From contig JAXKVY010000003.1 of NCBI GenBank assembly GCA_036172455.1, positions 62,001-126,000 of the forward strand: a DNA stretch of 64,000 nucleotides. Reading direction: 5' to 3'. The first letter of the stretch is position 1; each line of letters opens with the position of its first letter. Shown in pieces: positions 1-64,000 of the stretch. The notes under the pieces were generated by a model. The model worked only from the letters and a program-made list of their open reading frames with translations. It searched no databases and was not told the origin of the DNA. The translations under genes were made by a program, and so were the position numbers. The DNA is from Candidatus Izemoplasma sp. GTDB taxonomy: Bacteria > Bacillota_I > Bacilli_A > Izemoplasmatales > Izemoplasmataceae.

Positions 1-340
1 CACACCTGTTTACTATATCATTATTGAGAACAAACGGATTAATAAACGTACGCTAGTCATAGCCTTTATAAGTGTGCATCTGATTGCGGCTGTTGCGGTT
101 AGTTTAAATCTAACGATTGGTACGAATTATATGTATTTATCTCCAGATAATAGCCACAATTTGTTTGCCTTTATTCCAATTCATCAAGTATTTCCTGCAT
201 TAGCTGATTGGCCTGGGGTCATTCTATTTGGTGAGATATTAACTTTTCCAGTGTATTTTAGTGTATATTATATCATTAAATGGGGACAAAAACATTTAGA
301 TGAAGGAGGAGAATATGTCAAAATTAGAGAACAATTTTAA
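1..340 (+). CDS. YwaF/TIGR02206-like integral membrane protein, C-terminal part
   Basis: The open frame runs in from before base 1 (frame starting at base 2) and ends with TAA at 338-340, so only about the last 112 residues are present. It shows at least three hydrophobic segments. The motif GTNYMYL, followed by a proline-rich loop and a late 'WPG' before the last helix, resembles the TIGR02206/YwaF family of integral membrane proteins, whose function is not established. The next gene starts inside its 3' end, so the two are probably translationally coupled. The family call is moderate because the N-terminal half is outside the window. Confidence 0.55.
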   Translation, partial: TPVYYIIIENKRINKRTLVIAFISVHLIAAVAVSLNLTIGTNYMYLSPDNSHNLFAFIPIHQVFPALADWPGVILFGEILTFPVYFSVYYIIKWGQKHLDEGGEYVKIREQF

Positions 341-716
341 CGCGTTAAAGAAAATGGTAAGAAGACCTATCCAAATCACCTTAGTGTTTATTTTAGTGTG
401 TACCTCTGGGATCATAATCTTCTTTCAAACTGGCGCAGAAATCTTTTTTGCTGTAATGATTGTGATACTTGCCATTAACCTAATCCCTAAAATGCGTGAG
501 CACCGTAAAATATTACATATTGAACAAAGTTATTTACAACATCCAAAAGATGCCATCGGATCGATTAGTGATATGGTTAATAAACTCACTAAAGAATATA
601 AATCCACTCAACATGGGTCTGAAGAAGGTGGCGTTGATCATTCTAAATTACGCCGATTAAAGAAAAAAATAACCTTACTTGAAGAAATTAAATCGCATAT
701 TAAACGTCAGTCTTAG
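315..716 (+). CDS. Small two-helix membrane protein with charged C-terminal tail
   Basis: The protein has 133 residues if translation starts at ATG 315, four bases after a strong AGGAGGAG site; ATG 300 is in frame but lies upstream of that site. Two adjacent hydrophobic segments (about residues 20-60) are followed by a cytosolic, lysine-rich, probably coiled tail ending in KKKITLLEEIKSHIKRQS. I recognise no family. It overlaps the preceding membrane gene by 26 bases and is followed at once by a terminator, so it ends that transcription unit. A structural or regulatory partner of the YwaF-like protein is possible but unproven. Confidence 0.6.
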   Translation: MSKLENNFNALKKMVRRPIQITLVFILVCTSGIIIFFQTGAEIFFAVMIVILAINLIPKMREHRKILHIEQSYLQHPKDAIGSISDMVNKLTKEYKSTQHGSEEGGVDHSKLRRLKKKITLLEEIKSHIKRQS

Positions 717-730
717 AACTGGCGTTTTTT
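702..730 (+). terminator. Intrinsic terminator
   Basis: An AAACGTCAG / CTGGCGTTT stem with one G-U pair runs into a T tract, at the end of the 315-716 gene. Confidence 0.75.
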
Positions 731-785
731 AATAGGGTTTTAAAAAAACGTATTTAGGTGTAAACTATAGATAGGGAGGCATCTT

Positions 786-1652
786 ATGGAAGCATTACGT
801 TATGAAACGTTACAAAATGGTGTTTTGCGATGTCAAGTGTGTCCTCATTATTGTGTTATTCCAAAGGGATCATCAGGCATATGCAAAATTCGGTATAATA
901 ATAATGGGAAACTTTTAGTAAGGAATTATGGCAGAGTAATCACAACGCACATTGATCCTATTGAAAAGAAACCAATATATCATTACCTAAAAGGAACGAA
1001 AACATATTCATTTGCCTGCATGGGCTGTAATATGCGGTGTCCATGGTGTCAAAATTATCAAATTTCTCAGATTACAGATGCGACTCAATTTGATAAAGGA
1101 ATTGCGTATCAGCCGATGGACCATATCAAGATGGTGAAAAAGTATGCGTTGCCATCCATTGCATATACCTATACGGAACCTACAATGTATATTGAGTATG
1201 CGTTAGACGTTATGAGATTAGCTCATGAACACGACATTAAAAATATCTGGGTCAGTAATGGATTTATCTCTGAAGAATCTCGAGAGAAACTAATTCCATT
1301 CGTCGATGCGGCCAATATAGACTATAAAGGTGATGAGTCTGTCTATCGAGAGTTTTCCTTGGGGCATGAAGACCATATATTATCAACTATGAAGGCCTTT
1401 AAGGATGCTGGTATACATCTTGAAGTAACAACGCTTTTAATTCCTGGCATTAATACAAGTCATGAGATGATTAACCATATGATTGATCAGTTGATTAAAT
1501 ATACAGGAAAAGAGACAATTTGGCATATATCGCGTTTCTATCCAGCATATAAGGAACAAGACCGTGATATAACACCTTATGAGATTTTAGAGTACGCCAA
1601 AGAAACTGCTCTAGACAAAGGATTAAAGCATGTTTATTTAGGAAATATTTAG
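786..1652 (+). CDS. amrS: AmmeMemoRadiSam system radical SAM enzyme
   Basis: This 288-residue protein is a radical S-adenosylmethionine enzyme. The 4Fe-4S motif CNMRCPWC (CX3CX2C) lies near residue 80, preceded by further N-terminal cysteines (CQVCPHYC, residues 16-23) that could hold another metal site. Length and the N-terminal cysteine block match the AmrS family, a relative of pyruvate formate-lyase activating enzymes found next to MEMO and AMMECR1 genes. The substrate of the system is unknown. A GGAGG site precedes ATG 786, and the downstream MEMO-AMMECR1 fusion starts 11 bases after the stop, so the two form an operon. Confidence 0.85.
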   Translation: MEALRYETLQNGVLRCQVCPHYCVIPKGSSGICKIRYNNNGKLLVRNYGRVITTHIDPIEKKPIYHYLKGTKTYSFACMGCNMRCPWCQNYQISQITDATQFDKGIAYQPMDHIKMVKKYALPSIAYTYTEPTMYIEYALDVMRLAHEHDIKNIWVSNGFISEESREKLIPFVDAANIDYKGDESVYREFSLGHEDHILSTMKAFKDAGIHLEVTTLLIPGINTSHEMINHMIDQLIKYTGKETIWHISRFYPAYKEQDRDITPYEILEYAKETALDKGLKHVYLGNI

Positions 1653-1663
1653 GAGGTTATAAG

Positions 1664-3052
1664 ATGAGCATTTTAGCAGGATATGTAGTTCCCCATCCGC
1701 CCATCATTGTCGATGACGTTGGCTCGGAAGACACAAGCGCTGCGAAAAAGACCATTGAGGCTTATCATCAAGTTGCAAAAGATATTCAAAGATTAAAGCC
1801 AGACACCATAATTGTGTCATCACCACATGGTAAACTTTATAGAGACTATTTCCATGTCTCATCAGGGATTGGAACACGTGGTGATTTTGGTCAGTTTGGG
1901 GCTAAGGATGTATCTTTTGCGGTATCTTATGATACAAAATTAGTGAAGGAAATATCGGATCAAGCACACCATAACAATTTACCGGTTGGTACATTGGGCG
2001 GCCATGAAACAGGATTGGATCATGGTGTCATGGTGCCGCTATATTTTATAAATCAATATTATCAAGATTATCAACTGATTCGGATATCTCCTAGTGGTTT
2101 TGATTTATTGGAACATTATAAGATTGGTAAATTCATTCAAAGCATTGTCGCTAATGATAAAAAAGTTGTTTGGGTAGCAAGTGGCGATTTATCACACAAG
2201 TTAAAAGAGTCTGGTCCGTATGGTTTTATTGAAGAAGGACCAAAGCTTGATCATCACATTACAGACGTTTTAAAAACGGCGCAGTTCAATGCCTTTTTTG
2301 ATATTCCAAAATCAATCAGAGAAAAGGGCGCAGAGTGTGGTTTGTCATCATTTGTGATGATGGCAGGCGCCCTTGATAGACGGGATATAGATCATACATT
2401 TTTATCATATGAAGGACCATTTGGTGTAGGCTACGCAGTGAGTATGTATCATGTCTTAGGGATTGATCAATCAAAACAATATGATAAGATATATCAAACT
2501 AAAGCTTCTAAAACAATCACAGAACAAAAAACAAAAGAAGACCCTTATATACAACTCGCAAGAGCGTCTTTAGAATATTTCACTAAGTATAAGAAACGCT
2601 TGATTCTACCAACACACTTACCAAAAGAATTGCTAGAGACAAAAGCCAGTGTTTTTGTGACAATCTTTAAACATGGTGAATTACGCGGTTGTGTAGGGAA
2701 AACATCTCCGACATACGAGTCTGTCGCAGAAGAAATTATCGATAGTGCGATTAGTGCTGGTCATCATGATCATCGATTTCCACATGTTAAAGAAGACGAA
2801 CTGCCTTACCTAACCTATAAAGTAGATGTACTGAGTCCACCAGAAACAATTGATTCCATCGATCAGTTAGACGTTAAAACCTATGGCGTTATTGTTAAGC
2901 ATGGTTACCGTTCAGGGTTATTATTACCCAATTTAGATGGTATTGATACCGCTGAAAAACAGGTTAGTATTGCTAAACAAAAGGCCGGTATTAATCCAAA
3001 TGAACCCGTGGATTTAGAACGATTTAAAGTTGTTAGACACGAAGTATCTTAA
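1664..3052 (+). CDS. AmmeMemoRadiSam fusion: MEMO-like dioxygenase fold (B) + AMMECR1 domain (A)
   Basis: The 462-residue protein joins two partners that are separate in many genomes. Residues 1 to about 270 are a class III extradiol dioxygenase (LigB/MEMO) fold, with HPP near the start, SSPHG near residue 50, GGHETGLDHG around 110-120 and SGDLSH around 170, supplying the usual metal-binding histidines. Residues about 290-462 are an AMMECR1 domain marked by LRGCVG and the HDHRFP region. No activity of the family has been firmly assigned. It follows amrS by 11 bases behind an AGGAGG site. The fusion supports a physical A-B complex acting with the radical SAM enzyme. Confidence 0.85.
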   Translation: MSILAGYVVPHPPIIVDDVGSEDTSAAKKTIEAYHQVAKDIQRLKPDTIIVSSPHGKLYRDYFHVSSGIGTRGDFGQFGAKDVSFAVSYDTKLVKEISDQAHHNNLPVGTLGGHETGLDHGVMVPLYFINQYYQDYQLIRISPSGFDLLEHYKIGKFIQSIVANDKKVVWVASGDLSHKLKESGPYGFIEEGPKLDHHITDVLKTAQFNAFFDIPKSIREKGAECGLSSFVMMAGALDRRDIDHTFLSYEGPFGVGYAVSMYHVLGIDQSKQYDKIYQTKASKTITEQKTKEDPYIQLARASLEYFTKYKKRLILPTHLPKELLETKASVFVTIFKHGELRGCVGKTSPTYESVAEEIIDSAISAGHHDHRFPHVKEDELPYLTYKVDVLSPPETIDSIDQLDVKTYGVIVKHGYRSGLLLPNLDGIDTAEKQVSIAKQKAGINPNEPVDLERFKVVRHEVS

Positions 3053-3126
3053 TCCTTATTTAGAAAAATCAGTATTTAAGATGAAGAAGCTCATTTCATT
3101 TAGTATTATAACGATAAGGTGATGAT

Positions 3127-3330
3127 ATGGGAAAAAAGAAAAAGAAAAAGAAAGTGCTCTGTCCGTGTTTTAAAATCACGAAACAGGATGTAAAAGAGCA
3201 CATTAGAAACGGTGTTACAACGTATCAAGAATTACAAAAATTAACGATGATTGGAACGAAGTGTTCCTCTTGTAAAAAGAAAACCAAAAAGAAATTTAAA
3301 AAGTACAAAGAGAAATTAGGCGCAAATTAG
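3127..3330 (+). CDS. Small lysine-rich BFD-like [2Fe-2S]-binding protein
   Basis: This 67-residue protein has CPCFKITKQDV near residue 12 and CSSCKKK near residue 45, giving a CXC...CXXC layout like bacterioferritin-associated ferredoxin (Fer2_BFD) domains. Roughly a third of the residues are lysine, including runs at both ends, so contact with RNA, DNA or polyphosphate is conceivable. It lies 74 bases after the MEMO-AMMECR1 fusion and about 40 bases before the exopolyphosphatase. It may supply electrons to the radical SAM enzyme, but that rests only on position. The domain call is good and the role is open. Confidence 0.65.
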   Translation: MGKKKKKKKVLCPCFKITKQDVKEHIRNGVTTYQELQKLTMIGTKCSSCKKKTKKKFKKYKEKLGAN

Positions 3331-3341
3331 CGTCTTTTTTG
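3317..3341 (+). terminator. Weak intrinsic terminator
   Basis: A short GGCGC / GCGTC stem with one G-U pair is followed by six Ts. It overlaps the end of the BFD-like gene. Confidence 0.45.
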
Positions 3342-3370
3342 TTATAATAGAATAAAGGGTGGTGACACAT

Positions 3371-4300
3371 ATGAAAGAAATCGCAATTATTGATATTGGA
3401 TCGAATACGGTACGGTTAGTGATTTATCAAATTTCTCAAGGCTTAAAATATGATGTATTAGTGAATCATAAAGAAGCTGTGAGACTAAGAAACTATGTCA
3501 AAGATAATAAATTAACTGAAGAAGGGATTGAAAAATTACGTCGTGTATTAAATGTCTTTACGGCAATTTTACACAAGGATAATATTTCTAAAGAACATAC
3601 GACATTTTTCGCGACACAAACAATTCGTATGATTGATAACCAAGAGGATGTTGTCTCACAAATGGAACAAGAGTTTAATATCTCAATCGAAGTTTTTTCA
3701 GAAGAAAAAGAATCTTTACTTGGATACAAAGGAATGAACACATTCTTAGTTCATGAAGACGAAGGATTATATGTCGATCTTGGTGGTGGGAGTACCGAAA
3801 TTGTACACTTTAAAGATGATGAAGCCCTTGATTATCATTGCTTTGACTTTGGAAGTGTTGTTCTCCGTAGTATTATTGAACATCCAATACCGACAGAAGA
3901 TGAGATTAGTTACTTAAAGTCATATTTATACGCAAAGTTTGAACAAGTCCCATGGTTACGGGCAATCAAAACACCACTCGTTGTCGTTGGAGGGAGTTCA
4001 CGTAACTTAGTGAGAATTGATCGGTTTATAACTAAACGCGATGAAGAAACCCATGGTTATCGCTTAGGATTACGTGAAATTAAGCGAATTCGTAAAATAT
4101 TAATGTTACTAAACTTAGAAGAGATTCAAAATATAAAAGGATTCACAAAGTCACGATCTGATATCATTATTCCATCAATACTAGTCTTTGAAATGCTTTA
4201 TGAATATATTAAGGCAGACTATTATGTCTGTAGTAGAACAGCCTTAAGAGAGGGTGTTCTAGTCGACATGATGGAGGAAATGTCATGGATAAAACAGTGA
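3371..4300 (+). CDS. ppx: Ppx/GppA-family exopolyphosphatase
   Basis: A 309-residue ASKHA-fold phosphatase that removes terminal phosphate from polyphosphate or acts on pppGpp. Phosphate-binding loops are visible at IDIGSNTVRL near the start, LYVDLGGGSTEIV near residue 135 and VVGGSSRNL near 210. At about 310 residues it is the short two-domain form without the long C-terminal HD region of E. coli Ppx. ATG 3371 is preferred over GTG 3359 because GGGTGGTG sits upstream at good spacing. It overlaps the polyphosphate kinase by 16 bases, so degradation and synthesis enzymes are co-translated. Specificity for polyphosphate over pppGpp is inferred from this neighbour. Confidence 0.85.
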   Translation: MKEIAIIDIGSNTVRLVIYQISQGLKYDVLVNHKEAVRLRNYVKDNKLTEEGIEKLRRVLNVFTAILHKDNISKEHTTFFATQTIRMIDNQEDVVSQMEQEFNISIEVFSEEKESLLGYKGMNTFLVHEDEGLYVDLGGGSTEIVHFKDDEALDYHCFDFGSVVLRSIIEHPIPTEDEISYLKSYLYAKFEQVPWLRAIKTPLVVVGGSSRNLVRIDRFITKRDEETHGYRLGLREIKRIRKILMLLNLEEIQNIKGFTKSRSDIIIPSILVFEMLYEYIKADYYVCSRTALREGVLVDMMEEMSWIKQ

Positions 4301-6300
4301 AATATACAGGACGCGAATTAAGTTGGCTACAATTTAATGAACGTGTCCTTGAAGAAAGTATTGCCCTCTCTAACCCGTTATTAGAACAGCTACGGTTTTT
4401 AAGTATCTTTTCATCGAATTTAGATGAGTACTTTATGATCCGGGTTTCAGGTATGAAAGGACAAGTTGATTTAGGACTTACAACCCCAGACAAAAAGACT
4501 GGCTTTTTAGCTAAGGAATATTTAAATAGGATGTTAAAAAAGTGCCATCAGTTGGTGATGGAACAATATCAAATCTATTCTAATAAGGTTGAAGAACTCA
4601 ATACCCACATTCAATTTGTCGGGTATAAAGATCTAAAAAGTAAGCATAAAGATAAAATGGATCGCTATTTCAAGAATCTCGTCTTTCCGATTTTGACACC
4701 TATTCGATTTAGTTCTTACTTACCGTTCCCATTATTGCCTAATTTAAGTGTGTATTTGATTTCTCAACTCCAAGATGATAAAGGCAATATTCACTATAGT
4801 GTTGTTACTGTACCAAAGAATGTCGAACGGTTTATCCATGTAAAAAAACAGTATTATATTCTATTAGATGACTTAATAATGCATCATATCGAACAGTTAT
4901 ATGAAGGATTAAAGGTATTAGAGGTTACCCCATTTAGAATCACCCGCGACTTTGATATTGAGTTTGATGATCAAACAGATGACTTTGCCAAAAGTGTCAT
5001 GACTGAACTAAAGAACCGCAAACGTGGCGCTGCGGTTCGATTAGAAATTGCTGATAATGCCAGTGAAGAGATTATTCAATTTTTAAAAATGCACTTAGAT
5101 TTAAAAGGCAAACAAATCTTTCAATTACCAGGGCCAATTGATCTCACATTTTTAAATGAAGTTTATGATAAAATCTCTAAAAAAATTCCAGGACTCGTTT
5201 TTAAATCACGATCCGCAATAGAGCCGAGTGTATTTAAAAACTCAACGTCAATTTTGGATGTCATCAGAAAGCGAGATGTATTATTACTTCATCCCCATCA
5301 TTCTTATGAGCCTGTTATTCAAATGTTAAAAGAAGCGAGTGAAGATGAGAATGTTGTGGCAATCAAGCAAACAATCTATCGGACAAATAAGGATTCACGC
5401 ATTATGAGTTATTTGGTGAGAGCTGCTGAGAGTGGTAAACAAGTCACCGTCTTATTTGAGTTGAAAGCACGTTTTGATGAAGAGAATAACTTATATTGGG
5501 GGAATGTCTTAGAACGAGCTGGTGCACATGTTATTTACGGTGTACCGCATTTAAAAACCCATTCTAAAGTGTTTTTAGTTGTTAGACGCGATCAATCACG
5601 TGTTGAACAGTTCGTTCATTTTAGTACTGGGAACTACAACGAAGATAATGCAAAGATTTATACCGATGCCTCATATTTTACATCGAAAAAATGGATAGGT
5701 GAAGATGCGGCAAAGTTTTTTAACTATATTAGTAGTTACACCAAAAAACCAACCTATAAAAAAATGATTGCTTCACCTGATTCGATTCGTGATATGCTAT
5801 TTAGTTCGATTGATCAAGAGATTGCGAATAAAAAAGCTAGTAAGAAAGCACATATTATTTTTAAAATCAATGCCATCACAGATGTTAAAATGATCAACAA
5901 ACTGTATCAAGCTTCACAAGCTGGTGTTCAAATAGACATGATTGTACGCGGTATCTGTTGCCTAAATCCCCAAGTGCCAGGGCTAAGTGACAATATTCGG
6001 GTAATCTCGATTGTAGGACGCTATTTAGAACATATGCGAATATATTATTTTTATCATGAAGGTAAAGATAAATTATATTTAAGCTCTGCTGATTTAATGA
6101 CGAGAAACATGGAAAACAGGATTGAACTCGCATTAGATATCACGGATAGAGTAAGTAAAAGACGTCTTTTAAAACTATTACACTTACAATTATCTGATAA
6201 TGTTAAGGCCCGTGAAAATATTCAAGGAACTTATGAAAAGATTGAAACATCTAAGCCGAAAGTGAATGCCCAAATGGCTCTATATGATATGTTGAAATAA
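4285..6300 (+). CDS. ppk1: Polyphosphate kinase 1
   Basis: The 671-residue enzyme transfers the ATP gamma-phosphate reversibly onto polyphosphate. The N-terminal segment with LSWLQFNERVLEE is the PPK1 N domain, and two phospholipase-D-like catalytic halves follow. The autophosphorylated histidine is most likely that in PHLKTHSKVFLV (about residue 425-435). The second half contains FSTGNYNEDNAKIYTD and a late LSSADLMTRNMENRIE block. Length matches the family (about 690). GGAGG inside the ppx 3' end drives ATG 4285. The overlapping ppx-ppk order is a common polyphosphate operon layout. Confidence 0.95.
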   Translation: MDKTVKYTGRELSWLQFNERVLEESIALSNPLLEQLRFLSIFSSNLDEYFMIRVSGMKGQVDLGLTTPDKKTGFLAKEYLNRMLKKCHQLVMEQYQIYSNKVEELNTHIQFVGYKDLKSKHKDKMDRYFKNLVFPILTPIRFSSYLPFPLLPNLSVYLISQLQDDKGNIHYSVVTVPKNVERFIHVKKQYYILLDDLIMHHIEQLYEGLKVLEVTPFRITRDFDIEFDDQTDDFAKSVMTELKNRKRGAAVRLEIADNASEEIIQFLKMHLDLKGKQIFQLPGPIDLTFLNEVYDKISKKIPGLVFKSRSAIEPSVFKNSTSILDVIRKRDVLLLHPHHSYEPVIQMLKEASEDENVVAIKQTIYRTNKDSRIMSYLVRAAESGKQVTVLFELKARFDEENNLYWGNVLERAGAHVIYGVPHLKTHSKVFLVVRRDQSRVEQFVHFSTGNYNEDNAKIYTDASYFTSKKWIGEDAAKFFNYISSYTKKPTYKKMIASPDSIRDMLFSSIDQEIANKKASKKAHIIFKINAITDVKMINKLYQASQAGVQIDMIVRGICCLNPQVPGLSDNIRVISIVGRYLEHMRIYYFYHEGKDKLYLSSADLMTRNMENRIELALDITDRVSKRRLLKLLHLQLSDNVKARENIQGTYEKIETSKPKVNAQMALYDMLK

Positions 6301-6328
6301 AAAAACAAGCTTTCGAGCTTGTTTTTTA
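6301..6328. terminator. Bidirectional terminator between ppk1 and the convergent membrane gene
   Basis: AAAAACAAGCT, TTCG loop, AGCTTGTTTTTT: a perfect stem flanked by A and T tracts, usable from both sides. Confidence 0.9.
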
Positions 6329-6670
6329 TAGAATTATATGAACTATTAGCGCGATTAACGTAAGCCCAATACATGCTTTATGGAGTGAAAGTAACGCATA
6401 GTTCTGTGTTTGTTTCATCGTACCACCAATACTTCCGGTAATTACCACAAGTAGTGCGACGATTAGGCCTGTTATACTGAGACTTGTTGAAACGATGTTT
6501 AAGATGATGTGAGATAAGGCAAGTAAAACGGCTAACCCACCAAAGGTGTAATGATACTTTGCCAGTTCGTGAACAAAAGCTAATCTCGTGTATTTTTTCA
6601 ATCCATTCATTAAAGCCAATATTGCAAAAATGATAATTAAATAGCCAATTACACGAATTAATGTTGTCAT
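6326..6670 (-). CDS. Four-helix membrane protein with conserved-looking histidines
   Basis: This 114-residue protein consists almost entirely of four transmembrane helices. Histidines occur near residues 34, 40, 58, 98 and 110, in or next to helices, a pattern seen in small b-type cytochrome-like proteins, so haem binding is possible. I do not recognise the family with confidence. The start at 6670 has an excellent AAAAGGAGG site. It is a single-gene unit converging on ppk1. Confidence 0.55.
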   Translation of the reverse strand: MTTLIRVIGYLIIIFAILALMNGLKKYTRLAFVHELAKYHYTFGGLAVLLALSHIILNIVSTSLSITGLIVALLVVITGSIGGTMKQTQNYALLSLHKACIGLTLIALIVHIIL

Positions 6671-6730
6671 TTTATGCCTCCTTTTAATAACTTTATTATA
6701 TCACATGATAAATAAAAACACAGCCTATTA

Positions 6731-6757
6731 AAAAAGCCACAAATAGTGACTTTTTTA
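6731..6757 (-). terminator. Intrinsic terminator for the alpha/beta hydrolase gene
   Basis: On the minus strand AAAAAAGTCAC pairs with GTGGCTTTTTT around a five-base loop. Confidence 0.7.
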
Positions 6758-6763
6758 AGGAGG

Positions 6764-7645
6764 TTATTTCAGAAAATTAAGAATATTATTAGTTAACTCA
6801 TCTGGTTTGTCCACTAATGGACTATGACCAGCGTCTTTAAGGACAACTTTTTTGGCATTTGGCAATGCCTCTACGGTTTCATCAATCATATATTCTAAAA
6901 CAGTAATATCTTTATTAGACCAAATTGAGAGTACGGGACAGGTAACATCCCCGATGTTGCCCTCTCCTAAGGAGACACCATTTGAGAAATTTGACATATT
7001 AAATGTCGTTAATGCCCAATCTATATCTACTAGATTACGTTGTTTTAAGGTTTCTTCTAAATAGCGTTTATTATCCTCTTCAGAGGGTTGATTAACAGTA
7101 TAAATAACTTGCTTCCAAATTGCATCCATTGCGGCAACATTTTTAGTATCAAAAATACCTACCATTGGTGCAACTTGAACAGGATCTTTTGCTAAGTCTT
7201 CTTTGGTCTCATAATACTTCCCTACCATTGGCGTTCCTGCTTCATCTTTTTGAAAGATTGGATACCCACGATGAGAAGCGGACTCTATCAAGATTAACTT
7301 ATTAACGTGATCAGGAACTTTTGCTGCCATACTTAAGGCAATAGCACCTCCGGTGCTCCATCCACCTAAAAAGTAGGACTTGATGGATAATAGTCTCAAC
7401 AAATCAATCACATCATCTGCTAGGTCATGAAGGCTCTCAAAAGGTTTTTTATATGAAGAATCACCAAAGCCTCTTAAATCAGGTGCAATTATACGATATG
7501 AATCCTTTAATCGTTCAATTAATGGTTCAAAATGAACACTACTTGACATATTTCCATGAAGTAAAACAAGTACTTCATTACCGTCACCAGTATCAATATA
7601 ATAATATTGTTCACCATTACTTAATGTAATACCTTTTTTATTCAT
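6764..7645 (-). CDS. Alpha/beta-fold hydrolase
   Basis: A 293-residue serine hydrolase. The oxyanion segment LLHGNMSSS lies near residue 28, the nucleophile elbow GGWSTGG (GXSXG) near 95, and the catalytic histidine in KDAGHSPLVDKP near 275. Only one insertion, around residues 120-190, acts as a lid. Substrate cannot be read from the sequence; esterase, lactonase or haloalkane-type activity are all possible. It has its own AGGAGG site before ATG 7645 and a terminator behind it, so it appears to be monocistronic. The 240 bases upstream of it carry no gene. Confidence 0.85.
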   Translation of the reverse strand: MNKKGITLSNGEQYYYIDTGDGNEVLVLLHGNMSSSVHFEPLIERLKDSYRIIAPDLRGFGDSSYKKPFESLHDLADDVIDLLRLLSIKSYFLGGWSTGGAIALSMAAKVPDHVNKLILIESASHRGYPIFQKDEAGTPMVGKYYETKEDLAKDPVQVAPMVGIFDTKNVAAMDAIWKQVIYTVNQPSEEDNKRYLEETLKQRNLVDIDWALTTFNMSNFSNGVSLGEGNIGDVTCPVLSIWSNKDITVLEYMIDETVEALPNAKKVVLKDAGHSPLVDKPDELTNNILNFLK

Positions 7646-7884
7646 GGTATCCTCCTATAATATTTTTGGTATTTAAGTGTCATTCATAAACCAAACTATA
7701 AGTTTTCTAACGGGTTGTGCTTGTTTGTACATTAACGGATGAACAGAATTTAGGATAATAATATATTTAACATTTAATAATTTTTTCACGAGAAATATTT
7801 TTTTAAGACAAGTGTAGATAATCTTACTCTCCATTGATTATCAATGTGTTATTGATAATTCATGTGATGTATATTTTAAGACGA
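7646..7884. other. Intergenic stretch without a gene
   Basis: It holds the promoter region and ribosome-binding site of the hydrolase and lies just beyond the truncated permease. I see no open frame with a start signal and no terminator hairpin. Confidence 0.5.
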
Positions 7885-8019
7885 CTAGTCGTTTCTGTGC
7901 TCAGAGTGTGTTGTACGAGATGTTCTAAAAATGAGAACAATCCCGAGTGCCGCAAGGGCATAGCCACTACCTGTCTCTAAACTATTAAAGAGTAAGGTAA
8001 ATATTGATTTAAAATCCAT
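7885..8019 (-). pseudogene. Truncated LivH-type ABC permease remnant
   Basis: The start codon overlaps the stop of the KASIII-like gene as TAATG. The first 37 or so residues (LLFNSLETGSGYALAALGIVLIF, written here only as evidence of family: SGYALAALG) match the first helix of branched-chain amino acid permeases (LivH), whose usual start is INGL..GSIYAL.ALGY. The frame then runs into an unrelated HSEHRND tail and stops after 44 residues, where about 290 are expected. The remainder and any partner transporter genes are missing, so this is probably the scar of a deletion. Translation may still occur because of the coupling. Confidence 0.65.
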
Positions 8020-9038
8020 TACCCCCACCTCACGATTGTTGAAGCCCATACGTACCCAATACCTGCGGCAATCATACATACATGATCGCCTTTTTGTATT
8101 TTACCTTCTTTAAGGCCTAAATACAGGGATAGTATTTGATCGATTTGACCGATATGACCATAGTTTTCTAAATATATCGTTTGGTCTTTTGATAATTTGA
8201 GTTCATTTAACATTGCCTCATGACCTGAACGTTTAATGTGCAAGATATCTAGATAATCAATATCTTTGCGTTCTAATCCTGACTTACGAAGTGATTCATC
8301 AATACAGGTGAACCAATTCTTAAATGATACGTCATTTAATCGGGCTTTCATTTGCTTAGGTTTCATCAATGTTAAAGATTGATAAGCTTGTTCAACATTA
8401 TCTTTAGTGATTGGATTCGCAGACCCGCCAATTTTGACACCAGCAGTTCTTGCAAGGGTACCATCTGCGACGATGTGTGATCCTAAAAGAAGGTTTTTAC
8501 CAACACCTTTTCGAAGGAGTAATGCACCGCCACCAGCTGATAAGTTATACATCATCGACATCGTTTTATCCTCATAATTGACAAAGTCACCATTACGATA
8601 ACCACCAACAATCATAATCGTATTAATATCCTCATCTGCGATGAGCATATCTTTTGCCATTTTCAACGCTGAACAGGTTGTTGAACAGCGATTTTGGACA
8701 TCGATTCCCCAGGCATTATCCGCGCCAATTTTACCTTGTACATATAATGCAGATGTTGTAAGTGGGTATTCCTTCCACTCTTCAGTCACACTAATAATCA
8801 CATCAATTTCTAAAGGGTCAATCCCTGCATCATCAATACAATCTTTAGCGGCTAGATATGACATTTCCTGTGCGCCTTCATCAGGTCCTGCAATCAGTTT
8901 TTGTTTAATTCCTAGTTTATTAATAACGGCATCTTCTGTCCAAACACCTTTCGTGGCATCGGCGATTTCTTTGGCTGTCATTATCCCTTTTGGTAAGTAT
9001 ATCCCTATACCTATTATTCCTACACTGTTGTTGGACAT
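8019..9038 (-). CDS. 3-oxoacyl-ACP synthase III-like (thiolase-fold) enzyme
   Basis: A 339-residue condensing-enzyme fold resembling FabH. GIGIYLPKG lies at the N terminus, the nucleophile is in NRCSTTCSALK near residue 110, a histidine is in LHIKRSGHEA, and ENYGHIGQIDQ replaces the usual NYGNTSAAS segment. The altered C-terminal triad region suggests an atypical KASIII, perhaps acting on acyl-CoA. ATG 9038 follows GAGGTGATTATA and is chosen over GTG 9047. It lies 15 bases after fabG and couples to the truncated permease. Thiolase plus reductase nearby imply short-chain 3-ketoacyl chemistry. Confidence 0.75.
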   Translation of the reverse strand: MSNNSVGIIGIGIYLPKGIMTAKEIADATKGVWTEDAVINKLGIKQKLIAGPDEGAQEMSYLAAKDCIDDAGIDPLEIDVIISVTEEWKEYPLTTSALYVQGKIGADNAWGIDVQNRCSTTCSALKMAKDMLIADEDINTIMIVGGYRNGDFVNYEDKTMSMMYNLSAGGGALLLRKGVGKNLLLGSHIVADGTLARTAGVKIGGSANPITKDNVEQAYQSLTLMKPKQMKARLNDVSFKNWFTCIDESLRKSGLERKDIDYLDILHIKRSGHEAMLNELKLSKDQTIYLENYGHIGQIDQILSLYLGLKEGKIQKGDHVCMIAAGIGYVWASTIVRWG

Positions 9039-9052
9039 TATAATCACCTCGT

Positions 9053-9772
9053 TTAAAGTCTCATACCACCATTGGCACTTAATGTATGTCCAGTGACATA
9101 ACTTGCATCGTCACTTGCTAAGAAGAGGGCTACTTTAGCGATTTCTTCTGGTTGTCCTAAACGTTTTAACATCGTCATTTTAGCAAATTTATCTAATAAA
9201 TCTTGTGGGACAGTTTTTAAGATATCTGTCATAATATAACCAGGCGCAATCGCATTAACTCTAACCGGAACACCTTTGCGTGCAAACTCTTTTGCCCACG
9301 TTTTAGTTAATCCAATTAATCCAGCTTTAGTTGCGCTATAGTTTGCTTGGCCAATATTACCATACTCTCCAACAACACTACTAATATTAATGATTGATCC
9401 CCCGTCATGTTGTGCCATATATGGTCCAATATGACGGACTAAGTTAAAGACACCTTTTAAGTTAACATCAATGACTAAATTCCATTGTTCATCCGTCATT
9501 TTCCGTGTCATTGCATCACGTGTAATGCCTGCGTTATTGACTAAAATATCAATTTTGCCATAATCTTTAAGAATGGTATCGAAAAATGTTTTGCATGCAT
9601 CAGTATCCGTTACGTTCAGTTCATACCCTTTAACATTCTTATGCTCATAAGGTAGTGCTTTCATATCGACAGCAATGACCTGTGCTCCTTCATTGGCAAA
9701 TAACTTTGCCATTTCCATACCTAATCCTTGTGCGCCACCAGTAACAATAGCAACTTTATCTTGTAATCTCAT
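9053..9772 (-). CDS. fabG: 3-oxoacyl-ACP/acetoacetyl-CoA reductase (SDR)
   Basis: A 239-residue short-chain dehydrogenase. The cofactor motif TGGAQGLGMEM is near residue 12, NNAG near 85, catalytic serine in INISS near 137, and YSATK near 150; the tail VTGHTLSANGG is typical of FabG/PhaB. It reduces 3-ketoacyl thioesters using NAD(P)H. ATG 9772 overlaps the thiolase stop as ATGA, and AAAGGAG sits just upstream; the longer frame to 9829 lies inside the thiolase and is not used. Its operon place points to acetoacetyl-CoA rather than bulk fatty-acid synthesis, but this is inference. Confidence 0.85.
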   Translation of the reverse strand: MRLQDKVAIVTGGAQGLGMEMAKLFANEGAQVIAVDMKALPYEHKNVKGYELNVTDTDACKTFFDTILKDYGKIDILVNNAGITRDAMTRKMTDEQWNLVIDVNLKGVFNLVRHIGPYMAQHDGGSIINISSVVGEYGNIGQANYSATKAGLIGLTKTWAKEFARKGVPVRVNAIAPGYIMTDILKTVPQDLLDKFAKMTMLKRLGQPEEIAKVALFLASDDASYVTGHTLSANGGMRL

Positions 9773-10986
9773 AATGACTCCTTTACTCTTTTTAAAATAA
9801 CTGCAGTACCCATTCCGCCACCTATACATAATGATGCAAGGCCATAAGTACTTTTACGTTTTAACATTTCATGAATTAAAGTTGTTGTGATACGATTTCC
9901 ACTTGCCCCAACAGGGTGACCTAATGCAATGGCACCACCATTTACATTTGTGCGATCCATAATATCATCAACACTCATGTTGTATATTTCAGATAACTCT
10001 TTGACAACACCAATACTTTGTGAAGCAAACGCTTCGTTTAATTCAAGTAATTCCATTTGCTCTAAGGTTAAGTCAGCATGTTCAAGTGCTTGTTTAACAG
10101 CAGGAACTGGTCCCATACCCATAATCTTAGGATCTACGCCACCTTGTCCAATACCAACCACTTCAACGAGTGGTGTTAAATTGTACTGTTTTACAGCTTC
10201 TTCACTAGCTACTAACATGAAACTTGCGCCATCATTAATGCCTGATGCGTTACCAGCAGTCACTGTACCATCTTTTTTAAATACAGCACGTAACGTACCA
10301 AGTTTTTCTAATGTTGTTCTACGGTTTGGATACTCATCTGTATCAAATACAAAACTATCACGACGGGTTTTAACTTCTAAAGGAACAATCTCATCTTTAA
10401 ATTTCCCTTCATCAACTGCTTTAATTGCTTTTTGTTGTGAGTTAATAGAAAACGCATCTTGTTCTTCACGAGTTATATTGTATTTCTCTGCAATATTCTC
10501 AGCTGTAACACCCATATGAATATTATCAAACGCATCCATTAACGCATCATCAATCATATGATCTTTTACTTTGAAACCACCCATTTTAATACCAGTACGT
10601 GACTTTTCAGGTACAATATATGGTGCTCTACTCATTGACTCAGTACCACCAACAACAACCATATTATGAAGTCCTGCTTGTATACTTGTAAAAGCATTCA
10701 TGATTGTTTTCATCCCACTACCACATACCATATTCAGTCCATAAGCCGGAACACTCTTCGGAATGCCTGCATTAATTGATACCTGACGTGCAACACCCTG
10801 ACCTTGTCCAGCTGGTAAAATATTACCAACAATCACTTCGTCAATATCTCCAGCAGGCACTTTGGTTTCGTCTAAAATCGCTTTCACTACAGTGCTACCT
10901 AACTCTGCAGGATGTACTGTACTTAATGAACCAAGAAAACTACCAATTGCTGTTCTCTTAGCTGAAACAATAAAAACTTTACTCAT
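9769..10986 (-). CDS. Acetyl-CoA C-acetyltransferase (thiolase)
   Basis: A 405-residue thiolase. The acyl-enzyme cysteine is in MVCGSGMKT near residue 90; NEAFASQ, GHPVGASGNR and the catalytic CIGGGMG near the C terminus are all intact. It condenses or cleaves acetyl-CoA/acetoacetyl-CoA. Two adjacent ATGs exist; 10986 has the better distance from AGGAGG. It is the first gene of a minus-strand operon with fabG and the KASIII-like gene, transcribed divergently from the TetR regulator across two palindromic operators that probably repress it. Confidence 0.9.
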   Translation of the reverse strand: MSKVFIVSAKRTAIGSFLGSLSTVHPAELGSTVVKAILDETKVPAGDIDEVIVGNILPAGQGQGVARQVSINAGIPKSVPAYGLNMVCGSGMKTIMNAFTSIQAGLHNMVVVGGTESMSRAPYIVPEKSRTGIKMGGFKVKDHMIDDALMDAFDNIHMGVTAENIAEKYNITREEQDAFSINSQQKAIKAVDEGKFKDEIVPLEVKTRRDSFVFDTDEYPNRRTTLEKLGTLRAVFKKDGTVTAGNASGINDGASFMLVASEEAVKQYNLTPLVEVVGIGQGGVDPKIMGMGPVPAVKQALEHADLTLEQMELLELNEAFASQSIGVVKELSEIYNMSVDDIMDRTNVNGGAIALGHPVGASGNRITTTLIHEMLKRKSTYGLASLCIGGGMGTAVILKRVKESL

Positions 10987-11078
10987 CATAATCCTCCTAA
11001 TAAATTCTCGTTTAGCCTTTTATTACTTGCTTTTTAACGAATCATTTTGTATAATTATAGTGTATAATTTCATAAACA

Positions 11079-11111
11079 TGAATGACTATTCAGTTTATGA
11101 ATTTATATTCA
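11079..11111. promoter_or_regulatory. Two tandem FadR/FabR-like operators in a divergent promoter region
   Basis: Two 14-bp inverted repeats, TGAATGACTATTCA (11079-11092) and TGAATTTATATTCA (11098-11111), both have TGAAT/ATTCA arms and a 4-base spacer; centres are 19 bp apart. The first closely resembles the published Bacillus FadR box TGAATGAMTANTCATTCA. They lie between the thiolase operon and the TetR gene, overlapping the probable -35/-10 regions of both (TATAAT near 11053 on minus, TATTAT at 11113-11118 on plus). Confidence 0.75.
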
Positions 11112-11167
11112 GTATTATAGCATAAAGCGTTTTCATTGTCAACGCATAACGCAGAAGGAGAGTCATT

Positions 11168-11782
11168 ATGGAACATGAAGTCAAAATACCAAAGACACGA
11201 AACGGAAGAGCAACATTTCAATTAATAATAGATACGACAATTGATTTGTTTTATAAGAAAGGATACTTTCAAACGAAAATAACGGATATAACTAACGCAG
11301 CTGGCATTGCTGCCGGCACTTTTTATCTCTATTTTCCCAATAAATTTGTCCTATATAAATATATCTTGATGGAATTTCAACATGAAATCAGACGTCAAAT
11401 CTCAATTCAAGTATCCAATGTAGAAGGTCGATTTGAAAAAGAAAAAGTCGGCATCAAAACATTTATTCAGTTTGCCTTGGATAACCCCCATGCATATAAT
11501 ATAATTTGGGAATCACTTTATGTCGACAAACAACTATTTATCAATTATTATGATGGATTTGCTAAAAGATATGAAAAAGGATTAAAAGACTCAATTAAAA
11601 AAGGCGAAATGTATGATGTTGATACTGAACTTGTTTCATATATATTAATGGGAGTAGCTAACTTTGTTGGACTGAAGGTTTTATTGAACCTAGGAGAGGA
11701 CAAAGGATCTGTAGATGAGGTTGTTGACCAAGTTATGAATATTATTCAGACTGGTATTTTTAAACAGGGCGATAAGTCATGA
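11168..11782 (+). CDS. TetR-family regulator, FadR-like
   Basis: A 204-residue regulator. The N-terminal helix-turn-helix (about residues 15-60) includes ITDITNAAGIAAGTFYLYFPNK, whose AGTFYLYF core is typical of TetR proteins; the C-terminal two thirds is a helical ligand domain. It is divergent from the thiolase/fabG operon, and the gap holds two FadR-type palindromes, so it probably represses that operon and itself, with acyl-CoA a plausible inducer. GGAGAG precedes ATG 11168. It overlaps the HAD gene by 4 bases (ATGA). Confidence 0.85.
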   Translation: MEHEVKIPKTRNGRATFQLIIDTTIDLFYKKGYFQTKITDITNAAGIAAGTFYLYFPNKFVLYKYILMEFQHEIRRQISIQVSNVEGRFEKEKVGIKTFIQFALDNPHAYNIIWESLYVDKQLFINYYDGFAKRYEKGLKDSIKKGEMYDVDTELVSYILMGVANFVGLKVLLNLGEDKGSVDEVVDQVMNIIQTGIFKQGDKS

Positions 11783-12465
11783 AATATAATGTCATATTGT
11801 TTGATGCAGATGGGACATTATTTGACTTTCACAAGGCAGAAGAAATTGCCTTTCAAAAAGCAATAGAAAATATTAATACTGCTATATCATTTACAGATTT
11901 ATTTAATACATATTTAGAAGAAAATCATAAAATTTGGCGTGAATTAGAAAGAGGGCAAATCACACAAGAAAAATTGAAAATCGAGCGTTTTGAGCGCTTT
12001 ATCGATAAATCAGGTATCTCTGCAGATGCTCAAACACTAGCTAATACCTTTATGTCAACCCTATCAGAGACTTCTATTTTATATGAAGATGCGTTGAATA
12101 TTGTCAAACAAATAAGTCATCAAAATACGGTCGCAATTATCACCAATGGACTGAAAGAAGTACAAGGCAAACGGGTCCGCAATTCCGTGCTTAAATCCTA
12201 TGTCAAGACAACCGTTATTTCAGATGAGTTAGGGATCCAAAAACCAGATCCTAGAATCATTGACCATACACTTGATTTGCTCGGTCACAAGACGAAGAAT
12301 GATGTTGTAATTATAGGAGATAGTTTGACCTCGGATATCCAAGGTGGAATTAATGCTGGCATCGACACAATCTGGTATAATCCAACTAATAAAGAGAATC
12401 ATCAAAATATTTCACCTACATATACAATAAAAACCCTTTCACAACTACTTAGCACTTTAAAGTAG
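11779..12465 (+). CDS. HAD-superfamily nucleotidase, YjjG-like
   Basis: A 228-residue haloacid dehalogenase hydrolase. Motif I is FDADGTLFDF near residue 8, motif II ITNGLK near 112, and motif IV GDSLTSDIQGG near 180. The tyrosine- and phenylalanine-rich cap and LFDF after motif I match the YjjG/YfnB subgroup of pyrimidine 5'-nucleotidases that clear modified nucleotides, though HAD specificity is hard to call. It overlaps the TetR gene by 4 bases. The trp promoter begins one base after its stop. Confidence 0.75.
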   Translation: MKYNVILFDADGTLFDFHKAEEIAFQKAIENINTAISFTDLFNTYLEENHKIWRELERGQITQEKLKIERFERFIDKSGISADAQTLANTFMSTLSETSILYEDALNIVKQISHQNTVAIITNGLKEVQGKRVRNSVLKSYVKTTVISDELGIQKPDPRIIDHTLDLLGHKTKNDVVIIGDSLTSDIQGGINAGIDTIWYNPTNKENHQNISPTYTIKTLSQLLSTLK

Positions 12466-12494
12466 TTGACAAAGATTTGATCTTCCGTTATACT
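12466..12494 (+). promoter_or_regulatory. Consensus sigma-A promoter for the Trp T-box / trpB unit
   Basis: A perfect TTGACA (12466-12471), a 17-base spacer and TATACT (12489-12494). It starts directly after the HAD stop codon. Confidence 0.9.
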
Positions 12495-12499
12495 AGACT

Positions 12500-12757
12500 A
12501 AATTGTTGAGTAGAAGTGAGTAAAGTTATTTGAACTTCATAGAGAGTCAGTGGTTGGTGAAAACTGATAAGTAATGATAACTTGAATGGGTCTACAAGAG
12601 GGTATCAGAATCAAGTATGATATCACGGGAGCTCCCGTTATAGAGCTAGGATATGATAGTATCTGAACAAGGACTTTTTTGTAAAGTTAAATTTGAGGTG
12701 GCACCACGTTAGTTAATAACGTCCTCTACACGGTTATTTGTGTAGAGGACTTTTTTT
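12500..12757 (+). promoter_or_regulatory. T-box leader, probably tRNA-Trp responsive
   Basis: The leader carries the conserved distal Stem I region AGAGAGTCAGTGG (12541-12553) with GGTGAAAAC. A candidate specifier TGG lies at 12587-12589 within CTTGAATGGG, and the T-box sequence GAGGTGGCACCACG at about 12695-12708. A GTCCTCTACA / TGTAGAGGAC terminator with seven Ts follows at 12721-12757. Uncharged tRNA bound at the specifier would stabilise the antiterminator and allow trpB transcription. UGG fits the downstream gene but is assigned by position, not by a computed fold. Confidence 0.88.
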
Positions 12758-12776
12758 ATATTTAGGAGGTATTACA

Positions 12777-12788
12777 ATGGGACCATGA
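12777..12788 (+). other. Three-codon open frame (Met-Gly-Pro-stop) with strong SD before trpB
   Basis: AGGAGG sits seven bases before this ATG, which is followed by GGA, CCA and TGA. If the TGA were a sense codon, the frame would continue about 40 codons into trpB in another frame with several TGG codons. It may be a minimal leader, a broken small gene or chance. The real trpB start at 12865 has its own AAGGAG. Confidence 0.3.
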
Positions 12789-12864
12789 AGAGATCGTCAA
12801 AACGAATTTAAAAAGGTATATTTATATAACTATTGGACAGAACTTAATATAAGGAGTAGAAATA

Positions 12865-14046
12865 ATGAAAACACAATTTGGACGATTTGGAGGACAGTTT
12901 GTTCCTGAACCAGTCATTAATGCATTAAATCAAGTAGAGGCAGCTTTTTTAGAAGCGAAAGAGGATCCTAAATTTATTGAAGAATATAAATATTATTTAA
13001 AACAATATGTTGGACGTCCATCACCCATTTACTATGCAGAGAATTTAAGCATGAAGTATGGTGGTGCAAAGATTTATCTAAAACGTGAAGATTTAAATCA
13101 TACCGGAGCACATAAAATTAACAATACGATTGGACAAATTTTATTAGCTAAGCGTATGGGTAAAACTAAAATTATAGCTGAAACAGGTGCTGGTCAACAT
13201 GGCGTTGCCACAGCCACTGCCGCCGCAATGTTTGGCATGGAATGTGAGATATTCCAAGGCGAAATCGATACCCAACGACAGCGCTTAAATGTTTTTCGTA
13301 TGGAGATGCTGGGTGCTAAAGTAACACCTGTAACAAGAGGAACAAAAACATTGGCGGATGCAGTAGATAAAGCGATAGAAACGTGGGTAGGACGTATTGA
13401 TGATACGTTTTACTTATTAGGAAGTGCTGTTGGTCCACATCCTTACCCTGAGATGGTGAAATTCTTCCAGAAAGTTATTGGTGAAGAAGCTAAAAAACAA
13501 TTGCTTGATGTCGAGAATACTTTACCTGATTACTGTATAGCATGTGTTGGTGGAGGCTCTAATGCGATTGGATTATTCACAGACTTTTTACAACATGATG
13601 AGGTCTCATTAATTGGTGTAGAAGCAGCTGGGAAAGGATTAGATACTAAAGAGCATGCTGCTACACTTACCCTAGGTAAAGAAACAGTGATTCACGGAAT
13701 GAAGACTAAATCAGTCTTAGATGAAGAGGGTAATATTAGCCCTGTTTATTCAATTAGTGCAGGATTAGATTATCCTGGTGTTGGCCCAGAGCATGCTTAT
13801 TTACAAGATATAAAACGCGCAACTTATGAATCAGTCACAGATGAAGAGGCAGTCAATGCATTTTTAGAATTGTCTCGTCTTGAAGGGATTATACCCGCTA
13901 TTGAATCAAGTCATGCGGTTGCGTACGCAACGAAGTTTGCTAAAACATTATCGAAAGATCAGATTATACTTGTTAACTTAAGTGGTCGCGGTGATAAAGA
14001 CGTTGAAGCAATTGAAGACTTTTTAAATAAAAGACAAGTAAACTAA
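12865..14046 (+). CDS. trpB: Tryptophan synthase beta subunit
   Basis: A 393-residue PLP enzyme that joins indole and serine to make tryptophan. The PLP lysine is in [13 protein letters not shown] near residue 85, the phosphate loop is [10 protein letters not shown] near 230, and [10 protein letters not shown] and LSGRGDKD are present, so this is the TrpB1 type. No trpA or other trp gene is adjacent, so it may salvage indole or pair with genes elsewhere. It is preceded by a Trp T-box and a consensus promoter and followed by a 200-base gap with a terminator. Confidence 0.95.
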
Positions 14047-14152
14047 TATAAACCTAATAGCGTTTCTGTGAATGATTAATTTATATTAGTCTCTCTCCTA
14101 TTCTTTTATATTTGCGAATCAAATAAAATCATTTACTGAAACATTTAGATTA

Positions 14153-14189
14153 AAAAGGACTTTCACTTTACATAGAAAGTCTTTTTTGA
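14153..14189 (+). terminator. Intrinsic terminator downstream of trpB
   Basis: AAAAGGACTTTC pairs with GAAAGTCTTTT around a ten-base loop, followed by more Ts. The rest of 14047-14240 shows no gene. Confidence 0.75.
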
Positions 14190-14254
14190 TGTGAAAAATG
14201 CATTTTTAACGCATAGAATACTAATTTATTTTATACTATGAATAGGTGATAAAA

Positions 14255-15283
14255 ATGAAAAATAACTTTGAGTTAGGTATTACAACATTTGCTGAAATTA
14301 TGGAGAATCCTGAGACAGGTGAAACTATTTCATATGATGAACGTATTCGCCAGGTTGTAGATGAAATTGTATTTGCTGATGAGTTAGGATTATCTTACTT
14401 TGGTGTTGGTGAGCATCATCGTAAAGATTTTGCCTCAAGTGCACCGCATATTATCTTAGCTGCAGCAGCTAGTAAAACCCAAAATATCACATTAGGAAGT
14501 GCTGTAACAGTACTTAGTAGTGATGATCCTGTAAGAGTATTTCAAAATTTTGCTACTATCAATGCAATCAGTCATGGACGTGCTGAGATTCTAGCAGGTA
14601 GAGGCTCTTTCACAGAATCATTTCCATTATTTGGTTATGACTTAAATGATTATGATGACTTATATAAAGAAAAACTAAATCTTCTTATAAATATTCGTGA
14701 TAATGAAATTGTTGATCACGATGGACAGTTGCGTCCTAGTATTGATCTATTAGGCGTATATCCAAGACCAAGTGAGCCACTAACTATCGCCCTTGCATCA
14801 GGTGGTTCTCGAGGTAGTGTTATTCGCGCGGCTAGATTGGGATTACCTTTGTTCCTTGCGATTATTGGTGGTGAACCACTACGGTTTAAACCACTTGTTG
14901 AATTATACGATAGAGTTTATGAAGCAGAAGGACATGACCCAGCTAAACGATTTGTATCCATTCATTCTCATGGGTATATCACAGATGATAAAGAAAAAGC
15001 ATTTGAAGAGTATTATCCTTCTATTGAACCTATGATGTCTCGCATTGGTAAAGAAAGGGGCTGGGGACCATATAGTAGACGGGTATACAATCATGCCTTA
15101 AGTATGGAGGGTGCACTCTATGTTGGTGACCCACAGTATGTGGCAGAAAAAATCAACTATCTTAGAGACAATATGAATATTAATCGATTTGCCTTACATG
15201 TACCAGTAGGATATATGGATCACGAGAAGGTATTAAAAACAATTGAGTTATTAGCTAAAGAAGTAAAACCTAAATTACAATAA
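14255..15283 (+). CDS. LLM-class (luciferase-like) flavin-dependent oxidoreductase
   Basis: A 342-residue TIM-barrel protein of the bacterial luciferase-like family. FGVGEHHRKDFASSAP near residue 48, GSAVTVLSSDDPVRV near 85 and the LAGRGSF segment near 112 are typical of FMN or F420 binding members. The substrate is unknown; alkanal or nitrilotriacetate-type monooxygenase and NAD(P)H-flavin reductase are both possible. ATG 14255 follows AGGTGAT at normal distance, whereas GTG 14246 overlaps that site. It is monocistronic. Confidence 0.88.
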   Translation: MKNNFELGITTFAEIMENPETGETISYDERIRQVVDEIVFADELGLSYFGVGEHHRKDFASSAPHIILAAAASKTQNITLGSAVTVLSSDDPVRVFQNFATINAISHGRAEILAGRGSFTESFPLFGYDLNDYDDLYKEKLNLLINIRDNEIVDHDGQLRPSIDLLGVYPRPSEPLTIALASGGSRGSVIRAARLGLPLFLAIIGGEPLRFKPLVELYDRVYEAEGHDPAKRFVSIHSHGYITDDKEKAFEEYYPSIEPMMSRIGKERGWGPYSRRVYNHALSMEGALYVGDPQYVAEKINYLRDNMNINRFALHVPVGYMDHEKVLKTIELLAKEVKPKLQ

Positions 15284-15285
15284 CA

Positions 15286-15322
15286 AAAAGAATCAAGGAC
15301 AGTGATGTTCTTGATTCTTTTT
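15286..15322. terminator. Bidirectional terminator
   Basis: AAAAGAATCAAG and CTTGATTCTTTT flank a short loop between two convergent genes, with A and T tracts on the respective sides. Confidence 0.85.
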
Positions 15323-15323
15323 A

Positions 15324-15770
15324 TTACAATTCTTTTACTTTATTATAGTTTACATTGTCAACTGATGAGGTTTCTTTAGCTACAACTTTAACAATGAATT
15401 TTTCAAACATATTCATATCATCAAATTTAAATGCGCCTCCGACATGCTCAAGCTGTAATGTTTTGGCAATGTCATCTGAAAAATTTTGATGAATCACTTC
15501 ATCTAATCCATCAGGATTCATGCCCGATAAGAAGACAATAGATTGTTTGTTTTTAAGGTCATCTATATATCTCTCAATCCATTGTTTAATTTTCTTATTA
15601 ATTCGACCGGCGTACACAGGCGAACCAATATAGATAACATCATAGTCGATTGGTTTCAAATTTTCACATTCTCTTATATGGTGCAAATCTCCTTTGCGAT
15701 TGTTGTGAATTATTTGTGCACATTGTTTGGTTGTACCATGCTTACTAGCATAGATAATTAATGTCTTCAT
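15324..15770 (-). CDS. Flavodoxin-domain protein (HemG/MenG-like)
   Basis: A 148-residue flavodoxin fold. The FMN phosphate loop YASKHGTTKQCA starts at residue 8, and IGSPVYAGRINKKI near residue 50 is the second flavin loop; both match small flavodoxins and protoporphyrinogen-oxidase-like proteins. It directly abuts the FMN-binding protein gene (stop TAA 15773-15771, start 15770). It could be the electron partner of that membrane-anchored flavoprotein. No haem genes are nearby, so a HemG role is not supported. Confidence 0.8.
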   Translation of the reverse strand: MKTLIIYASKHGTTKQCAQIIHNNRKGDLHHIRECENLKPIDYDVIYIGSPVYAGRINKKIKQWIERYIDDLKNKQSIVFLSGMNPDGLDEVIHQNFSDDIAKTLQLEHVGGAFKFDDMNMFEKFIVKVVAKETSSVDNVNYNKVKEL

Positions 15771-16166
15771 TTACTCCACCTCCAATGCATCTGAAATTGC
15801 GAGTTTGATTACATGTGAAGATGTCGTTGCGCCACTAATCGCATCAACATCAATTCTTTGTTCGGTGATTATGTCATCGATGATTTCTTCTGCATCTTGT
15901 CCTCTTGTTGTAATGTGTTCTAACAGATTGATGTCTATAATCAATCCATCTTTAATAGTAACTTCAACGTGGGCACCTAGTTGATCTTCTTGATAATAAT
16001 ACGATCCATCATAGGTACCATCTTCTAATGATGAAATTGTTTTATCAGTTATTGGAAGTGCTCGTATTTCTCGCATATTTAATGATAGAGTAATCGTTAT
16101 GATAACACCAAATATAACAATCAATGATATGAATATAAGACTTCCTCTTAAGATGATTTTTTTCAT
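15771..16166 (-). CDS. Membrane-anchored FMN-binding domain protein
   Basis: A 131-residue protein with one N-terminal transmembrane helix (about residues 7-29) and an extracytoplasmic FMN_bind domain. Near the C terminus DAISGATTSS matches the motif in which a threonine is covalently linked to FMN by an ApbE-type transferase. Such proteins carry electrons outside the membrane in extracellular electron transfer or NQR/Rnf-like systems. It overlaps the TetR gene stop by 4 bases and abuts the flavodoxin gene, forming a three-gene operon. No ApbE gene is visible in the window. Confidence 0.85.
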   Translation of the reverse strand: MKKIILRGSLIFISLIVIFGVIITITLSLNMREIRALPITDKTISSLEDGTYDGSYYYQEDQLGAHVEVTIKDGLIIDINLLEHITTRGQDAEEIIDDIITEQRIDVDAISGATTSSHVIKLAISDALEVE

Positions 16167-16741
16167 AATTTACCGCCTGTTAAAAGCCGAATTTCTGATT
16201 CTATTTGGTTTAAATAATACATTGAATTTAGATGCGTGCGTTTATGAATGATAAAAAGCAGTTTACCGTGCATCGATGATGAGAGTAATTCGAACGTATC
16301 ATCCAGATTTGTTTGAAATAGTGATTGGTCACATCGCGCGAGTAATTCGCGCATAAAGATGGCAGGTTTAGGAACTAAATCCTTAGCAACCTCTTTGGGG
16401 ACATCACCTAACCGATTGATAAAAATAAGCTTAAATAAGTTAGGATGAGTGTTCATATAGTTGAAATATGCCTTGGCATAATCAATTAAAACCGCTAGAT
16501 TATCTTGTTTTAAATTAACTGTCTTGATAATATCATCATGACAACTTTGAAGGTAATCTACCGCTGTATAGGTGAGTAAGGAATCAATGTCTTTAAAATA
16601 GTTGTAGATTGTTGCATAGCTGAATCCAGCAATATCTGCAACTTTCCTTGCACTGACACTCTCTATCCCTTCTTGCTCAATAATTGTTTTTGCTGCATCT
16701 ATAAAATACTGTTTGTTTCGTTGTTTTCGTTGTGTTTTCAT
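16163..16741 (-). CDS. TetR-family regulator of the flavoprotein operon
   Basis: A 192-residue regulator with an N-terminal helix-turn-helix containing VADIAGFSYATIYNYF and a variable ligand domain. ATG 16741 follows GGAGGGG closely, so the longer frame from 16765 is not preferred. It heads the operon with the FMN-binding and flavodoxin genes, and a 15-bp palindrome lies about 30 bases upstream of the start, so autoregulation is likely. The inducer is unknown. Confidence 0.85.
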   Translation of the reverse strand: MKTQRKQRNKQYFIDAAKTIIEQEGIESVSARKVADIAGFSYATIYNYFKDIDSLLTYTAVDYLQSCHDDIIKTVNLKQDNLAVLIDYAKAYFNYMNTHPNLFKLIFINRLGDVPKEVAKDLVPKPAIFMRELLARCDQSLFQTNLDDTFELLSSSMHGKLLFIIHKRTHLNSMYYLNQIESEIRLLTGGKL

Positions 16742-16768
16742 AACCCCTCCTTTAACAATGTTCATAAA

Positions 16769-16783
16769 ATTAACACTGTTAAT
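16769..16783. promoter_or_regulatory. Candidate TetR operator, 15-bp perfect palindrome
   Basis: ATTAACA-C-TGTTAAT is a perfect 7-1-7 inverted repeat; a shorter AACA-A-TGTT copy lies at 16754-16762. Both sit in the promoter region of the TetR/FMN-binding/flavodoxin operon. Confidence 0.65.
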
Positions 16784-16816
16784 ATATCATGTTTTATCAA
16801 TGTTGTCAAGGCCATA

Positions 16817-16846
16817 AAAAAAAGAGCCTAAAAATTGGCTCTTTGA
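16817..16846 (-). terminator. Intrinsic terminator
   Basis: On the minus strand AAAGAGCCA pairs with the TGGCTCTTT-equivalent arm (AGGCTCTTTTTTTT), behind the membrane gene at 16854-17225. Confidence 0.8.
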
Positions 16847-16853
16847 ATGTCGC

Positions 16854-17225
16854 TTAAACATCATTTAAACTATTTGACAACTGTGAATATGCTACAGTAT
16901 CAAATAGAGCTCTTATTACAATCATTAAAAGGATTAAAATAGCAACAACAATCCACATCCATACTGGATGATAATACACTAACATAATGGCTAATCCAAT
17001 ATCAATGGCTAGACCAAATATCATCTTTTTCTGAAAAGGATACCCTCGAACTAAAAAAGGATATGCCTTTACTAACCCAGCAACAACAACCACAAATAAG
17101 ATTGGATAAAACGAAATATCAAACACGATCAAAAATATACTTGTCAAGATTCCTGGTACTAAGAAAGGTAAAATAGTAAGTTTACTGAAAATGGCTTGTT
17201 TTAAATAGTTTGTATCAATTGTCAT
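16854..17225 (-). CDS. Small membrane protein of unknown family
   Basis: A 123-residue protein with four predicted helices, two around residues 18-58 and two around residues 75-115. Charged residues sit only in the short loops. ATG 17225 has AGGTGAT at good spacing and is preferred over GTG 17234. No family is recognised. It is monocistronic with its own terminator. Confidence 0.6.
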   Translation of the reverse strand: MTIDTNYLKQAIFSKLTILPFLVPGILTSIFLIVFDISFYPILFVVVVAGLVKAYPFLVRGYPFQKKMIFGLAIDIGLAIMLVYYHPVWMWIVVAILILLMIVIRALFDTVAYSQLSNSLNDV

Positions 17226-17289
17226 CCATATCACCTGTACTTATTATACTCAAAGACGGTAAGAGAGTCACGCTTAATACGCTCAAATG

Positions 17290-17317
17290 TTGAAAAGATA
17301 GATGATAATGATATACT
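17290..17317 (+). promoter_or_regulatory. Promoter for the small protein/acylphosphatase unit
   Basis: TTGAAA (17290-17295), a 16-base spacer and TATACT (17312-17317), with the first start codon at 17334. Confidence 0.6.
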
Positions 17318-17333
17318 ATTGGTAGAGGGTATT

Positions 17334-17566
17334 ATGGATGATCAATACGAAAGTGATGTAGAAAAAGGTAAAATCCAGAAAGATAAGCAGGCGTTTAATA
17401 AAAGTCGAGAAAAAGGAAAACAACTACTGAATAACTATATACACGTCGATTTTGATGAGGACGTATATGAAGAATACTTAGATTAAATTCATCTAAAACA
17501 AACACACAAACACAATATAAAGAACATCGCAATCGGTTAAAAGTGATTAAAGACGATATTAATTAG
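17334..17566 (+). pseudogene. Small charged protein gene, probably frameshifted
   Basis: ATG 17334 opens a 50-codon frame of very charged residues ending in TAA at 17486. One inserted base near 17482 would join it to a second open frame of similar composition that runs to TAG at 17566, 11 bases before acylphosphatase, giving about 77 residues. The matching composition and the close spacing to the next gene suggest one original gene. A genuine 50-residue product is the alternative. No family is recognised. Confidence 0.4.
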
Positions 17567-17577
17567 AGGTGAGAAAT

Positions 17578-17844
17578 ATGACGAAAAAATATTTGCTTAC
17601 AGGTAGAGTGCAAGGTGTTGGGATGCGCTTTTTCGTACGACAAACAGCCAGAAGACTAGGCGTGAAAGGAAGCGTGAAGAACCTTTCTAATGGAAAGGTT
17701 GAATGTATTGCCCAGGCTGATCAGAAAACACTCAATCAGTTTGAAGAAACACTTAGATCACAGTCTCCTGGAGAGATATATGATTTTGAAAGTGAAGACA
17801 TAAAAGAGGAGACAACATACCGTAAATTTAAAGTACGATTTTAG
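17578..17844 (+). CDS. acyP: Acylphosphatase
   Basis: An 88-residue acylphosphatase that hydrolyses acyl-phosphates. The active-site loop GRVQGVGMRFFVRQ, with its phosphate-binding arginine, starts at residue 9, and the catalytic asparagine lies in VKNLSNGKVE near residue 40. ATG 17578 follows AGAGGTG; an upstream in-frame GTG at 17569 lies within the ribosome-binding region. Length equals the family norm. Confidence 0.93.
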   Translation: MTKKYLLTGRVQGVGMRFFVRQTARRLGVKGSVKNLSNGKVECIAQADQKTLNQFEETLRSQSPGEIYDFESEDIKEETTYRKFKVRF

Positions 17845-17868
17845 ACAGTAGATATACTGTCTTTTTTT
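17843..17868 (+). terminator. Intrinsic terminator after acyP
   Basis: AGACAGTA-GA-TACTGTCT stem followed by seven Ts. Confidence 0.85.
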
Positions 17869-17915
17869 ATGAAAATAAATATAACTGACCATCTTAAAAT
17901 TAAAATGTCTGCCCA

Positions 17916-17944
17916 TTTAAAAGTGACAGATTACATGTTATAAT
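17916..17944 (+). promoter_or_regulatory. Probable pdxST promoter
   Basis: TTTAAA (17916-17921), a 17-base spacer and a perfect TATAAT (17939-17944), 28 bases before the pdxS start. Confidence 0.6.
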
Positions 17945-17971
17945 GAACTCACATAAAAAGGAGTGATTATC

Positions 17972-18847
17972 ATGAGTAAAGATCGTTATCAATTAAATAA
18001 AGAACTAGCGCAGATGCTAAAGGGTGGCGTCATCATGGATGTTACCAATAAGGAACAAGCGAAAATTGCTGAAGAAGCAGGGGCTTGTGCTGTCATGGCA
18101 TTAGAGCGTATTCCGGCAGATATTAGAGCTGCAGGTGGGGTTTCAAGAATGAGCGACCCTAAATTGATTAAAGAAATTCAAGAAGCTGTTAGTATTCCAG
18201 TTATGGCAAAAGTACGTATCGGTCATTTTATGGAAGCACACATTCTAGAAGCATTAGAGATTGATTATATTGATGAATCGGAAGTATTATCACCAGCAGA
18301 TCCTGTTTACCATATTGATAAAACTGAGTTTGAAGTACCATTTGTCTGCGGTGCGAAAAACCTAGGTGAAGCATTGCGTCGTATTGAAGAAGGTGCATCG
18401 ATGATTCGTACAAAAGGTGAACCTGGAACTGGCGATGTTATTCAAGCAGTCACACATATGCGTTTAATTCAAAAGGAAATGCGCATTGTACAGTCACTAC
18501 GTCAAGATGAATTGTATGAAAAAGCGAAAGAGTTACGCGTTGCATATCCAACATTACAGTATGTTTATGACCACGGTAAATTACCAGTTGTAAACTTTGC
18601 AGCAGGTGGTGTTGCTACACCAGCTGATGCAGCATTAATGATGCAACTTGGGGCTGAGGGAGTATTTGTCGGATCGGGTATCTTTAAATCAGGTGATCCT
18701 GAAAAACGTGCACGCGCAATTGTTAAAGCAGTAACAAACTATAATGATCCAAAAATGTTAGCAGAACTATCTGAGGATTTAGGTGAAGCAATGGTCGGCA
18801 TTAATGAAGATGAAATCAACTTAATGATGGCCAAACGTGGAGAATAA
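17972..18847 (+). CDS. pdxS: Pyridoxal 5'-phosphate synthase, lyase subunit
   Basis: A 291-residue TIM barrel that makes PLP from ribose 5-phosphate, glyceraldehyde 3-phosphate and ammonia. KGGVIMDV at residue 17, the lysine in [10 protein letters not shown] near 80 and [13 protein letters not shown] near 150 are PdxS hallmarks, and length matches the family (about 294). ATG 17972 follows AAGGAGTGATTATC. pdxT follows after 3 bases. Together they form the 24-mer DXP-independent PLP synthase. Confidence 0.97.
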
Positions 18848-18850
18848 TTT

Positions 18851-19444
18851 ATGCACATCGGTATTTTAGCCCTTCAAGGAGCATTCATTGAACACGCACA
18901 AAAACTGAAAGATTTGGGAGTAGACTCATTTGAAATTCGTAAATTAGATGGACTTAAACAACCAATGGATGGACTAATCATTCCAGGTGGTGAGAGTACA
19001 ACAATGTATAAGTTGCTTGTTGAGTTAAATATGGTTGACACCATTAAGCAACTCATTCAAAATGGATTACCTGTTTTTGGAACATGTGCAGGATTAATTT
19101 TACTGGCAAATGATGTTGAAAATTATAAGCAATCTTTCTTACAAACAATGAACATTACAGCACGGAAAAATGCGTATGGTAGACAATTAGGTAGTTTCCG
19201 CAGCACAGGTCAATTTGATCAAGCGGATAATATCCCATTTGTATTCATACGGGCGCCATATATTACCCAAGTCGGACCAGAAGTTGAAGTGCTCAGTAAC
19301 CTAGATGACCACATTATTGCGGCAAGACAAGGAAATCAATTAGTGACCGCATTTCATCCAGAACTTACCTCAGACCATATTATTCATCAGTATTTTGTGA
19401 ATATGTGTGAAGATTACAAAAAAGGTATTAAAAAAGCGGAGTGA
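18851..19444 (+). CDS. pdxT: Pyridoxal 5'-phosphate synthase, glutaminase subunit
   Basis: A 197-residue class I glutamine amidotransferase that passes ammonia to PdxS. LALQGAFIEH at residue 5, PGGESTTM near 45, nucleophile cysteine in VFGTCAGLI near 78 and the catalytic His-Glu in FHPELTSD near 170 are all intact. The gene is separated from pdxS by three bases and ends in a terminator. Confidence 0.97.
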   Translation: MHIGILALQGAFIEHAQKLKDLGVDSFEIRKLDGLKQPMDGLIIPGGESTTMYKLLVELNMVDTIKQLIQNGLPVFGTCAGLILLANDVENYKQSFLQTMNITARKNAYGRQLGSFRSTGQFDQADNIPFVFIRAPYITQVGPEVEVLSNLDDHIIAARQGNQLVTAFHPELTSDHIIHQYFVNMCEDYKKGIKKAE

Positions 19445-19456
19445 TCCGCTTTTTTT
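19431..19456. terminator. Bidirectional terminator after pdxT
   Basis: AAAAAGCGGA-GTGA-TCCGCTTTTTTT; it also ends the convergent large sensor gene. Confidence 0.9.
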
Positions 19457-22400
19457 ATATAGATTTGTAGTAAGTGTTTAATACATTATAAGACTCATTT
19501 AGAGTATACTTCAATTCCGTTAATGAGGTCTTTGATATCTTTTTTTGCTCTGTTTTGATTTCATTTTTTAACGCTTTTATACAATCAACCAGCCGTTGAG
19601 TAAATAGTGGTTTAGCGGAACGTTTAATACGGGAAAGAAGTTTTTCAACACCTTTATGTGTAGGTGATTGTATTAGTAGCGCTAACTGATCCAAGTAATT
19701 GTCATAGTCATTTAAGAATTGTTCTAACATCGTCTGTTTCATGTGTTGGCTTGAATACGCATTATTAAATTTGGCCTGATTGAAAATTCGAGTAGATACT
19801 TTTTTATTTATTTCTTTCTCAGTGTTTTGTGTATTTAGAAGACGTTGTAGACTAGAAAAGTCTATCGGCTTATGAATAATATGGTCAAAATAATCACTAA
19901 GGGATGTATAGTCTATTTCTGTAGATGCCGTCATTAAAATATATTGAATATTATCTGGAAATACCTTTTGTAATAAATGATATGTCTCTAGACCGTTTAA
20001 ATCTGGCATATGGTAATCTATAAGTACAACGTGTATATCCTGTAATTGTGTGATTTTTGAAGCCTCAATGCCAGATGCTAATGATAATACAGTATAGCCT
20101 ATTTTTGTGAGTTCTCGTGTTATTGTTTTACGCGAAGCTTTATTATCATCAATAACTAAAACATCTCCACTAGACGGTTTTTCTTTAGGTCCACTTGTGT
20201 TCTTTAGAGAGTACGTATTGTATAAATATTGCGATGTAAATGGATAGGCAATGGTATTATAGAATGTAATCGCATTGTTTGAATGATAAATCCAATTATC
20301 TTCTGAATAAATTAGTGTAACAGGCACGTTTGATGATAACGAACTTGAAAAACGTGAGATATGGTTAGAAAACACACTTGGATCATTAACATAGATAAAT
20401 ATCTGGTTGTATTTATTTGAGTCTACTGTGCTTAAATCATCTTCAAAGGTCATACAATCGACGTGAGTGAACACGGTGGTGAATAGTTTGTGAAGGGATA
20501 GATCGACATTTGACGTTGTAAAAAGGCAAAGAACATGTTCATTAATCGGATCTAAATGAATGGGTTCCTTAATATATAACGTAAGGTTGTAGGAGTAAGC
20601 AATGTGATAAGGAGTAGATAATATATCTAAATGACCTTGGAACTTCTCAAGTAATTTCTTTGCGATAACAAAAGGTAAATGATCGCGATGATTATCTTCT
20701 GAATAAAACGCATCAAGTATGTCCTGAGGAGCATCAAACTGGATCCTTGGGCGTTCACTTTCTAACGTGAACTGTACTTCAATATAAGGTTCTTTAATTT
20801 CGATTATAGATGTTTTAAGCGAAATAGATTGTGAGTCACTGAATAATCCAATATGCTGAAGTAGGTGTGTCATCATTTGGTGGAGTTTTTGTGTATCAGA
20901 CTGAAAAATGTACTGGATATCATAATCAAAGTCAAGATTGATCATCTTAGAAAGTTTAGCCTGTTGTTCGCGAATAACACTGACACAGAGTTGTTCTAAA
21001 TTTAATGGGTGTTTTTCAAACGCACCACTTTGGATATTTATTTCAAATGACCCAACTGTATGATCAATGGTGTGTGCTATATCAGAGACTTTTTGTTGAA
21101 TGTCGTGCGGAAACTTTTTATTTTTATAATTTGATTCATTGTCTAAAACCATTGATAAACTATTTAGTTTACTCTTAAGTTCTTGATGCGTATACTTTAA
21201 AAGATTAGTGTAAAATTGTTGAGTGTTTGATGCCAGTTCTTTTGCATCTTTTATTTCATGTAACATTTGATTACGACTAAATAAGTTGCCAAACAAATTA
21301 GGAAGAATGTCTAATATATTTGGGTAGTCTTCCCATGAACGTTGTTGAATCACTGAATCAAATCCGATAAATCCATAACATGATTCATCAATGAATATCG
21401 GCATCGTAAATAACGACTTGATATCTTGCTTTGAAAGGATGTCGTATAGTGCTGATTCATGGTCTAAACTCTCTACGTCACTGATGATGATATTTTTATG
21501 TTGAGTATGGTTAAGTACCCAGTCTTCTAAATAGTCTGTTATCGGTACATTTTGTAGTTGGTCTATTTCCGGTACTACACCAACATTACACCATTCATAG
21601 GTGTTAACCATTATATTTTGTTCAAACTCATATTTAAATATGTATACACGATCGGCTTGAATAACACTTCCAATCTGCTTTAATGCTTGATTAATAATTG
21701 TATCATAGTCATTATGAAGGACACTGATAAAGGAACTCGCAATATCTATAATTTTTGACTGGATATCATATGTGATGTTCAAGGTCTCCTTCATAGCCTT
21801 TTCATTAGTGACATCGCGATTAATAGAAATTACACCTTGGGGATTATCAAATTGGTCATAAACGGGAACGCGTGTACTATCAAACGTTTTTGTACCAAAG
21901 TCTGTCTCAACTTCAATCGTACGTTTAACAGCCGCATGTTTTTGATAGACTTCCTGATCAAGTTTCTCAATATCTTGTATACTTTGAGGGGAATATACAT
22001 CTTTTACATTTTCACCGATAATTGAATCGAAGCGATCTTTATATAACTGATTAATATCATTTGTTACAAACTGAAACACACCATCGACTGTTTTATAAGC
22101 TACGTATTCAGGGATGGCATCAAATATTTTATTAAAAATAGTAATATGTTCTTCGATAACCCGAGCTTCTTTTAAAGCTGAGAAAAGATCAAACAAGGCA
22201 ATATTTGTTTTGTCGTTAAACCGTCCTATAATACATACTTGGTAGGATTCGCTATATGTATACAGGTGAAGCGAGAATGAATGATGGTTGGTATATGTGA
22301 AAGTTTTGCCATTTTGAATGGCTTTTTTAATATAGGGAATATACTGTTTGGGTGATAGTGCCTCATAGGTATGGGTGGTCTCATTAAAAACATCAACAGT

Positions 22401-22457
22401 AATTAATCCATCTGTTACCTTGATTAAGGGTATGATGATATTTAAAGATTCTTTCAT
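19455..22457 (-). CDS. Hybrid sensor histidine-kinase-like protein with degenerate catalytic domains
   Basis: About 1000 residues, without transmembrane segments. Order: an N-terminal domain (1-100), a PAS domain (about 105-225, IFDAIPEYVAYKTVDG... and INRDVTNE), GAF (about 245-400), a histidine-phosphotransfer helix with THQELKSKLN near 423, an ATPase-like region (about 520-645), a receiver (about 760-880, IDYHMPDLNG with the phospho-aspartate, then MTAS and HKP) and an HPt-like tail. The ATPase-like region lacks a recognisable N box asparagine and DXGXG loop, and the HPt-like segment reads LSRIKRSAKP without the usual histidine. ATP binding may therefore be lost. It follows a MarR gene by 7 bases. 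ATG 22457 is preferred over TTG 22472, which lies inside marR. Confidence 0.75.
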   Translation of the reverse strand: MKESLNIIIPLIKVTDGLITVDVFNETTHTYEALSPKQYIPYIKKAIQNGKTFTYTNHHSFSLHLYTYSESYQVCIIGRFNDKTNIALFDLFSALKEARVIEEHITIFNKIFDAIPEYVAYKTVDGVFQFVTNDINQLYKDRFDSIIGENVKDVYSPQSIQDIEKLDQEVYQKHAAVKRTIEVETDFGTKTFDSTRVPVYDQFDNPQGVISINRDVTNEKAMKETLNITYDIQSKIIDIASSFISVLHNDYDTIINQALKQIGSVIQADRVYIFKYEFEQNIMVNTYEWCNVGVVPEIDQLQNVPITDYLEDWVLNHTQHKNIIISDVESLDHESALYDILSKQDIKSLFTMPIFIDESCYGFIGFDSVIQQRSWEDYPNILDILPNLFGNLFSRNQMLHEIKDAKELASNTQQFYTNLLKYTHQELKSKLNSLSMVLDNESNYKNKKFPHDIQQKVSDIAHTIDHTVGSFEINIQSGAFEKHPLNLEQLCVSVIREQQAKLSKMINLDFDYDIQYIFQSDTQKLHQMMTHLLQHIGLFSDSQSISLKTSIIEIKEPYIEVQFTLESERPRIQFDAPQDILDAFYSEDNHRDHLPFVIAKKLLEKFQGHLDILSTPYHIAYSYNLTLYIKEPIHLDPINEHVLCLFTTSNVDLSLHKLFTTVFTHVDCMTFEDDLSTVDSNKYNQIFIYVNDPSVFSNHISRFSSSLSSNVPVTLIYSEDNWIYHSNNAITFYNTIAYPFTSQYLYNTYSLKNTSGPKEKPSSGDVLVIDDNKASRKTITRELTKIGYTVLSLASGIEASKITQLQDIHVVLIDYHMPDLNGLETYHLLQKVFPDNIQYILMTASTEIDYTSLSDYFDHIIHKPIDFSSLQRLLNTQNTEKEINKKVSTRIFNQAKFNNAYSSQHMKQTMLEQFLNDYDNYLDQLALLIQSPTHKGVEKLLSRIKRSAKPLFTQRLVDCIKALKNEIKTEQKKISKTSLTELKYTLNESYNVLNTYYKSI

Positions 22458-22464
22458 AGTACCA

Positions 22465-22917
22465 CTACTCAACCAATGACTTCATTTGATTTCTAAGAAT
22501 AGTTGTTAACAAAGTCAATGTTTTTTCATCTTCATCATCAAATACGTCGAATGCTTTTTGCATGGTTTCATTATGTACTTTTGTATAATGAGCCAACACA
22601 TCGCTACCACGTTTTGTTAACTCAACATACACACAACGACGATCGTTCGGGTCTGTTGCCCTGAAAATCAATTGTTTCTTTTCGAGGGCTTTAAGTGCTA
22701 TACTCACCGCTGAACGTGTTGTATCCATTCGCATAGCTATCTGACTTGACAGGTTATTGTTCTCTTGTTTTAAGTCATCAATGACATACAGAATCCGCGC
22801 TTCATTTAATGACACATTCTCTTTGGTTAATATGTGTAATGCATTTTCTTCATAGTGCTTTAAGTCATTTAGAATGTCTTCAATAAACTCAAAATAAAAA
22901 TCATATTTTTCTTCCAT
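22465..22917 (-). CDS. MarR-family regulator
   Basis: A 150-residue winged-helix regulator. IAMRMDTTRSAVSIALKALEKK (recognition helix region, about residues 60-80) and the wing ATDPNDRRCVYVELTKRG with the DXR motif are classic MarR features. GGAGGG before ATG 22917 fixes the start. It forms an operon with the hybrid sensor protein, so the pair may form one signalling unit; the palindrome TAGTT-T-AACTA just upstream is a candidate autoregulatory site. Confidence 0.88.
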   Translation of the reverse strand: MEEKYDFYFEFIEDILNDLKHYEENALHILTKENVSLNEARILYVIDDLKQENNNLSSQIAMRMDTTRSAVSIALKALEKKQLIFRATDPNDRRCVYVELTKRGSDVLAHYTKVHNETMQKAFDVFDDEDEKTLTLLTTILRNQMKSLVE

Positions 22918-22933
22918 AGTGCCCTCCATAAAA

Positions 22934-22944
22934 TAGTTTAACTA
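22934..22944. promoter_or_regulatory. Candidate MarR operator
   Basis: TAGTT-T-AACTA is a 5-1-5 perfect palindrome 17 bases upstream of the marR start. Confidence 0.45.
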
Positions 22945-22978
22945 CTTAATAATTATACCTTATAGATAAATATAAGTC

Positions 22979-23010
22979 AAAAAAATAAGGACTGGCGTCC
23001 TTAATTTTTT
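22979..23010 (-). terminator. Intrinsic terminator of the popT operon
   Basis: On the minus strand TTAAGGAC-GCCA-GTCCTTA followed by seven Ts. It overlaps the last codons of popT. Confidence 0.85.
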
Positions 23011-23885
23011 TCGAGTTTATTTCGCATGTATTCAAGGCCGAAAATGAGTACTCCGCCAAAAATGAAATAGATAATACTGAAGTTGCTGATGCGGAGAGGG
23101 TCCATCAAAGGATCAATGGTCATTGGACCAACAACAACTGCGAAGAGTGATCCAATCATTAATCCGACAATTGTATGAATGGTTTGAGAACGGTAATGTA
23201 TTAAAGCATAATTAACTAATCGTATCGTTATTAATATCCCTAATAACACCCCAATACCAAAGAAAATTAATATCGGTAAGACAGTAAAATTGAAGCGTAG
23301 AAATTGATCAATACTAGAGATAATTAACTGATATAATCCGAGGATTAACAATACAGTTGATCCTGAAATACCGGGTAGTATCATAGCACTTATCGCAATC
23401 ATGCCAGCAAATAAGATGTATAGATATTGTATATTCGAAGTGAGTTCTAAGTTAACTGAAGACCCTGATTGTACAAAAGGATTAAAGTAACTAATCAACA
23501 CAACGACTAAGATACCGATAAGTGAAAATATAACATGAACATAATTATTTTTGAGCACAACTTTTTCTTGTTTAATGATTAAAGGTATTGCCGCAAGAAT
23601 TAAACCGAGGAATAGTGATGAAATTTGATAGATATGACTCTCGAAAATAGAAGCGATAAATAGCACACTTAATATTATGCCTACACCCCAACCAACTGCT
23701 AATTTACTAATAAACTTTATGGCTTTAAGACGTTCTTGTTTGTTGCCATGAATGAGATCATCAACGGATTGAATTAATTGATCATAGAATCCCATAATAA
23801 AAGCAATTGTTCCTCCAGAAACACCTGGAATACTATCGGCAAGTGCCATAAAAAATCCTCTTGTAAAATTAAGTAAAATCATCAT
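23001..23885 (-). CDS. popT: DUF368 membrane protein (PopT-type undecaprenyl-phosphate translocase)
   Basis: A polytopic protein of about 294 residues with eight or more helices. The N-terminal ADSIPGVSGGTIAFIMGFYD and the repeated ILPGISGSTVLLILGLY near residue 168 form the two inverted DUF368 motifs. DUF368 members are reported to recycle undecaprenyl phosphate across the membrane for cell-envelope synthesis. Its presence implies cell-wall-type glycan synthesis, which argues against a wall-less mycoplasma. ATG 23885 has AAAGG at proper distance; it overlaps the upstream membrane gene by 17 bases. Confidence 0.88.
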   Translation of the reverse strand: MMILLNFTRGFFMALADSIPGVSGGTIAFIMGFYDQLIQSVDDLIHGNKQERLKAIKFISKLAVGWGVGIILSVLFIASIFESHIYQISSLFLGLILAAIPLIIKQEKVVLKNNYVHVIFSLIGILVVVLISYFNPFVQSGSSVNLELTSNIQYLYILFAGMIAISAMILPGISGSTVLLILGLYQLIISSIDQFLRFNFTVLPILIFFGIGVLLGILITIRLVNYALIHYRSQTIHTIVGLMIGSLFAVVVGPMTIDPLMDPLRISNFSIIYFIFGGVLIFGLEYMRNKLEKN

Positions 23886-25641
23886 ATTCATCCTTTTTAG
23901 TCTTTTTCTTTAACATTGCTTGAAAACTTACTTCAGTAACCTCTTTTCGAATATCAGAAAACGGTATGATTAATCCTGTTAAACAGATGAATAAGTGGGT
24001 AAAACTCATACTACCATAAATTGTAAAAGGCATCATTACAGAACGATATTCAACTGAGCCTATAATAAAACTAGACGCTTCAACTGTTTCTGCCTTAAGA
24101 TAACGAATACCAGCCTCAGTTGTATATATATGGATGAGGTCTTTTTCATAATCGATCAACTCTGGGAAGAAGCGTTTAGGCTCATATAAATCAACATAAG
24201 CAATATGCTTATTAGTTGAGTCAATGACACTCACGTGATCAAACTCCTCAACAGTTACAAAATAACCATATCCATTGGCGCTTAAAGGTATCCAATTTTG
24301 TTTGCCTTTAACGGTTTTTGTAAACCGGTCATTTCTTGTTTGAACTGTAAAAATTGTTTCGTTAGACACCTCTTTATAATTTGCGCTATACATCGTTTCA
24401 ATTGATGGTGAATAAGAGACAACCTGAGTGGTTTTTTCAAATTGAAGTGTTGTATCATTATATAAAACATATTTTTCAGCTGTTTCATAGAACAATGTAT
24501 TATTTATAGTAGTTAATCCTTCAAAGTTAAGACTATCTAAGTCTAGGCTCTCAAGAAAATTGAATGTGTTATTTCCGTACTGATAGATATCTACTGAGTT
24601 AGCGTCTGTCTCCATAAAATAGTGAAGATTATCGTCTTTGATAAATACATTTTGATCTAAGGTAGCACTGGTAATATTGCTGATATTTGTTATGGTATTA
24701 CGCGTTTTATTGAATTGCCATATTCCAATATTTCCAAACATGATAATCTCGTCATCTACACTATAAAAAATTTGACTGTTAACAGTGTCATTATTCACAA
24801 ATACAGAGGCTATACTATCGTCTTTATAATAAAAACTTTCTAGTTCACCTGTAGACTTATTCAAACTATAAAAATGATCCTTATTGGCAATCCTACCATC
24901 ATAGAAAAGAATATACTCATCGGTCTCATAAAAATGGCTAATATTATCTAAAACAATATCCTCATAATCAAATACCCATTCCTTACTTACACTAAATTCT
25001 TGGTTATTAATTATAGTTGGACTATAATCTTCATATCGAAAATAAGGAACATTATCATTTAGGTTAATAGTATCTTTGAGCTGTGAGAACGGATAATTTA
25101 AAAAAACAAACTGCGCGATTATAATGCCACCAATAATCCAAATAACAGCAAAAGTACCATAAGAGGCAATAGAAAACTGTAGTTTTATCTTTTCAAAGAA
25201 GTTGGCTATATTATCTTGATAATAATAAGTCATATAATTAAGTAATAATACAATAGTTACACTTAGAATAATCTGTAATACAGCATGTTGAAAACGGAAT
25301 ACTGTAAGAAGTACAAAAAAAAGCCCTAAAGTTCTTAAGAATAAAATCACATTATTTCTTGTGGTTTCCAACAATTCGTCATATTTATGAAAAGCATTTT
25401 CATTAATGAAACGGATATAACCAACAGCCAGTAAAGCAAAGATAAGAGCCAAGACAACATATGTTTTAGCAATGTATCCTTGTAAAAACAAAGCGTATAA
25501 TACAATGAAAGTTAACAGTCCATCTACAATGGAATCCGAAGGGAAATCATTAATATCAGCTTCTAAACGTCGTTGATAATTAAAATATATTGATGACGTA
25601 AATGAAAAGACGAGTATAACAACCGTAGCTAGATTTATCAT
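23869..25641 (-). CDS. Large membrane protein with extracytoplasmic propeller-like domain
   Basis: About 590 residues starting at ATG 25641, behind GGAGGATG. Six N-terminal helices fill residues 1-185, an extracytoplasmic region of about 350 residues follows (185-535), then one more helix (about 540-565) and a lysine-rich tail. The outer region has repeated aromatic strands such as YILFYDGRIANKDHFYSLN and IFYSVDDEIIMFGNIGIW, compatible with a beta-propeller-like fold. No family is recognised. It is co-translated with popT, so a role in lipid-carrier or envelope traffic is a reasonable inference. Confidence 0.6.
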   Translation of the reverse strand: MINLATVVILVFSFTSSIYFNYQRRLEADINDFPSDSIVDGLLTFIVLYALFLQGYIAKTYVVLALIFALLAVGYIRFINENAFHKYDELLETTRNNVILFLRTLGLFFVLLTVFRFQHAVLQIILSVTIVLLLNYMTYYYQDNIANFFEKIKLQFSIASYGTFAVIWIIGGIIIAQFVFLNYPFSQLKDTINLNDNVPYFRYEDYSPTIINNQEFSVSKEWVFDYEDIVLDNISHFYETDEYILFYDGRIANKDHFYSLNKSTGELESFYYKDDSIASVFVNNDTVNSQIFYSVDDEIIMFGNIGIWQFNKTRNTITNISNITSATLDQNVFIKDDNLHYFMETDANSVDIYQYGNNTFNFLESLDLDSLNFEGLTTINNTLFYETAEKYVLYNDTTLQFEKTTQVVSYSPSIETMYSANYKEVSNETIFTVQTRNDRFTKTVKGKQNWIPLSANGYGYFVTVEEFDHVSVIDSTNKHIAYVDLYEPKRFFPELIDYEKDLIHIYTTEAGIRYLKAETVEASSFIIGSVEYRSVMMPFTIYGSMSFTHLFICLTGLIIPFSDIRKEVTEVSFQAMLKKKTKKDEYDDFT

Positions 25642-25771
25642 AGTTTCACATCCTCCTAATATGATAATTGTACTATACTTGGGTATCATATGCAATCTTA
25701 TGTAGGTATTTCGAATGCAAACTATACTGTTTTGTTGTATAATTTAAATATAACCTGAAAGGAGTAGTTCA

Positions 25772-26086
25772 ATGAATAAAAAATGTCTAATTAAATTCGA
25801 ACATGATGATTACAAAGATTTAATGCACTACGTGGTTTACGATGGAGATGTCGTTGTATTGTCAAGAGAAGGATCTGAGAAGGTACGCTATATTAAAAAA
25901 CATGGATTTTTATTTATTTCCTTCAATATTGATTCAGAGAAGTTTGAAAAACTTGATGTAAAGGTAATTACAGACAAGGAATATGTTAAAAAGGTATATG
26001 ATTACATGATTGAAACGAACAATGCTTATTTTAAAAGTGGCACAGATGGTTTGTGCGCAATTAAAATTCTTAAAAATCAAAAATAA
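25772..26086 (+). CDS. Small protein, possibly a flavin split-barrel-like fold
   Basis: A 104-residue soluble protein behind GAAAGGAG. The strand-rich N-terminal half (HYVVYDGDVVVLSREGSEKVRYIKKHG, cited here as alternating strands around residues 20-45) followed by KVITDKEYVKKVYDYM resembles the layout of pyridoxamine-oxidase-like split barrels that bind FMN, but the similarity is weak. It is monocistronic with a strong terminator. Confidence 0.55.
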   Translation: MNKKCLIKFEHDDYKDLMHYVVYDGDVVVLSREGSEKVRYIKKHGFLFISFNIDSEKFEKLDVKVITDKEYVKKVYDYMIETNNAYFKSGTDGLCAIKILKNQK

Positions 26087-26112
26087 CATGCTTTGCCATG
26101 TTATTTTTTTAA
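26081..26112 (+). terminator. Intrinsic terminator
   Basis: AAATAACATG-CTTTGC-CATGTTATTT followed by more Ts. Confidence 0.85.
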
Positions 26113-26182
26113 ATGGAATTGTTTATAAATACGACTTATGGTATAATAATTCTCGTTGGATTTAAACTTTGGAGGGGTTATA

Positions 26183-27034
26183 ATGCCTAATTATCGAATC
26201 TTGTTAGATAGTACAACATATCTACCGAAAGATGTCTTAGAAGCACATAATATTAGAGTCGTATCATTAATGGTAACGAGTGATGATGGTCAATCATTTA
26301 AAGAAGTTGATATATCTCGTGAATATATAATTGATAAAAGAAAGCAAGGTGCTAGTTTCAAAACTAGTCAACCAGCACCAGGCGCTTTTTTGAAAGCGTA
26401 TAATGATTTGTTAGAACAAGGTGTAGACACAATCTTTTTTATAGGAATCTCGAAAAATTTAAGTGGGACATATCAAGCAGCTTTACTTGCTCGAGACATG
26501 TTAGATGATCCTAATCGAGTTATTTGTTTTGATACACTTCAAGCAGCTTATGGAAATGAAATGCTAACGTATCATCTGATTGATTTAATTAAGCAAGATT
26601 TGACTGCTGTTGAAATAAAAGATAGGATGGAAGTTGCTATTGAGTCAGCAGAACTATTATTTACGGTTGAAAATCTATTTTCATTAGTAAAAGGTGGGCG
26701 CTTAACAGTAGCAAAAGCTTTAATTGGTAGTGTTTTAAGGGTAAAACCTATTATTAAGACAATTGAGGGTAGGTTAAAACTTTACCAAAGTAAAAGAACA
26801 TATAAGAAAGTATATGACATCATGATAAATGATATCAAATCATCATATGACCCGAATAAAACATTGCATATTACAATAACGCACACATATTCTAAAACCC
26901 GTGCAGAAGCTTTAAAAGATGTTATTTCTAAAGAATTTCCTGAAGCAAAGATACGCATGACAGATTTGCTTGGCCCAGTACTAACGATACATGTTGGAAA
27001 TAAAGGGTTTGGGATTTCATGGTTTTTAAGTTAG
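26183..27034 (+). CDS. DegV family fatty-acid-binding protein
   Basis: A 283-residue DegV protein. RILLDSTTYLPKD at the N terminus, FKTSQPAPGAF near residue 55, ISKNLSGTYQAA near 90 and LVKGGRLTVAKALIGSVLRVKPI near 165-190 are family signatures. DegV (FakB) proteins hold a fatty acid and present it to the kinase FakA for incorporation into phospholipid. FakA is not in this window. ATG 26183 follows GGAGGGG; the longer frame from 26156 is not needed. Confidence 0.9.
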   Translation: MPNYRILLDSTTYLPKDVLEAHNIRVVSLMVTSDDGQSFKEVDISREYIIDKRKQGASFKTSQPAPGAFLKAYNDLLEQGVDTIFFIGISKNLSGTYQAALLARDMLDDPNRVICFDTLQAAYGNEMLTYHLIDLIKQDLTAVEIKDRMEVAIESAELLFTVENLFSLVKGGRLTVAKALIGSVLRVKPIIKTIEGRLKLYQSKRTYKKVYDIMINDIKSSYDPNKTLHITITHTYSKTRAEALKDVISKEFPEAKIRMTDLLGPVLTIHVGNKGFGISWFLS

Positions 27035-27046
27035 TAGTACATAATA

Positions 27047-27078
27047 AATAAATCACTATGCCTTGGCATAGTGATTTT
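27047..27078. terminator. Bidirectional terminator
   Basis: AAATCACTATG-CCTTGG-CATAGTGATTT, with A and T tracts, between convergent genes. Confidence 0.9.
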
Positions 27079-27643
27079 TATATTCATCAACTTGCTTCCT
27101 AAGTGCTAGAAATGGCTTCATATTAAGTTTTGGTTGTTTAAGTATGTTGGTATCCTTTATGATCATTACCGCATCATACTCACCTATTAAGGAGTCAAGA
27201 AGTAAAAAATAAGCGTGAACATACCGGTTATCTTGATGATCATAACCTGCTATATAAATATCTAAATAAATGCCATTTTCATCCTGTTTAGATTGAAAAA
27301 AGATATCCTCATAACCTAATTTTAAACCACTGAGTTCTACATGATGTTGATTGGTGTGTTCTCGTTGTCTTAAAGCAACTATTTCCCATTTAGGAAGACC
27401 CTTAAATGCATCCTTAAGTTTAAATGCATCCTTAAATGCATCAGCCATTCCATCCGCAGAAATGATAAATTGCCGATAATGTTTATTAAGTATCTCACTA
27501 ATTTCAAAGACGAGATCTGGATGTACCTTTTTCAATTCATCATCTATTAAAGGTACATAAGTTTCAGCTTTTTCTTCAATATTCTTATAAACATCTTCAT
27601 GTATAGTCATAAACCATTGCCAAAAATCTTGGTACTTACTCAT
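27056..27643 (-). CDS. Conserved hypothetical protein (about 195 residues) with internal DAFK repeat
   Basis: The start at 27643 has AGGTGATG. An N-terminal helical half is followed by the segment FIISADGMADAF near residue 65, LPKWEIVALRQRE near 90 and a strand-rich half with LLDSLIGEYDAV near 160. This pattern recalls a widespread hypothetical family of similar length and unknown function. An unusual feature is DAFKDAFKLKDAFK, three near-identical units coded by direct repeats at about 27400-27445, which may be a recent tandem duplication inside the gene. Confidence 0.6.
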   Translation of the reverse strand: MSKYQDFWQWFMTIHEDVYKNIEEKAETYVPLIDDELKKVHPDLVFEISEILNKHYRQFIISADGMADAFKDAFKLKDAFKGLPKWEIVALRQREHTNQHHVELSGLKLGYEDIFFQSKQDENGIYLDIYIAGYDHQDNRYVHAYFLLLDSLIGEYDAVMIIKDTNILKQPKLNMKPFLALRKQVDEYKNHYAKA

Positions 27644-27772
27644 GTCATCACCTAATAATAGTATAGCACATTTAACATGACATTGAATGACAAAATAATA
27701 TTGACATGTAATGGCATGTATGTTGATATTAGAGGTGGCACTGTTTTTTACTCGTTTAATCACGCAAACCAA

Positions 27773-27987
27773 AGCTTAAGCTTAACTTAACTAACGATTA
27801 AAATTGAACAAATTAAACTGTGGTTTGAGTCATCACAAATACTTGCACTGATTGATGCGGTATAATCAAAAAGAGACAAATCCACAGGGTTAATATATTA
27901 TGTCACTCAGTAAGAGTGCTATAAACAAAAATAGGAAAGGAGACATAATTAAACCACAAATACGATCGTTTAATTATACGTGATCAC
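27773..27987. other. Intergenic regulatory stretch before the HTH gene
   Basis: It holds a 10-bp inverted repeat (ATAATTAAAC at 27945-27954, GTTTAATTAT at 27968-27977) and a strong AGGAAAGGAG at about 27932-27942. That SD-like site is not followed by a usable start; the HTH gene begins at 27988 with only a weak site of its own. TATAAT-like elements are present near 27870. Confidence 0.45.
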
Positions 27988-28188
27988 ATGAAACCATACT
28001 ATACACTTAAAGACATTATGGAAATCACAAGATTATCAGAACGGACAATTAGAAGATACTTAAAACAAGGGAAACTAAATGGTGATAAAATAGGAAAAGA
28101 ATGGCGTTTTCAAGAAGAAGACGTCAAACAACTTTTTGATAATATTGACTTTTCATCACAAATTAGCTCCTTAGCTAACAAAAGGTAA
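27988..28188 (+). CDS. Excisionase/MerR-type HTH DNA-binding protein
   Basis: A 66-residue protein. YTLKDIMEITRLSERTIRRYLKQG, residues 5-28, followed by GDKIGKEWRFQEEDV, is the HTH_17 (excisionase family) pattern: helix-turn-helix then wing. No integrase is present, so this is more likely a small regulator than a phage factor. A 10-bp inverted repeat overlaps its leader. The next small gene starts 45 bases downstream and is probably co-transcribed. Confidence 0.8.
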   Translation: MKPYYTLKDIMEITRLSERTIRRYLKQGKLNGDKIGKEWRFQEEDVKQLFDNIDFSSQISSLANKR

Positions 28189-28232
28189 AACGATTTATTG
28201 AAGGAAATTATGAAAAGAAGGAGGCCCACCGT

Positions 28233-28529
28233 ATGTTAAGCATGTTTGATATTGAAAACCTCTCAAAGTCACAAATTGAGAGTACCAAAATGATGTTGAT
28301 GCGCATCAGCAACCAACATAATAATATTGATATGAAGTTTAATACAAAAAATGATAAAACACGAATCACATTAATAGGCAACATTGAATACATTGATGAA
28401 TGCATCTCAGAATTAAAAAAATTATGGCTTAAAAGGTCTTATCTAAGGCCTTTTTTTATTTTTTTAAAAAACGATAAAAAAATTTTAACGAAACTATTGA
28501 CAAATCGTAAAAACAGCATTAAAATATAA
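28233..28529 (+). CDS. Small protein whose frame runs through a terminator
   Basis: ATG 28233 follows GAAGGAGG. The first 65 residues are polar and plausible; the last 33 are coded by a terminator hairpin and its T tract and look like noise. One extra A in the A7 run at 28415-28421 would end the gene at TAA 28430-28432 (ELKKIMA), exactly at the terminator. The true product is therefore probably about 68 residues. It lies 45 bases after the HTH gene. No family is recognised. Confidence 0.55.
   Translation: MLSMFDIENLSKSQIESTKMMLMRISNQHNNIDMKFNTKNDKTRITLIGNIEYIDECISELKKLWLKRSYLRPFFIFLKNDKKILTKLLTNRKNSIKI
28432..28460 (+). terminator. Intrinsic terminator
   Basis: AAAGGTC-TTATCTAA-GGCCTTT with one G-U pair, then a T-rich tract. 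Confidence 0.75.
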
Positions 28530-28573
28530 TTGACGATAAAAAATATTTAACGTTAATAAAAGGAGGTGACATC

Positions 28574-28654
28574 ATGTTAGTATATACATCTTATGACTTT
28601 GAAAGAGATACAAACGAGTACAAAACTAAAAGAGAAATTTCAAAAAATAAGTAA
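28574..28654 (+). CDS. 26-residue microprotein
   Basis: ATG 28574 sits six bases behind the perfect AGGAGGTGA. It codes MLVYTSYDFERDTNEYKTKR and ends in EISKNK, then TAA. The tail EYKTKRE recalls the YKTDRSKYKK end of the microprotein at 36921, though this is too short to prove homology. The strong ribosome-binding site is the main evidence that it is translated. Confidence 0.5.
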   Translation: MLVYTSYDFERDTNEYKTKREISKNK

Positions 28655-28694
28655 AGCCCTGTCATGTATGATATACTATATATGAGGTGGCATT

Positions 28695-29276
28695 ATGGAA
28701 AACAAACTACGTATTATTAAAACAGATGAAGAACTAAAGATTTTTACAGATCCTTATCGCATGAAAATTATTGAAACATTCAGAGAAAGTGATTCCCCAA
28801 TGACTGTTAAACAGGTGGCAGACAGTTTAGGAGAAGTCCCAGCTAAAGTACATTATCATGTAAAAAAGTTACTGAAAATTGAGTTAATAGAGCTTGATCA
28901 CATTGAAATCATTAATGGTATCAATGCAAAGTACTATAGAATGCCTTATAATGAGTTTCGAGTTGAGTTACCTTCAGGGACACAATTGAATAAACGGAGG
29001 CAGTTGAACTACATCTCAAAAATGATTTCAGAGATTCTAGAAGAATTCAAAGATGATGTATATGCAAGACAAGATCACCTAATTAATAACGAAACTAACA
29101 CAGAAGATGAGGGTACACTTCATCAAAATTCGCTCTATCTCAATGAGAAAGAATTAGTGAAATTCACTAAAGAGTATACTGAGTTGGTTGAGAAATATAG
29201 GGAAAATCAAGAGAAAAAGGAAGGCCTTAATCACTATAATACGATTATGGGGATCATTAAGAAAACTAAAAAATAG
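28695..29276 (+). CDS. ArsR-like winged-helix regulator with long helical tail
   Basis: A 193-residue protein. IFTDPYRMKIIETFRES at residue 16, VKQVADSLGEVPAKVHYHVKKL near 40-62 and the wing HIEIINGINAKYYRM show an HTH_20/ArsR fold. The C-terminal 100 residues are helical, ending in a charged coil. ATG 28695 follows GAGGTGG. It is monocistronic with a strong terminator, and the palindrome CCATTTGAAATGG downstream could be one of its sites. Regulatory target unknown. Confidence 0.82.
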   Translation: MENKLRIIKTDEELKIFTDPYRMKIIETFRESDSPMTVKQVADSLGEVPAKVHYHVKKLLKIELIELDHIEIINGINAKYYRMPYNEFRVELPSGTQLNKRRQLNYISKMISEILEEFKDDVYARQDHLINNETNTEDEGTLHQNSLYLNEKELVKFTKEYTELVEKYRENQEKKEGLNHYNTIMGIIKKTKK

Positions 29277-29300
29277 CGCTAAAATTAGCGCTATTTTTTT
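29268..29300 (+). terminator. Intrinsic terminator
   Basis: AAATAGCGCT-AAAATT-AGCGCTATTT followed by Ts. Confidence 0.88.
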
Positions 29301-29343
29301 ATATGGGTGAGATCTAGTATTGTTATAATCTAGAAATGAAACA

Positions 29344-29397
29344 CCATTTGAAATGGATTCAGTAGTGATTGATACATGTCATGTGAATTTCAAATGG
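29344..29397. repeat. Palindrome with distal inverted copy
   Basis: CCATTT-G-AAATGG (29344-29356) is a perfect 6-1-6 palindrome, and ATTTCAAATGG at 29387-29397 is the exact complement of its first 11 bases. A TATAAT at 29324-29329 precedes it. It could be an operator pair or the stem of a small RNA. No gene is seen in 29301-29474. Confidence 0.5.
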
Positions 29398-29474
29398 AAT
29401 AAATCGATAAAATATTTCGTTATGTTAAAAATAATTTTATGTATGCACACATTGATTATGTTGGTCAATCTCTC

Positions 29475-29666
29475 TTATAAATAAATACCAAATGCTAAAG
29501 CAATTAGTCCCCATACAAGCACAAAGATTTGAACGTTTCTTTCACCTTTAAATAGTTTCTTTAAAACTTCAAATTTTTTCATGTGCCATATAATTGGGGG
29601 TTTAAAAATACCAATATAGAAACACAGTATCCCATAGATAATTAAAACATTTTTTAAAATTTCCAT
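29475..29666 (-). CDS. Small two-helix membrane protein
   Basis: A 63-residue protein with helices at about residues 5-22 and 45-62 joined by a basic loop (KKFEVLKKLFKGER). The start at 29666 has GGAGGATC. It lies 9 bases after the stop of the second exporter permease, so it belongs to that operon. It is the only gene of the operon without a visible disruption. Function unknown. Confidence 0.6.
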   Translation of the reverse strand: MEILKNVLIIYGILCFYIGIFKPPIIWHMKKFEVLKKLFKGERNVQIFVLVWGLIALAFGIYL

Positions 29667-29675
29667 ATGATCCTC

Positions 29676-30387
29676 CTATAAATTTGCTCGGTTAGTATAT
29701 AATTTCATTAATAACCAAAGTAATCCTAAATTATACATAACACCAATTACGAATGTGATTAACGCGCTCCCCTCTTCTGACGGAACAAGTTCTAATTCGA
29801 TGATACGTGCTGCCCAGTATCCAGGGGCAATACCCAGTAAGTTTTGTATCCAACCAGTTACAAAAAAAGCTATAACAGGTAATATGATTATTAAGCCTGA
29901 CATTTTCATAATGACGAATCCTTCTACTTTATTCTCAGAAAAACTATTGTCAATAAGGGCAATGCCAGGAGCTTGAATGGCCCCAGTTATAGAGATTAAC
30001 GTAATGATACCAAAGGAGCTTTTTGATAAAAATCCAGTCCCATATATAATGGCGTATGTGGCAATTAATCCAAAAACAAAACTGATGAGTAATTTGACAA
30101 ATACATAGGCTTTCACATCGATTGGCGTTACTTTTAAGCTTGTTAATACTTGATCATCTTTATCATCGAGTAAGGTAAAAGCTGTTATGGCTCCAAAAAT
30201 AAATCCAGTAAGAATGATAAAAATCATACTTGTGATGTTAGACCACGGACTATTGGGTGCGGAATCTTCTATATTGAACCAGATAATGACCAGCAATCCC
30301 TAAAATAATCGGATATATAGCAAAGAAAAGATACATTGGATCACGCTTTATATTTCTTAATTCTGCAAATAAAATCGTTTTAAACAT
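29676..30387 (-). pseudogene. ABC-2 type permease (second), frameshifted
   Basis: From ATG 30387 the frame codes a typical N terminus (MFKTILFAELRNIKRDP) and first helix, then loses frame at GGG 30298-30300. Removing one G gives PIILGLLVIIW and continues into the 206-codon downstream frame with six helices. Restored length is about 236 residues. The whole is a membrane subunit of an ABC-2 exporter. It is co-directional with a broken first permease, ATPase and TetR. Confidence 0.7.
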
Positions 30388-30389
30388 AA

Positions 30390-31128
30390 TTACACCCCAC
30401 TTTGTCTTACGGCATAGTCTTGGAACTTCGGTAAGGTATGAAATTGATATAGTAAAATAGCTCCGAAAAACATATAAGCTAAGCTGAAGAAGTATTGATA
30501 GTTATACTCTGCCCCTTTAAATCCACCACTGATCAAAAACTCTGCGGCTTGGATAGGGTTAACTAATAATATATATTCCCATCCATCCCACGTCAAGACA
30601 TTAAATAAATATAATAAAGTAGGCACCATTAATGTGAATGAGAGTGCCATAATTGTCATTAACATTGTTGTAAAATCTTTTTGATAATAGGATAAACTTA
30701 GTCCAGCTATGGTAAAGAAATTCGTAGTAAATAATATGCCCATAAATAATAATAGTAAGTTGATTTCAACATTTTTAATGAAATAGAAGACAATGATAAT
30801 TAATGTAGATGAAAATAAGTTATGTATTGTGTTTGCGAATACTTTTGATAAGACTAATTCACTGTTAGTTATAGGGGTAACAAGTAATGTAGATATTGTA
30901 GATTCCGATTTTTCAAAATAGTTTACACTACCGATATACATAATACTCATCAACGAGGCATCGATTAACAATACAAAAGGTAATAAACTACCTAACAAAG
31001 ACTCATCGATAAAGTATAAAACAGCCCCCCGATATAATAGCAACAAGGATACTTATAGAAAATACGTTATACCGATTCAACCGGGATAATTCTCCTTTGA
31101 TTAAAATACATAATCTATTTAGCTTCAT
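30390..31128 (-). pseudogene. ABC-2 type permease (first), frameshifted
   Basis: ATG 31128, overlapping the ATPase 3' end by 14 bases, starts MKLNRLCILIKGELSRLNRY and a first helix, then frame is lost at the G6 run 31025-31030 on the complementary strand. Five Gs would restore IISGAVLYFIDESLLG and a protein of about 245 residues with six helices. The 218-codon frame from about 31046 alone lacks a ribosome-binding site. Confidence 0.72.
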
Positions 31129-31984
31129 CTAAGGTCTCTCCTGTCAATTTGATAAAGATGTCTTCTAATGTTGTTTCACCGGTATGAATTGTCTCGATAT
31201 TCTTCTCTTTTAATAGTTTTATAAATGTCTTATTCTTCCCGATATCTTCTAGTGGGAACCCTTTTGTGTGTGTCTTATTATTTTCGTTGTATTCAAGTGT
31301 GACTTCGCGTTTACCGTATTTAATTTTTAAATTTCTTGGCGAATCAATTTCTTTAATTTCGCCATGCACGATAAATGCAACACGATCACATAGTTGTTCA
31401 ATATCAGACATGATGTGGCTTGTAATGAAAACTGTTCCACCATCATTCTTAAATTCTCTTATCATATCTTTTAAAATCATTGCGTTAGTTGGATCAAGAC
31501 CATTTGTAGGTTCATCTAGAAATAACATCTTGGGATCATTCAGCATAGCACGTATAATATTTAATCGAATTTTCATTCCCTTAGAGTATTCCCCAACCAT
31601 TTTATCGCGATCTTTCCATAATCCAACACGCTTCATTAACGCTTCGGTATCACTGTTATTTTTATACAATTTCTTGAAAAACTCAATATTCTCAAGTGCA
31701 GTCATTTTTGAAAAATGAATAGGCATTTCAAAACTTACCCCGATATCTTAATAAAAATCATTCTTGTATTCGGTGATTAACTTTCCGTTGTAAAAAATAT
31801 CACCACGAAAATCATCTAAAACTTTAATCATAATCTTCTGAGTAGTACTCTTTCCAGCTCCACTTGGATCCAAAAAACCAAATATCTCTCCTTGTTTGAT
31901 TGAGAAACTGATACCATTTATGACGTCTTCAGTTTGCTTAGGATAGTGGTAATAAAGATCTTTCACTTCGAACATTGTTTTCAT
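31115..31984 (-). pseudogene. ABC exporter ATP-binding subunit with in-frame stop and altered Walker A
   Basis: A frame of about 289 codons that is otherwise complete. A TAA at about 31748-31750 (after NDFY) interrupts it in frame, with DIGVSFEMPIHFSKMTALENI continuing directly. The Walker A reads FLDPSGAGKST, where the family has GXSGAGKST (a Gly to Asp change). The signature EYSKGMKIRLN, Walker B MLFLDEPTNGLDP and switch histidine TSHIM are intact. A methionine 8 residues after the stop could restart translation but would give an ATPase without Walker A. Confidence 0.8.
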
Positions 31985-32594
31985 TTTGTTTCGATTCCTT
32001 TCTTGAATATATTGATGAGTGTATTGATGTCTTCTTGAATAGTTTCAAACGTGTAATTGTCATCGTAAAATATCTGTGTTGTTGTTTGTGTAATAAGATT
32101 ACTGAAAATCTTAGCTAATTGATAGGCATCAAAATCAGATCGAATCCGGCCTTGTGCCATATCCTTTTCTATATAGTTTTTATAATATGAAATACCAAGT
32201 TGTAAATTAGGTCCATTATTTCATCAAATAAGGCATCTCGCTTAGCGAATAAGAAGCGCGTAATTTTAAGGTATTTGGGATGTGCCGTAGCAAAAGCAAT
32301 CCCCTGTTTATATAGTATAGCAACAAGTTCAATAAAAGGTAGATTGTCTTTGTTCATCATCTCATCGGCCATGAATGAGAGTTTATCTTTCGCAATAATT
32401 GTAAATAAAAACTTGTACAAATCTTTCTTTCCTTCAAAATATTGATAAAAACTGCCTCGGGGGATATGGGCATCTTTAATGATTTTAGATATCATTGCAC
32501 TCTCGTAATCGCGCTGAGAGAATTCATTAATAGCCGCCTCAATGATACGGTTTTGTTTATCATTAGGCAGATTGTGAAATGTTTGATTTGGCAT
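31981..32594 (-). pseudogene. TetR-family regulator of the exporter, frameshifted
   Basis: The N-terminal 130 residues are a normal TetR helix-turn-helix (MISKIIKDAHIPRGSFYQYF) and part of the ligand domain. The frame then stops at 32169. An added G at GG near 32211 gives IMGPNLQLGISYYKNYIEKD and continues to a TGA that overlaps the ATPase start as ATGA. The restored 204-residue length and this overlap show that the longer frame was original. It is the first gene of the exporter operon. Confidence 0.75.
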
Positions 32595-32610
32595 GTTGTC
32601 ATCTCCAATG

Positions 32611-32624
32611 TGACAACCTTGTCA
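32611..32624. promoter_or_regulatory. TetR operator, perfect 14-bp palindrome
   Basis: TGACAA-CC-TTGTCA lies 17 bases upstream of the TetR start codon, in the promoter region of the exporter operon. It resembles operators of drug-responsive TetR regulators. Confidence 0.75.
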
Positions 32625-32733
32625 TATTATATTTTTTAGTACCATCTTAATGTATTGTCAAGTCTATAAATAATTATTGCATCAAGGCATTGACAGTGAT
32701 AGACTATTTAAGAAGTAGAATGGAGGCATATAC

Positions 32734-33618
32734 ATGTATATAGGAGAGTTGATTTCTATTGGAACCGCTCTATGTTGGACAATTACAGTTGTCTCTTTTG
32801 AGTTTGCCGGAAAGCGTGTCGGATCATTATCAGTAAATTTTATCAGGTTAATTATGGGTTTCGTTTTTTTAGGCTTTATCTTACTTGCCTTTGGAGATGG
32901 GTTTATCCCGCTAAGTATGAGCAACACAGCATGGTCTTGGTTGTTTCTTAGTGGTATCATTGGCTTATTTATTGGTGATATGTTTTTATTTCAAGCATTT
33001 GTTGATGTCGGTGGTAGAATATCATTATTAATAATGAGTATGGTACCTGTCATATCGACAATCTTGGGATATTTCTTTTTTGAAGAAGTTCTCAGTGTTC
33101 TAGAATTTATAGGTATGGCAATTACATTATCAGCAATTGCCATTGCGATTCTACTTAAAAAACCAAAACGAGAACGTTTTCATCCGCATATGGTGCGCGG
33201 AATTATGTTTGCCTTTATTGGAGCTATTGCTCAAGCAATTGGCTTAGTATTTAGTAAAATTGGCATGGGTGAGGGCAGTGCTTTTGCGGCTACACAAATA
33301 CGTATTATAGCGGCAACCATCGGATTTTTACTGGTTTTATCTTGGCGCAAAACTTGGCCAGATGTTGGACGGGCAACAAGAAATACATCAGCAATGGTAT
33401 TTTTAGCAATAGGAGCTTTGTTTGGACCAGTTTTAGGTGTTTCTTCGTCATTATGGGCATTGCAATACACAGAAATGGGAATTGCAACTACCATTGCTCA
33501 AACAAATGTGATCATGATTATTCCGTTTTCGATTATGTTTTTCAAAGAAGAGGTTTCATATAAGGAAGTTTTAGCAAGTGTGGTCGCCTTTATGGGTGTT
33601 GCCTTATTATTCATATAG
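32734..33618 (+). CDS. EamA/DMT-family transporter
   Basis: A 294-residue protein with ten helices in two EamA repeats. LISIGTALCWTITVVSFEFAGK at the N terminus and FMGVALLFI at the end, with LGVSSSLWALQYTEMGIATTIAQT near residue 230, are typical of drug/metabolite transporters. Substrate is unknown. GGAGGC precedes ATG 32734. It is monocistronic with a strong terminator and its reading frame is intact, in contrast to the exporter operon beside it. Confidence 0.85.
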   Translation: MYIGELISIGTALCWTITVVSFEFAGKRVGSLSVNFIRLIMGFVFLGFILLAFGDGFIPLSMSNTAWSWLFLSGIIGLFIGDMFLFQAFVDVGGRISLLIMSMVPVISTILGYFFFEEVLSVLEFIGMAITLSAIAIAILLKKPKRERFHPHMVRGIMFAFIGAIAQAIGLVFSKIGMGEGSAFAATQIRIIAATIGFLLVLSWRKTWPDVGRATRNTSAMVFLAIGALFGPVLGVSSSLWALQYTEMGIATTIAQTNVIMIIPFSIMFFKEEVSYKEVLASVVAFMGVALLFI

Positions 33619-33633
33619 TAACGATAATATAAA

Positions 33634-33671
33634 AAGAAAAGTATTACCAAAATTTTGGTAATACTTTTTTA
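33634..33671. terminator. Bidirectional terminator
   Basis: AAAAGTATTACC-AAAATTTT-GGTAATACTTTT, a perfect stem between convergent genes. Confidence 0.92.
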
Positions 33672-33673
33672 TC

Positions 33674-34639
33674 TTATGATGTGTAATCCGCTGGACTCCC
33701 CCAAATGAGTTCTACTAATTCTGGCATATCAATGAAAGGATTACGATTTCCTTGATATTGATAAATAACTTGATTACGCCACAACTCATCTTCACTAACA
33801 GGGTCTTCTATATGCCACCTTAGCAAATCATCAATATCTCCATACAGAGGTAGTTTAGAACTTTTTGCGGCATCTGGATCATTTACGACTTCTAAATCAA
33901 CCATATCACCTTCTTCGCCTTCGTACCTAACAGCCATGTAGAAGATCATACGTGCGACGTCTCCTTTAACTTCGTCACGGGGTTCAAACTCCCAGTCGTT
34001 GCACGTATAGTTTCCATAACCAACTGCCTCAACGTTCGTATCGTCACCATCGTTACAATCTTCAAACATGCGATTGTTTTTAGTGGAGTTCATTGTTCTT
34101 TCAGCAGCAACCAAATGGTGCCCATCAGTATGTGCGCCCATATCTAAGACAGTGCTAGTGCCTTCTTTAATCTCAAAATCACCACGAGATTTGGACCAGA
34201 TATGTTCTCGATTCCAATCGACAGTATCCTCTTCGCCTTCAATTGTTAGGATACATAATGCATCGGTTGCCATACCTTGTTGGCAATCTTTGTGGATTGA
34301 GAGACCGGTATAAAACAAGAGGACATGATCGGGATTATTAGGATCTTCATCTGCAGCTCTTAAAATATCCCACACATCTGTCTCGTCATCAGTATAAGGG
34401 TATTCTTGGTGGTTCGTTATAATATCGTTTAATGCTGATTTGAGGTCATCGCCAGATAATCCTTCTATGCCATCATAGTAACCTTCAGGAATATAGGTTG
34501 ATGTATCTATGATTGGTGGAGTAGAATGATCTTCTGTATTGAAAAAATCAACTAAGTTAATATTTAAAAACTGATCAGATCCGAAGAATATAGCGATTAA
34601 AACAATAATAATAGATGTAAGTGTACGTGCTTTTTTCAT
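33674..34639 (-). CDS. Secreted/anchored endonuclease I family nuclease
   Basis: A 321-residue Endonuclease_1 (EndA/NucM) protein. An N-terminal hydrophobic segment (residues 6-24) exports or anchors it. HIWSKSRGD near residue 147 and DGHHLVAAERTMNSTKNNRMF near 172-193 form the beta-beta-alpha-metal nuclease site; EPRDEVKGDVARMIFYMAVRY and the late NRNPFIDMPELVELIWG are family hallmarks. It degrades external DNA, which fits nucleotide scavenging. AGGAGGC before ATG 34639 sets the start. Monocistronic. Confidence 0.9.
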   Translation of the reverse strand: MKKARTLTSIIIVLIAIFFGSDQFLNINLVDFFNTEDHSTPPIIDTSTYIPEGYYDGIEGLSGDDLKSALNDIITNHQEYPYTDDETDVWDILRAADEDPNNPDHVLLFYTGLSIHKDCQQGMATDALCILTIEGEEDTVDWNREHIWSKSRGDFEIKEGTSTVLDMGAHTDGHHLVAAERTMNSTKNNRMFEDCNDGDDTNVEAVGYGNYTCNDWEFEPRDEVKGDVARMIFYMAVRYEGEEGDMVDLEVVNDPDAAKSSKLPLYGDIDDLLRWHIEDPVSEDELWRNQVIYQYQGNRNPFIDMPELVELIWGSPADYTS

Positions 34640-34779
34640 ATAGGCCTCCTATGTTCTTTTATATTATTGTATCATATTTTATTTTTGATTGAGGTAATAT
34701 TGAAAAAAAGATTAATTCGCTTTTTACTTACCTAAATTGTTGGTATAATGATTATAAATAAAGATAGGAGGCATTTATA

Positions 34780-35208
34780 ATGCGTTATACATATGAAACG
34801 AAGAAAGTTATTAAACGTAACCGTAGTGAAGTTCTTGATGCATTTTTGGATTATGATAATATGCATGAATGGCAACCTTCATGATGTCGTGTTGAGTTGA
34901 AAGAAGGAGCATATCGTAAAGCCGGGCATCTTGTGCAGTTAACATATCTAGCTGAAGATGAGTCAACGTTTACAATGAATGAGACTATCCTGGAAATGCA
35001 CCTACCACATAAAATCATTACTCAGTATCAAATGGGGACGGTTGTCAATACACAAACAAATTACTTTGAGCATTACGGGGCAGACACCTTATGGATTGTA
35101 GAGACTATCTTTGATTTTAAAGAGGAACCGGAATATAATGAGATGGCTTTTCAGCGTAAAACGCGTAAAGGTATGACTCAATTTAAACGCTACGTCGAGG
35201 GATTATAA
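34780..35208 (+). pseudogene. SRPBCC-fold protein interrupted by in-frame TGA
   Basis: ATG 34780 follows AGGAGGC and a TATAAT. After 34 codons (ending EWQPS) a TGA stands at 34882-34884, and the same frame continues without interruption for 107 more codons with typical START/polyketide-cyclase-like strands (EGAYRKAGHLVQLTYL; NYFEHYGADTLWIVETIFDF). Full length would be 142 residues, a normal single-domain SRPBCC size. TGA is a stop in all other genes here. No SECIS-like hairpin follows. A nonsense mutation or an error is most likely. Confidence 0.75.
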
Positions 35209-35213
35209 TTACT

Positions 35214-35302
35214 GGAGGAGTACCCAAGGGGCTGAAGGGGCTAGCTTGGAAAGTTAGTAGGTCGGAAACGGCGCAAGGGTTCAAATCCCTTCTCCTCCGC
35301 CA
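35214..35302 (+). tRNA. tRNA-Ser (anticodon GGA)
   Basis: A class II tRNA. Acceptor arms GGAGGAG (35214-35220) and CTCCTCC (35292-35298), anticodon arm CTAGC-TTGGAAA-GTTAG with GGA at 35248-35250, long variable arm, T arm GGG-TTCAAAT-CCC and encoded CCA (35300-35302). It reads UCC and UCU serine codons. It lies 5 bases after the SRPBCC frame. Confidence 0.95.
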
Positions 35303-35337
35303 ATTAAAATAATCATAGGTAAAGAAAGGAAGATACA

Positions 35338-36330
35338 ATGAAGACCATTATTAATCATTCAAAAGATCCGAGATTCAATTTAGCGTTAGAAGAATACGTC
35401 TTAAAGTATTTAGATACAGATGAAGATTTTGTCTTACTTTGGCAAAATGAAAATAGTGTTATTATAGGACGAAATCAAAATACGGTTGAAGAAATTCATG
35501 CTGACTACATCAAACAACACAATGTAAATGTTGTTCGGCGGATCACCGGGGGTGGGGCAGTATACCACGATCTAGGCAATTTAAACTTTTCATTTATTAC
35601 CAAAAACTTAAAAGACAATTTGAATAACTATCGCAAGTTCACCGATCCTGTAATCAAAGCGTTAAATAGTCTAGGTGTTCCAGCAGCGTTTGCTGGCAGA
35701 AATGACATTGTTGTCGAAGGTATGAAAGTTAGTGGTAATGCACAGAGTTATTATAAAAATAAGATGCTACATCATGGGACAATCTTATTTGATGTGAATC
35801 TTAAGATGATAGCCGATGTTCTAAATGTGAAAAAAGCGAAAATTGAATCTAAAGGGATTAAATCAAATAGAGCACGAGTAACAAACATAAAACCGTACCT
35901 TAAAAAACAAGTGACTGTTGAAGAGTTCGAAGAGCAATTACTGAAATATCTATTAGATACAACAGACATTAGTAAATATGTTTATGAGTTATCTCAAGAT
36001 GACCTAAAGAAAATATATACACTCATGGAAGAAAAATATGCAACATGGGAATGGAACTATGGAGCATCTCCAGAGTTTTCGATGGAAAAAGTCAGACGAT
36101 ACAAAGGTGGAGTACTTGAGTTTAAATTCAATGTTAAGGATGGAACGATTACAAACTTGAAAATATATGGTGACTTTCTAGGCTCAAAAGATTTAACTGA
36201 ACTTGAAGATGCATTAATTGGAACTAACTATGAAGAAGAAAATGTTAGAAAAGTCTTAGCGCCTATGAATGTGTCTGAATATTTCTTTAATATAACATTA
36301 GATGATGTGGTAGACTGTTTATTTTATTGA
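35338..36330 (+). CDS. lplA: Lipoate-protein ligase A
   Basis: A 330-residue enzyme that activates lipoate with ATP and attaches it to 2-oxoacid dehydrogenase E2 or GcvH. RRITGGGAVYHDLGNLNFSF near residue 65-85 and AGRNDIVVEGMKVSGNAQ near 120 are the lipoate and AMP binding motifs; the C-terminal 80 residues are the accessory lid domain, so this is the two-domain self-sufficient form. AGGAAGA precedes ATG 35338. It indicates dependence on salvaged lipoate. Confidence 0.93.
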   Translation: MKTIINHSKDPRFNLALEEYVLKYLDTDEDFVLLWQNENSVIIGRNQNTVEEIHADYIKQHNVNVVRRITGGGAVYHDLGNLNFSFITKNLKDNLNNYRKFTDPVIKALNSLGVPAAFAGRNDIVVEGMKVSGNAQSYYKNKMLHHGTILFDVNLKMIADVLNVKKAKIESKGIKSNRARVTNIKPYLKKQVTVEEFEEQLLKYLLDTTDISKYVYELSQDDLKKIYTLMEEKYATWEWNYGASPEFSMEKVRRYKGGVLEFKFNVKDGTITNLKIYGDFLGSKDLTELEDALIGTNYEEENVRKVLAPMNVSEYFFNITLDDVVDCLFY

Positions 36331-36332
36331 TT

Positions 36333-36353
36333 AAAGACCTTCGGGTCTTTTTT
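36333..36353 (+). terminator. Intrinsic terminator after lplA
   Basis: AAAGACC-TTCG-GGTCTTT followed by more Ts. Confidence 0.9.
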
Positions 36354-36560
36354 TATGGTTTAAAAACCACTTTAATATAAATAAAATTAATTAATAAATC
36401 AATAAAATTAACTATTACATTAAAAAAATTAAAATTTATTTCAAAATTTCCTTGATAAAAATAAATATACTTGATATTATTAAATTGTAATTAAGAAATA
36501 TCAACATAGATATTAAAAATATTAACTATAAAATATAAAATAATAAAAGGTGTGAAACAG
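36354..36560. other. Very AT-rich leader of the microprotein cluster
   Basis: About 200 bases composed largely of A and T, with direct ATTAA/TATTAA repeats and several TATAAT-like boxes near 36530-36545. No gene is seen. It is presumably the promoter region for the three microprotein genes. Confidence 0.5.
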
Positions 36561-36662
36561 ATGTTTAATCAATTAGAACAAATTTGTCAACACAATGAGT
36601 ATCAAGAAAAAGTCCAACAAACAGAATCATATTTTAATAATACTCGAAAAGCTCAAAAATAA
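36561..36662 (+). CDS. 33-residue microprotein, copy 1
   Basis: ATG 36561 is ten bases behind AAAAGGTG. Starts MFNQLEQICQHNEYQEKV and contains QQTESYF. It aligns without gaps to the next microprotein at 36759: M(F/Y)..LE.I.QH..Y.EKV.Q.E.Y. The residues are mostly polar and helix-favouring. This shared pattern in two adjacent tiny frames is evidence that both are real and related. No known family. Confidence 0.65.
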   Translation: MFNQLEQICQHNEYQEKVQQTESYFNNTRKAQK

Positions 36663-36758
36663 AACAATTATTTAAATCTTCATATTTTGTAACTGCGTAA
36701 AATAGATTACTAAGCGAGTGTAGGAATGGGTCTTATAGTAAAAAAAAGAGGAATCATA

Positions 36759-36863
36759 ATGTATTATGAATTAGAATTAATACATCAACATGATGTTTAC
36801 ACAGAAAAAGTTGATCAAGCAGAACGATATATGAAGCAACGAGATAATCAATTACAACATTAA
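36759..36863 (+). CDS. 34-residue microprotein, copy 2
   Basis: ATG 36759 lies behind AAGAGGAA. Starts MYYELELIHQHDVYTEKV and contains DQAERYM. At least 14 of the first 25 positions match copy 1, while the DNA between them differs, so the pair seems to be an older duplication kept under selection. Probably a single amphipathic helix. Unknown role. Confidence 0.65.
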   Translation: MYYELELIHQHDVYTEKVDQAERYMKQRDNQLQH

Positions 36864-36920
36864 AAGTATATTACGAAGTATATGTAATGAATGTATAACA
36901 TAAAAAAGAGGGAGGGTATC

Positions 36921-37034
36921 ATGTATAAAATTGATTTATCATATATTGTATCAATGGAAGAACATAAAAAGTGGGTTAAAGAAACTACCACTTACAAAAC
37001 TGACAGATCAAAATACAAGAAACAAAAAAGATAG
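36921..37034 (+). CDS. 37-residue basic microprotein
   Basis: ATG 36921 follows the strong GAGGGAGGG. Starts MYKIDLSYIVSMEEHKKW and ends in a run of lysines and arginines (SKYKKQKR). Only weakly like its two upstream neighbours (M-Y start, similar length, E/K-rich middle). It is the last of three tandem tiny genes and is followed by a weak terminator-like hairpin. Confidence 0.6.
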   Translation: MYKIDLSYIVSMEEHKKWVKETTTYKTDRSKYKKQKR

Positions 37035-37062
37035 CTTATAGTTTATTGTTGGCAATCTTTTT
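37023..37062 (+). terminator. Weak terminator-like hairpin
   Basis: AAAAAAGAT pairs with ATCTTTTTT across about 20 bases, overlapping the end of the third microprotein gene. Confidence 0.45.
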
Positions 37063-37149
37063 TAATGTAATAATGTTAAACGGTATTAATTCGTGTTATA
37101 ATATTTAGTGAATATTTATGATTTTGGTTAATAACATTAAGGAGATTTT

Positions 37150-38286
37150 ATGCAAGAATTTGAATGTATCGCAACAACCTCTTTTGGTTTGGAAGCTGTA
37201 TGTAAACGAGAACTTATAGACTTAGGATATAAAATTAAAAAGACTGAAAATGGCAAGATCACATTTTTAACTGATAAAGCAGGCATCGCAAGAGCTAACA
37301 TGTGGTTAAGAAGTGCGGATCGTGTGCTTTTGAAAATGGATGAATTTAAAGTTTTAACATTTGCCCAGTTATTTGATAAAATTAATCAAATTGATTGGCA
37401 TAAGGTAATTGATAAAGATGGTAAATTTACTGTATTAGCAAAAAGTGTGAAGTCAAAATTGTTTAGTTTATCAGATGTTCAATCAATTACTAAAAAAGCA
37501 ATAGTTGAAGAGATGAAAACACATTATAATACCCAGTGGTTCGATGAAAAAGGTGCTTTATTTACTGTATTAGTATCTATTCTAAAAGATAAGGCAACAG
37601 TGACTATTGATACAAGTGGAGATGGCTTACATAAGCGTGGATATCGTGTTCAATCGGTTAAAGCACCACTCAAAGAGACGCTCGCAGCCTCCTTGGTATT
37701 ATTAAGTTTTTGGCAAAAAGATCGTGTACTTTATGATCCCTTTTGTGGTTCAGGAACAATTCCGATAGAAGCGGCAATGATTGGACTAAATATCGCGCCG
37801 GGACTAAATCGTGATTTCGCCTCTAAACATTGGAGTTGGATGGGCAAATCATTATGGAAAGAGATTTCGAGAGAAGCTTTTAAAGCAATTGACCAAGATA
37901 CTAAACTAGAGATATATGCATCCGATCTAAATGAAGAAAGTTTGAAAGCTGCACAAGATAATGCATTTGAAGCTGGAGTTGATGAACATATAATTTTTAA
38001 ACGCGGTGATGCAAGAAAGCAGGCCTATAATAAACCATATGGTATTATCATTACAAATCCACCTTATGGTGAGAGATTATTAAGTGAACAATCCATCAAT
38101 AGCTTATATAAGGATATAGGTAAGCTCTACAAAAGTTTAGATACGTTTTCTATTTACCTCATTACCAGCAGTAAAGAATTTGAAACGCTTTACGGAAAGA
38201 CATCAAATAAACGCCGTAAACTGTATAACGGAAATATCGAAACGTGGTTCTATCAATATTATGGGCCACGTCCACAAAACGGGTAG
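37150..38286 (+). CDS. THUMP-domain class I RNA methyltransferase (RlmL/YpsC-like)
   Basis: A 378-residue enzyme. An N-terminal ferredoxin-like/THUMP region (1-165) binds RNA, followed by a Rossmann methyltransferase with DPFCGSGTIPIEAAMIG near residue 200 and the base-flipping NPPYGERL near 300. It resembles the m2G-forming domain of 23S rRNA methyltransferase RlmL and B. subtilis YpsC. AAGGAG precedes ATG 37150. The CDF gene starts 9 bases after its stop. Confidence 0.9.
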   Translation: MQEFECIATTSFGLEAVCKRELIDLGYKIKKTENGKITFLTDKAGIARANMWLRSADRVLLKMDEFKVLTFAQLFDKINQIDWHKVIDKDGKFTVLAKSVKSKLFSLSDVQSITKKAIVEEMKTHYNTQWFDEKGALFTVLVSILKDKATVTIDTSGDGLHKRGYRVQSVKAPLKETLAASLVLLSFWQKDRVLYDPFCGSGTIPIEAAMIGLNIAPGLNRDFASKHWSWMGKSLWKEISREAFKAIDQDTKLEIYASDLNEESLKAAQDNAFEAGVDEHIIFKRGDARKQAYNKPYGIIITNPPYGERLLSEQSINSLYKDIGKLYKSLDTFSIYLITSSKEFETLYGKTSNKRRKLYNGNIETWFYQYYGPRPQNG

Positions 38287-38294
38287 GTGAGTAT

Positions 38295-39173
38295 ATGCAT
38301 CAAAATCAAAACAATATAGGACTAGCCTTTTTCCTTAATCTTAGCTTTACCATTGTTGAGGTAATTGGTGGACTCTATACGGGTAGTATTGCTATTTTGA
38401 GTGATGCAATACACGATTTAGGAGATTCGTTATCTTTAGGGATTGCTTATTTTCTAGAGAAAATTTCTCATAAGAAGCCAGATGACATCTATACGTATGG
38501 GTATGACCGTTTCTCGTTACTAGGTGCATTAATTACGAGTTTCGTACTAATTGGTGGTTCGATATTTATCATTAGTGAGACCATACCACGATTATTCAAT
38601 CCAGTTCAAGTTGATGCACAAGGGATGCTACTATTTGCAGTGTTAGGAATTGTGTTTAATGGTATTGCGTTTTTCAAAACACACCAAGGGCACTCTCTAA
38701 ATGAGAAAACTGTATCCCTTCATCTCTTAGAAGATATGCTTGGATGGGTTGCGATCCTTATTGGAAGTATAGTGCTACTTTTTGTTGATTTTTACGTGTT
38801 AGATGCTATTTTAAGTTTAGGTATAGTGGTTATAATTTTGGTATATGTTTATAATAGTACTAAGCAACTATTTAACATTTTCATGCAAAAAGTCCCAGAT
38901 GAGATTGATTTTGATGACATCATGAAGCAAATTAATAAGATTGATCATATAATTAAAGCTCATCATGGTCATGTTTGGACACTAGATGGGATTAGACACA
39001 TGATGAGTATTCATATTGTTTTAGATACGAAGTTGACGATTGATAAAATTATTTCAATCAAAAAAATGGTTAAAGAAAAAATACAAGAATTTAACATAGA
39101 ACATGTCACAATAGAGTGTGAATTCATAGAAGGAGAAGGTGATGGATATGTCGAGTCAAAAACGTCTATATAA
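38295..39173 (+). CDS. Cation diffusion facilitator (CDF) family transporter
   Basis: A 292-residue divalent-cation exporter. Six helices; the transport-site residues appear as SDAIHDLGDSLSLG near residue 38 (HDXXD) and LLEDMLGW near 150. The cytosolic C-terminal domain includes KAHHGHVWTLDGIRHMMSIH with histidines for metal binding. ATG 38295 follows AGGTGAG. It overlaps the PspC gene by 32 bases. Zn, Mn or Fe is likely but not determinable. Confidence 0.88.
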   Translation: MHQNQNNIGLAFFLNLSFTIVEVIGGLYTGSIAILSDAIHDLGDSLSLGIAYFLEKISHKKPDDIYTYGYDRFSLLGALITSFVLIGGSIFIISETIPRLFNPVQVDAQGMLLFAVLGIVFNGIAFFKTHQGHSLNEKTVSLHLLEDMLGWVAILIGSIVLLFVDFYVLDAILSLGIVVIILVYVYNSTKQLFNIFMQKVPDEIDFDDIMKQINKIDHIIKAHHGHVWTLDGIRHMMSIHIVLDTKLTIDKIISIKKMVKEKIQEFNIEHVTIECEFIEGEGDGYVESKTSI

Positions 39174-39459
39174 AAATGGGGAAGAAGCTGTTATAGCTGG
39201 GGTTTGCCAAGGCATTGCTGAGTACATCGATGTAGATGTGACAATCGTACGGTTATTAACAGTTTTCATTGCGATTTTTACATCAGGTGTTCCCGTTGTG
39301 TTAATCTATATTATTATGGCAATCGTGTTACCAGAGAAAAAAGAATTAGGGTATACTAACGCTAAACCTAAAAAACGCCAAGATGCGTTTAAGAAAGACA
39401 ATGAGTTTGATTTAAATGAGGATGATTTCACGATTGATGAGAAGGATTACTACGAATAA
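39142..39459 (+). CDS. PspC-domain membrane protein
   Basis: A protein of about 105 residues with LYKNGEEAVIAGVCQGIAEY and VDVTIVRLL, then one helix ending in YIIMAIVLPEKKE: the PspC domain. The C-terminal 40 residues are acidic and cytosolic. PspC proteins sense or respond to envelope stress. Two starts, 39142 and 39148, fit AGGAGAAGGTG; 39142 is chosen. It overlaps the CDF gene. Confidence 0.88.
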   Translation: MDMSSQKRLYKNGEEAVIAGVCQGIAEYIDVDVTIVRLLTVFIAIFTSGVPVVLIYIIMAIVLPEKKELGYTNAKPKKRQDAFKKDNEFDLNEDDFTIDEKDYYE

Positions 39460-39532
39460 AAGAGTGTTTTAGAAGAAAAATAGCGTTATCTAAGTTAAAA
39501 TATTTACAAATTAAGAAAGGATGAAAAGAACT

Positions 39533-40339
39533 ATGAAAAAACTACTACTACTTGTCACTACAATTACATTTATTACCTTGTTGAGTGCTTGTGGACGTGA
39601 TGATGTTTTACGTGTAGGAATGGATTTGCAATATCCCCCATTCGAGACAGTTGATGTGAATAATGACCCAGAAGGAATTAGTGTCGATATTGCACGCGCA
39701 TTTGGAGACTATTTGGGACGTGAAGTTGAGATTGTTAATACAGATTTTGGATCAATAATTCCTGCGTTGAACTCAGGAGAAATTGATATTGCAATTGCGT
39801 CTATGAGTATTACTGAAGAGCGTGAACAAAGTGTTGATTTTACTGATCCATACTTTTATTTTAAAATCATTAGTTTATTAAATGCTGATTTTGCTTCCGC
39901 TAATAATTTAACTTCTGATTCAACAGTTGAAGAAGTATTGGCTATTGAAGATGTGAAGTATGTTGGGCTAGCAACTCAGGTTTCTACAACTATTCCGGAA
40001 TCTTACGGAAAAGATGTCACTGAGGCTGCTGATTTAGGAACTGCAATTGAGCAAGTTGCGCAAGGGACAGCGGATATTCTATTAATGAGTGCTAACCCAG
40101 TTGTTAATGGTTATAATGCTAATCCTAATGAGACAATGATTTTGTGGGATGCATTTGTATCAAGCCCAATTGGAATGGCTGTTGCTGAAGGTAATAGTGA
40201 TTTATTAGAACAAGCAAATGCATTTATTGATACATTTAATGAACAAGGTGGTTTATATGACCAGCTAGAAGAAGATTGGAATCCTGACATTGAAGAATCA
40301 CTAGGTCGTTACGGTTTAGAATTCTATATCAATGAGTAA
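39533..40339 (+). CDS. Amino acid ABC transporter substrate-binding lipoprotein
   Basis: A 268-residue solute-binding protein of family 3. The lipobox LLSAC follows a hydrophobic signal of about 18 residues, so the mature protein is lipid-anchored. LRVGMDLQYPPFET, DVDIA-type DIARAFGDYLG and IAIASMSITEEREQSVDFTDPYF are typical of polar amino acid binders. ATG 39533 gives the best signal peptide; ATG 39521 is possible. It overlaps the permease gene by 8 bases. Confidence 0.9.
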   Translation: MKKLLLLVTTITFITLLSACGRDDVLRVGMDLQYPPFETVDVNNDPEGISVDIARAFGDYLGREVEIVNTDFGSIIPALNSGEIDIAIASMSITEEREQSVDFTDPYFYFKIISLLNADFASANNLTSDSTVEEVLAIEDVKYVGLATQVSTTIPESYGKDVTEAADLGTAIEQVAQGTADILLMSANPVVNGYNANPNETMILWDAFVSSPIGMAVAEGNSDLLEQANAFIDTFNEQGGLYDQLEEDWNPDIEESLGRYGLEFYINE

Positions 40340-41144
40340 TTTTGCATCAACATTAAAAAACGTTAATAAAAAGATGATGAATAGTAACATTATGAAAATC
40401 ATAATTAAGATTGCAAGGAGTAAGGTGTTTGCCTATTTCCTTGCAATCTTAACGGTTATTGCGTTTATGGTATTTGTTGTTGTTAGACAAACGAGCAAAT
40501 TTTCATTTGCTTCTTTTGACATATATATTAATATGATCATCACAGGTGTGTGGAACACGGTTTTCTTATCACTCATCACCCTTGTTGGTAGTATGGTGTT
40601 AGGCTTTATTTTCTACTTACTAAGCATATCGAAAATAAAGTATTTTAATGCTTTAATCGATGTTTTGACTGAGATTATTTACGGTACACCATTATTGGTT
40701 TTTATGGTTGTTATGGCATTCTTAATAGGTCCGGCGTTTGCTGCTTATACGCGTTTCTTGATGGGGACACTGGCTTTAATTTTCTATATGACTCCGTACA
40801 TGAAAAATGTCTATAAATCTGCCATTTCAAGTATTTCTGATGAGCAATATATGGCAATGGATCTATTTGGATTTACATCATACCAAAAATACCGATATAT
40901 TATTATTCCACAAGTTGTTCGTATCTTAATGCCACCATTAATGAATAACTTTTCGATGATTATTAAAGGAAGTGCCTTAATCTATGTCTTGAGTTGGCCT
41001 GAAATATTTTACTCAATACGTGTTATACAATCCCGTACATTTGCGTTTGTGGAGGGTTATATACTTATGTGGGGTCTTTATTTAATCATCACCATACCAC
41101 TCTCTCAACTTACTAAAGTTATCGAAAGGAAATGGTCGCTATGA
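40332..41144 (+). CDS. Amino acid ABC transporter permease
   Basis: A 270-residue protein with about six helices and the HisM/GlnP-type coupling loop (AISSISDEQYMAMDLFGFTSYQKYRYIIIPQ, around residues 170-200, EAA motif region). TGVWNTVFLSLITLVGSMVLG marks the start of the permease domain. No clear SD precedes ATG 40332, so it is probably coupled to the binding-protein stop. It overlaps the ATPase start by 4 bases. Confidence 0.9.
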   Translation: MSNFASTLKNVNKKMMNSNIMKIIIKIARSKVFAYFLAILTVIAFMVFVVVRQTSKFSFASFDIYINMIITGVWNTVFLSLITLVGSMVLGFIFYLLSISKIKYFNALIDVLTEIIYGTPLLVFMVVMAFLIGPAFAAYTRFLMGTLALIFYMTPYMKNVYKSAISSISDEQYMAMDLFGFTSYQKYRYIIIPQVVRILMPPLMNNFSMIIKGSALIYVLSWPEIFYSIRVIQSRTFAFVEGYILMWGLYLIITIPLSQLTKVIERKWSL

Positions 41145-41845
41145 AAATAGATATTCAACATGTTAGTCATACCTATGATGTTGAAGTATTAGAAGATGTT
41201 AATATTACCTTAGAAGACTATACATCAATAGGAATCATTGGTGTCAGTGGAAGTGGTAAATCAACATTGATTAGAATGATGGCAGGTCTTGAAGCACCAA
41301 CGAGTGGAAACATTGAAATTGATGAAATAGATGTTAGAGATCCAGAATACCGGCAACATGTTGGATTTGTATTTCAAAATCATAATTTGTTTCCCCATTT
41401 AACGCTTAAACGAAATATTACATTAATTTTGGAAAAAACACGAAATATGTCGCCACAAGAGGCAAGTGATGCGGCAGATAAATATTTAGATATATTGCAT
41501 TTGCATGATCAAAAAGAGAAAAAACCAGCAAAAGTGTCGGGAGGTCAAGCACAACGGGCATCAATTGCCCGAGCGTTAAGCATTGATCCAGAAATAATAT
41601 TTTTAGATGAACCGACAAGTAGCTTAGATCCAATCTTAACTGATGAAGTTTTAAATGCCGTTGAAGAATTGCGCGGATTAGGGAAGCAGTTTATCTTTGT
41701 GACACATGTTATGAGCTTTGTTAAAGATTTTGCTGACTATGTGATTTTCATGGATAAAGGTAAAATAGTAGAACATGGAAAGCCAAATATTTTGGATGAT
41801 CCTAACACAGAAGAATTTAAAAGTTTTATGAGTAAAGTTAGATAG
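41141..41845 (+). CDS. Amino acid ABC transporter ATP-binding protein
   Basis: A 234-residue ATPase. Walker A GVSGSGKST near residue 34, Q loop FVFQNHNLFPHLTL near 80, signature VSGGQAQRASIARAL near 135, Walker B IIFLDEPTSSLDP near 158 and switch FVTHVM near 190 are all intact, as in GlnQ/HisP. It completes a three-gene polar amino acid importer and is followed by a terminator. Confidence 0.93.
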   Translation: MKIDIQHVSHTYDVEVLEDVNITLEDYTSIGIIGVSGSGKSTLIRMMAGLEAPTSGNIEIDEIDVRDPEYRQHVGFVFQNHNLFPHLTLKRNITLILEKTRNMSPQEASDAADKYLDILHLHDQKEKKPAKVSGGQAQRASIARALSIDPEIIFLDEPTSSLDPILTDEVLNAVEELRGLGKQFIFVTHVMSFVKDFADYVIFMDKGKIVEHGKPNILDDPNTEEFKSFMSKVR

Positions 41846-41864
41846 GAATATCTAACTTTTTTAA
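41838..41864 (+). terminator. Intrinsic terminator
   Basis: AGTTAGATA-GGAA-TATCTAACT followed by Ts. Confidence 0.85.
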
Positions 41865-41948
41865 TGAAATGACTCCGAATTATGTTATAATACTATCGTG
41901 ACTAATGTCACAAATCTATTAGGCAAACTACATTAAGAAGGAGTAAGG

Positions 41949-42404
41949 ATGAAAACACAACTAGGCGTATACGCGCTTATTAAAACACGTGCTGATGATA
42001 AACGAATCAAAGTTTATCGCGACAGGGCATTATTTAACGTGTTTTACACGGCGCAAACTACTACACAGAACGATGAGTATTTTATTATTCAAAAAACCAA
42101 GCAAGACATTGGATATGTTCACTTGAAAGAAACAAAAGCATTACGTTTTATTGTTAATGAACTAATATTGCTGAGTAAAGATACAATAATTGAAAGTATC
42201 AGTGCAATCTTAGATTATTTATTTGCGGTGCGAAAGGCAGATGTCGTTTCAGTACAAATACGTGATGGTAATAAGGAACTAGATAATCTGCTTAGACGTT
42301 TAGGTTTTTATAATAGAGCTGTGCATATTCGTAAAACTAGAAACAGTGACAATAAAACATTGATTAAGGAAATGATTATAGAAAAAGAACACTTTAAAGT
42401 TTAG
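41949..42404 (+). CDS. Uncharacterised protein with possible GNAT-like C terminus
   Basis: A 151-residue soluble protein behind GAAGGAGT. The last third, LLRRLGFYNRAVHIRKTR, resembles the LGF...RK end of N-acetyltransferases, but the acetyl-CoA loop (Q/RXXGXG/A) is not visible. It may be a degenerate or unrelated fold. Monocistronic. Confidence 0.5.
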   Translation: MKTQLGVYALIKTRADDKRIKVYRDRALFNVFYTAQTTTQNDEYFIIQKTKQDIGYVHLKETKALRFIVNELILLSKDTIIESISAILDYLFAVRKADVVSVQIRDGNKELDNLLRRLGFYNRAVHIRKTRNSDNKTLIKEMIIEKEHFKV

Positions 42405-42580
42405 ATATAGACCTAATCACTTGACATTTATAAAGATTATGATAGACTTATTGTGTTATTTATATTATGTCGAGACCAGTGAATGAATTTTATCGATTTT
42501 ATTTATCGCTATCATTTCATTTTTATTTATGTTATAATATATAACAGTCTCAACAAAAGAAGAGAAACAGGAGTGAAAAC

Positions 42581-43213
42581 ATGAATATAAAAAAACGTGT
42601 TGAATCGGGTAAAAAGGTTCGAGCAAAAAAATCAGTGCCAGGAGTTATTTATGGTAGCGGAATTGATAGTGTCGCTATCCAAGCAGAATATCAAGATGTT
42701 ATGAAAACATTTAATCAGTATGGACGAAATATGACATTCACAATCGACTTAGATGGTGATGATCATATTGTTTATATTAAAGATATTCAAACAGATTACA
42801 TGAATACAAATCAAATTACTCATTTCGATTTACAAAAAGTATCAAGTACAGATACGATTACATCTTACGTACCACTTAACTTAATTGGTCGTGATGATAG
42901 AGCTAAAATCGGATTAGTACTAACAATCAACTTAGATGAAGTTGAAGTTGAGTACAACGTTGGTAAAGGTGTTTCAAGTATTGATGTAGACTTATCAGGT
43001 TTACAAGAAAACGAAAGTGTTCACGTATCTGACATCGAAGTTCCAGAAGGAATTACAATGTTATCGGATCCTGATGAAGTTGTTGCTAGTTTAACTTATG
43101 TAACAATGGAAGAAATTGAAGAACCTACTGCTGAAGAAGACGAAGTTCTTGAAGTAGAAGCAATTAAACAAGGACCAGCAGAAGACGAAGATTCATTCGA
43201 AGAGGAAGAATAA
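42581..43213 (+). CDS. rplY: 50S ribosomal protein L25 (CTC/TL5 type)
   Basis: A 210-residue two-domain L25. The N-terminal 5S-rRNA-binding barrel has GKKVRAKKSVPGVIYG and DHIVYIKDIQTDYMNTNQITHFDLQKV; the C-terminal TL5 domain follows and ends in an acidic tail (DEDSFEEEE). TATAAT at about 42535-42540 and CAGGAGTG give promoter and ribosome-binding site. Single gene with terminator, as common for ctc. Confidence 0.93.
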   Translation: MNIKKRVESGKKVRAKKSVPGVIYGSGIDSVAIQAEYQDVMKTFNQYGRNMTFTIDLDGDDHIVYIKDIQTDYMNTNQITHFDLQKVSSTDTITSYVPLNLIGRDDRAKIGLVLTINLDEVEVEYNVGKGVSSIDVDLSGLQENESVHVSDIEVPEGITMLSDPDEVVASLTYVTMEEIEEPTAEEDEVLEVEAIKQGPAEDEDSFEEEE

Positions 43214-43217
43214 TCAT

Positions 43218-43250
43218 TAAAAAGCCTTGCAAAAATGCAAGACTTTTTTT
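43218..43250 (+). terminator. Intrinsic terminator after rplY
   Basis: AAAAGCCTTGCA-AAAA-TGCAAGACTTTT followed by more Ts, with one mismatch. Confidence 0.85.
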
Positions 43251-43360
43251 GTTAGGGAGTGTTCATTAACTCCCTATAAATAAATAATAGGAGCGGGGGG
43301 GCTCCTATTATTTAGGTGTGTTATAAGGGTTGTGGTCTTTACAAAAATGTAAAGTAAAAA
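43251..43360 (+). ncRNA. Candidate structured element: three consecutive hairpins
   Basis: Stem 1: TAGGGAGT / ACTCCCTA (43253-43260, 43269-43276). Stem 2: 14 perfect pairs (43281-43294 with 43301-43314) closing a loop of six Gs. Stem 3: CTTTACA-AAAA-TGTAAAG (43337-43354). There is no coding frame with a start signal. None of the stems is followed by a T tract on the plus strand. The strand is not certain. Bases 43361-43534 are plain AT-rich and hold the exodeoxyribonuclease promoter. Confidence 0.4.
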
Positions 43361-43534
43361 GGGGGTTAAGTGTTACTGTTAAAACTTTAGCATATTTATA
43401 GGTCATAAGTCAATACATCATAACCAAATATAAGTTAAAAAGACTAATAGTTAATAAACTTAATTAAAATATATACAGTTTAATTTTTAGATTTCTTATG
43501 ATATTATGGTATAAAGATAGTAGGAGAGGATTTA

Positions 43535-44287
43535 ATGAAATTTGTTTCATGGAATGTTAATGGTCTAAGAGCCGCGATGAAAAAAGGATTTATGGATTTC
43601 TTTAAGGATATAGATGCAGATTTTTTTGCCATTCAAGAAACCAAAATGCAAGAAAACCAAAAATCATGGGAAATTGACGGATATCATGAGTATTGGAATG
43701 ATGCTGATCGGAAAGGATATAGTGGTACTTTAATTTATGCTAAACACAAACCAATCAGCGTGCAATATGGTTTAGATAATGGTGCATATAATGACGAAGG
43801 ACGTATAATTACACTTGAGTATGATAACTTTTATCTTGTGAACACTTATGTTCCTAATGCTAAACGTAAATTAGAACGTTTAGATTACAGACAAGACTAT
43901 GAAGATGCTGTTAGAGCATATTACCAAAAACTAGATCAAGAAAAACCTGTTATCTTATGTGGTGATCTAAATGTGGCACATAAAGAAATTGATTTAAAGA
44001 ATCATAAGACAAATAAAAAGAATGCTGGTTTTACGATTGAAGAAAGAACGAAGTTTGGTGAGTTATTAGATGCAGGATTTGTTGATACATTTCGCTATTT
44101 GCATCCAGAAACTGTGAAATACTCATGGTGGTCGTATATGTTCAATGCACGACAAAATAACGCAGGGTGGCGTATCGATTACTTTGTCGTGTCTGAACGG
44201 TTAATAAGTGCAATTGAAAAAGCTGAAATATTAAATGAAATCTATGGGAGTGATCATTGTCCTGTAACATTGGAATTATCTATTTAG
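43535..44287 (+). CDS. xth: Exodeoxyribonuclease III (AP endonuclease)
   Basis: A 250-residue EEP-fold nuclease for abasic-site repair. WNVNGLRAAMKKGF with the metal Asn at residue 7, IQETKMQ near 35, YVPNAKRKLERLDYR near 108, CGDLNVAHKEIDL near 148 and the C-terminal GSDHCPVTLEL are all catalytic motifs. Length equals the family. TAGGAGAGG precedes ATG 43535. The diguanylate cyclase gene follows after 28 bases. Confidence 0.95.
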   Translation: MKFVSWNVNGLRAAMKKGFMDFFKDIDADFFAIQETKMQENQKSWEIDGYHEYWNDADRKGYSGTLIYAKHKPISVQYGLDNGAYNDEGRIITLEYDNFYLVNTYVPNAKRKLERLDYRQDYEDAVRAYYQKLDQEKPVILCGDLNVAHKEIDLKNHKTNKKNAGFTIEERTKFGELLDAGFVDTFRYLHPETVKYSWWSYMFNARQNNAGWRIDYFVVSERLISAIEKAEILNEIYGSDHCPVTLELSI

Positions 44288-44315
44288 GTATGGCATAAAA
44301 ACTGAGGGTGGTAAA

Positions 44316-45299
44316 ATGAGAACGCGTGTTTATTTACGTGAAAAAGATCAGTTCAAGACTGCAAAGATTCATGACATTTTAGATGTACCTGAAGAAGATA
44401 TCACTGAAAAGTGGCAGAAAACGCTCGATTTATTGGTGAAAATCGCTAAGGTAAAAGCAGGCTTAATAATGAAAATCACACCAGAGAATATGAAAGTTTT
44501 TTTGAAGAGTCAGAATAAAGAAAATCCATATCATGAAGATGGTAAAGATCATTTAGGGCAAGGCCTTTATTGTGAAACTGTCATAGGAGACAATCGTCAA
44601 TTACATATTGACAATGCATTAAAGGATAAGAATTGGAAAGACAATCCAGATGTAAAACTTGATATGATATCCTATTATGGTCTTCCAATTAGATACCCTG
44701 ATGGATCATATTTTGGCACAATTTGTATTTTGGATAATACAAAGATTACTATGGACGATTATGTGGCTGAATGGATTCTATTGTCACGGGATATCATTGA
44801 AAAAGATTTGGTGATTATGACACAATATCAAACTTTGAAACATCAAGTGAATCATGACTTTTTAACAGAATTATCGAATCGCAAGAGACTATATGAGTTT
44901 TTAAATATTGTTGAAAGGGATTGTAAAAGAGACTTGTATCATTATGGTATCGCAATGATTGATATTAGACACTTTAAGCAAATTAATGATCAATACGGTC
45001 ATGATACCGGCGATAAAGTTTTAAAAAGAGTCGCTCAAGTGATGCAAAAAAGAGTAAGACAGAATGATTTATTGGCACGTTTTGGGGGAGATGAGTTCGT
45101 TCTTGTGGCTAAAGACATAATCGAGACGAACTTTTCTAAGTTATTGGATAGTTTAGAGAAAACGATTCAAAAAGATAGTGTATTAATGGACTATAACATA
45201 TCAATATCGATTGGATATGCTATGAGTTATGATCTCGATTGTGATTATGCAAATCTTTTGGCAAAAGCCGATGAACGGATGTATAAAAATAGAGAGTGA
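44316..45299 (+). CDS. GAF-GGDEF diguanylate cyclase
   Basis: A 327-residue cytosolic protein. A GAF-like sensor (about residues 20-160, GLYCETVIGDNRQLHIDNALKD) is followed by a GGDEF domain (about 175-327) with LTELSNRK, an intact FGGDEF active site near 265 and the inhibitory-site motif RQND placed as in RXXD-X4-GGDEF enzymes. Therefore active and product-inhibited c-di-GMP synthesis is expected. No EAL or PilZ partner is in the window. ATG 44316 follows GAGGGTGG. Confidence 0.92.
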   Translation: MRTRVYLREKDQFKTAKIHDILDVPEEDITEKWQKTLDLLVKIAKVKAGLIMKITPENMKVFLKSQNKENPYHEDGKDHLGQGLYCETVIGDNRQLHIDNALKDKNWKDNPDVKLDMISYYGLPIRYPDGSYFGTICILDNTKITMDDYVAEWILLSRDIIEKDLVIMTQYQTLKHQVNHDFLTELSNRKRLYEFLNIVERDCKRDLYHYGIAMIDIRHFKQINDQYGHDTGDKVLKRVAQVMQKRVRQNDLLARFGGDEFVLVAKDIIETNFSKLLDSLEKTIQKDSVLMDYNISISIGYAMSYDLDCDYANLLAKADERMYKNRE

Positions 45300-45305
45300 A
45301 TTTTT

Positions 45306-45334
45306 ACAGGTGTCTTTAAAAAGGCACCTTTTTG
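45306..45334 (+). terminator. Intrinsic terminator
   Basis: AGGTGTC-TTTAAAAA-GGCACCT with one G-U pair, then Ts. Confidence 0.8.
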
Positions 45335-45395
45335 TATTGAAAAAAAAGGGTAAGTGTATTAGACTAGAGAGTGAGTTTGAAAAAGGAGTCGAATC

Positions 45396-45959
45396 ATGGT
45401 AAAAACATTTAGAGCAAGCATTTATTTTAAATTATACATCGTCTTTTTACGTATCGGATTGTTTACTATTGGTGGTGGCTATGCAATGTTACCGATGTTA
45501 AGGAAAGAAGTCGTTAATAAATACGGTTGGGCAACGGATGAAGAAATGCTCGACTATTTCGCGATTGGTCAAAGCACACCAGGTATTATTGCCATCAATA
45601 CAGCAACATTTATTGGTTATAAGAAAGCCGGTATCTTTGGTGCCTTTGCCGCAACACTAGGCATGGTCACCCCGTCATGGGTAATCATTATTTCAATCGC
45701 TAAGTTTTTTGAAGCTTTTAGCAGTAACCCATTTGTTGAATCAGCATTTGCTGGGGTCAGAGTGGTTGTTGTAGTTCTTATCTTAAACGCCGTGATCAAA
45801 ATGGGTAAAAAATCTATCACAAATTGGATTACAGCATTAATAGGTATTTTGGCATTCTCATTGGTTATGTTTTTGAGTATTTCACCAGTATACATCGTTA
45901 TAGGATCAGGTATTATTGGTGTATTACTATATACATTTAAAATTGGAGGTGTCGAATAA
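45396..45959 (+). CDS. chrA: ChrA-family transporter, first half-subunit
   Basis: A 187-residue single-domain chromate transporter (CHR family). FLRIGLFTIGGGYAMLP at residue 18 and FAIGQSTPGIIAINTATFIGYKKAG near 55 are the defining motifs. It overlaps the second half-subunit by one base (TAATG), so the two halves, which are fused in long ChrA proteins, act as a heterodimer. Chromate or another anion may be the natural substrate. Confidence 0.9.
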   Translation: MVKTFRASIYFKLYIVFLRIGLFTIGGGYAMLPMLRKEVVNKYGWATDEEMLDYFAIGQSTPGIIAINTATFIGYKKAGIFGAFAATLGMVTPSWVIIISIAKFFEAFSSNPFVESAFAGVRVVVVVLILNAVIKMGKKSITNWITALIGILAFSLVMFLSISPVYIVIGSGIIGVLLYTFKIGGVE

Positions 45960-46519
45960 TGGCCCTCTTAAGATTGTTTTTAATATTTTTTAAAGTCGGA
46001 TTATTTACAGTTGGTGGCGGTCTAGCAGCTATTCCTTTATTACAAGCGGAAGTGTTAGAACGTGGATGGCTTACACAAACACAGTTTACTGATATGATTG
46101 CTGTTAGTGAATCTACCCCAGGTCCTATTGGCGTAAATATTAGTACTTATGTTGGTTACTCACAATTTGGTATTATCGGTAGTATTATTGCAACATTTGG
46201 TATTGTTTTGCCAAGTATGATGATTATTATGCTAATTGCAAAATATGTGTTGCATTATCGTGATAGTCATTTAGTTAGTGGCATTTTTACAGGATTAAGA
46301 CCGGCTGTTACCGGATTAATTTTAGCCGCAGCAGGGAGTATCGCGATGGTGACACTGATTGATATTGATGCATTTAAAGCATCACGTAATATTTTAGATT
46401 TGATATCAATAAAAGCTTGGATTTTATTTTTTATCTTCTTATTTGCCACAAATAAATGGAAACACCACCCAATATTTTACATTATTATCGCAGGTGTTAT
46501 TGGAATCTTTATTTTCTAA
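45959..46519 (+). CDS. chrA: ChrA-family transporter, second half-subunit
   Basis: A 186-residue CHR-domain protein. FFKVGLFTVGGGLAAIPLLQ and VSESTPGPIGVNISTYVGY mirror the first half with the opposite membrane orientation expected for an inverted repeat. About six hydrophobic segments. Co-translated with its partner through TAATG. Confidence 0.9.
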   Translation: MALLRLFLIFFKVGLFTVGGGLAAIPLLQAEVLERGWLTQTQFTDMIAVSESTPGPIGVNISTYVGYSQFGIIGSIIATFGIVLPSMMIIMLIAKYVLHYRDSHLVSGIFTGLRPAVTGLILAAAGSIAMVTLIDIDAFKASRNILDLISIKAWILFFIFLFATNKWKHHPIFYIIIAGVIGIFIF

Positions 46520-46569
46520 TTGTAAAAAATGTGTTAAACTATAAATAAGAATGTTTGAGGAGGAAAAAT

Positions 46570-46863
46570 ATGTATTGGAAATTCCCATTAGGAAAATGGT
46601 TCGCCCCACGTAAAGATGGGCTTTACATTGTGAAAATGCAAGGAAGAGTCAAATACATCGGTATAGCCTTTAAGAATCAAACAGGACGAAATATTAAACA
46701 AGACGTGAAGTATCATTTTAATCATGAAAACACGGATGCAGACTTTATGTATACCTTCCGTCAGTTATGTAGTGTTAAAACGATTCCGATGGACAGTTAC
46801 GAAGCTGCAGAAGTTGAACAACAACGTTTAAAAGAGACGTATCAGAAACATTTAGTTAAATAA
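46570..46863 (+). CDS. Small protein, possibly GIY-YIG-like
   Basis: A 97-residue protein behind GGAGGAAA (ATG 46570; the TTG at 46555 is inside the SD). DGLYIVKMQGRVKYIGIA, residues 13-30, has the spacing of GIY...YIG strands, and NQTGRNIKQDV follows where a catalytic arginine is expected. The later EAAEVEQQRLKE helix could contain the metal glutamate. This would be a minimal GIY-YIG nuclease or an inactive relative; the assignment is tentative. A terminator follows. Confidence 0.5.
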   Translation: MYWKFPLGKWFAPRKDGLYIVKMQGRVKYIGIAFKNQTGRNIKQDVKYHFNHENTDADFMYTFRQLCSVKTIPMDSYEAAEVEQQRLKETYQKHLVK

Positions 46864-46867
46864 GAAA

Positions 46868-46901
46868 GAAACACAGCTGCATATTTGCAACTGTGTTTTT
46901 A
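46868..46901 (+). terminator. Intrinsic terminator
   Basis: AAACACAGCTGCA-TATT-TGCAACTGTGTTT with one mismatch, then Ts. Confidence 0.8.
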
Positions 46902-46914
46902 AGAGGTGAGCGAC

Positions 46915-48099
46915 ATGTTGCTGAGTTTAGCCCTTATTTTTACACTCGGTTTAATTTTAGCAGAAGGTTTTAAAAAACTGCATTTACCACATTTTATTGG
47001 TATGATCGTTACAGGTGCAATCTTAGGGCCCTATGCATTTGACCTGATTGATGACAGTATTTTAAATATTTCAAGTGAACTGAGACAAATCGCTTTAATC
47101 GTTATATTAGTGCGGGCAGGACTGAATCTTGATCTTCAAGATTTAAAGAAAATTGGCAGGCCTGCTATTTTACTATCTTTTATACCTGCTACACTCGAAA
47201 TTATTGCCATTATGATATGGGGTCCATTATTATTTGGACTTACCTATCTTGAGGCGGCCTTTTTAGCAACGATTCTTGCTGCGGTATCACCTGCCGTAAT
47301 CGTTCCTAAAATGATTCACTTAATGGAGATGGGCTATGGAAAAGCAAAACGGATTCCTCATATGATCATGGCTAGTGCTAGTGTTGATGATATCTATGTT
47401 ATTGTTTTATTTAGTATCGTTGTTAAGATGTATCAAACAGGACATGTCGGATTAACGAATATCTTTCAAATACCACTTGCCATCCTCTTCGGTATTCTCA
47501 TCGGAGTAGTTTCGGGTGTCATGCTATCAAAACTTTTTGCGATATTACGAGTCCGTGATACGATTAAGGTGTTACTTGTATTGGCCTGTGCGTTTTTCAT
47601 TATTACACTTGAAAATGTCTTGCAAGGTACCATCTCAATGAGTGGGCTTTTAGCTGTAATGGTTCTTGGGATAACCTTTTTAAATCAATCTAAAGAACGG
47701 GCTCTTCGATTGCAAATTAAATTATCAAAAGTATGGGTCTTCGCAGAACTTGTTCTATTTGTGCTTGTTGGTGCAGCGGTTAATTTATCTTTAGCGTTTT
47801 CTGCAGGATTGCTTGCCATTGTGTTACTTGTGTTTAGTTTGATGTCACGACTTCTTGGTGTTGGAATTGCCCTAACCCACACCGACTTGAATTATGAAGA
47901 ACGATTATTTAGTGGTATTGCCTTTTTGCCAAAAGCGACAGTTCAGGCTGCCATCGGCGCAATTCCTTTATCTTTAGGCGTTCCCAATGGTGATCTTATT
48001 TTAGCGATTGCGGTATTGAGTATAATCATCACAGCGCCTCTTGGTGCGTTGGGTATTGATATAACGAAAGATAGTCTCTTACAAAAAAAGAACATCTAA
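46915..48099 (+). CDS. Cation:proton antiporter (CPA family)
   Basis: A 394-residue protein with about 12 helices. LPHFIGMIVTGAILGP near residue 25, RAGLNLDL near 70, LAAVSPAVIVPKMIHLM near 125, ASASVDDIYVIVLFS near 160 (the DD ion-binding pair region) and the late FLPKATVQAAIGAIPL are Na+/H+ exchanger features. There is no C-terminal TrkA domain. ATG 46915 follows AGAGGTGAG. Role: sodium or potassium and pH homeostasis. Confidence 0.9.
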   Translation: MLLSLALIFTLGLILAEGFKKLHLPHFIGMIVTGAILGPYAFDLIDDSILNISSELRQIALIVILVRAGLNLDLQDLKKIGRPAILLSFIPATLEIIAIMIWGPLLFGLTYLEAAFLATILAAVSPAVIVPKMIHLMEMGYGKAKRIPHMIMASASVDDIYVIVLFSIVVKMYQTGHVGLTNIFQIPLAILFGILIGVVSGVMLSKLFAILRVRDTIKVLLVLACAFFIITLENVLQGTISMSGLLAVMVLGITFLNQSKERALRLQIKLSKVWVFAELVLFVLVGAAVNLSLAFSAGLLAIVLLVFSLMSRLLGVGIALTHTDLNYEERLFSGIAFLPKATVQAAIGAIPLSLGVPNGDLILAIAVLSIIITAPLGALGIDITKDSLLQKKNI

Positions 48100-48122
48100 A
48101 CGATTACCGTTTAGATGTTTTT
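48088..48122. terminator. Bidirectional terminator
   Basis: AACATCTAAACG-ATTAC-CGTTTAGATGTT with A and T tracts between convergent genes. Confidence 0.92.
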
Positions 48123-48126
48123 AATG

Positions 48127-49038
48127 TTACGCTATAATAAACCGTTTGTTCGTTAATTCTTCACTCTTAAGCCAAAGTTTTTTAGCGTCAACTTCATTAT
48201 AAGCTTTTTTTCGAGGCTTCACTTTGACAGGGTCGCCTTTGATTTCTAATAAACCAGAAGGCCCGTAATAGTCTCCACTTTCAGCGTTAGGATCTAATAA
48301 TGCTCGTAAAGTAGGGAGTGCGCCACGATCCGCAGATTGACTAAATAGGTTGAACAGTTTTGAGAAGAAACCATGAACATCTCGGGTTAGTTTTGTTTTG
48401 GCACCACCTGGATGTGCGGCTAATACTTTAATATCTATTCCCTGGTTACGTAATCGCCGGTCTAACTCAAATGTAAAGAGTAGATTTGATAATTTTGATC
48501 GTCCATAACTTTTGTATTTATTATAAGAACCTTCTTTTTCAAATAAGTAGTTATCAAAATTCATCTTGCCAAATTTATGTGCCATAGAACTCACGTTAAC
48601 AATACGACTATTATCAGTATCGTTAAGCGCATCAAATAATAGGTTGGTTAATAAAAAGTGACCTAAATGATTGATGCCATTTTGATACTCAAATCCATCA
48701 TCCGTTTTTCGATAAGGTGTAAACATTACACCAGCGTTATTAACAAGTCCATTTAATGCGTTGTATTTGTCCTTGTATAGTTTCGCAAAATTATGGATAG
48801 AATCCATATTTGCTAAGTCTAATAAAATAATATTAATTGATCCGTCAGGATAGTCCTCTAAAATACTTTTTTTTGCGTCTTCTGCACGTTCTTTATTACG
48901 GGAAGCCATGATTACTGTCGCATCTAATGATACTAAAGCTTTGACCGTTTCATAGCCAATACCTGAGTTTCCTCCAGTAACAATATAGATTTGTCCTTTA
49001 AGTGAATCAATTGTTGATAATGTCCATTTCTTTGCCAT
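48127..49038 (-). CDS. Short-chain dehydrogenase/reductase (retinol-dehydrogenase-like)
   Basis: A 303-residue SDR. TGGNSGIGYETVK near residue 20, NNAGVMFTPY near 97, VNVSSMAHKFG near 150 and catalytic YGRSKLSN near 175 are intact. Extended length and LAAHPGGAKTKL after the active site match the RDH/WWOX-like subgroup. Substrate unknown. Monocistronic. Confidence 0.88.
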   Translation of the reverse strand: MAKKWTLSTIDSLKGQIYIVTGGNSGIGYETVKALVSLDATVIMASRNKERAEDAKKSILEDYPDGSINIILLDLANMDSIHNFAKLYKDKYNALNGLVNNAGVMFTPYRKTDDGFEYQNGINHLGHFLLTNLLFDALNDTDNSRIVNVSSMAHKFGKMNFDNYLFEKEGSYNKYKSYGRSKLSNLLFTFELDRRLRNQGIDIKVLAAHPGGAKTKLTRDVHGFFSKLFNLFSQSADRGALPTLRALLDPNAESGDYYGPSGLLEIKGDPVKVKPRKKAYNEVDAKKLWLKSEELTNKRFIIA

Positions 49039-49136
49039 ATGTATACACCTCTTTTAATAATTATAACAAAAAATTGAAATATATTTACTTATTTACTTAA
49101 AAATATAATATTTAGTATAATGAAAGTGGTGATACT

Positions 49137-49640
49137 ATGACAAATATAAGCAATAAACAGAATTCAACAATAAGATGTCGGTTATTCAATATGGATGATT
49201 TTAACGCCTTACAAGCGATTTACAGTAATGAAGATGTTTGTAAGTACTTACCTGTAAAAGGGGTTGTACTGGATGATAAAATTTATACGATTCTCACGCG
49301 ATATGCAGATACGTTGTTGTATCCAAATGAGGGAATTGTATATGCCGTTACATTGCATGGGATCATCATTGGTTATACCGGCCTGAAATATGTAAAAGCG
49401 TATGAGCAGTATGAAATATATTATGGATTACATCCAGATTACTGGGGTAAAGGATATGCGACACAAGCGGCCTTACTGATGAAAAAAGAGGCCATAAAAA
49501 AAGGATACACCGAAGTGGTTGCTTTTGCACATATTGAAAATAAGGCGAGCCAACGGATATTAGAAAAGATTGGTTATCATAAAGTTGAGCAAATTTCCTT
49601 GTGGAAGCTACCATTATATCGCTATTATATGGCTTTGTAA
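49137..49640 (+). CDS. GNAT-family N-acetyltransferase
   Basis: A 167-residue RimJ/RimL-type acetyltransferase. LHPDYWGKGYATQAALLMKKEA near residue 98-118 is the acetyl-CoA loop and helix, and NKASQRILEKIGYHKVEQ near 140 the C-terminal signature. The region around residue 20 (FNALQAIYSNEDVCKYL) matches ribosomal-protein or amino-acid acetylating members. The start at 49137 has GTGGTGAT. Confidence 0.9.
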   Translation: MTNISNKQNSTIRCRLFNMDDFNALQAIYSNEDVCKYLPVKGVVLDDKIYTILTRYADTLLYPNEGIVYAVTLHGIIIGYTGLKYVKAYEQYEIYYGLHPDYWGKGYATQAALLMKKEAIKKGYTEVVAFAHIENKASQRILEKIGYHKVEQISLWKLPLYRYYMAL

Positions 49641-49662
49641 AATAATTTTGCAAAAAATATTT

Positions 49663-49689
49663 TTGAAAACGGTTTCTATATGATATTAT
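49663..49689 (+). promoter_or_regulatory. CcpA cre-like site overlapping the pfp promoter
   Basis: TTGAAAACGGTTTCT (49663-49677) fits the cre consensus WTGNAANCGNWNNCW at every position. Its first six bases may serve as a -35, with TATTAT at 49684-49689 as the -10, although the 15-base spacer is short. Confidence 0.65.
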
Positions 49690-49723
49690 GGTAATGTAGA
49701 GTTTTTTTAGGAGTGAGAAAAAA

Positions 49724-50959
49724 ATGGCAAAAAAATTAAAAGGGAATCTACTGTATGGCCAATCAGGAGGACCTACAAGCGTTATTAATGCATCAGCTTA
49801 TGGGGTTATCACTGAGGCGATGAAACATGAAGATATTATTGAAGATGTCTATGTCATGAAACATGGTATCAAGGGGGCTTTAACTGAAGATTTTTTTCAT
49901 ATGGGATCACAAGACACAGATCACATTGAACTGTTAAAACATACCCCAGGATCGGCCTTTGGATCTGTTAGATACAAAATGAAGGCATTTAGAGAAGATG
50001 AAACAGACTATATTCGCTTATTGTATATCTTTAAAAAGTATAACATTCGGTATTTCTTATTTAATGGTGGCAATGACTCAATGGACACCTGTTATAAGAT
50101 TGCTGACTACATGAAACATGTTGACTATGATGTTAGAGTCATTGGTATACCAAAAACGATTGATAATGATTTACCATTTACAGATCATACCCCTGGCTTC
50201 GGTAGTGCTGCTAAATATGTTGCAAATACGATTCAAGAGGTTAGTTATGATATGTTAGCTTATCCGAAAGGAAAAGTAACCATCGTTGAAATTATGGGTC
50301 GTCACGCTGGGTGGTTAACCGCATCAGCAAGCCTTGCATCACTTAGTGGATTTGGCCCTGATTTAATTTATTTACCAGAGGTACCATTCTCGATTGAGAA
50401 ATTCAAACAAGATGTACGACGTGTCTATGGTGAAAAACAACAATGTCTCATCGCAGTGAGTGAAGGGCTATCAAATGAAGAGGGTATTTTAATTGGTAGT
50501 AGTAGCGGTTTGAAAGATGCCTTCGGTCACTTTCAACTAGGTGGCGTATCCTCAAAGCTATCCAATATCTTAAATAGTGAATTAAGAATTAAATCACGTA
50601 CCATAGAACTCGGGACTACACAACGAGCTGGGTCACATATTCAAAGTCTTACTGATGTTGAAGAAGCTATTGGTGTTGGTAAGAAAGCTGTAGAATATGC
50701 TCTTAAAGGGAAACATGGCATCATGGTTACAATAGAGCGTGTCAATAGTGATCCCTATGAAATCAAATACAGTGAACATCAACTCAGTGATATTGCCAAT
50801 ATTGAACGAACCATTCCACCAACAATGATTAATGAAGATGGCAACGGCATTACTGAGGAGTATATCAAATATGCCTTACCTCTAATTTCTGGTGAAAATC
50901 CACCAAAATATAAGGATGGGCTACAACAATTTGCTAAAATGAGAATTGAGACTGACTAA
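49724..50959 (+). CDS. pfp: Pyrophosphate-dependent 6-phosphofructokinase
   Basis: A 411-residue phosphofructokinase. GQSGGPTSVINASAYG at residue 12, GGNDSMDTCYK near 110 and PKTIDNDLPFTDHTPGFGSAAKY near 150 define the site; the lysine in PKTIDND and lack of the ATP-type PGTIDND indicate PPi as donor. MGRHAGWLTASA is also present. Using PPi saves ATP and works reversibly. AGGAGTG precedes ATG 49724, and a cre-like site in the promoter suggests carbon catabolite control. Confidence 0.9.
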   Translation: MAKKLKGNLLYGQSGGPTSVINASAYGVITEAMKHEDIIEDVYVMKHGIKGALTEDFFHMGSQDTDHIELLKHTPGSAFGSVRYKMKAFREDETDYIRLLYIFKKYNIRYFLFNGGNDSMDTCYKIADYMKHVDYDVRVIGIPKTIDNDLPFTDHTPGFGSAAKYVANTIQEVSYDMLAYPKGKVTIVEIMGRHAGWLTASASLASLSGFGPDLIYLPEVPFSIEKFKQDVRRVYGEKQQCLIAVSEGLSNEEGILIGSSSGLKDAFGHFQLGGVSSKLSNILNSELRIKSRTIELGTTQRAGSHIQSLTDVEEAIGVGKKAVEYALKGKHGIMVTIERVNSDPYEIKYSEHQLSDIANIERTIPPTMINEDGNGITEEYIKYALPLISGENPPKYKDGLQQFAKMRIETD

Positions 50960-50961
50960 AA

Positions 50962-51000
50962 AAAGTCCGCTTGCAGACCTGCAAGTGGACTTATTCTTTT
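50962..51000. terminator. Bidirectional terminator
   Basis: AAGTCCGCTTGCAG-ACC-TGCAAGTGGACTT with one internal mismatch, flanked by A and T tracts. Confidence 0.85.
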
Positions 51001-51269
51001 TTAAGTAAATCTTCATACTTAGGATTATCAATCATCTTTCGAGCGGCATATGAACATAGTGGCACAATGGTTAAATCTTTTTCGCGTGCCATATCAATAA
51101 CCTTGTTTAATAGTTTACCCGCGATACCTTGTCCTCTTAGTTCAGGTGACACAAATGTGTGATTAATGATGATAACACTTGGTTCGGAATATTTAAATGT
51201 AATCTCTGCGATAGCTTCTTGTTCATTATCGCCAATGTAGAATCTGTTACCTCCTGTTTTAATGTCCAT
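50991..51269 (-). CDS. Small GNAT acetyltransferase (YjdJ/GNAT_acetyltr-like)
   Basis: A 92-residue protein. HTFVSPELRGQGIAGKLLNKVID near residue 38-58 is the acetyl-CoA site, and LTIVPLCSYAARKMIDNP near 70-85 is typical of the short YidJ/YjdJ-type family. The acceptor is unknown. AGGAGGTAATT precedes the start. It converges on pfp. Confidence 0.88.
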   Translation of the reverse strand: MDIKTGGNRFYIGDNEQEAIAEITFKYSEPSVIIINHTFVSPELRGQGIAGKLLNKVIDMAREKDLTIVPLCSYAARKMIDNPKYEDLLKKE

Positions 51270-51367
51270 AGAATTACCTCCTACTTATAGTATACTAAAA
51301 AAACCCATTTTCACAAACACTTTGTTTATGATATAATTGAAAAAGAATATGTCGAAGGAGTATTAAT

Positions 51368-52072
51368 ATGAGTGGAGTCTTAGTAAACGTCTTTGCTATT
51401 ATATTTGGTGGTAGTATTGGACTAATCCTTAATCGGGGATTAAATGAACGTGTTAAAAAAGTTATTATGCAAGGAGTAGGGTTAAGTGTTATCATTATTG
51501 GTATTGCTGGTGCGTTAACTATTAAAAGTCCTATTTTAATGGTGGTGAGCCTTGTTGTAGGAGGACTGATTGGTTCATTGATTCAAATTGAGAGTCGATT
51601 GGATCGATTAGGTAAACGGATTGAACGCACATTTAAAAATGACAATAATGGATTTGCAAAAGGGTTTGTGTGGGCAACGCTCATTTATTGTGTCGGTGCT
51701 ATGGCCATTGTTGGTAGTTTAGAAGCTGGGTTAAATGGTGATAATACAACCCTTTATATTAAAGCTATTCTTGATGGTGTGACAGCAATTATCTTTGCGG
51801 CGACACTAGGCTTTGGGGTTATTTTTTCAAGTATATCAGTCTTCATTTATCAAGGGGCTATTGTATTATTAGGGTATCAAATAGAACCCTATTTAACGGA
51901 ACACTTAATTAATGAAGTAAGTGCTATTGGAAGTGTTTTAATTATGGCTATTGGTATTAATATTTTAGAGATTAAACATATCCATGTGGGAGATCTATTA
52001 CCGGCGATTATAATCCCCGCCATCTATTTTTTGGCTCTCAATGTCTATGCGTTTGTGATAGGAGTGTTATAG
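51368..52072 (+). CDS. DUF554 membrane protein
   Basis: A 234-residue protein with seven hydrophobic segments. VNVFAIIFGGSIGLILNRG at the N terminus, VGLSVIIIGIAGAL near 45 and FVWATLIYCVGAMAIVGSLEAGLNGD near 100 identify DUF554 (YdfK/YqgA-like). A transport role is suspected but unproven. The first Nudix gene begins 7 bases after its stop. Confidence 0.88.
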   Translation: MSGVLVNVFAIIFGGSIGLILNRGLNERVKKVIMQGVGLSVIIIGIAGALTIKSPILMVVSLVVGGLIGSLIQIESRLDRLGKRIERTFKNDNNGFAKGFVWATLIYCVGAMAIVGSLEAGLNGDNTTLYIKAILDGVTAIIFAATLGFGVIFSSISVFIYQGAIVLLGYQIEPYLTEHLINEVSAIGSVLIMAIGINILEIKHIHVGDLLPAIIIPAIYFLALNVYAFVIGVL

Positions 52073-52078
52073 GTCATC

Positions 52079-52621
52079 ATGAAAGAGAAGAAACTATCTA
52101 GCAAAAAGGTTTATGACTGTTTTTTTATGACAGTATATGAAGATGAAGTGTTGCTCGAAAATGGCAAACAAACAAAGCGTATCTACATTACCCATGAAGG
52201 CGCTGCGGCCGTACTCCCAATTACGAAAGATGGACAGTTAGTCTTGATAAAACAATATCGCTATCCGATACATCAAGAAATAATTGAAGTACCCGCAGGT
52301 AAAAAAGATGACCCAGATGAGTCGGGACAAACATGTGTCAAACGGGAACTAGAAGAAGAAACAGGCTATCAATCCACCTCACTTGAATATATTGGCACCA
52401 CACATAACTGTGTCGGATATTCCAATGAGGCGATTGAACTCTTTATTGCACGAGATTGTTATCCTGTTGAGAATCCTTTAAAGGGTGATGACGATGAACA
52501 AATAGAAGTGATGGTCGTATCACCACAGAAAGCTAAGATGTTATTAGAAAAGGGCACAATCACAGATGCCAAAACACTCGTTCTTTTACAACATTATTTT
52601 CACAAGGAAAGGATAGAATGA
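52079..52621 (+). CDS. Nudix hydrolase, ADP-ribose pyrophosphatase type
   Basis: A 180-residue enzyme. The Nudix box GKKDDPDESGQTCVKRELEEETGY near residue 75-98 is complete (GX5EX7REUXEEXGU, with D in the GX5E position spacing to note), and YRYPIHQEIIEVPAG before it is the ADP-ribose-family N-terminal strand. It hydrolyses ADP-ribose to AMP and ribose 5-phosphate. It overlaps the second Nudix gene by 4 bases. Confidence 0.88.
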   Translation: MKEKKLSSKKVYDCFFMTVYEDEVLLENGKQTKRIYITHEGAAAVLPITKDGQLVLIKQYRYPIHQEIIEVPAGKKDDPDESGQTCVKRELEEETGYQSTSLEYIGTTHNCVGYSNEAIELFIARDCYPVENPLKGDDDEQIEVMVVSPQKAKMLLEKGTITDAKTLVLLQHYFHKERIE

Positions 52622-53073
52622 AAGATTATATAAGCTATATAAGAGAGTTGGTTGGGAACCATAAAATCATTATGAATGCGGCTGCTTGTATTATTACAAA
52701 TGAGGATGATCAGGTTCTATTACAACATCGTAGTGATGATCACTATTGGGGATTGCCAGGTGGTATTATGGAACTTGGCGAAACAGAGAAAGAAACCTGT
52801 ATCAGAGAAGTTAAGGAAGAAACCGGGTTAGAAATAGAGGTTATATCATTTTTAGGGACCTTCCATAATAAGCATAAAACATGGCCAAACGGTGATGAAG
52901 CACATGTCATTTGTGCTATATTTACTGCTAAGGTGACTGGTGGTACTTTACATACAAACAATGAAGAGACTCTAGCACTAGATTTCTTTTCCTCAGATAA
53001 TTTACCTAATATTGATGCAGTCGATCATTTAGAAGCATTAACCTATTACTATGATATAAAACGAGGTGACTAA
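52618..53073 (+). CDS. Nudix hydrolase
   Basis: A 151-residue enzyme. GGIMELGETEKETCIREVKEETGLEI near residue 45-70 is a full Nudix box with the REVKEE metal site. Substrate is probably a nucleoside di- or triphosphate derivative but cannot be told. It overlaps the upstream Nudix gene by 4 bases (ATGA), and the acyltransferase gene starts 1 base after its stop, so the cluster from DUF554 onward is an operon. Confidence 0.88.
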   Translation: MKDYISYIRELVGNHKIIMNAAACIITNEDDQVLLQHRSDDHYWGLPGGIMELGETEKETCIREVKEETGLEIEVISFLGTFHNKHKTWPNGDEAHVICAIFTAKVTGGTLHTNNEETLALDFFSSDNLPNIDAVDHLEALTYYYDIKRGD

Positions 53074-53074
53074 C

Positions 53075-54223
53075 ATGAAGAAACGCAAAAAAGATATCCA
53101 ACAAGATGTTTTATTAAAAATCGTTAAGCAATTTGCGAAGGTATGGATGTTATTCGACGCTAAAGTTAAGGCTATTTTCCATGGAGACTTTTCCAAGAAA
53201 CGACAAACACCATATGTATTACTCGCAAATCATACCTTTTTATTCGATGTAGTACATGTGCCATTGCGACTCAGAAAGACCCCATTTATAATCGCATCAC
53301 ATAACCTATTTACAACTCAGCCTACAAAATTTTTATTAACAGAAATTGCCCATGCTATTCCAAAGTCTAAAGGAGCGAGTGATATTCGCGCAGCCCGTGA
53401 ACTGATCGGTGCAGTTAAACGTGGGTACCCTATCTTGATTTTTCCTGAAGGAAATACTACCTTTAATGGCGAAACTAACTACATTGAGGAAGCGACAATG
53501 AAACTGATAAAAAAACTAAAAGTAGATGTGATCGCCTGTAATGTTAAAGGTGGCTACTTATCTAAGCCACGTTGGGCCACAGGGAAGCGCAAGAAACGAC
53601 AAATTCAAATGGATTATTTTAAGATAATCGATAAAGAGGATTTAAAAACTATGCCACTAGATGACATTTCTCAAAAAGTGAACGAAGCATTGTATTTTAA
53701 TGCCTATGAATATCAACGGAAACATATGATTAAACACCCTGGTAAAACGCTCGCAGAAGGTATTGATAATTTACTTTATTTGTGTCCCCATTGTCATCAT
53801 GTAAACACGATCGAAGCAGAAGGGAATACGTTTTACTGTACACATTGTGACACAATAGGGACTTATGATGAGTATGGGTTTTTAAATGGATTTAAATTTG
53901 ATAATACCGTCGATTGGGATAATTACCAAAAAGAACACAACCATTTACTGTTAAACGCAGCGTTTTCATCACCTGCGAAATCATATCAGGTTAATTCGAA
54001 AACGTATGAACGAACATTTTTAGGTAATGTTACCCTTACCTACAAAGATCATGCGTTTCATATAACGGGTGATTACGAGATGATATTACCGTTTGCGGAA
54101 GTATCCAATCCAACAATAACCCTCAGGCGCGACTTTAATATTTTTATGAAGGACACCCAATATGTCTTTAAGATAGAGAGTCATGTCATGGCATTTTTAC
54201 GCGTCGTACAAGATAAATATTAA
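53075..54223 (+). CDS. 1-acyl-glycerol-3-phosphate acyltransferase-like protein with zinc ribbon
   Basis: A 382-residue protein. NHTFLFD near residue 47 is the HX4D acyltransferase motif, and FPEGNTTF near 125 the phosphate-binding block. After the 230-residue acyltransferase domain comes a C4 zinc ribbon, CPHCHHVN and CTHCDTIG around residues 235-265, then about 110 residues of strands. This C-terminal extension is unusual for PlsC. ATG 53075 follows CGAGGTGA. It may make phosphatidic acid or acylate another lipid. Confidence 0.82.
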   Translation: MKKRKKDIQQDVLLKIVKQFAKVWMLFDAKVKAIFHGDFSKKRQTPYVLLANHTFLFDVVHVPLRLRKTPFIIASHNLFTTQPTKFLLTEIAHAIPKSKGASDIRAARELIGAVKRGYPILIFPEGNTTFNGETNYIEEATMKLIKKLKVDVIACNVKGGYLSKPRWATGKRKKRQIQMDYFKIIDKEDLKTMPLDDISQKVNEALYFNAYEYQRKHMIKHPGKTLAEGIDNLLYLCPHCHHVNTIEAEGNTFYCTHCDTIGTYDEYGFLNGFKFDNTVDWDNYQKEHNHLLLNAAFSSPAKSYQVNSKTYERTFLGNVTLTYKDHAFHITGDYEMILPFAEVSNPTITLRRDFNIFMKDTQYVFKIESHVMAFLRVVQDKY

Positions 54224-54279
54224 AAGATGTTTAAAGCACTTAGCAATGTATGATATAATTGAAATAGGAGGCGATTGTT

Positions 54280-54519
54280 ATGAGTGAACCAGTACGTGCT
54301 GGCGATGGACCACAAAAAGTTACATTAGAAAAAGGGAAAACGTATTTATGGTGTCAATGTGGCCGTTCAGATACCCAACCATTCTGCGACGGATCTCACA
54401 AAGAAACCGAGTTTACGCCAAAGAAGTTTAGCCCAAAAGAAACCGGTGATTACTATCTATGCATGTGTAAACAAACGAGTAATCAACCTTATTGTGACGG
54501 ATCACATAGAAAAAAATAA
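54280..54519 (+). CDS. Double CDGSH iron-sulfur protein
   Basis: A 79-residue protein carrying two CDGSH motifs: CQCGRSDTQPFCDGSH near residues 27-42 and CMCKQTSNQPYCDGSH near 60-75. Each binds a 2Fe-2S cluster through three cysteines and one histidine, as in mitoNEET relatives. Length and arrangement match the bacterial two-motif type. AGGAGGCG precedes ATG 54280. Redox or cluster transfer role. Confidence 0.93.
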   Translation: MSEPVRAGDGPQKVTLEKGKTYLWCQCGRSDTQPFCDGSHKETEFTPKKFSPKETGDYYLCMCKQTSNQPYCDGSHRKK

Positions 54520-54547
54520 AATTAGTGGACATTCCACTAATTTTTTT
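54516..54547 (+). terminator. Intrinsic terminator
   Basis: AAATTAGTGGA-CAT-TCCACTAATTT followed by Ts. Confidence 0.9.
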
Positions 54548-54587
54548 CTGTGAAATTATGATATAATAAATCATTGAAGGATGTGAT

Positions 54588-55205
54588 ATGATGACAGAAC
54601 TTATATTACGATTAATAACACTGATAGTTATTGGGGGATTGATTGGTTATTTCACCAATAAACTGGCAATAAAAATGCTTTTTAGACCCGTGAATCCAAT
54701 CAATATTTTAGGCTTTAAAATTCAAGGTGTCTTTCCTAAACGAAAAGATAAAATGGCTAAATCATTGGCAGAAATTATCGAACGCGATTTACTAACGAAA
54801 GATGTGTTAGTAGAGGAATTGCTTAATGATGAAAATATAGGCAATTTAAAAGTGAAAATCAAAGACCATTTTATTGAAGCAATTAGTGATAGTATCCCAC
54901 CGATGGTGAAAATGTTCTTAGGCGAAAATCCAAAAGCTAAAATAGCTGAAATGATTGAAAAACGTGGGGATGCAATTCTCGACCAGCTTGTAGAAGTCTT
55001 GAAAGCAGAAGGGTTCGATAATATTGATGTTTACGCTATAGTGAAACGGAAAATTGATGAACTTGACTTTATAGAGTTTGAACAACTCATCTTTGGCTTA
55101 ATGAAACAAGAACTTAAGTTTGTCGAAGTAGTGGGACTTTTCTTAGGAGCCTTTATTGGCGCCTTACAGTTTGTGATAACGCTAGTATTACCAATGATTT
55201 TATAA
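54588..55205 (+). CDS. DUF445 membrane protein (YheB-like)
   Basis: A 205-residue protein. GGLIGYFTNKLAIKMLFRPVNP near residue 17-38 with PKRKDKMAKSLAEIIERDLL is the DUF445 start; one helix at each end flanks a helical middle. Usual members are about 380 residues, so this is the short form. Function unknown. Two ATGs in tandem; 54588 is used. Confidence 0.85.
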   Translation: MMTELILRLITLIVIGGLIGYFTNKLAIKMLFRPVNPINILGFKIQGVFPKRKDKMAKSLAEIIERDLLTKDVLVEELLNDENIGNLKVKIKDHFIEAISDSIPPMVKMFLGENPKAKIAEMIEKRGDAILDQLVEVLKAEGFDNIDVYAIVKRKIDELDFIEFEQLIFGLMKQELKFVEVVGLFLGAFIGALQFVITLVLPMIL

Positions 55206-55208
55206 AAG

Positions 55209-55242
55209 TAAGAGCTATGAGTTGCCTCATAGCTCTTTTCAT
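55209..55242. terminator. Bidirectional terminator
   Basis: AAGAGCTATGAG-TTGC-CTCATAGCTCTT, a perfect stem between convergent genes. Confidence 0.92.
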
Positions 55243-55251
55243 TTATACAGT

Positions 55252-56661
55252 TTATTTTTTAAGAGGATCTAATATCACATTTAGAGCTTGCTCTATGGCA
55301 TAAGTGACTTCTATCAAGGTTTGTTCATTGAATCGTTTAGCTAAAAAGTAACTACCAATTGGCATGTTGTCTTCATCTAATCCTAATGGAAGAGTTAAAG
55401 AAGGAAATCCACAAGTAGGACCTAAAGATGTATAATTAGCAAAGAGAATAACATCTATATGATTATTATCAAAAGTATTATCCAGTGTCTCTTGTAAAGT
55501 TTTTCGCTCACTCAGACCTTCAACATATTCCACTTCATTACATCGGCCGCTCGTATTATATTCACTTTCTTCTAAAAGATGTTGACCATACTTAAGTCTA
55601 TCGTACGAATATGCTCGGTTTTGTGTGATTAATTCATGCAACGATTTCACTGGCATATCTTCTGTATTTAAGTAATGGTTAAAACATTGCTTGAACTCAT
55701 ACAATAATATATTATACAGTTTTTTAGGCTCATTAAGTTCAAAATCAGTTATTATCTTAGCACCTAAACCTTGTATAGTGTCTACAAGGTGGTCAAATTG
55801 CTTCTGAGATTCTTTAGACAGGTCTTCGTACCCTTTTTTATGAATCCCGATGGTCTTACTTTTGAGTGATTTTGATAGGCTTGAAAGATCAATCTTATCA
55901 ATAGATTTTGTCAGTGTAATTGGATCTTCCGAGTCCGCTGTCATCATACTATTTAATAAAGTGGCAACATCTTTTACCCGGTTTCCTATGGGTCCAGCAG
56001 TGTCAAGTGTTGTCGATATTGGAACGATACCTGTTCGACTTACTAAGCCAATTGTTGGTTTTAATCCGATAACACCATTGGTGCGCGAGGGGGAAATGAT
56101 ACTCCCTGATGTCTCAGTTCCAATAGTAACTGGTGCTAACCTTAAACTCGCAGCTACGGCACTACCTGTTGAACTTCCTGATGGGTCGTGTTTGACATCC
56201 CATGGACAACGCACATAACCACCATAAGATGAATAGCCGTTCACATTATTTAAAGTCATAAAATTAGCGAGTTCGGTCAAATTTGCTTTACCAAGAATAA
56301 CTGCACCATCTTTGAGTAGACTCTTCACCAAAGTTGCATCATCGCTAGCATAATGATTTTTAAATGCTAGTGCGCCTGCGGTTGTATGCATTTTGCCTAA
56401 TGTCGAAATGTTATCCTTTAAGATTACTGGTATACCATGAAGTTGACCAACATCTTTATTTTGACCTCTTTCATAGTCTCTTTGCTGTGCTTGATTTAAA
56501 GCGTCAGGGTTTACTTCTAGAATACTGTTATATCGTGGTTCACCTTGATCGATAGTAGCAATACGGTTTAAAAAATGCATTGTTAAGGTATATGAGGTGA
56601 GTTTCCCCTCACGCATAAGTCCTTGTAATTCTTCAATTGATAGATCATGAAAATTTGACAT
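55252..56661 (-). CDS. Amidase-signature enzyme
   Basis: A 469-residue amidase. The triad is visible: lysine in VILKDNIST near residue 83, cis-serine and nucleophile in DPSGSSTGSAVAASL and TETSGSIISPS near 160-190. GVIGLKPTIGLVSRTGI follows. Such enzymes hydrolyse amides; a peptide-amidase-like role is possible, and GatA is unlikely because no gatB or gatC is adjacent. ATG 56661 has GGAGGAATG at good distance. Monocistronic. Confidence 0.88.
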   Translation of the reverse strand: MSNFHDLSIEELQGLMREGKLTSYTLTMHFLNRIATIDQGEPRYNSILEVNPDALNQAQQRDYERGQNKDVGQLHGIPVILKDNISTLGKMHTTAGALAFKNHYASDDATLVKSLLKDGAVILGKANLTELANFMTLNNVNGYSSYGGYVRCPWDVKHDPSGSSTGSAVAASLRLAPVTIGTETSGSIISPSRTNGVIGLKPTIGLVSRTGIVPISTTLDTAGPIGNRVKDVATLLNSMMTADSEDPITLTKSIDKIDLSSLSKSLKSKTIGIHKKGYEDLSKESQKQFDHLVDTIQGLGAKIITDFELNEPKKLYNILLYEFKQCFNHYLNTEDMPVKSLHELITQNRAYSYDRLKYGQHLLEESEYNTSGRCNEVEYVEGLSERKTLQETLDNTFDNNHIDVILFANYTSLGPTCGFPSLTLPLGLDEDNMPIGSYFLAKRFNEQTLIEVTYAIEQALNVILDPLKK

Positions 56662-56760
56662 AATCATTCCTCCTTTTTATTATTATATCATATATTTTAA
56701 AACATTCGTTTTTTGTTTGTTTGATATCATGACATTTAGTATAATATAAGTGGTGATAAG

Positions 56761-57591
56761 ATGAAAGCAGACTTACATATGCATACGACCTTTTCAGATG
56801 GTCGTAAGACACCTGAGGCGTTAATTAACCGTGCTAAAGCTAAAGGGCTCGACATTATTGCAATTACAGATCATGATACTATCCAAGATGTTGAGCGCAT
56901 TCAAGAATTGGCAAATCAAGCTGGTATACGTTATATTCCTGGTGTTGAGTTGTCGACAGTAGTAGAAAACATAAGTGTTCACATATTGGGATACTTTAGA
57001 GATGATTCTTATAATGGAGAGCGTCTACAAAATTATTTCAGATTTATCAAAGAAGCGCGTGAAAAGCGTGCAAAAAAAATCATTACGCGATTACAAAAAT
57101 ATTTTGATATCGAGATTGAATATGATCGTGTATATGATATAGCGAGTGGCATTATCGCAAGACCTCACATAGCTAAAGCCATTACTGAAAAATACCCTGA
57201 GTATACACATGATGATATTTTTGATACAATGATTGGCGAAACATGTAAAGCGTATGTACCAACAAGCGAGTTGGATGTAGCTTCTGGTATCAAGCTATTA
57301 AAAGATCATAATTGCTTGGTTGTATTGGCTCATCCAACATTAGTGAAACCACAAATCAAAGATAAGGTTTTTACCTATGACTTTGATGGTCTTGAAGCAA
57401 AATACTATAGAAATAAACCAGGTGAGGAAGACAAGTTTCGTTCTTTTGCGAAAGAGAATGGAATGATTATCACAGGGGGTAGTGATTACCATGGCATTGC
57501 AGGTGATACAAAACATGGGGACCTAGGCGAGGTCACATTATCGGGTAAAGATTTAGATATATTTTTAAAAAACATTAAAAAACGTGGTTAA
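56761..57591 (+). CDS. PHP-domain phosphoesterase (TrpH/RNase AM-like)
   Basis: A 276-residue PHP enzyme. DLHMHTTFSDG at residue 4, AITDHDT near 37, GVELST near 60, VVLAHPTLV near 195 and GGSDYHG near 240 are the metal-binding blocks. It matches TrpH/YciV, a nucleoside 3',5'-bisphosphate phosphatase and 5'-3' exoribonuclease for RNA ends. GTGGTGAT precedes ATG 56761. Confidence 0.9.
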   Translation: MKADLHMHTTFSDGRKTPEALINRAKAKGLDIIAITDHDTIQDVERIQELANQAGIRYIPGVELSTVVENISVHILGYFRDDSYNGERLQNYFRFIKEAREKRAKKIITRLQKYFDIEIEYDRVYDIASGIIARPHIAKAITEKYPEYTHDDIFDTMIGETCKAYVPTSELDVASGIKLLKDHNCLVVLAHPTLVKPQIKDKVFTYDFDGLEAKYYRNKPGEEDKFRSFAKENGMIITGGSDYHGIAGDTKHGDLGEVTLSGKDLDIFLKNIKKRG

Positions 57592-57639
57592 ATTATTCAA
57601 ATTACGTTATAATAGAAACACGAAAAGGATGTGATGATT

Positions 57640-57993
57640 ATGATGGAAAGCAAAGCAGTACGTGAAACGTTACGTTATAAAGACCGCGGAGAAATTGAAT
57701 ATGTTATTATAGAAGGTTTTGACGGGGCTGGAGATTGCTTAACGTTAAACTATAAGGATGATCAAAAAGAATATACATGGGAATACCATTTCAGTAATGA
57801 TGGAAAAAGTCCATTAGAACATGTTAAGGACACCAGCTATGAAGAACTTAAGAAAGGATTTGTAGAAAACCTTTATGAAAGAGGATATAACCCACATAAA
57901 GGAGAATATCAACTATTAAAAGAATCAATTGTAATCTTTGTCAGTCACAAAGAATACATCGTTGATATTTGTAAGATGAATGGACTATGCTAA
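57640..57993 (+). CDS. Hypothetical soluble protein
   Basis: A protein of about 117 residues behind AAAAGGATG. Strand-rich, acidic-basic mixed, with ETLRYKDRGEIEYVIIEGFDG near the start and FVSHKEYIVDICKMNGLC at the end; two cysteines lie in the last ten residues. No family recognised. It stands alone between PHP and asnB and has a terminator. Confidence 0.6.
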   Translation: MMESKAVRETLRYKDRGEIEYVIIEGFDGAGDCLTLNYKDDQKEYTWEYHFSNDGKSPLEHVKDTSYEELKKGFVENLYERGYNPHKGEYQLLKESIVIFVSHKEYIVDICKMNGLC

Positions 57994-58020
57994 AGATCAG
58001 CCAAAGCTGATCTTTTTTAT
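57992..58020. terminator. Bidirectional terminator
   Basis: AAAGATCAGC-CAAA-GCTGATCTTT with Ts on both strands. Confidence 0.9.
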
Positions 58021-59585
58021 TGCCCACTTTTACCATAGTTTGATAATACACGCGCACTAGGATCGGATACTTTACATCCTTCCCATGATTTATTTGGCAT
58101 CCAATAGTCTTTTATGAGATGACTATGATTAGGATAATATTGATCGAAAATTTCACGATAGAGTAGTGCTTCTTTTGAAAGGGGGATTGGGGCATAATTC
58201 AACCGTTTTTGCTCGTAAGCTTGATCTGTATAATGTGCGTTCGCATAAGCTTTTAATTCATCCACAAGAGAATGCCCAACCGCATCTGAAAAAGCCGCTT
58301 TTTCTCGGTATAATATAGAATGTGGTAGATAGTCATTTGAATCGAATGCTTTACGTAAAATGAACTTACCTGTTTGATATTTATTCATTTTAAACAAAGG
58401 ATTAATTCTTAAGACGTATTGGGCAAAATCAGGATCTCCAAACGGAACTCTAGCTTCTAGAGAGTTCGCCGCCAAACATCGATCTGCACGTAAGACATCA
58501 TACATATATAGTTCCTTCACCCGTTTAATACTCTCTTCTTGAAATGCCTCTTTACTTGGCGCAAAGTCAGTATACTTATAACCGAATAGTTCATCACTAA
58601 CTTCCCCTGTTACTAACGCTTTGATAGAAGTGTTTTGATGTATATGTTTAGCTAATAAATACATACCTATGCTTGCTCTAATCGTTGTGATGTCATAACT
58701 TTCAATAGCGTAAATCACAGATTCTAATGCATCAATAACATCCTCTTTAGTCATTGTTACTTCGGTATGATCAGTTCCAAGATATTCAGCGACTTGTTTC
58801 GCATATTTTAAATCTATTGGATCTGTATCCATACCGATACTGAATGTTTTAATAGGTGCTTTTGTATACTTTTGAGCAATGGCACAAACTAAAGATGAAT
58901 CTAAGCCTCCACTCAGTAAAAATCCTAATGGAGCATCACTTATTAGTCGTTTTCTAACCGCAGCAACAAGTTTATCGTGAATGCTATTTGTGATATCTTC
59001 AAAGAAATGGGTATGATAATGGGAGATTTGTGTTAAATCACTGTATTCAATAAAACGCCCATTTAAGTAATAAAACCCTGGTGGAAAGGGGATCACTTTT
59101 TTTACGTGGGGTAACAGTGCTTTTACCTCACTCGCAAACATGATAGCGCCATCTTTTTGATGGTACCCATAAAATAATGGCCGAATCCCGATAGGATCTC
59201 TAAAAGCAATTAACATATCTTTCTTTGCATCATACATCACTGAGGCAAATTCACCGTCAAGATAATCAATAAAATTAATTCCAAGCGCCTCGTATAGGGG
59301 GAGCAATATTTCACAATCAGAATGTGATTTAGGTGTGAAATCTGATAGGTCATTAAGTAACGACTGATTGTTATATATTTCTGCGTTTGCGACAAGAATA
59401 GAATCCCCATGATAAAAGGGTTGGTTACCGGCCTCGGAAAGACCCATTATGGCAAGTCGTGTAAACCCAAACTGATAGGTATGAAACCGCTCAATTTGTT
59501 GTGTATCTGGTCCACGTTTCATTAAAACTGTTAAATCATCTTGTGTTAGTGGTTCTTGTGAAGTACTGACAATAATTCCGCACAT
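58017..59585 (-). CDS. asnB: Asparagine synthase (glutamine-hydrolysing)
   Basis: A 522-residue AsnB. The Ntn nucleophile is Cys2 (MCGIIVS), glutamine-binding residues follow in the first 180 residues, and the ATP-pyrophosphatase loop SGGLDSSLVCAIAQK lies near 225. It makes asparagine from aspartate, glutamine and ATP. ATG 59585 is chosen over TTG 59588 because Met removal must expose Cys2; AAGGAG lies upstream. A T-box with AAC specifier precedes it, matching the product. Confidence 0.95.
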   Translation of the reverse strand: MCGIIVSTSQEPLTQDDLTVLMKRGPDTQQIERFHTYQFGFTRLAIMGLSEAGNQPFYHGDSILVANAEIYNNQSLLNDLSDFTPKSHSDCEILLPLYEALGINFIDYLDGEFASVMYDAKKDMLIAFRDPIGIRPLFYGYHQKDGAIMFASEVKALLPHVKKVIPFPPGFYYLNGRFIEYSDLTQISHYHTHFFEDITNSIHDKLVAAVRKRLISDAPLGFLLSGGLDSSLVCAIAQKYTKAPIKTFSIGMDTDPIDLKYAKQVAEYLGTDHTEVTMTKEDVIDALESVIYAIESYDITTIRASIGMYLLAKHIHQNTSIKALVTGEVSDELFGYKYTDFAPSKEAFQEESIKRVKELYMYDVLRADRCLAANSLEARVPFGDPDFAQYVLRINPLFKMNKYQTGKFILRKAFDSNDYLPHSILYREKAAFSDAVGHSLVDELKAYANAHYTDQAYEQKRLNYAPIPLSKEALLYREIFDQYYPNHSHLIKDYWMPNKSWEGCKVSDPSARVLSNYGKSGQ

Positions 59586-59603
59586 CAAATCAACTCCTTA
59601 TTA

Positions 59604-59826
59604 ATATTAAAAAAAGCCCGCCCCAATATGGGACGGACTATTGTCCGCGATACCACCCAAGTTGCATGAAAATCACGCCACTTAACATGATAACGGAATG
59701 ACCGGCTATATCTACTATTATTTCGATACAGCAACTCATAGGTGTTCAGAATATCTGCTTATTTATCTAGCTCTCACCATCCTAGACTCGCTTTAAAACA
59801 GGGAAGATACCTGGTGTCCTAATCAT
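59604..59826 (-). promoter_or_regulatory. T-box leader, tRNA-Asn responsive
   Basis: On the minus strand: AGCGAGTC and GGATGGTGAGAGC distal Stem I region, candidate specifier AAC at 59746-59744 (TCTGAACACC), T-box GGGTGGTATCGCGG at 59658-59645 and a GTCCGTCCC / GGGGCGGGC terminator with seven Ts (59639-59610). AAC codes asparagine and agrees with asnB. It fills almost the whole 243-base gap after livF. No clear promoter is seen in the gap, so it may act on read-through from the liv operon or on a promoter inside livF. Confidence 0.9.
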
Positions 59827-59830
59827 CGTT

Positions 59831-60544
59831 TTATGCGCTTAAATATGCTTCTTTAATTTTATCATCGTTTAATAAATCTTTAGACTTACCTGATAATGTA
59901 ATCTTACCTGTTTCTAACACATAGGCTTTATCAGATATGTGTAACGCTTGATTAGCGTTTTGTTCAACAAGTAGAATCGTTGTACCTGCCTCATTTATTT
60001 CACGAATGATATCAAATATATCTTTTACCAAGATAGGGGCTAGACCCATAGATGGCTCATCTAGTAATAAAATTTTCGGATGACTCATTAAAGCTCGTCC
60101 TATCGCAAGCATTTGTTGCTCACCACCGGATAAAGTCCCAGCGATTTGATTGAGGCGCTCTTTAAGTCTTGGAAAACGGATGAACACTCGTTCTAAATCC
60201 GACTTAATCTTGGCTTTATCTTTACGGTAATATGCCCCCATTTCAAGATTTTCTAGCACTGTTAAATCGGGAAAGACATGACGTCCTTCAGGCACATGAG
60301 AAACACCAATATGGACAACATCATGTGCCTTGTAGTTACTTAATGAGTTTCCTAAAAAGGTGATATCACCATCACTTTTATCAAGTAATTGTGATATGGC
60401 TTTTAAAATCGTTGTTTTACCCGCGCCATTTGAACCAATTAATGTGACAATGTCACCTTCGTTAACTTCAAATGAGACGCCTTTAATGGCGTGTATCACA
60501 CCATAGTGTACATGTAAATTATCTACTTTTAACATTTTACTCAC
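59831..60544 (-). CDS. livF: Branched-chain amino acid ABC transporter ATP-binding protein LivF
   Basis: A 237-residue ATPase. Walker A GSNGAGKTT near residue 38, SHVPEGRHVFPDLTV near 83, signature LSGGEQQMLAIGRAL near 137, Walker B ILLLDEPSMGL near 158 and switch LLVEQNA. The PEGRHVF block is typical of LivF. It overlaps livG by 8 bases. Confidence 0.95.
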   Translation of the reverse strand: MSKMLKVDNLHVHYGVIHAIKGVSFEVNEGDIVTLIGSNGAGKTTILKAISQLLDKSDGDITFLGNSLSNYKAHDVVHIGVSHVPEGRHVFPDLTVLENLEMGAYYRKDKAKIKSDLERVFIRFPRLKERLNQIAGTLSGGEQQMLAIGRALMSHPKILLLDEPSMGLAPILVKDIFDIIREINEAGTTILLVEQNANQALHISDKAYVLETGKITLSGKSKDLLNDDKIKEAYLSA

Positions 60545-61295
60545 CTAAATATGCCTTTATAACGTCTTTGTTTGTACGAATCTCTTCTGGATTACCTTTC
60601 GCAATTACTCTGCCATAATCAATCACGACAATCCGTTCACAAATACCCATGACAAGTTTCATATCATGTTCTATGAGTAATATGGATACTTTAAATTGGT
60701 TTTTAATTAACTTAATTGTTGCCATGAGTTCTTCAGTTTCTTGCGGATTCATCCCAGCAGCTGGTTCGTCTAATAAAAGAATTTGTGGATTTGTTGCGAG
60801 TGCACGAGCAATTTCTAGCTTACGTTGCTTACCATAGGGTAGATTTTTAGCTAAATGGTCTTTAAACTCTAGTAAATCAAACACATCGAGTAACTCTTTC
60901 GCGATGCCATTTGCTCTTGATTCTTCAATTTTGTATTTACGCGTTTTAAAAATACTGGCTAATAACGTGTAGTCCATCCGGTTGTGATAGGCAACTTTGA
61001 TATTATCAAGTACTGTCATATTTTTAAACAAACGAATATTTTGAAATGTTCGTGAACTACCTAATAAGACGATATCACTAGGACGTTTACCAATGGTGCT
61101 GACACCATTTAACCGAATAGTACCTTCAGTTGGTGTGTAAACGCCTGTTAGGAGGTTGAAAATCGTCGTCTTACCTGCACCATTAGGTCCAATCAGACCC
61201 ACAAGTTCATTATGATCGACTGATAGATTAAAATGATCGACAGCCTTTAGACCACCAAAATGAATACTCAGGTCGTTAATTTCTAAAATAGCCAT
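60537..61295 (-). CDS. livG: Branched-chain amino acid ABC transporter ATP-binding protein LivG
   Basis: A 252-residue ATPase. Walker A GPNGAGKTT near residue 36, SRTFQNIRLFKNMTV near 83, LPYGKQRKLEIARALATNP near 147 and ILLLDEPAAGMNPQE near 168 with IEHDM are LivG hallmarks. It starts on the base where livM ends. Confidence 0.95.
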   Translation of the reverse strand: MAILEINDLSIHFGGLKAVDHFNLSVDHNELVGLIGPNGAGKTTIFNLLTGVYTPTEGTIRLNGVSTIGKRPSDIVLLGSSRTFQNIRLFKNMTVLDNIKVAYHNRMDYTLLASIFKTRKYKIEESRANGIAKELLDVFDLLEFKDHLAKNLPYGKQRKLEIARALATNPQILLLDEPAAGMNPQETEELMATIKLIKNQFKVSILLIEHDMKLVMGICERIVVIDYGRVIAKGNPEEIRTNKDVIKAYLGE

Positions 61296-62326
61296 TAGTG
61301 ATCACGCCCTTTACGGAATCTCGTTTTAAGTCGTGTAACAACACGTGATACGCTTGCCTTAAATTGAGTGAAATTAAATTCTTTGGTTCCCATCAATCCT
61401 TTTGGTCGATAAAGCATCGTAATAACCAAAATAGATGAGTATAGTAAGTATCGATATTCTTTAAAGTCACGTAGATATTCTGGTAAGAAAACAAGTACTA
61501 TTGAACTTACAATACTACCTGACAAGCTTCCCATACCACCTAATACGACAATAACGAAAATCTCAACAGACTTTAAGAAATTGAATGATACAGGTGCTAA
61601 GAAACCTTCTTTGAAGGCAAACATTGCACCACCTATACCAGCAAACATTGATGCCAAAACAAACGCTATGAGTTTGTACCTCGTAATATTGATACCAACA
61701 CTTTCGCTGGCAATTTCATCTTCACGGATTGACAGGATCGCGCGTCCGTGTCGTGAGTTCATAAATAAGAAAATGACAGAGACGATTAACACGGTTGTCC
61801 AAAACGCTATCGGGAAAGTCATAATTCTTGGAATACCAGCCAGACCTTGTGCCCCGTTTGTTATAGAGGAAAGATTGGTAATTAAATTTCTAACAATCTC
61901 GCCGAAGCCTAAGGTCATAATACCTAAGTAATCCCCGCGCAGTCTCAAGGCAGGTGTCCCGACTAATAATCCAGCAATGCCAGCTAATGTCATAGCGCCT
62001 ATAGCACTTACTACAAATAACAGTAAATCAGCCCCAATGTACGGTCTTAATGCAATACCGATAATCGCTGCGGTGTAGGCACCAATCCCCATAAATCCAG
62101 CGTGGCCAAGAACAAGTTCACCTAAAAATCCTGTCGCAATATTCAAACTGGTTGACATCACAATCATAATCAGGACCATAACCAGTAAGTTATAAATATA
62201 ACGGTTGACTAATTGAAATTGAATGAGTGTAAACATCACAATAAAAATACTTGCAATAAGTGTATAATTGACAAAACGGGGATCAAGTAAAAATTCTTTA
62301 ATGGTTTTCACTTTTGCTTTCATCAT
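61295..62326 (-). CDS. livM: Branched-chain amino acid ABC transporter permease LivM
   Basis: A 343-residue permease with about ten helices. NIATGFLGELVLGHAGFMGIGAYTAA near residue 65-90, RLRGDYLGIMTLGFGEIVRN near 130 and GGMGSLSGSIVSS near 270 match LivM. The start overlaps the livH stop as TAATG; a second ATG at 62323 is equally possible. Confidence 0.94.
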   Translation of the reverse strand: MMKAKVKTIKEFLLDPRFVNYTLIASIFIVMFTLIQFQLVNRYIYNLLVMVLIMIVMSTSLNIATGFLGELVLGHAGFMGIGAYTAAIIGIALRPYIGADLLLFVVSAIGAMTLAGIAGLLVGTPALRLRGDYLGIMTLGFGEIVRNLITNLSSITNGAQGLAGIPRIMTFPIAFWTTVLIVSVIFLFMNSRHGRAILSIREDEIASESVGINITRYKLIAFVLASMFAGIGGAMFAFKEGFLAPVSFNFLKSVEIFVIVVLGGMGSLSGSIVSSIVLVFLPEYLRDFKEYRYLLYSSILVITMLYRPKGLMGTKEFNFTQFKASVSRVVTRLKTRFRKGRDH

Positions 62327-63210
62327 TACACCTTCTCTTTTCTATTTTTACCAAGAATCCCAGATGGTTTAAATAGGAGAATGACAATCAATAAACCAAA
62401 GACAATAACATCAACCCATTTACTGGAGATATAGGCTTTTGTCATTGTTTCAATGATCCCAATGAGATATCCACCAATCATTGCCCCACCAATACTACCA
62501 ATACCACCAAATACAGCTGCGATAAATGCTTTTAATCCTGGTAAGACACCCATTGTTGGATAAATTTGCGAATAGGTCATCGCATAAAAGATACCACCTA
62601 GCGCACCGAGTGCACTCCCAATCGCAAAGGTTAAAGAAATGATGTTGTCAACATTGATTCCCATCAGTATAGCTGCTTCTTTATCTTGGCTGACTGCACG
62701 CATTGCTTTTCCTGGTTTTGTCTTGTATACAAATAAAGTTAATAAAATCATAAATAAAATACTTAAACCAATTGTTAATAGCGTTAATCGTGAAATATCA
62801 AAATTTAAAATTGTAATTGGTGTTGTATCAACAAGTGGTTTCATTACATAAGGGGTAGCACCAAAAATGAGCTGTGCGAGATGTTGTAAAAATAAACTCA
62901 TTCCAATAGCTGTGATTAAGGCGCTAATCCTTGGTGCTTTACGCAGTTTTTTATACGCAACACGTTCAATTAATATACCGAGTATTGCCGCAAAAAACAT
63001 TGATAATACAATCACCACAAGAAATGGTAATTGAAATGATAATGAAAATGCAAATAAATAGGCAAAATATGCCCCAAACATCATGATCTCGCCATGAGCG
63101 AAATTAATCAGTTTGATGATGCCGTATACCATTGTGTATCCAATGGCAACTAATGCATAAATACTCCCTGTATTTAAGCCGTTTATAAGTTGACTAATAA
63201 ATAGTTCCAT
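62326..63210 (-). CDS. livH: Branched-chain amino acid ABC transporter permease LivH
   Basis: A 294-residue permease with eight or nine helices. INGLNTGSIYALVAIGYTMVYGIIKLINFAHGEIMM at the N terminus and VFGGIGSIGGAMIGG near 235 are LivH signatures. It is the intact counterpart of the truncated permease at 7885-8019. GAGGTGATAG precedes ATG 63210, and a terminator-like hairpin separates it from livK. Confidence 0.95.
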   Translation of the reverse strand: MELFISQLINGLNTGSIYALVAIGYTMVYGIIKLINFAHGEIMMFGAYFAYLFAFSLSFQLPFLVVIVLSMFFAAILGILIERVAYKKLRKAPRISALITAIGMSLFLQHLAQLIFGATPYVMKPLVDTTPITILNFDISRLTLLTIGLSILFMILLTLFVYKTKPGKAMRAVSQDKEAAILMGINVDNIISLTFAIGSALGALGGIFYAMTYSQIYPTMGVLPGLKAFIAAVFGGIGSIGGAMIGGYLIGIIETMTKAYISSKWVDVIVFGLLIVILLFKPSGILGKNRKEKV

Positions 63211-63223
63211 TCTATCACCTCGA

Positions 63224-63256
63224 GTTAAAAAAAGGGGGAAAACAATTTTTCCCCCG
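63224..63256 (-). terminator. Intercistronic terminator between livK and livH
   Basis: On the minus strand GGGGGAAAAATTGTTTTCCCCC followed by seven Ts. It probably attenuates transcription so the binding protein is made in excess of the membrane parts. Confidence 0.85.
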
Positions 63257-63263
63257 TATTCTG

Positions 63264-64000
63264 TTATTCGTCCCCAGCTTCTACTTTAGCAAAGACTTCA
63301 TGGACACCATCGACAACTTGAATGATTGTTATGGATTTAATCGGATCTCCATTTTCATCAAATGTGATTGGACCTGTGACGCCATCTAAGAAATTTAGAT
63401 TACTTAACGCAGTCACTAAATCGTCTGCCTCTAAACTATCCGCATTTTCAATAGCTTCAACCATTGCATAAACAGCGTCGTATGCTAAGGCAGCAAGTGC
63501 GTTTGGTGCTTCACCATACTCAGCAGTATAGTTCACGACGAAGTCTTGTACATTGCTTGCTTCATCTGTTTTAGAATAATGATTTGCGAAGTAGAATCCA
63601 TTTGCGACATCAGCGTAGTCTGCTTCAATACCATCCCAACCATCACCGCCAATAAATGGTAAGTCTAACCCTAAGGTATCTGCTTGAGTTAAAATCGCGC
63701 CAACTTCTGCAACGTATGCTGGTAAGAATACAGCGTCATATGATCCATCTTTGATATTTGTCAATAATGCACTATAATCATCATCTTGTGCGCCAAACTC
63801 AAATCTATCATATGACAACCCGCGTGCATCAAACTCATCCATAAAGGCTTGAGCTAATCCTTGAGAATACGCATCGTCTCGGTTATACATGACAGCGGCA
63901 TTCGTAACATTTAGTTCAGTGTTCGCAAATATTGCGGCGGTACTTCCTTGATAGGAATCGGAATAACACGCTCTAAATACGTTCGGTGCATCTAATGTCA
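63264..64000 (-). CDS. livK: Branched-chain amino acid ABC transporter substrate-binding protein, C-terminal part
   Basis: The frame runs from beyond base 64000 to TAA at 63266-63264, giving about 245 residues. It continues without a stop above the first Met, with APNVFRACYSDSYQGSTAA upstream of MYNRDDAYSQGLAQAF. FLPAYVAEVGAILTQADTLGLDLPFIGGDGW and ALAALAYDAVYAMVEAIENA are typical of periplasmic-binding-fold (type I) Liv proteins. The signal peptide lies outside the window. Confidence 0.92.
   Translation of the reverse strand, partial: TLDAPNVFRACYSDSYQGSTAAIFANTELNVTNAAVMYNRDDAYSQGLAQAFMDEFDARGLSYDRFEFGAQDDDYSALLTNIKDGSYDAVFLPAYVAEVGAILTQADTLGLDLPFIGGDGWDGIEADYADVANGFYFANHYSKTDEASNVQDFVVNYTAEYGEAPNALAALAYDAVYAMVEAIENADSLEADDLVTALSNLNFLDGVTGPITFDENGDPIKSITIIQVVDGVHEVFAKVEAGDE

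Follow-up and report, generated by a model that had tools for sequence, protein, structure and literature searches.

A tandem cluster of short genes, apparently encoding helical microproteins, conserved in two species of one Izemoplasmatales genus

Bacterial proteins of only 25-50 aa can work as adaptors or inhibitors, as several known examples do, and the Bacillus proteins Sda, MciZ and SpoVM, all under 50 aa, are small proteins that bind a partner. The phenol-soluble modulins are helical peptides of 20-25 or 43-45 aa (PMC12607899), and the multi-peptide leaderless bacteriocins listed in PMC6131525 comprise three to four peptides of about 27-34 aa. One cultured Izemoplasma-like, wall-less bacterium, with a genome of 1.96 Mb, is able to degrade DNA (PMC8397711); an endonuclease I gene is present in the window (that is, the whole 64,000-nucleotide stretch of Candidatus Izemoplasma sp. 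DNA analysed here).

Three very short frames, A, B and C, follow one another in this window between the gene for a lipoate-protein ligase (lplA) and an rlmL-like gene (Table 1). An earlier reading of the DNA letters (the sequence-only reading) had placed three frames here, of 33, 34 and 37 codons and each behind a ribosome-binding site of its own, and this was borne out in every position. Each begins with an ATG after a purine-rich ribosome-binding site, the Shine-Dalgarno-like sequences being aaaaggtgtga for A, aagaggaa for B and gagggagggt for C. A small-frame screen of the window, covering the approximately 12% of it that lies outside ORFs of at least 90 aa, gave eight ATG frames of 15-70 codons with a Shine-Dalgarno match, among them A, B, C and a more distant frame, D. 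The terminator behind lplA, the sole terminator-like site that a scan reported in the region, has an identical stem-loop in the sister species described below and appears to set the cluster apart from the upstream gene. The candidate promoter lies some 100 bases past this terminator; its counterpart in the sister species, TTGACA-N17-TAATAT, also has the TG, and the two genomes share the TATTAAATTGTAATTAAGAAA stretch behind it letter for letter. Such a pattern on its own is a consensus match, the scan giving 13 such sites where shuffles lead one to expect 9.1. After C, the window has only a weak counterpart of the stem-loop seen in the sister species, and the terminator scan reports none there. 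At the locus itself, where the neighbours are lplA and rlmL, no transporter, immunity, exporter or mobile gene adjoins the cluster.

Table 1. Positions (in the window) of the cluster, its surroundings and the separate gene D
Feature	Position	Strand	Description
Microprotein gene D	28574-28654	+	MLVYTSYDFERDTNEYKTKREISKNK (26 aa); preceded by AAAGGAGGTGA
lplA (lipoate-protein ligase)	35338-36330		Pfam PF21948 + PF10437; upstream neighbour of cluster
lplA intrinsic terminator	36333-36350	+	AAAGACCTTCGGGTCTTT then T run
Candidate cluster promoter	36452-36480	+	TTGATA-N17-TATTAT, TG before -10 (extended -10)
Microprotein gene A	36561-36662	+	33 codons + TAA; MFNQLEQICQHNEYQEKVQQTESYFNNTRKAQK (33 aa); G002 homologues A1, A2
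Microprotein gene B	36759-36863	+	34 codons + TAA; MYYELELIHQHDVYTEKVDQAERYMKQRDNQLQH (34 aa); paralogue of A; G002 homologue B2
Microprotein gene C	36921-37034	+	37 codons + TAG; MYKIDLSYIVSMEEHKKWVKETTTYKTDRSKYKKQKR (37 aa), basic; G002 homologue C2
Possible weak terminator after C	37028-37068	+	Our reading; G002 has GATAG...CTATC + T run
rlmL-like gene	37150-38286		UPF0020 + THUMP; downstream neighbour of cluster

When relatives were searched at the DNA level, the cluster turned up in one genome of the same genus, G002, on contig JAASSV010000118 (record label "Bacillales bacterium isolate KhS_metabat.25"), where it again lies between lplA and rlmL, with the terminator and promoter also matching. 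Here there are four frames, A1 (33 aa), A2 (35 aa), B2 (44 aa) and C2 (38 aa), A being present in duplicate. Between the species, A is 73% identical to A1 and 55% to A2. Among the 26 N-terminal residues, A1 and A2 have 22 in common, whereas A shares 19 with A1 and 18 with A2; as the two G002 copies are thus closer to each other than to A, it appears that A was duplicated in the G002 lineage or that an older second copy was lost in the lineage of the window. In the window, a stretch between A and B that might be a remnant of A2 was unconvincing (48 of 1000 shuffles did as well). B and B2 have 17 of their first 26 residues in common and differ at the C-terminus (34 aa against 44 aa), a difference that could reflect sequencing error or real decay. 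C and C2 agree at 68% of positions and do not differ at all over their first 14 residues.

The comparison of these two species, on which the selection evidence for A, B and C is based, argues that the cluster is kept by purifying selection within one genus and that it is the proteins rather than the DNA that are preserved. Nei-Gojobori counts gave dN/dS values of 0.15-0.28 where computable (A-A1 0.28, A-A2 0.16, C-C2 0.15); for B-B2 and A1-A2 dS was saturated, with pN of 0.21 and 0.17, respectively. In a coding test, the same base changes were re-placed at random positions 5000 times and the resulting protein similarity was scored: P was 2e-4 and 4e-4 for A-A1 and A-A2, in that order, 2e-4 for both B-B2 and C-C2, and at most 4e-4 for A1-A2. 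The flanking genes have a dN/dS of 0.04, so the constraint on the microproteins looks looser. Within the window, A against B gives a weaker signal (P = 0.006, dN/dS 0.52), as expected of an old duplication. The sequence-only reading had named two outcomes that would speak against it, frames without conservation in close relatives and substitutions without a codon-position bias; neither was seen, the cluster being at the same place in G002 and the changes between species respecting the codons. On this evidence A, B and C are real protein-coding genes, too short for routine gene finders.

The paralogy claimed for the first two frames stood up well: their BLOSUM62 score is 64 against 23.8 +/- 4.5 for shuffles (z = 8.9, none of 2000 reaching it), and the two agree at 13 of their first 26 residues. 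The corresponding pairs of G002 give z values of 9.4 and 11.5, again with none of 2000 shuffles as good. A and B are, on this evidence, paralogues. Over the five A/B copies eight residues are invariant (M1, H11, Y14, E16, K17, V18, E22 and Y24), and position 9 is occupied by Cys in the A type (A, A1, A2) and by His in the B type (B, B2), giving [Cys/His]-x-His in all five. The third frame and the 28574 frame had been thought weakly similar to this pair; both are genuine genes, but the similarity found no support in the comparisons. A-C gives z = 3.3, but B-C only 0.6 and B2-C2 -0.5, and the hhalign probability for C is 1.8%; putting them all into a single profile is circular. Sequence comparison of D with A or B against shuffles showed no homology, and a relationship of D to C is not supported either (z 0.6-1.5).

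D is found at the same place in the genomes G001 and G002, with 77-81% identity to the window copy and coding-test P values of at most 8e-4 for its pairs, and is a separate, genuine gene, conserved in three species; a match in G043 proved spurious. On either side of its promoter-like site are two near-identical, near-palindromic boxes, CGATAAAAAAATTTTAACG and CGATAAAAAATATTTAACG (28472-28490 and 28534-28552). Similar boxes occur at the same place in G001 and G002, and the window has no further ones at up to three mismatches (0.15 expected). The two boxes resemble a pair of operators, which may serve one of the two helix-turn-helix regulators encoded on either side of D. A helix-turn-helix regulator gene at 27988-28529 (HTH_17 by Pfam in G002) has an intact frame in G001 and G002, whereas single-base length differences near 28185 and 28430 break up the copy in the window, which may be a pseudogene or the product of sequencing errors.

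Nearer to the cluster, a Polyketide_cyc2/AHSA1-like gene at 34780-35208 has an in-frame TGA where G002, in which the gene is intact, has a Leu codon. As lplA ends with TGA in the window and with TAA in G002, TGA is apparently an ordinary stop and the gene looks interrupted. Two window genes are thus interrupted where their relatives are intact, which suggests either sequencing errors or real decay in the window; none of the frames A, B, C and D is broken. Elsewhere in the window, a 67-aa gene with a poly-Lys start (3127-3330) encodes a BFD-like [2Fe-2S] protein (Pfam PF04324, E = 4.5e-11). Two T-box leaders score above the gathering threshold: one (12497-12729, plus strand) precedes a tryptophan synthase beta-like gene at 12865, the other (59626-59835, minus strand) an asparagine synthase-like gene at 58017-59588, both gene families being read from sequence.

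The distribution of A/B and C is extremely narrow. Among 100 relatives searched with profiles, A/B and C were both confined to the window genome and G002. The same held for a search of 90 genomes of the order, the other 88 of them having neither. No A/B was found in 394 other genomes of the class, a sample without G002. A weak match to C in G068 is a frame that runs through stops. There was no A/B or C in viral contigs, no A in a phage collection and no C in a plasmid collection, while in a collection of genome contigs only the G002 contig matched. Nor did the other genomes examined have similar frames ahead of rlmL or behind lplA. Of the two further genomes of the genus, one is 53% complete, with a different gene before rlmL and no lplA match, and the other is distant, its rlmL being 58% identical; within the genus, then, the spread has been seen in two genomes only. 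Pfam, NCBIfam, PHROGs, PADLOC and the PDB gave no credible match, the best in PADLOC having E = 0.009 and covering one end of a 244-position model.

All of the products are hydrophilic (GRAVY -1.08 to -1.59; pI 5.4 to 9.8), with no hydrophobic stretch able to span a membrane. In the best 18-residue helical moment, 19-69% of shuffled sequences do as well as A, B, C and their homologues, whose mean hydrophobicity is near 0. AlphaFold2, from input alignments of only five and two rows for A and C, respectively, predicts one helix for A (mean pLDDT 84.1, pTM 0.37) and a single helix of lower confidence for C (mean pLDDT 67.5); isolated helices often get fair pLDDT values. We read the Asn or Asp at position 12 in A/B, and Ser11-x-x-Glu14 in C, as resembling helix caps; a short helical hairpin would then be possible too. 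The products are probably soluble and helical, and the suggestion of an undescribed family of small helical proteins is supported by the lack of a known family match and the helix predicted for A, the model of C being of low confidence. Among the roles on which the sequence-only reading had speculated, the toxin and membrane types are disfavoured by this composition, and a regulatory one is still compatible with it.

The role that we consider the most likely, although only tentatively, is that of soluble cytosolic microproteins that modulate a larger partner. A, B and C would be co-transcribed from the one conserved promoter-like site and then translated, giving cytosolic products, each a single helix or tiny helical hairpin, that would bind a larger protein or complex and modulate it as adaptors or inhibitors. 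For proteins that appear soluble, charged, helical and moderately constrained, with invariant residues, such a partner-modulating function seems the best explanation, and the eight residues invariant in A/B suggest that an interaction surface has been kept. Duplication and divergence of A/B may supply variants for different partners or conditions, with C a co-expressed basic protein of separate origin. It may further be that A/B founds an undescribed, genus-restricted microprotein family, with the core [Cys/His]-x-His-x2-Tyr-x-Glu-Lys-Val and growth by tandem duplication, that forms a co-evolved regulatory set with C and the 26-residue D, a broader proposal that we regard as doubtful.

Other explanations have to be weighed against modulation of a partner. 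The [Cys/His]-x-His, with nearby acidic or Asn residues or through dimerisation, might form a metal site, making A and B small metal- or thiol-handling peptides. Position 9 does keep a residue that is a possible ligand in either form, next to an invariant His11; yet two ligands two residues apart would fall on different faces of a helix, A/B has no third invariant Cys or His, the motif is absent from C and D, and the argument draws on only five sequences, so that we find this unlikely. Rather less probable still is an origin from a phage or mobile element, with the cluster as cargo for host modulation, toxin-antitoxin or counter-defence functions. The very narrow distribution of A/B and C and the change in copy number would suit such cargo, and a review describes phages as carrying many such small proteins (PMC11323111); the searches of viral contigs (for A/B and C), phages (for A) and plasmids (for C), PHROGs and PADLOC nevertheless gave no credible match, and the neighbours are housekeeping genes between which the cluster keeps its position in both species. 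Finally, the region could function as RNA, a small RNA or a leader, the frames being incidental or mere regulatory uORFs. Although the leader is long and AT-rich and the predicted fold of the transcript, taken from its presumed start, is slightly better than those of shuffles (z = -1.49), the substitutions respect the frames, there are three to four of these with their own ribosome-binding sites, and no Rfam family matches (best E = 0.76, far below the gathering score); we give this reading very little credence indeed.

Secreted membrane-active peptides, of the kind of the phenol-soluble modulins or the multi-peptide leaderless bacteriocins, would account for a layout in which paralogous genes, short and leaderless, stand in tandem, each behind its own ribosome-binding site, but we think this highly improbable for A, B and C. 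The phenol-soluble modulin operons of staphylococci also have paralogous genes in tandem, likewise short and leaderless, and encode helical peptides. Those peptides, however, are amphipathic and are exported by a dedicated ABC exporter, whereas the cluster products are hydrophilic, with helical moments no better than those of shuffles, and no exporter or immunity gene adjoins the locus. In the number of tandem leaderless short genes, three in the window and four in G002, the cluster resembles aureocin A70, garvicin KS and the cereucins, which have three or four. The multi-peptide bacteriocins listed in PMC6131525 are nonetheless cationic, with pI values of about 10 or more (above 10 against 5.4-9.8 here) and GRAVY near or above 0 (0.004 to 0.7 against -1.08 to -1.59). 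The same hydrophilic composition is not that of a type I toxin, a short hydrophobic membrane-spanning peptide. Another mark of type I toxins is an antisense RNA that overlaps or adjoins the gene; Rfam gave no match here.

Frames far below the limits of gene calling can thus be recognised in raw sequence and confirmed with a single sister genome. A/B, C and D add unannotated protein families to a little-known lineage and are clear targets for proteomics, and tandem paralogues that change in copy number offer a small test case for the origin and diversification of orphan microproteins. The cluster has the short frame, ribosome-binding site and conservation at the protein level by which bacterial small proteins are recognised as a kind, rather than as a homologous family. 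It is most like the lineage-specific members of that kind under 50 aa, such as Sda, MciZ and SpoVM, in size, in having its own ribosome-binding sites, in having been missed by annotation and in the predicted single helix or hairpin. The likeness is one of kind, implying no relation in sequence, and what sets the cluster apart from Sda, MciZ and SpoVM is its tandem paralogues.
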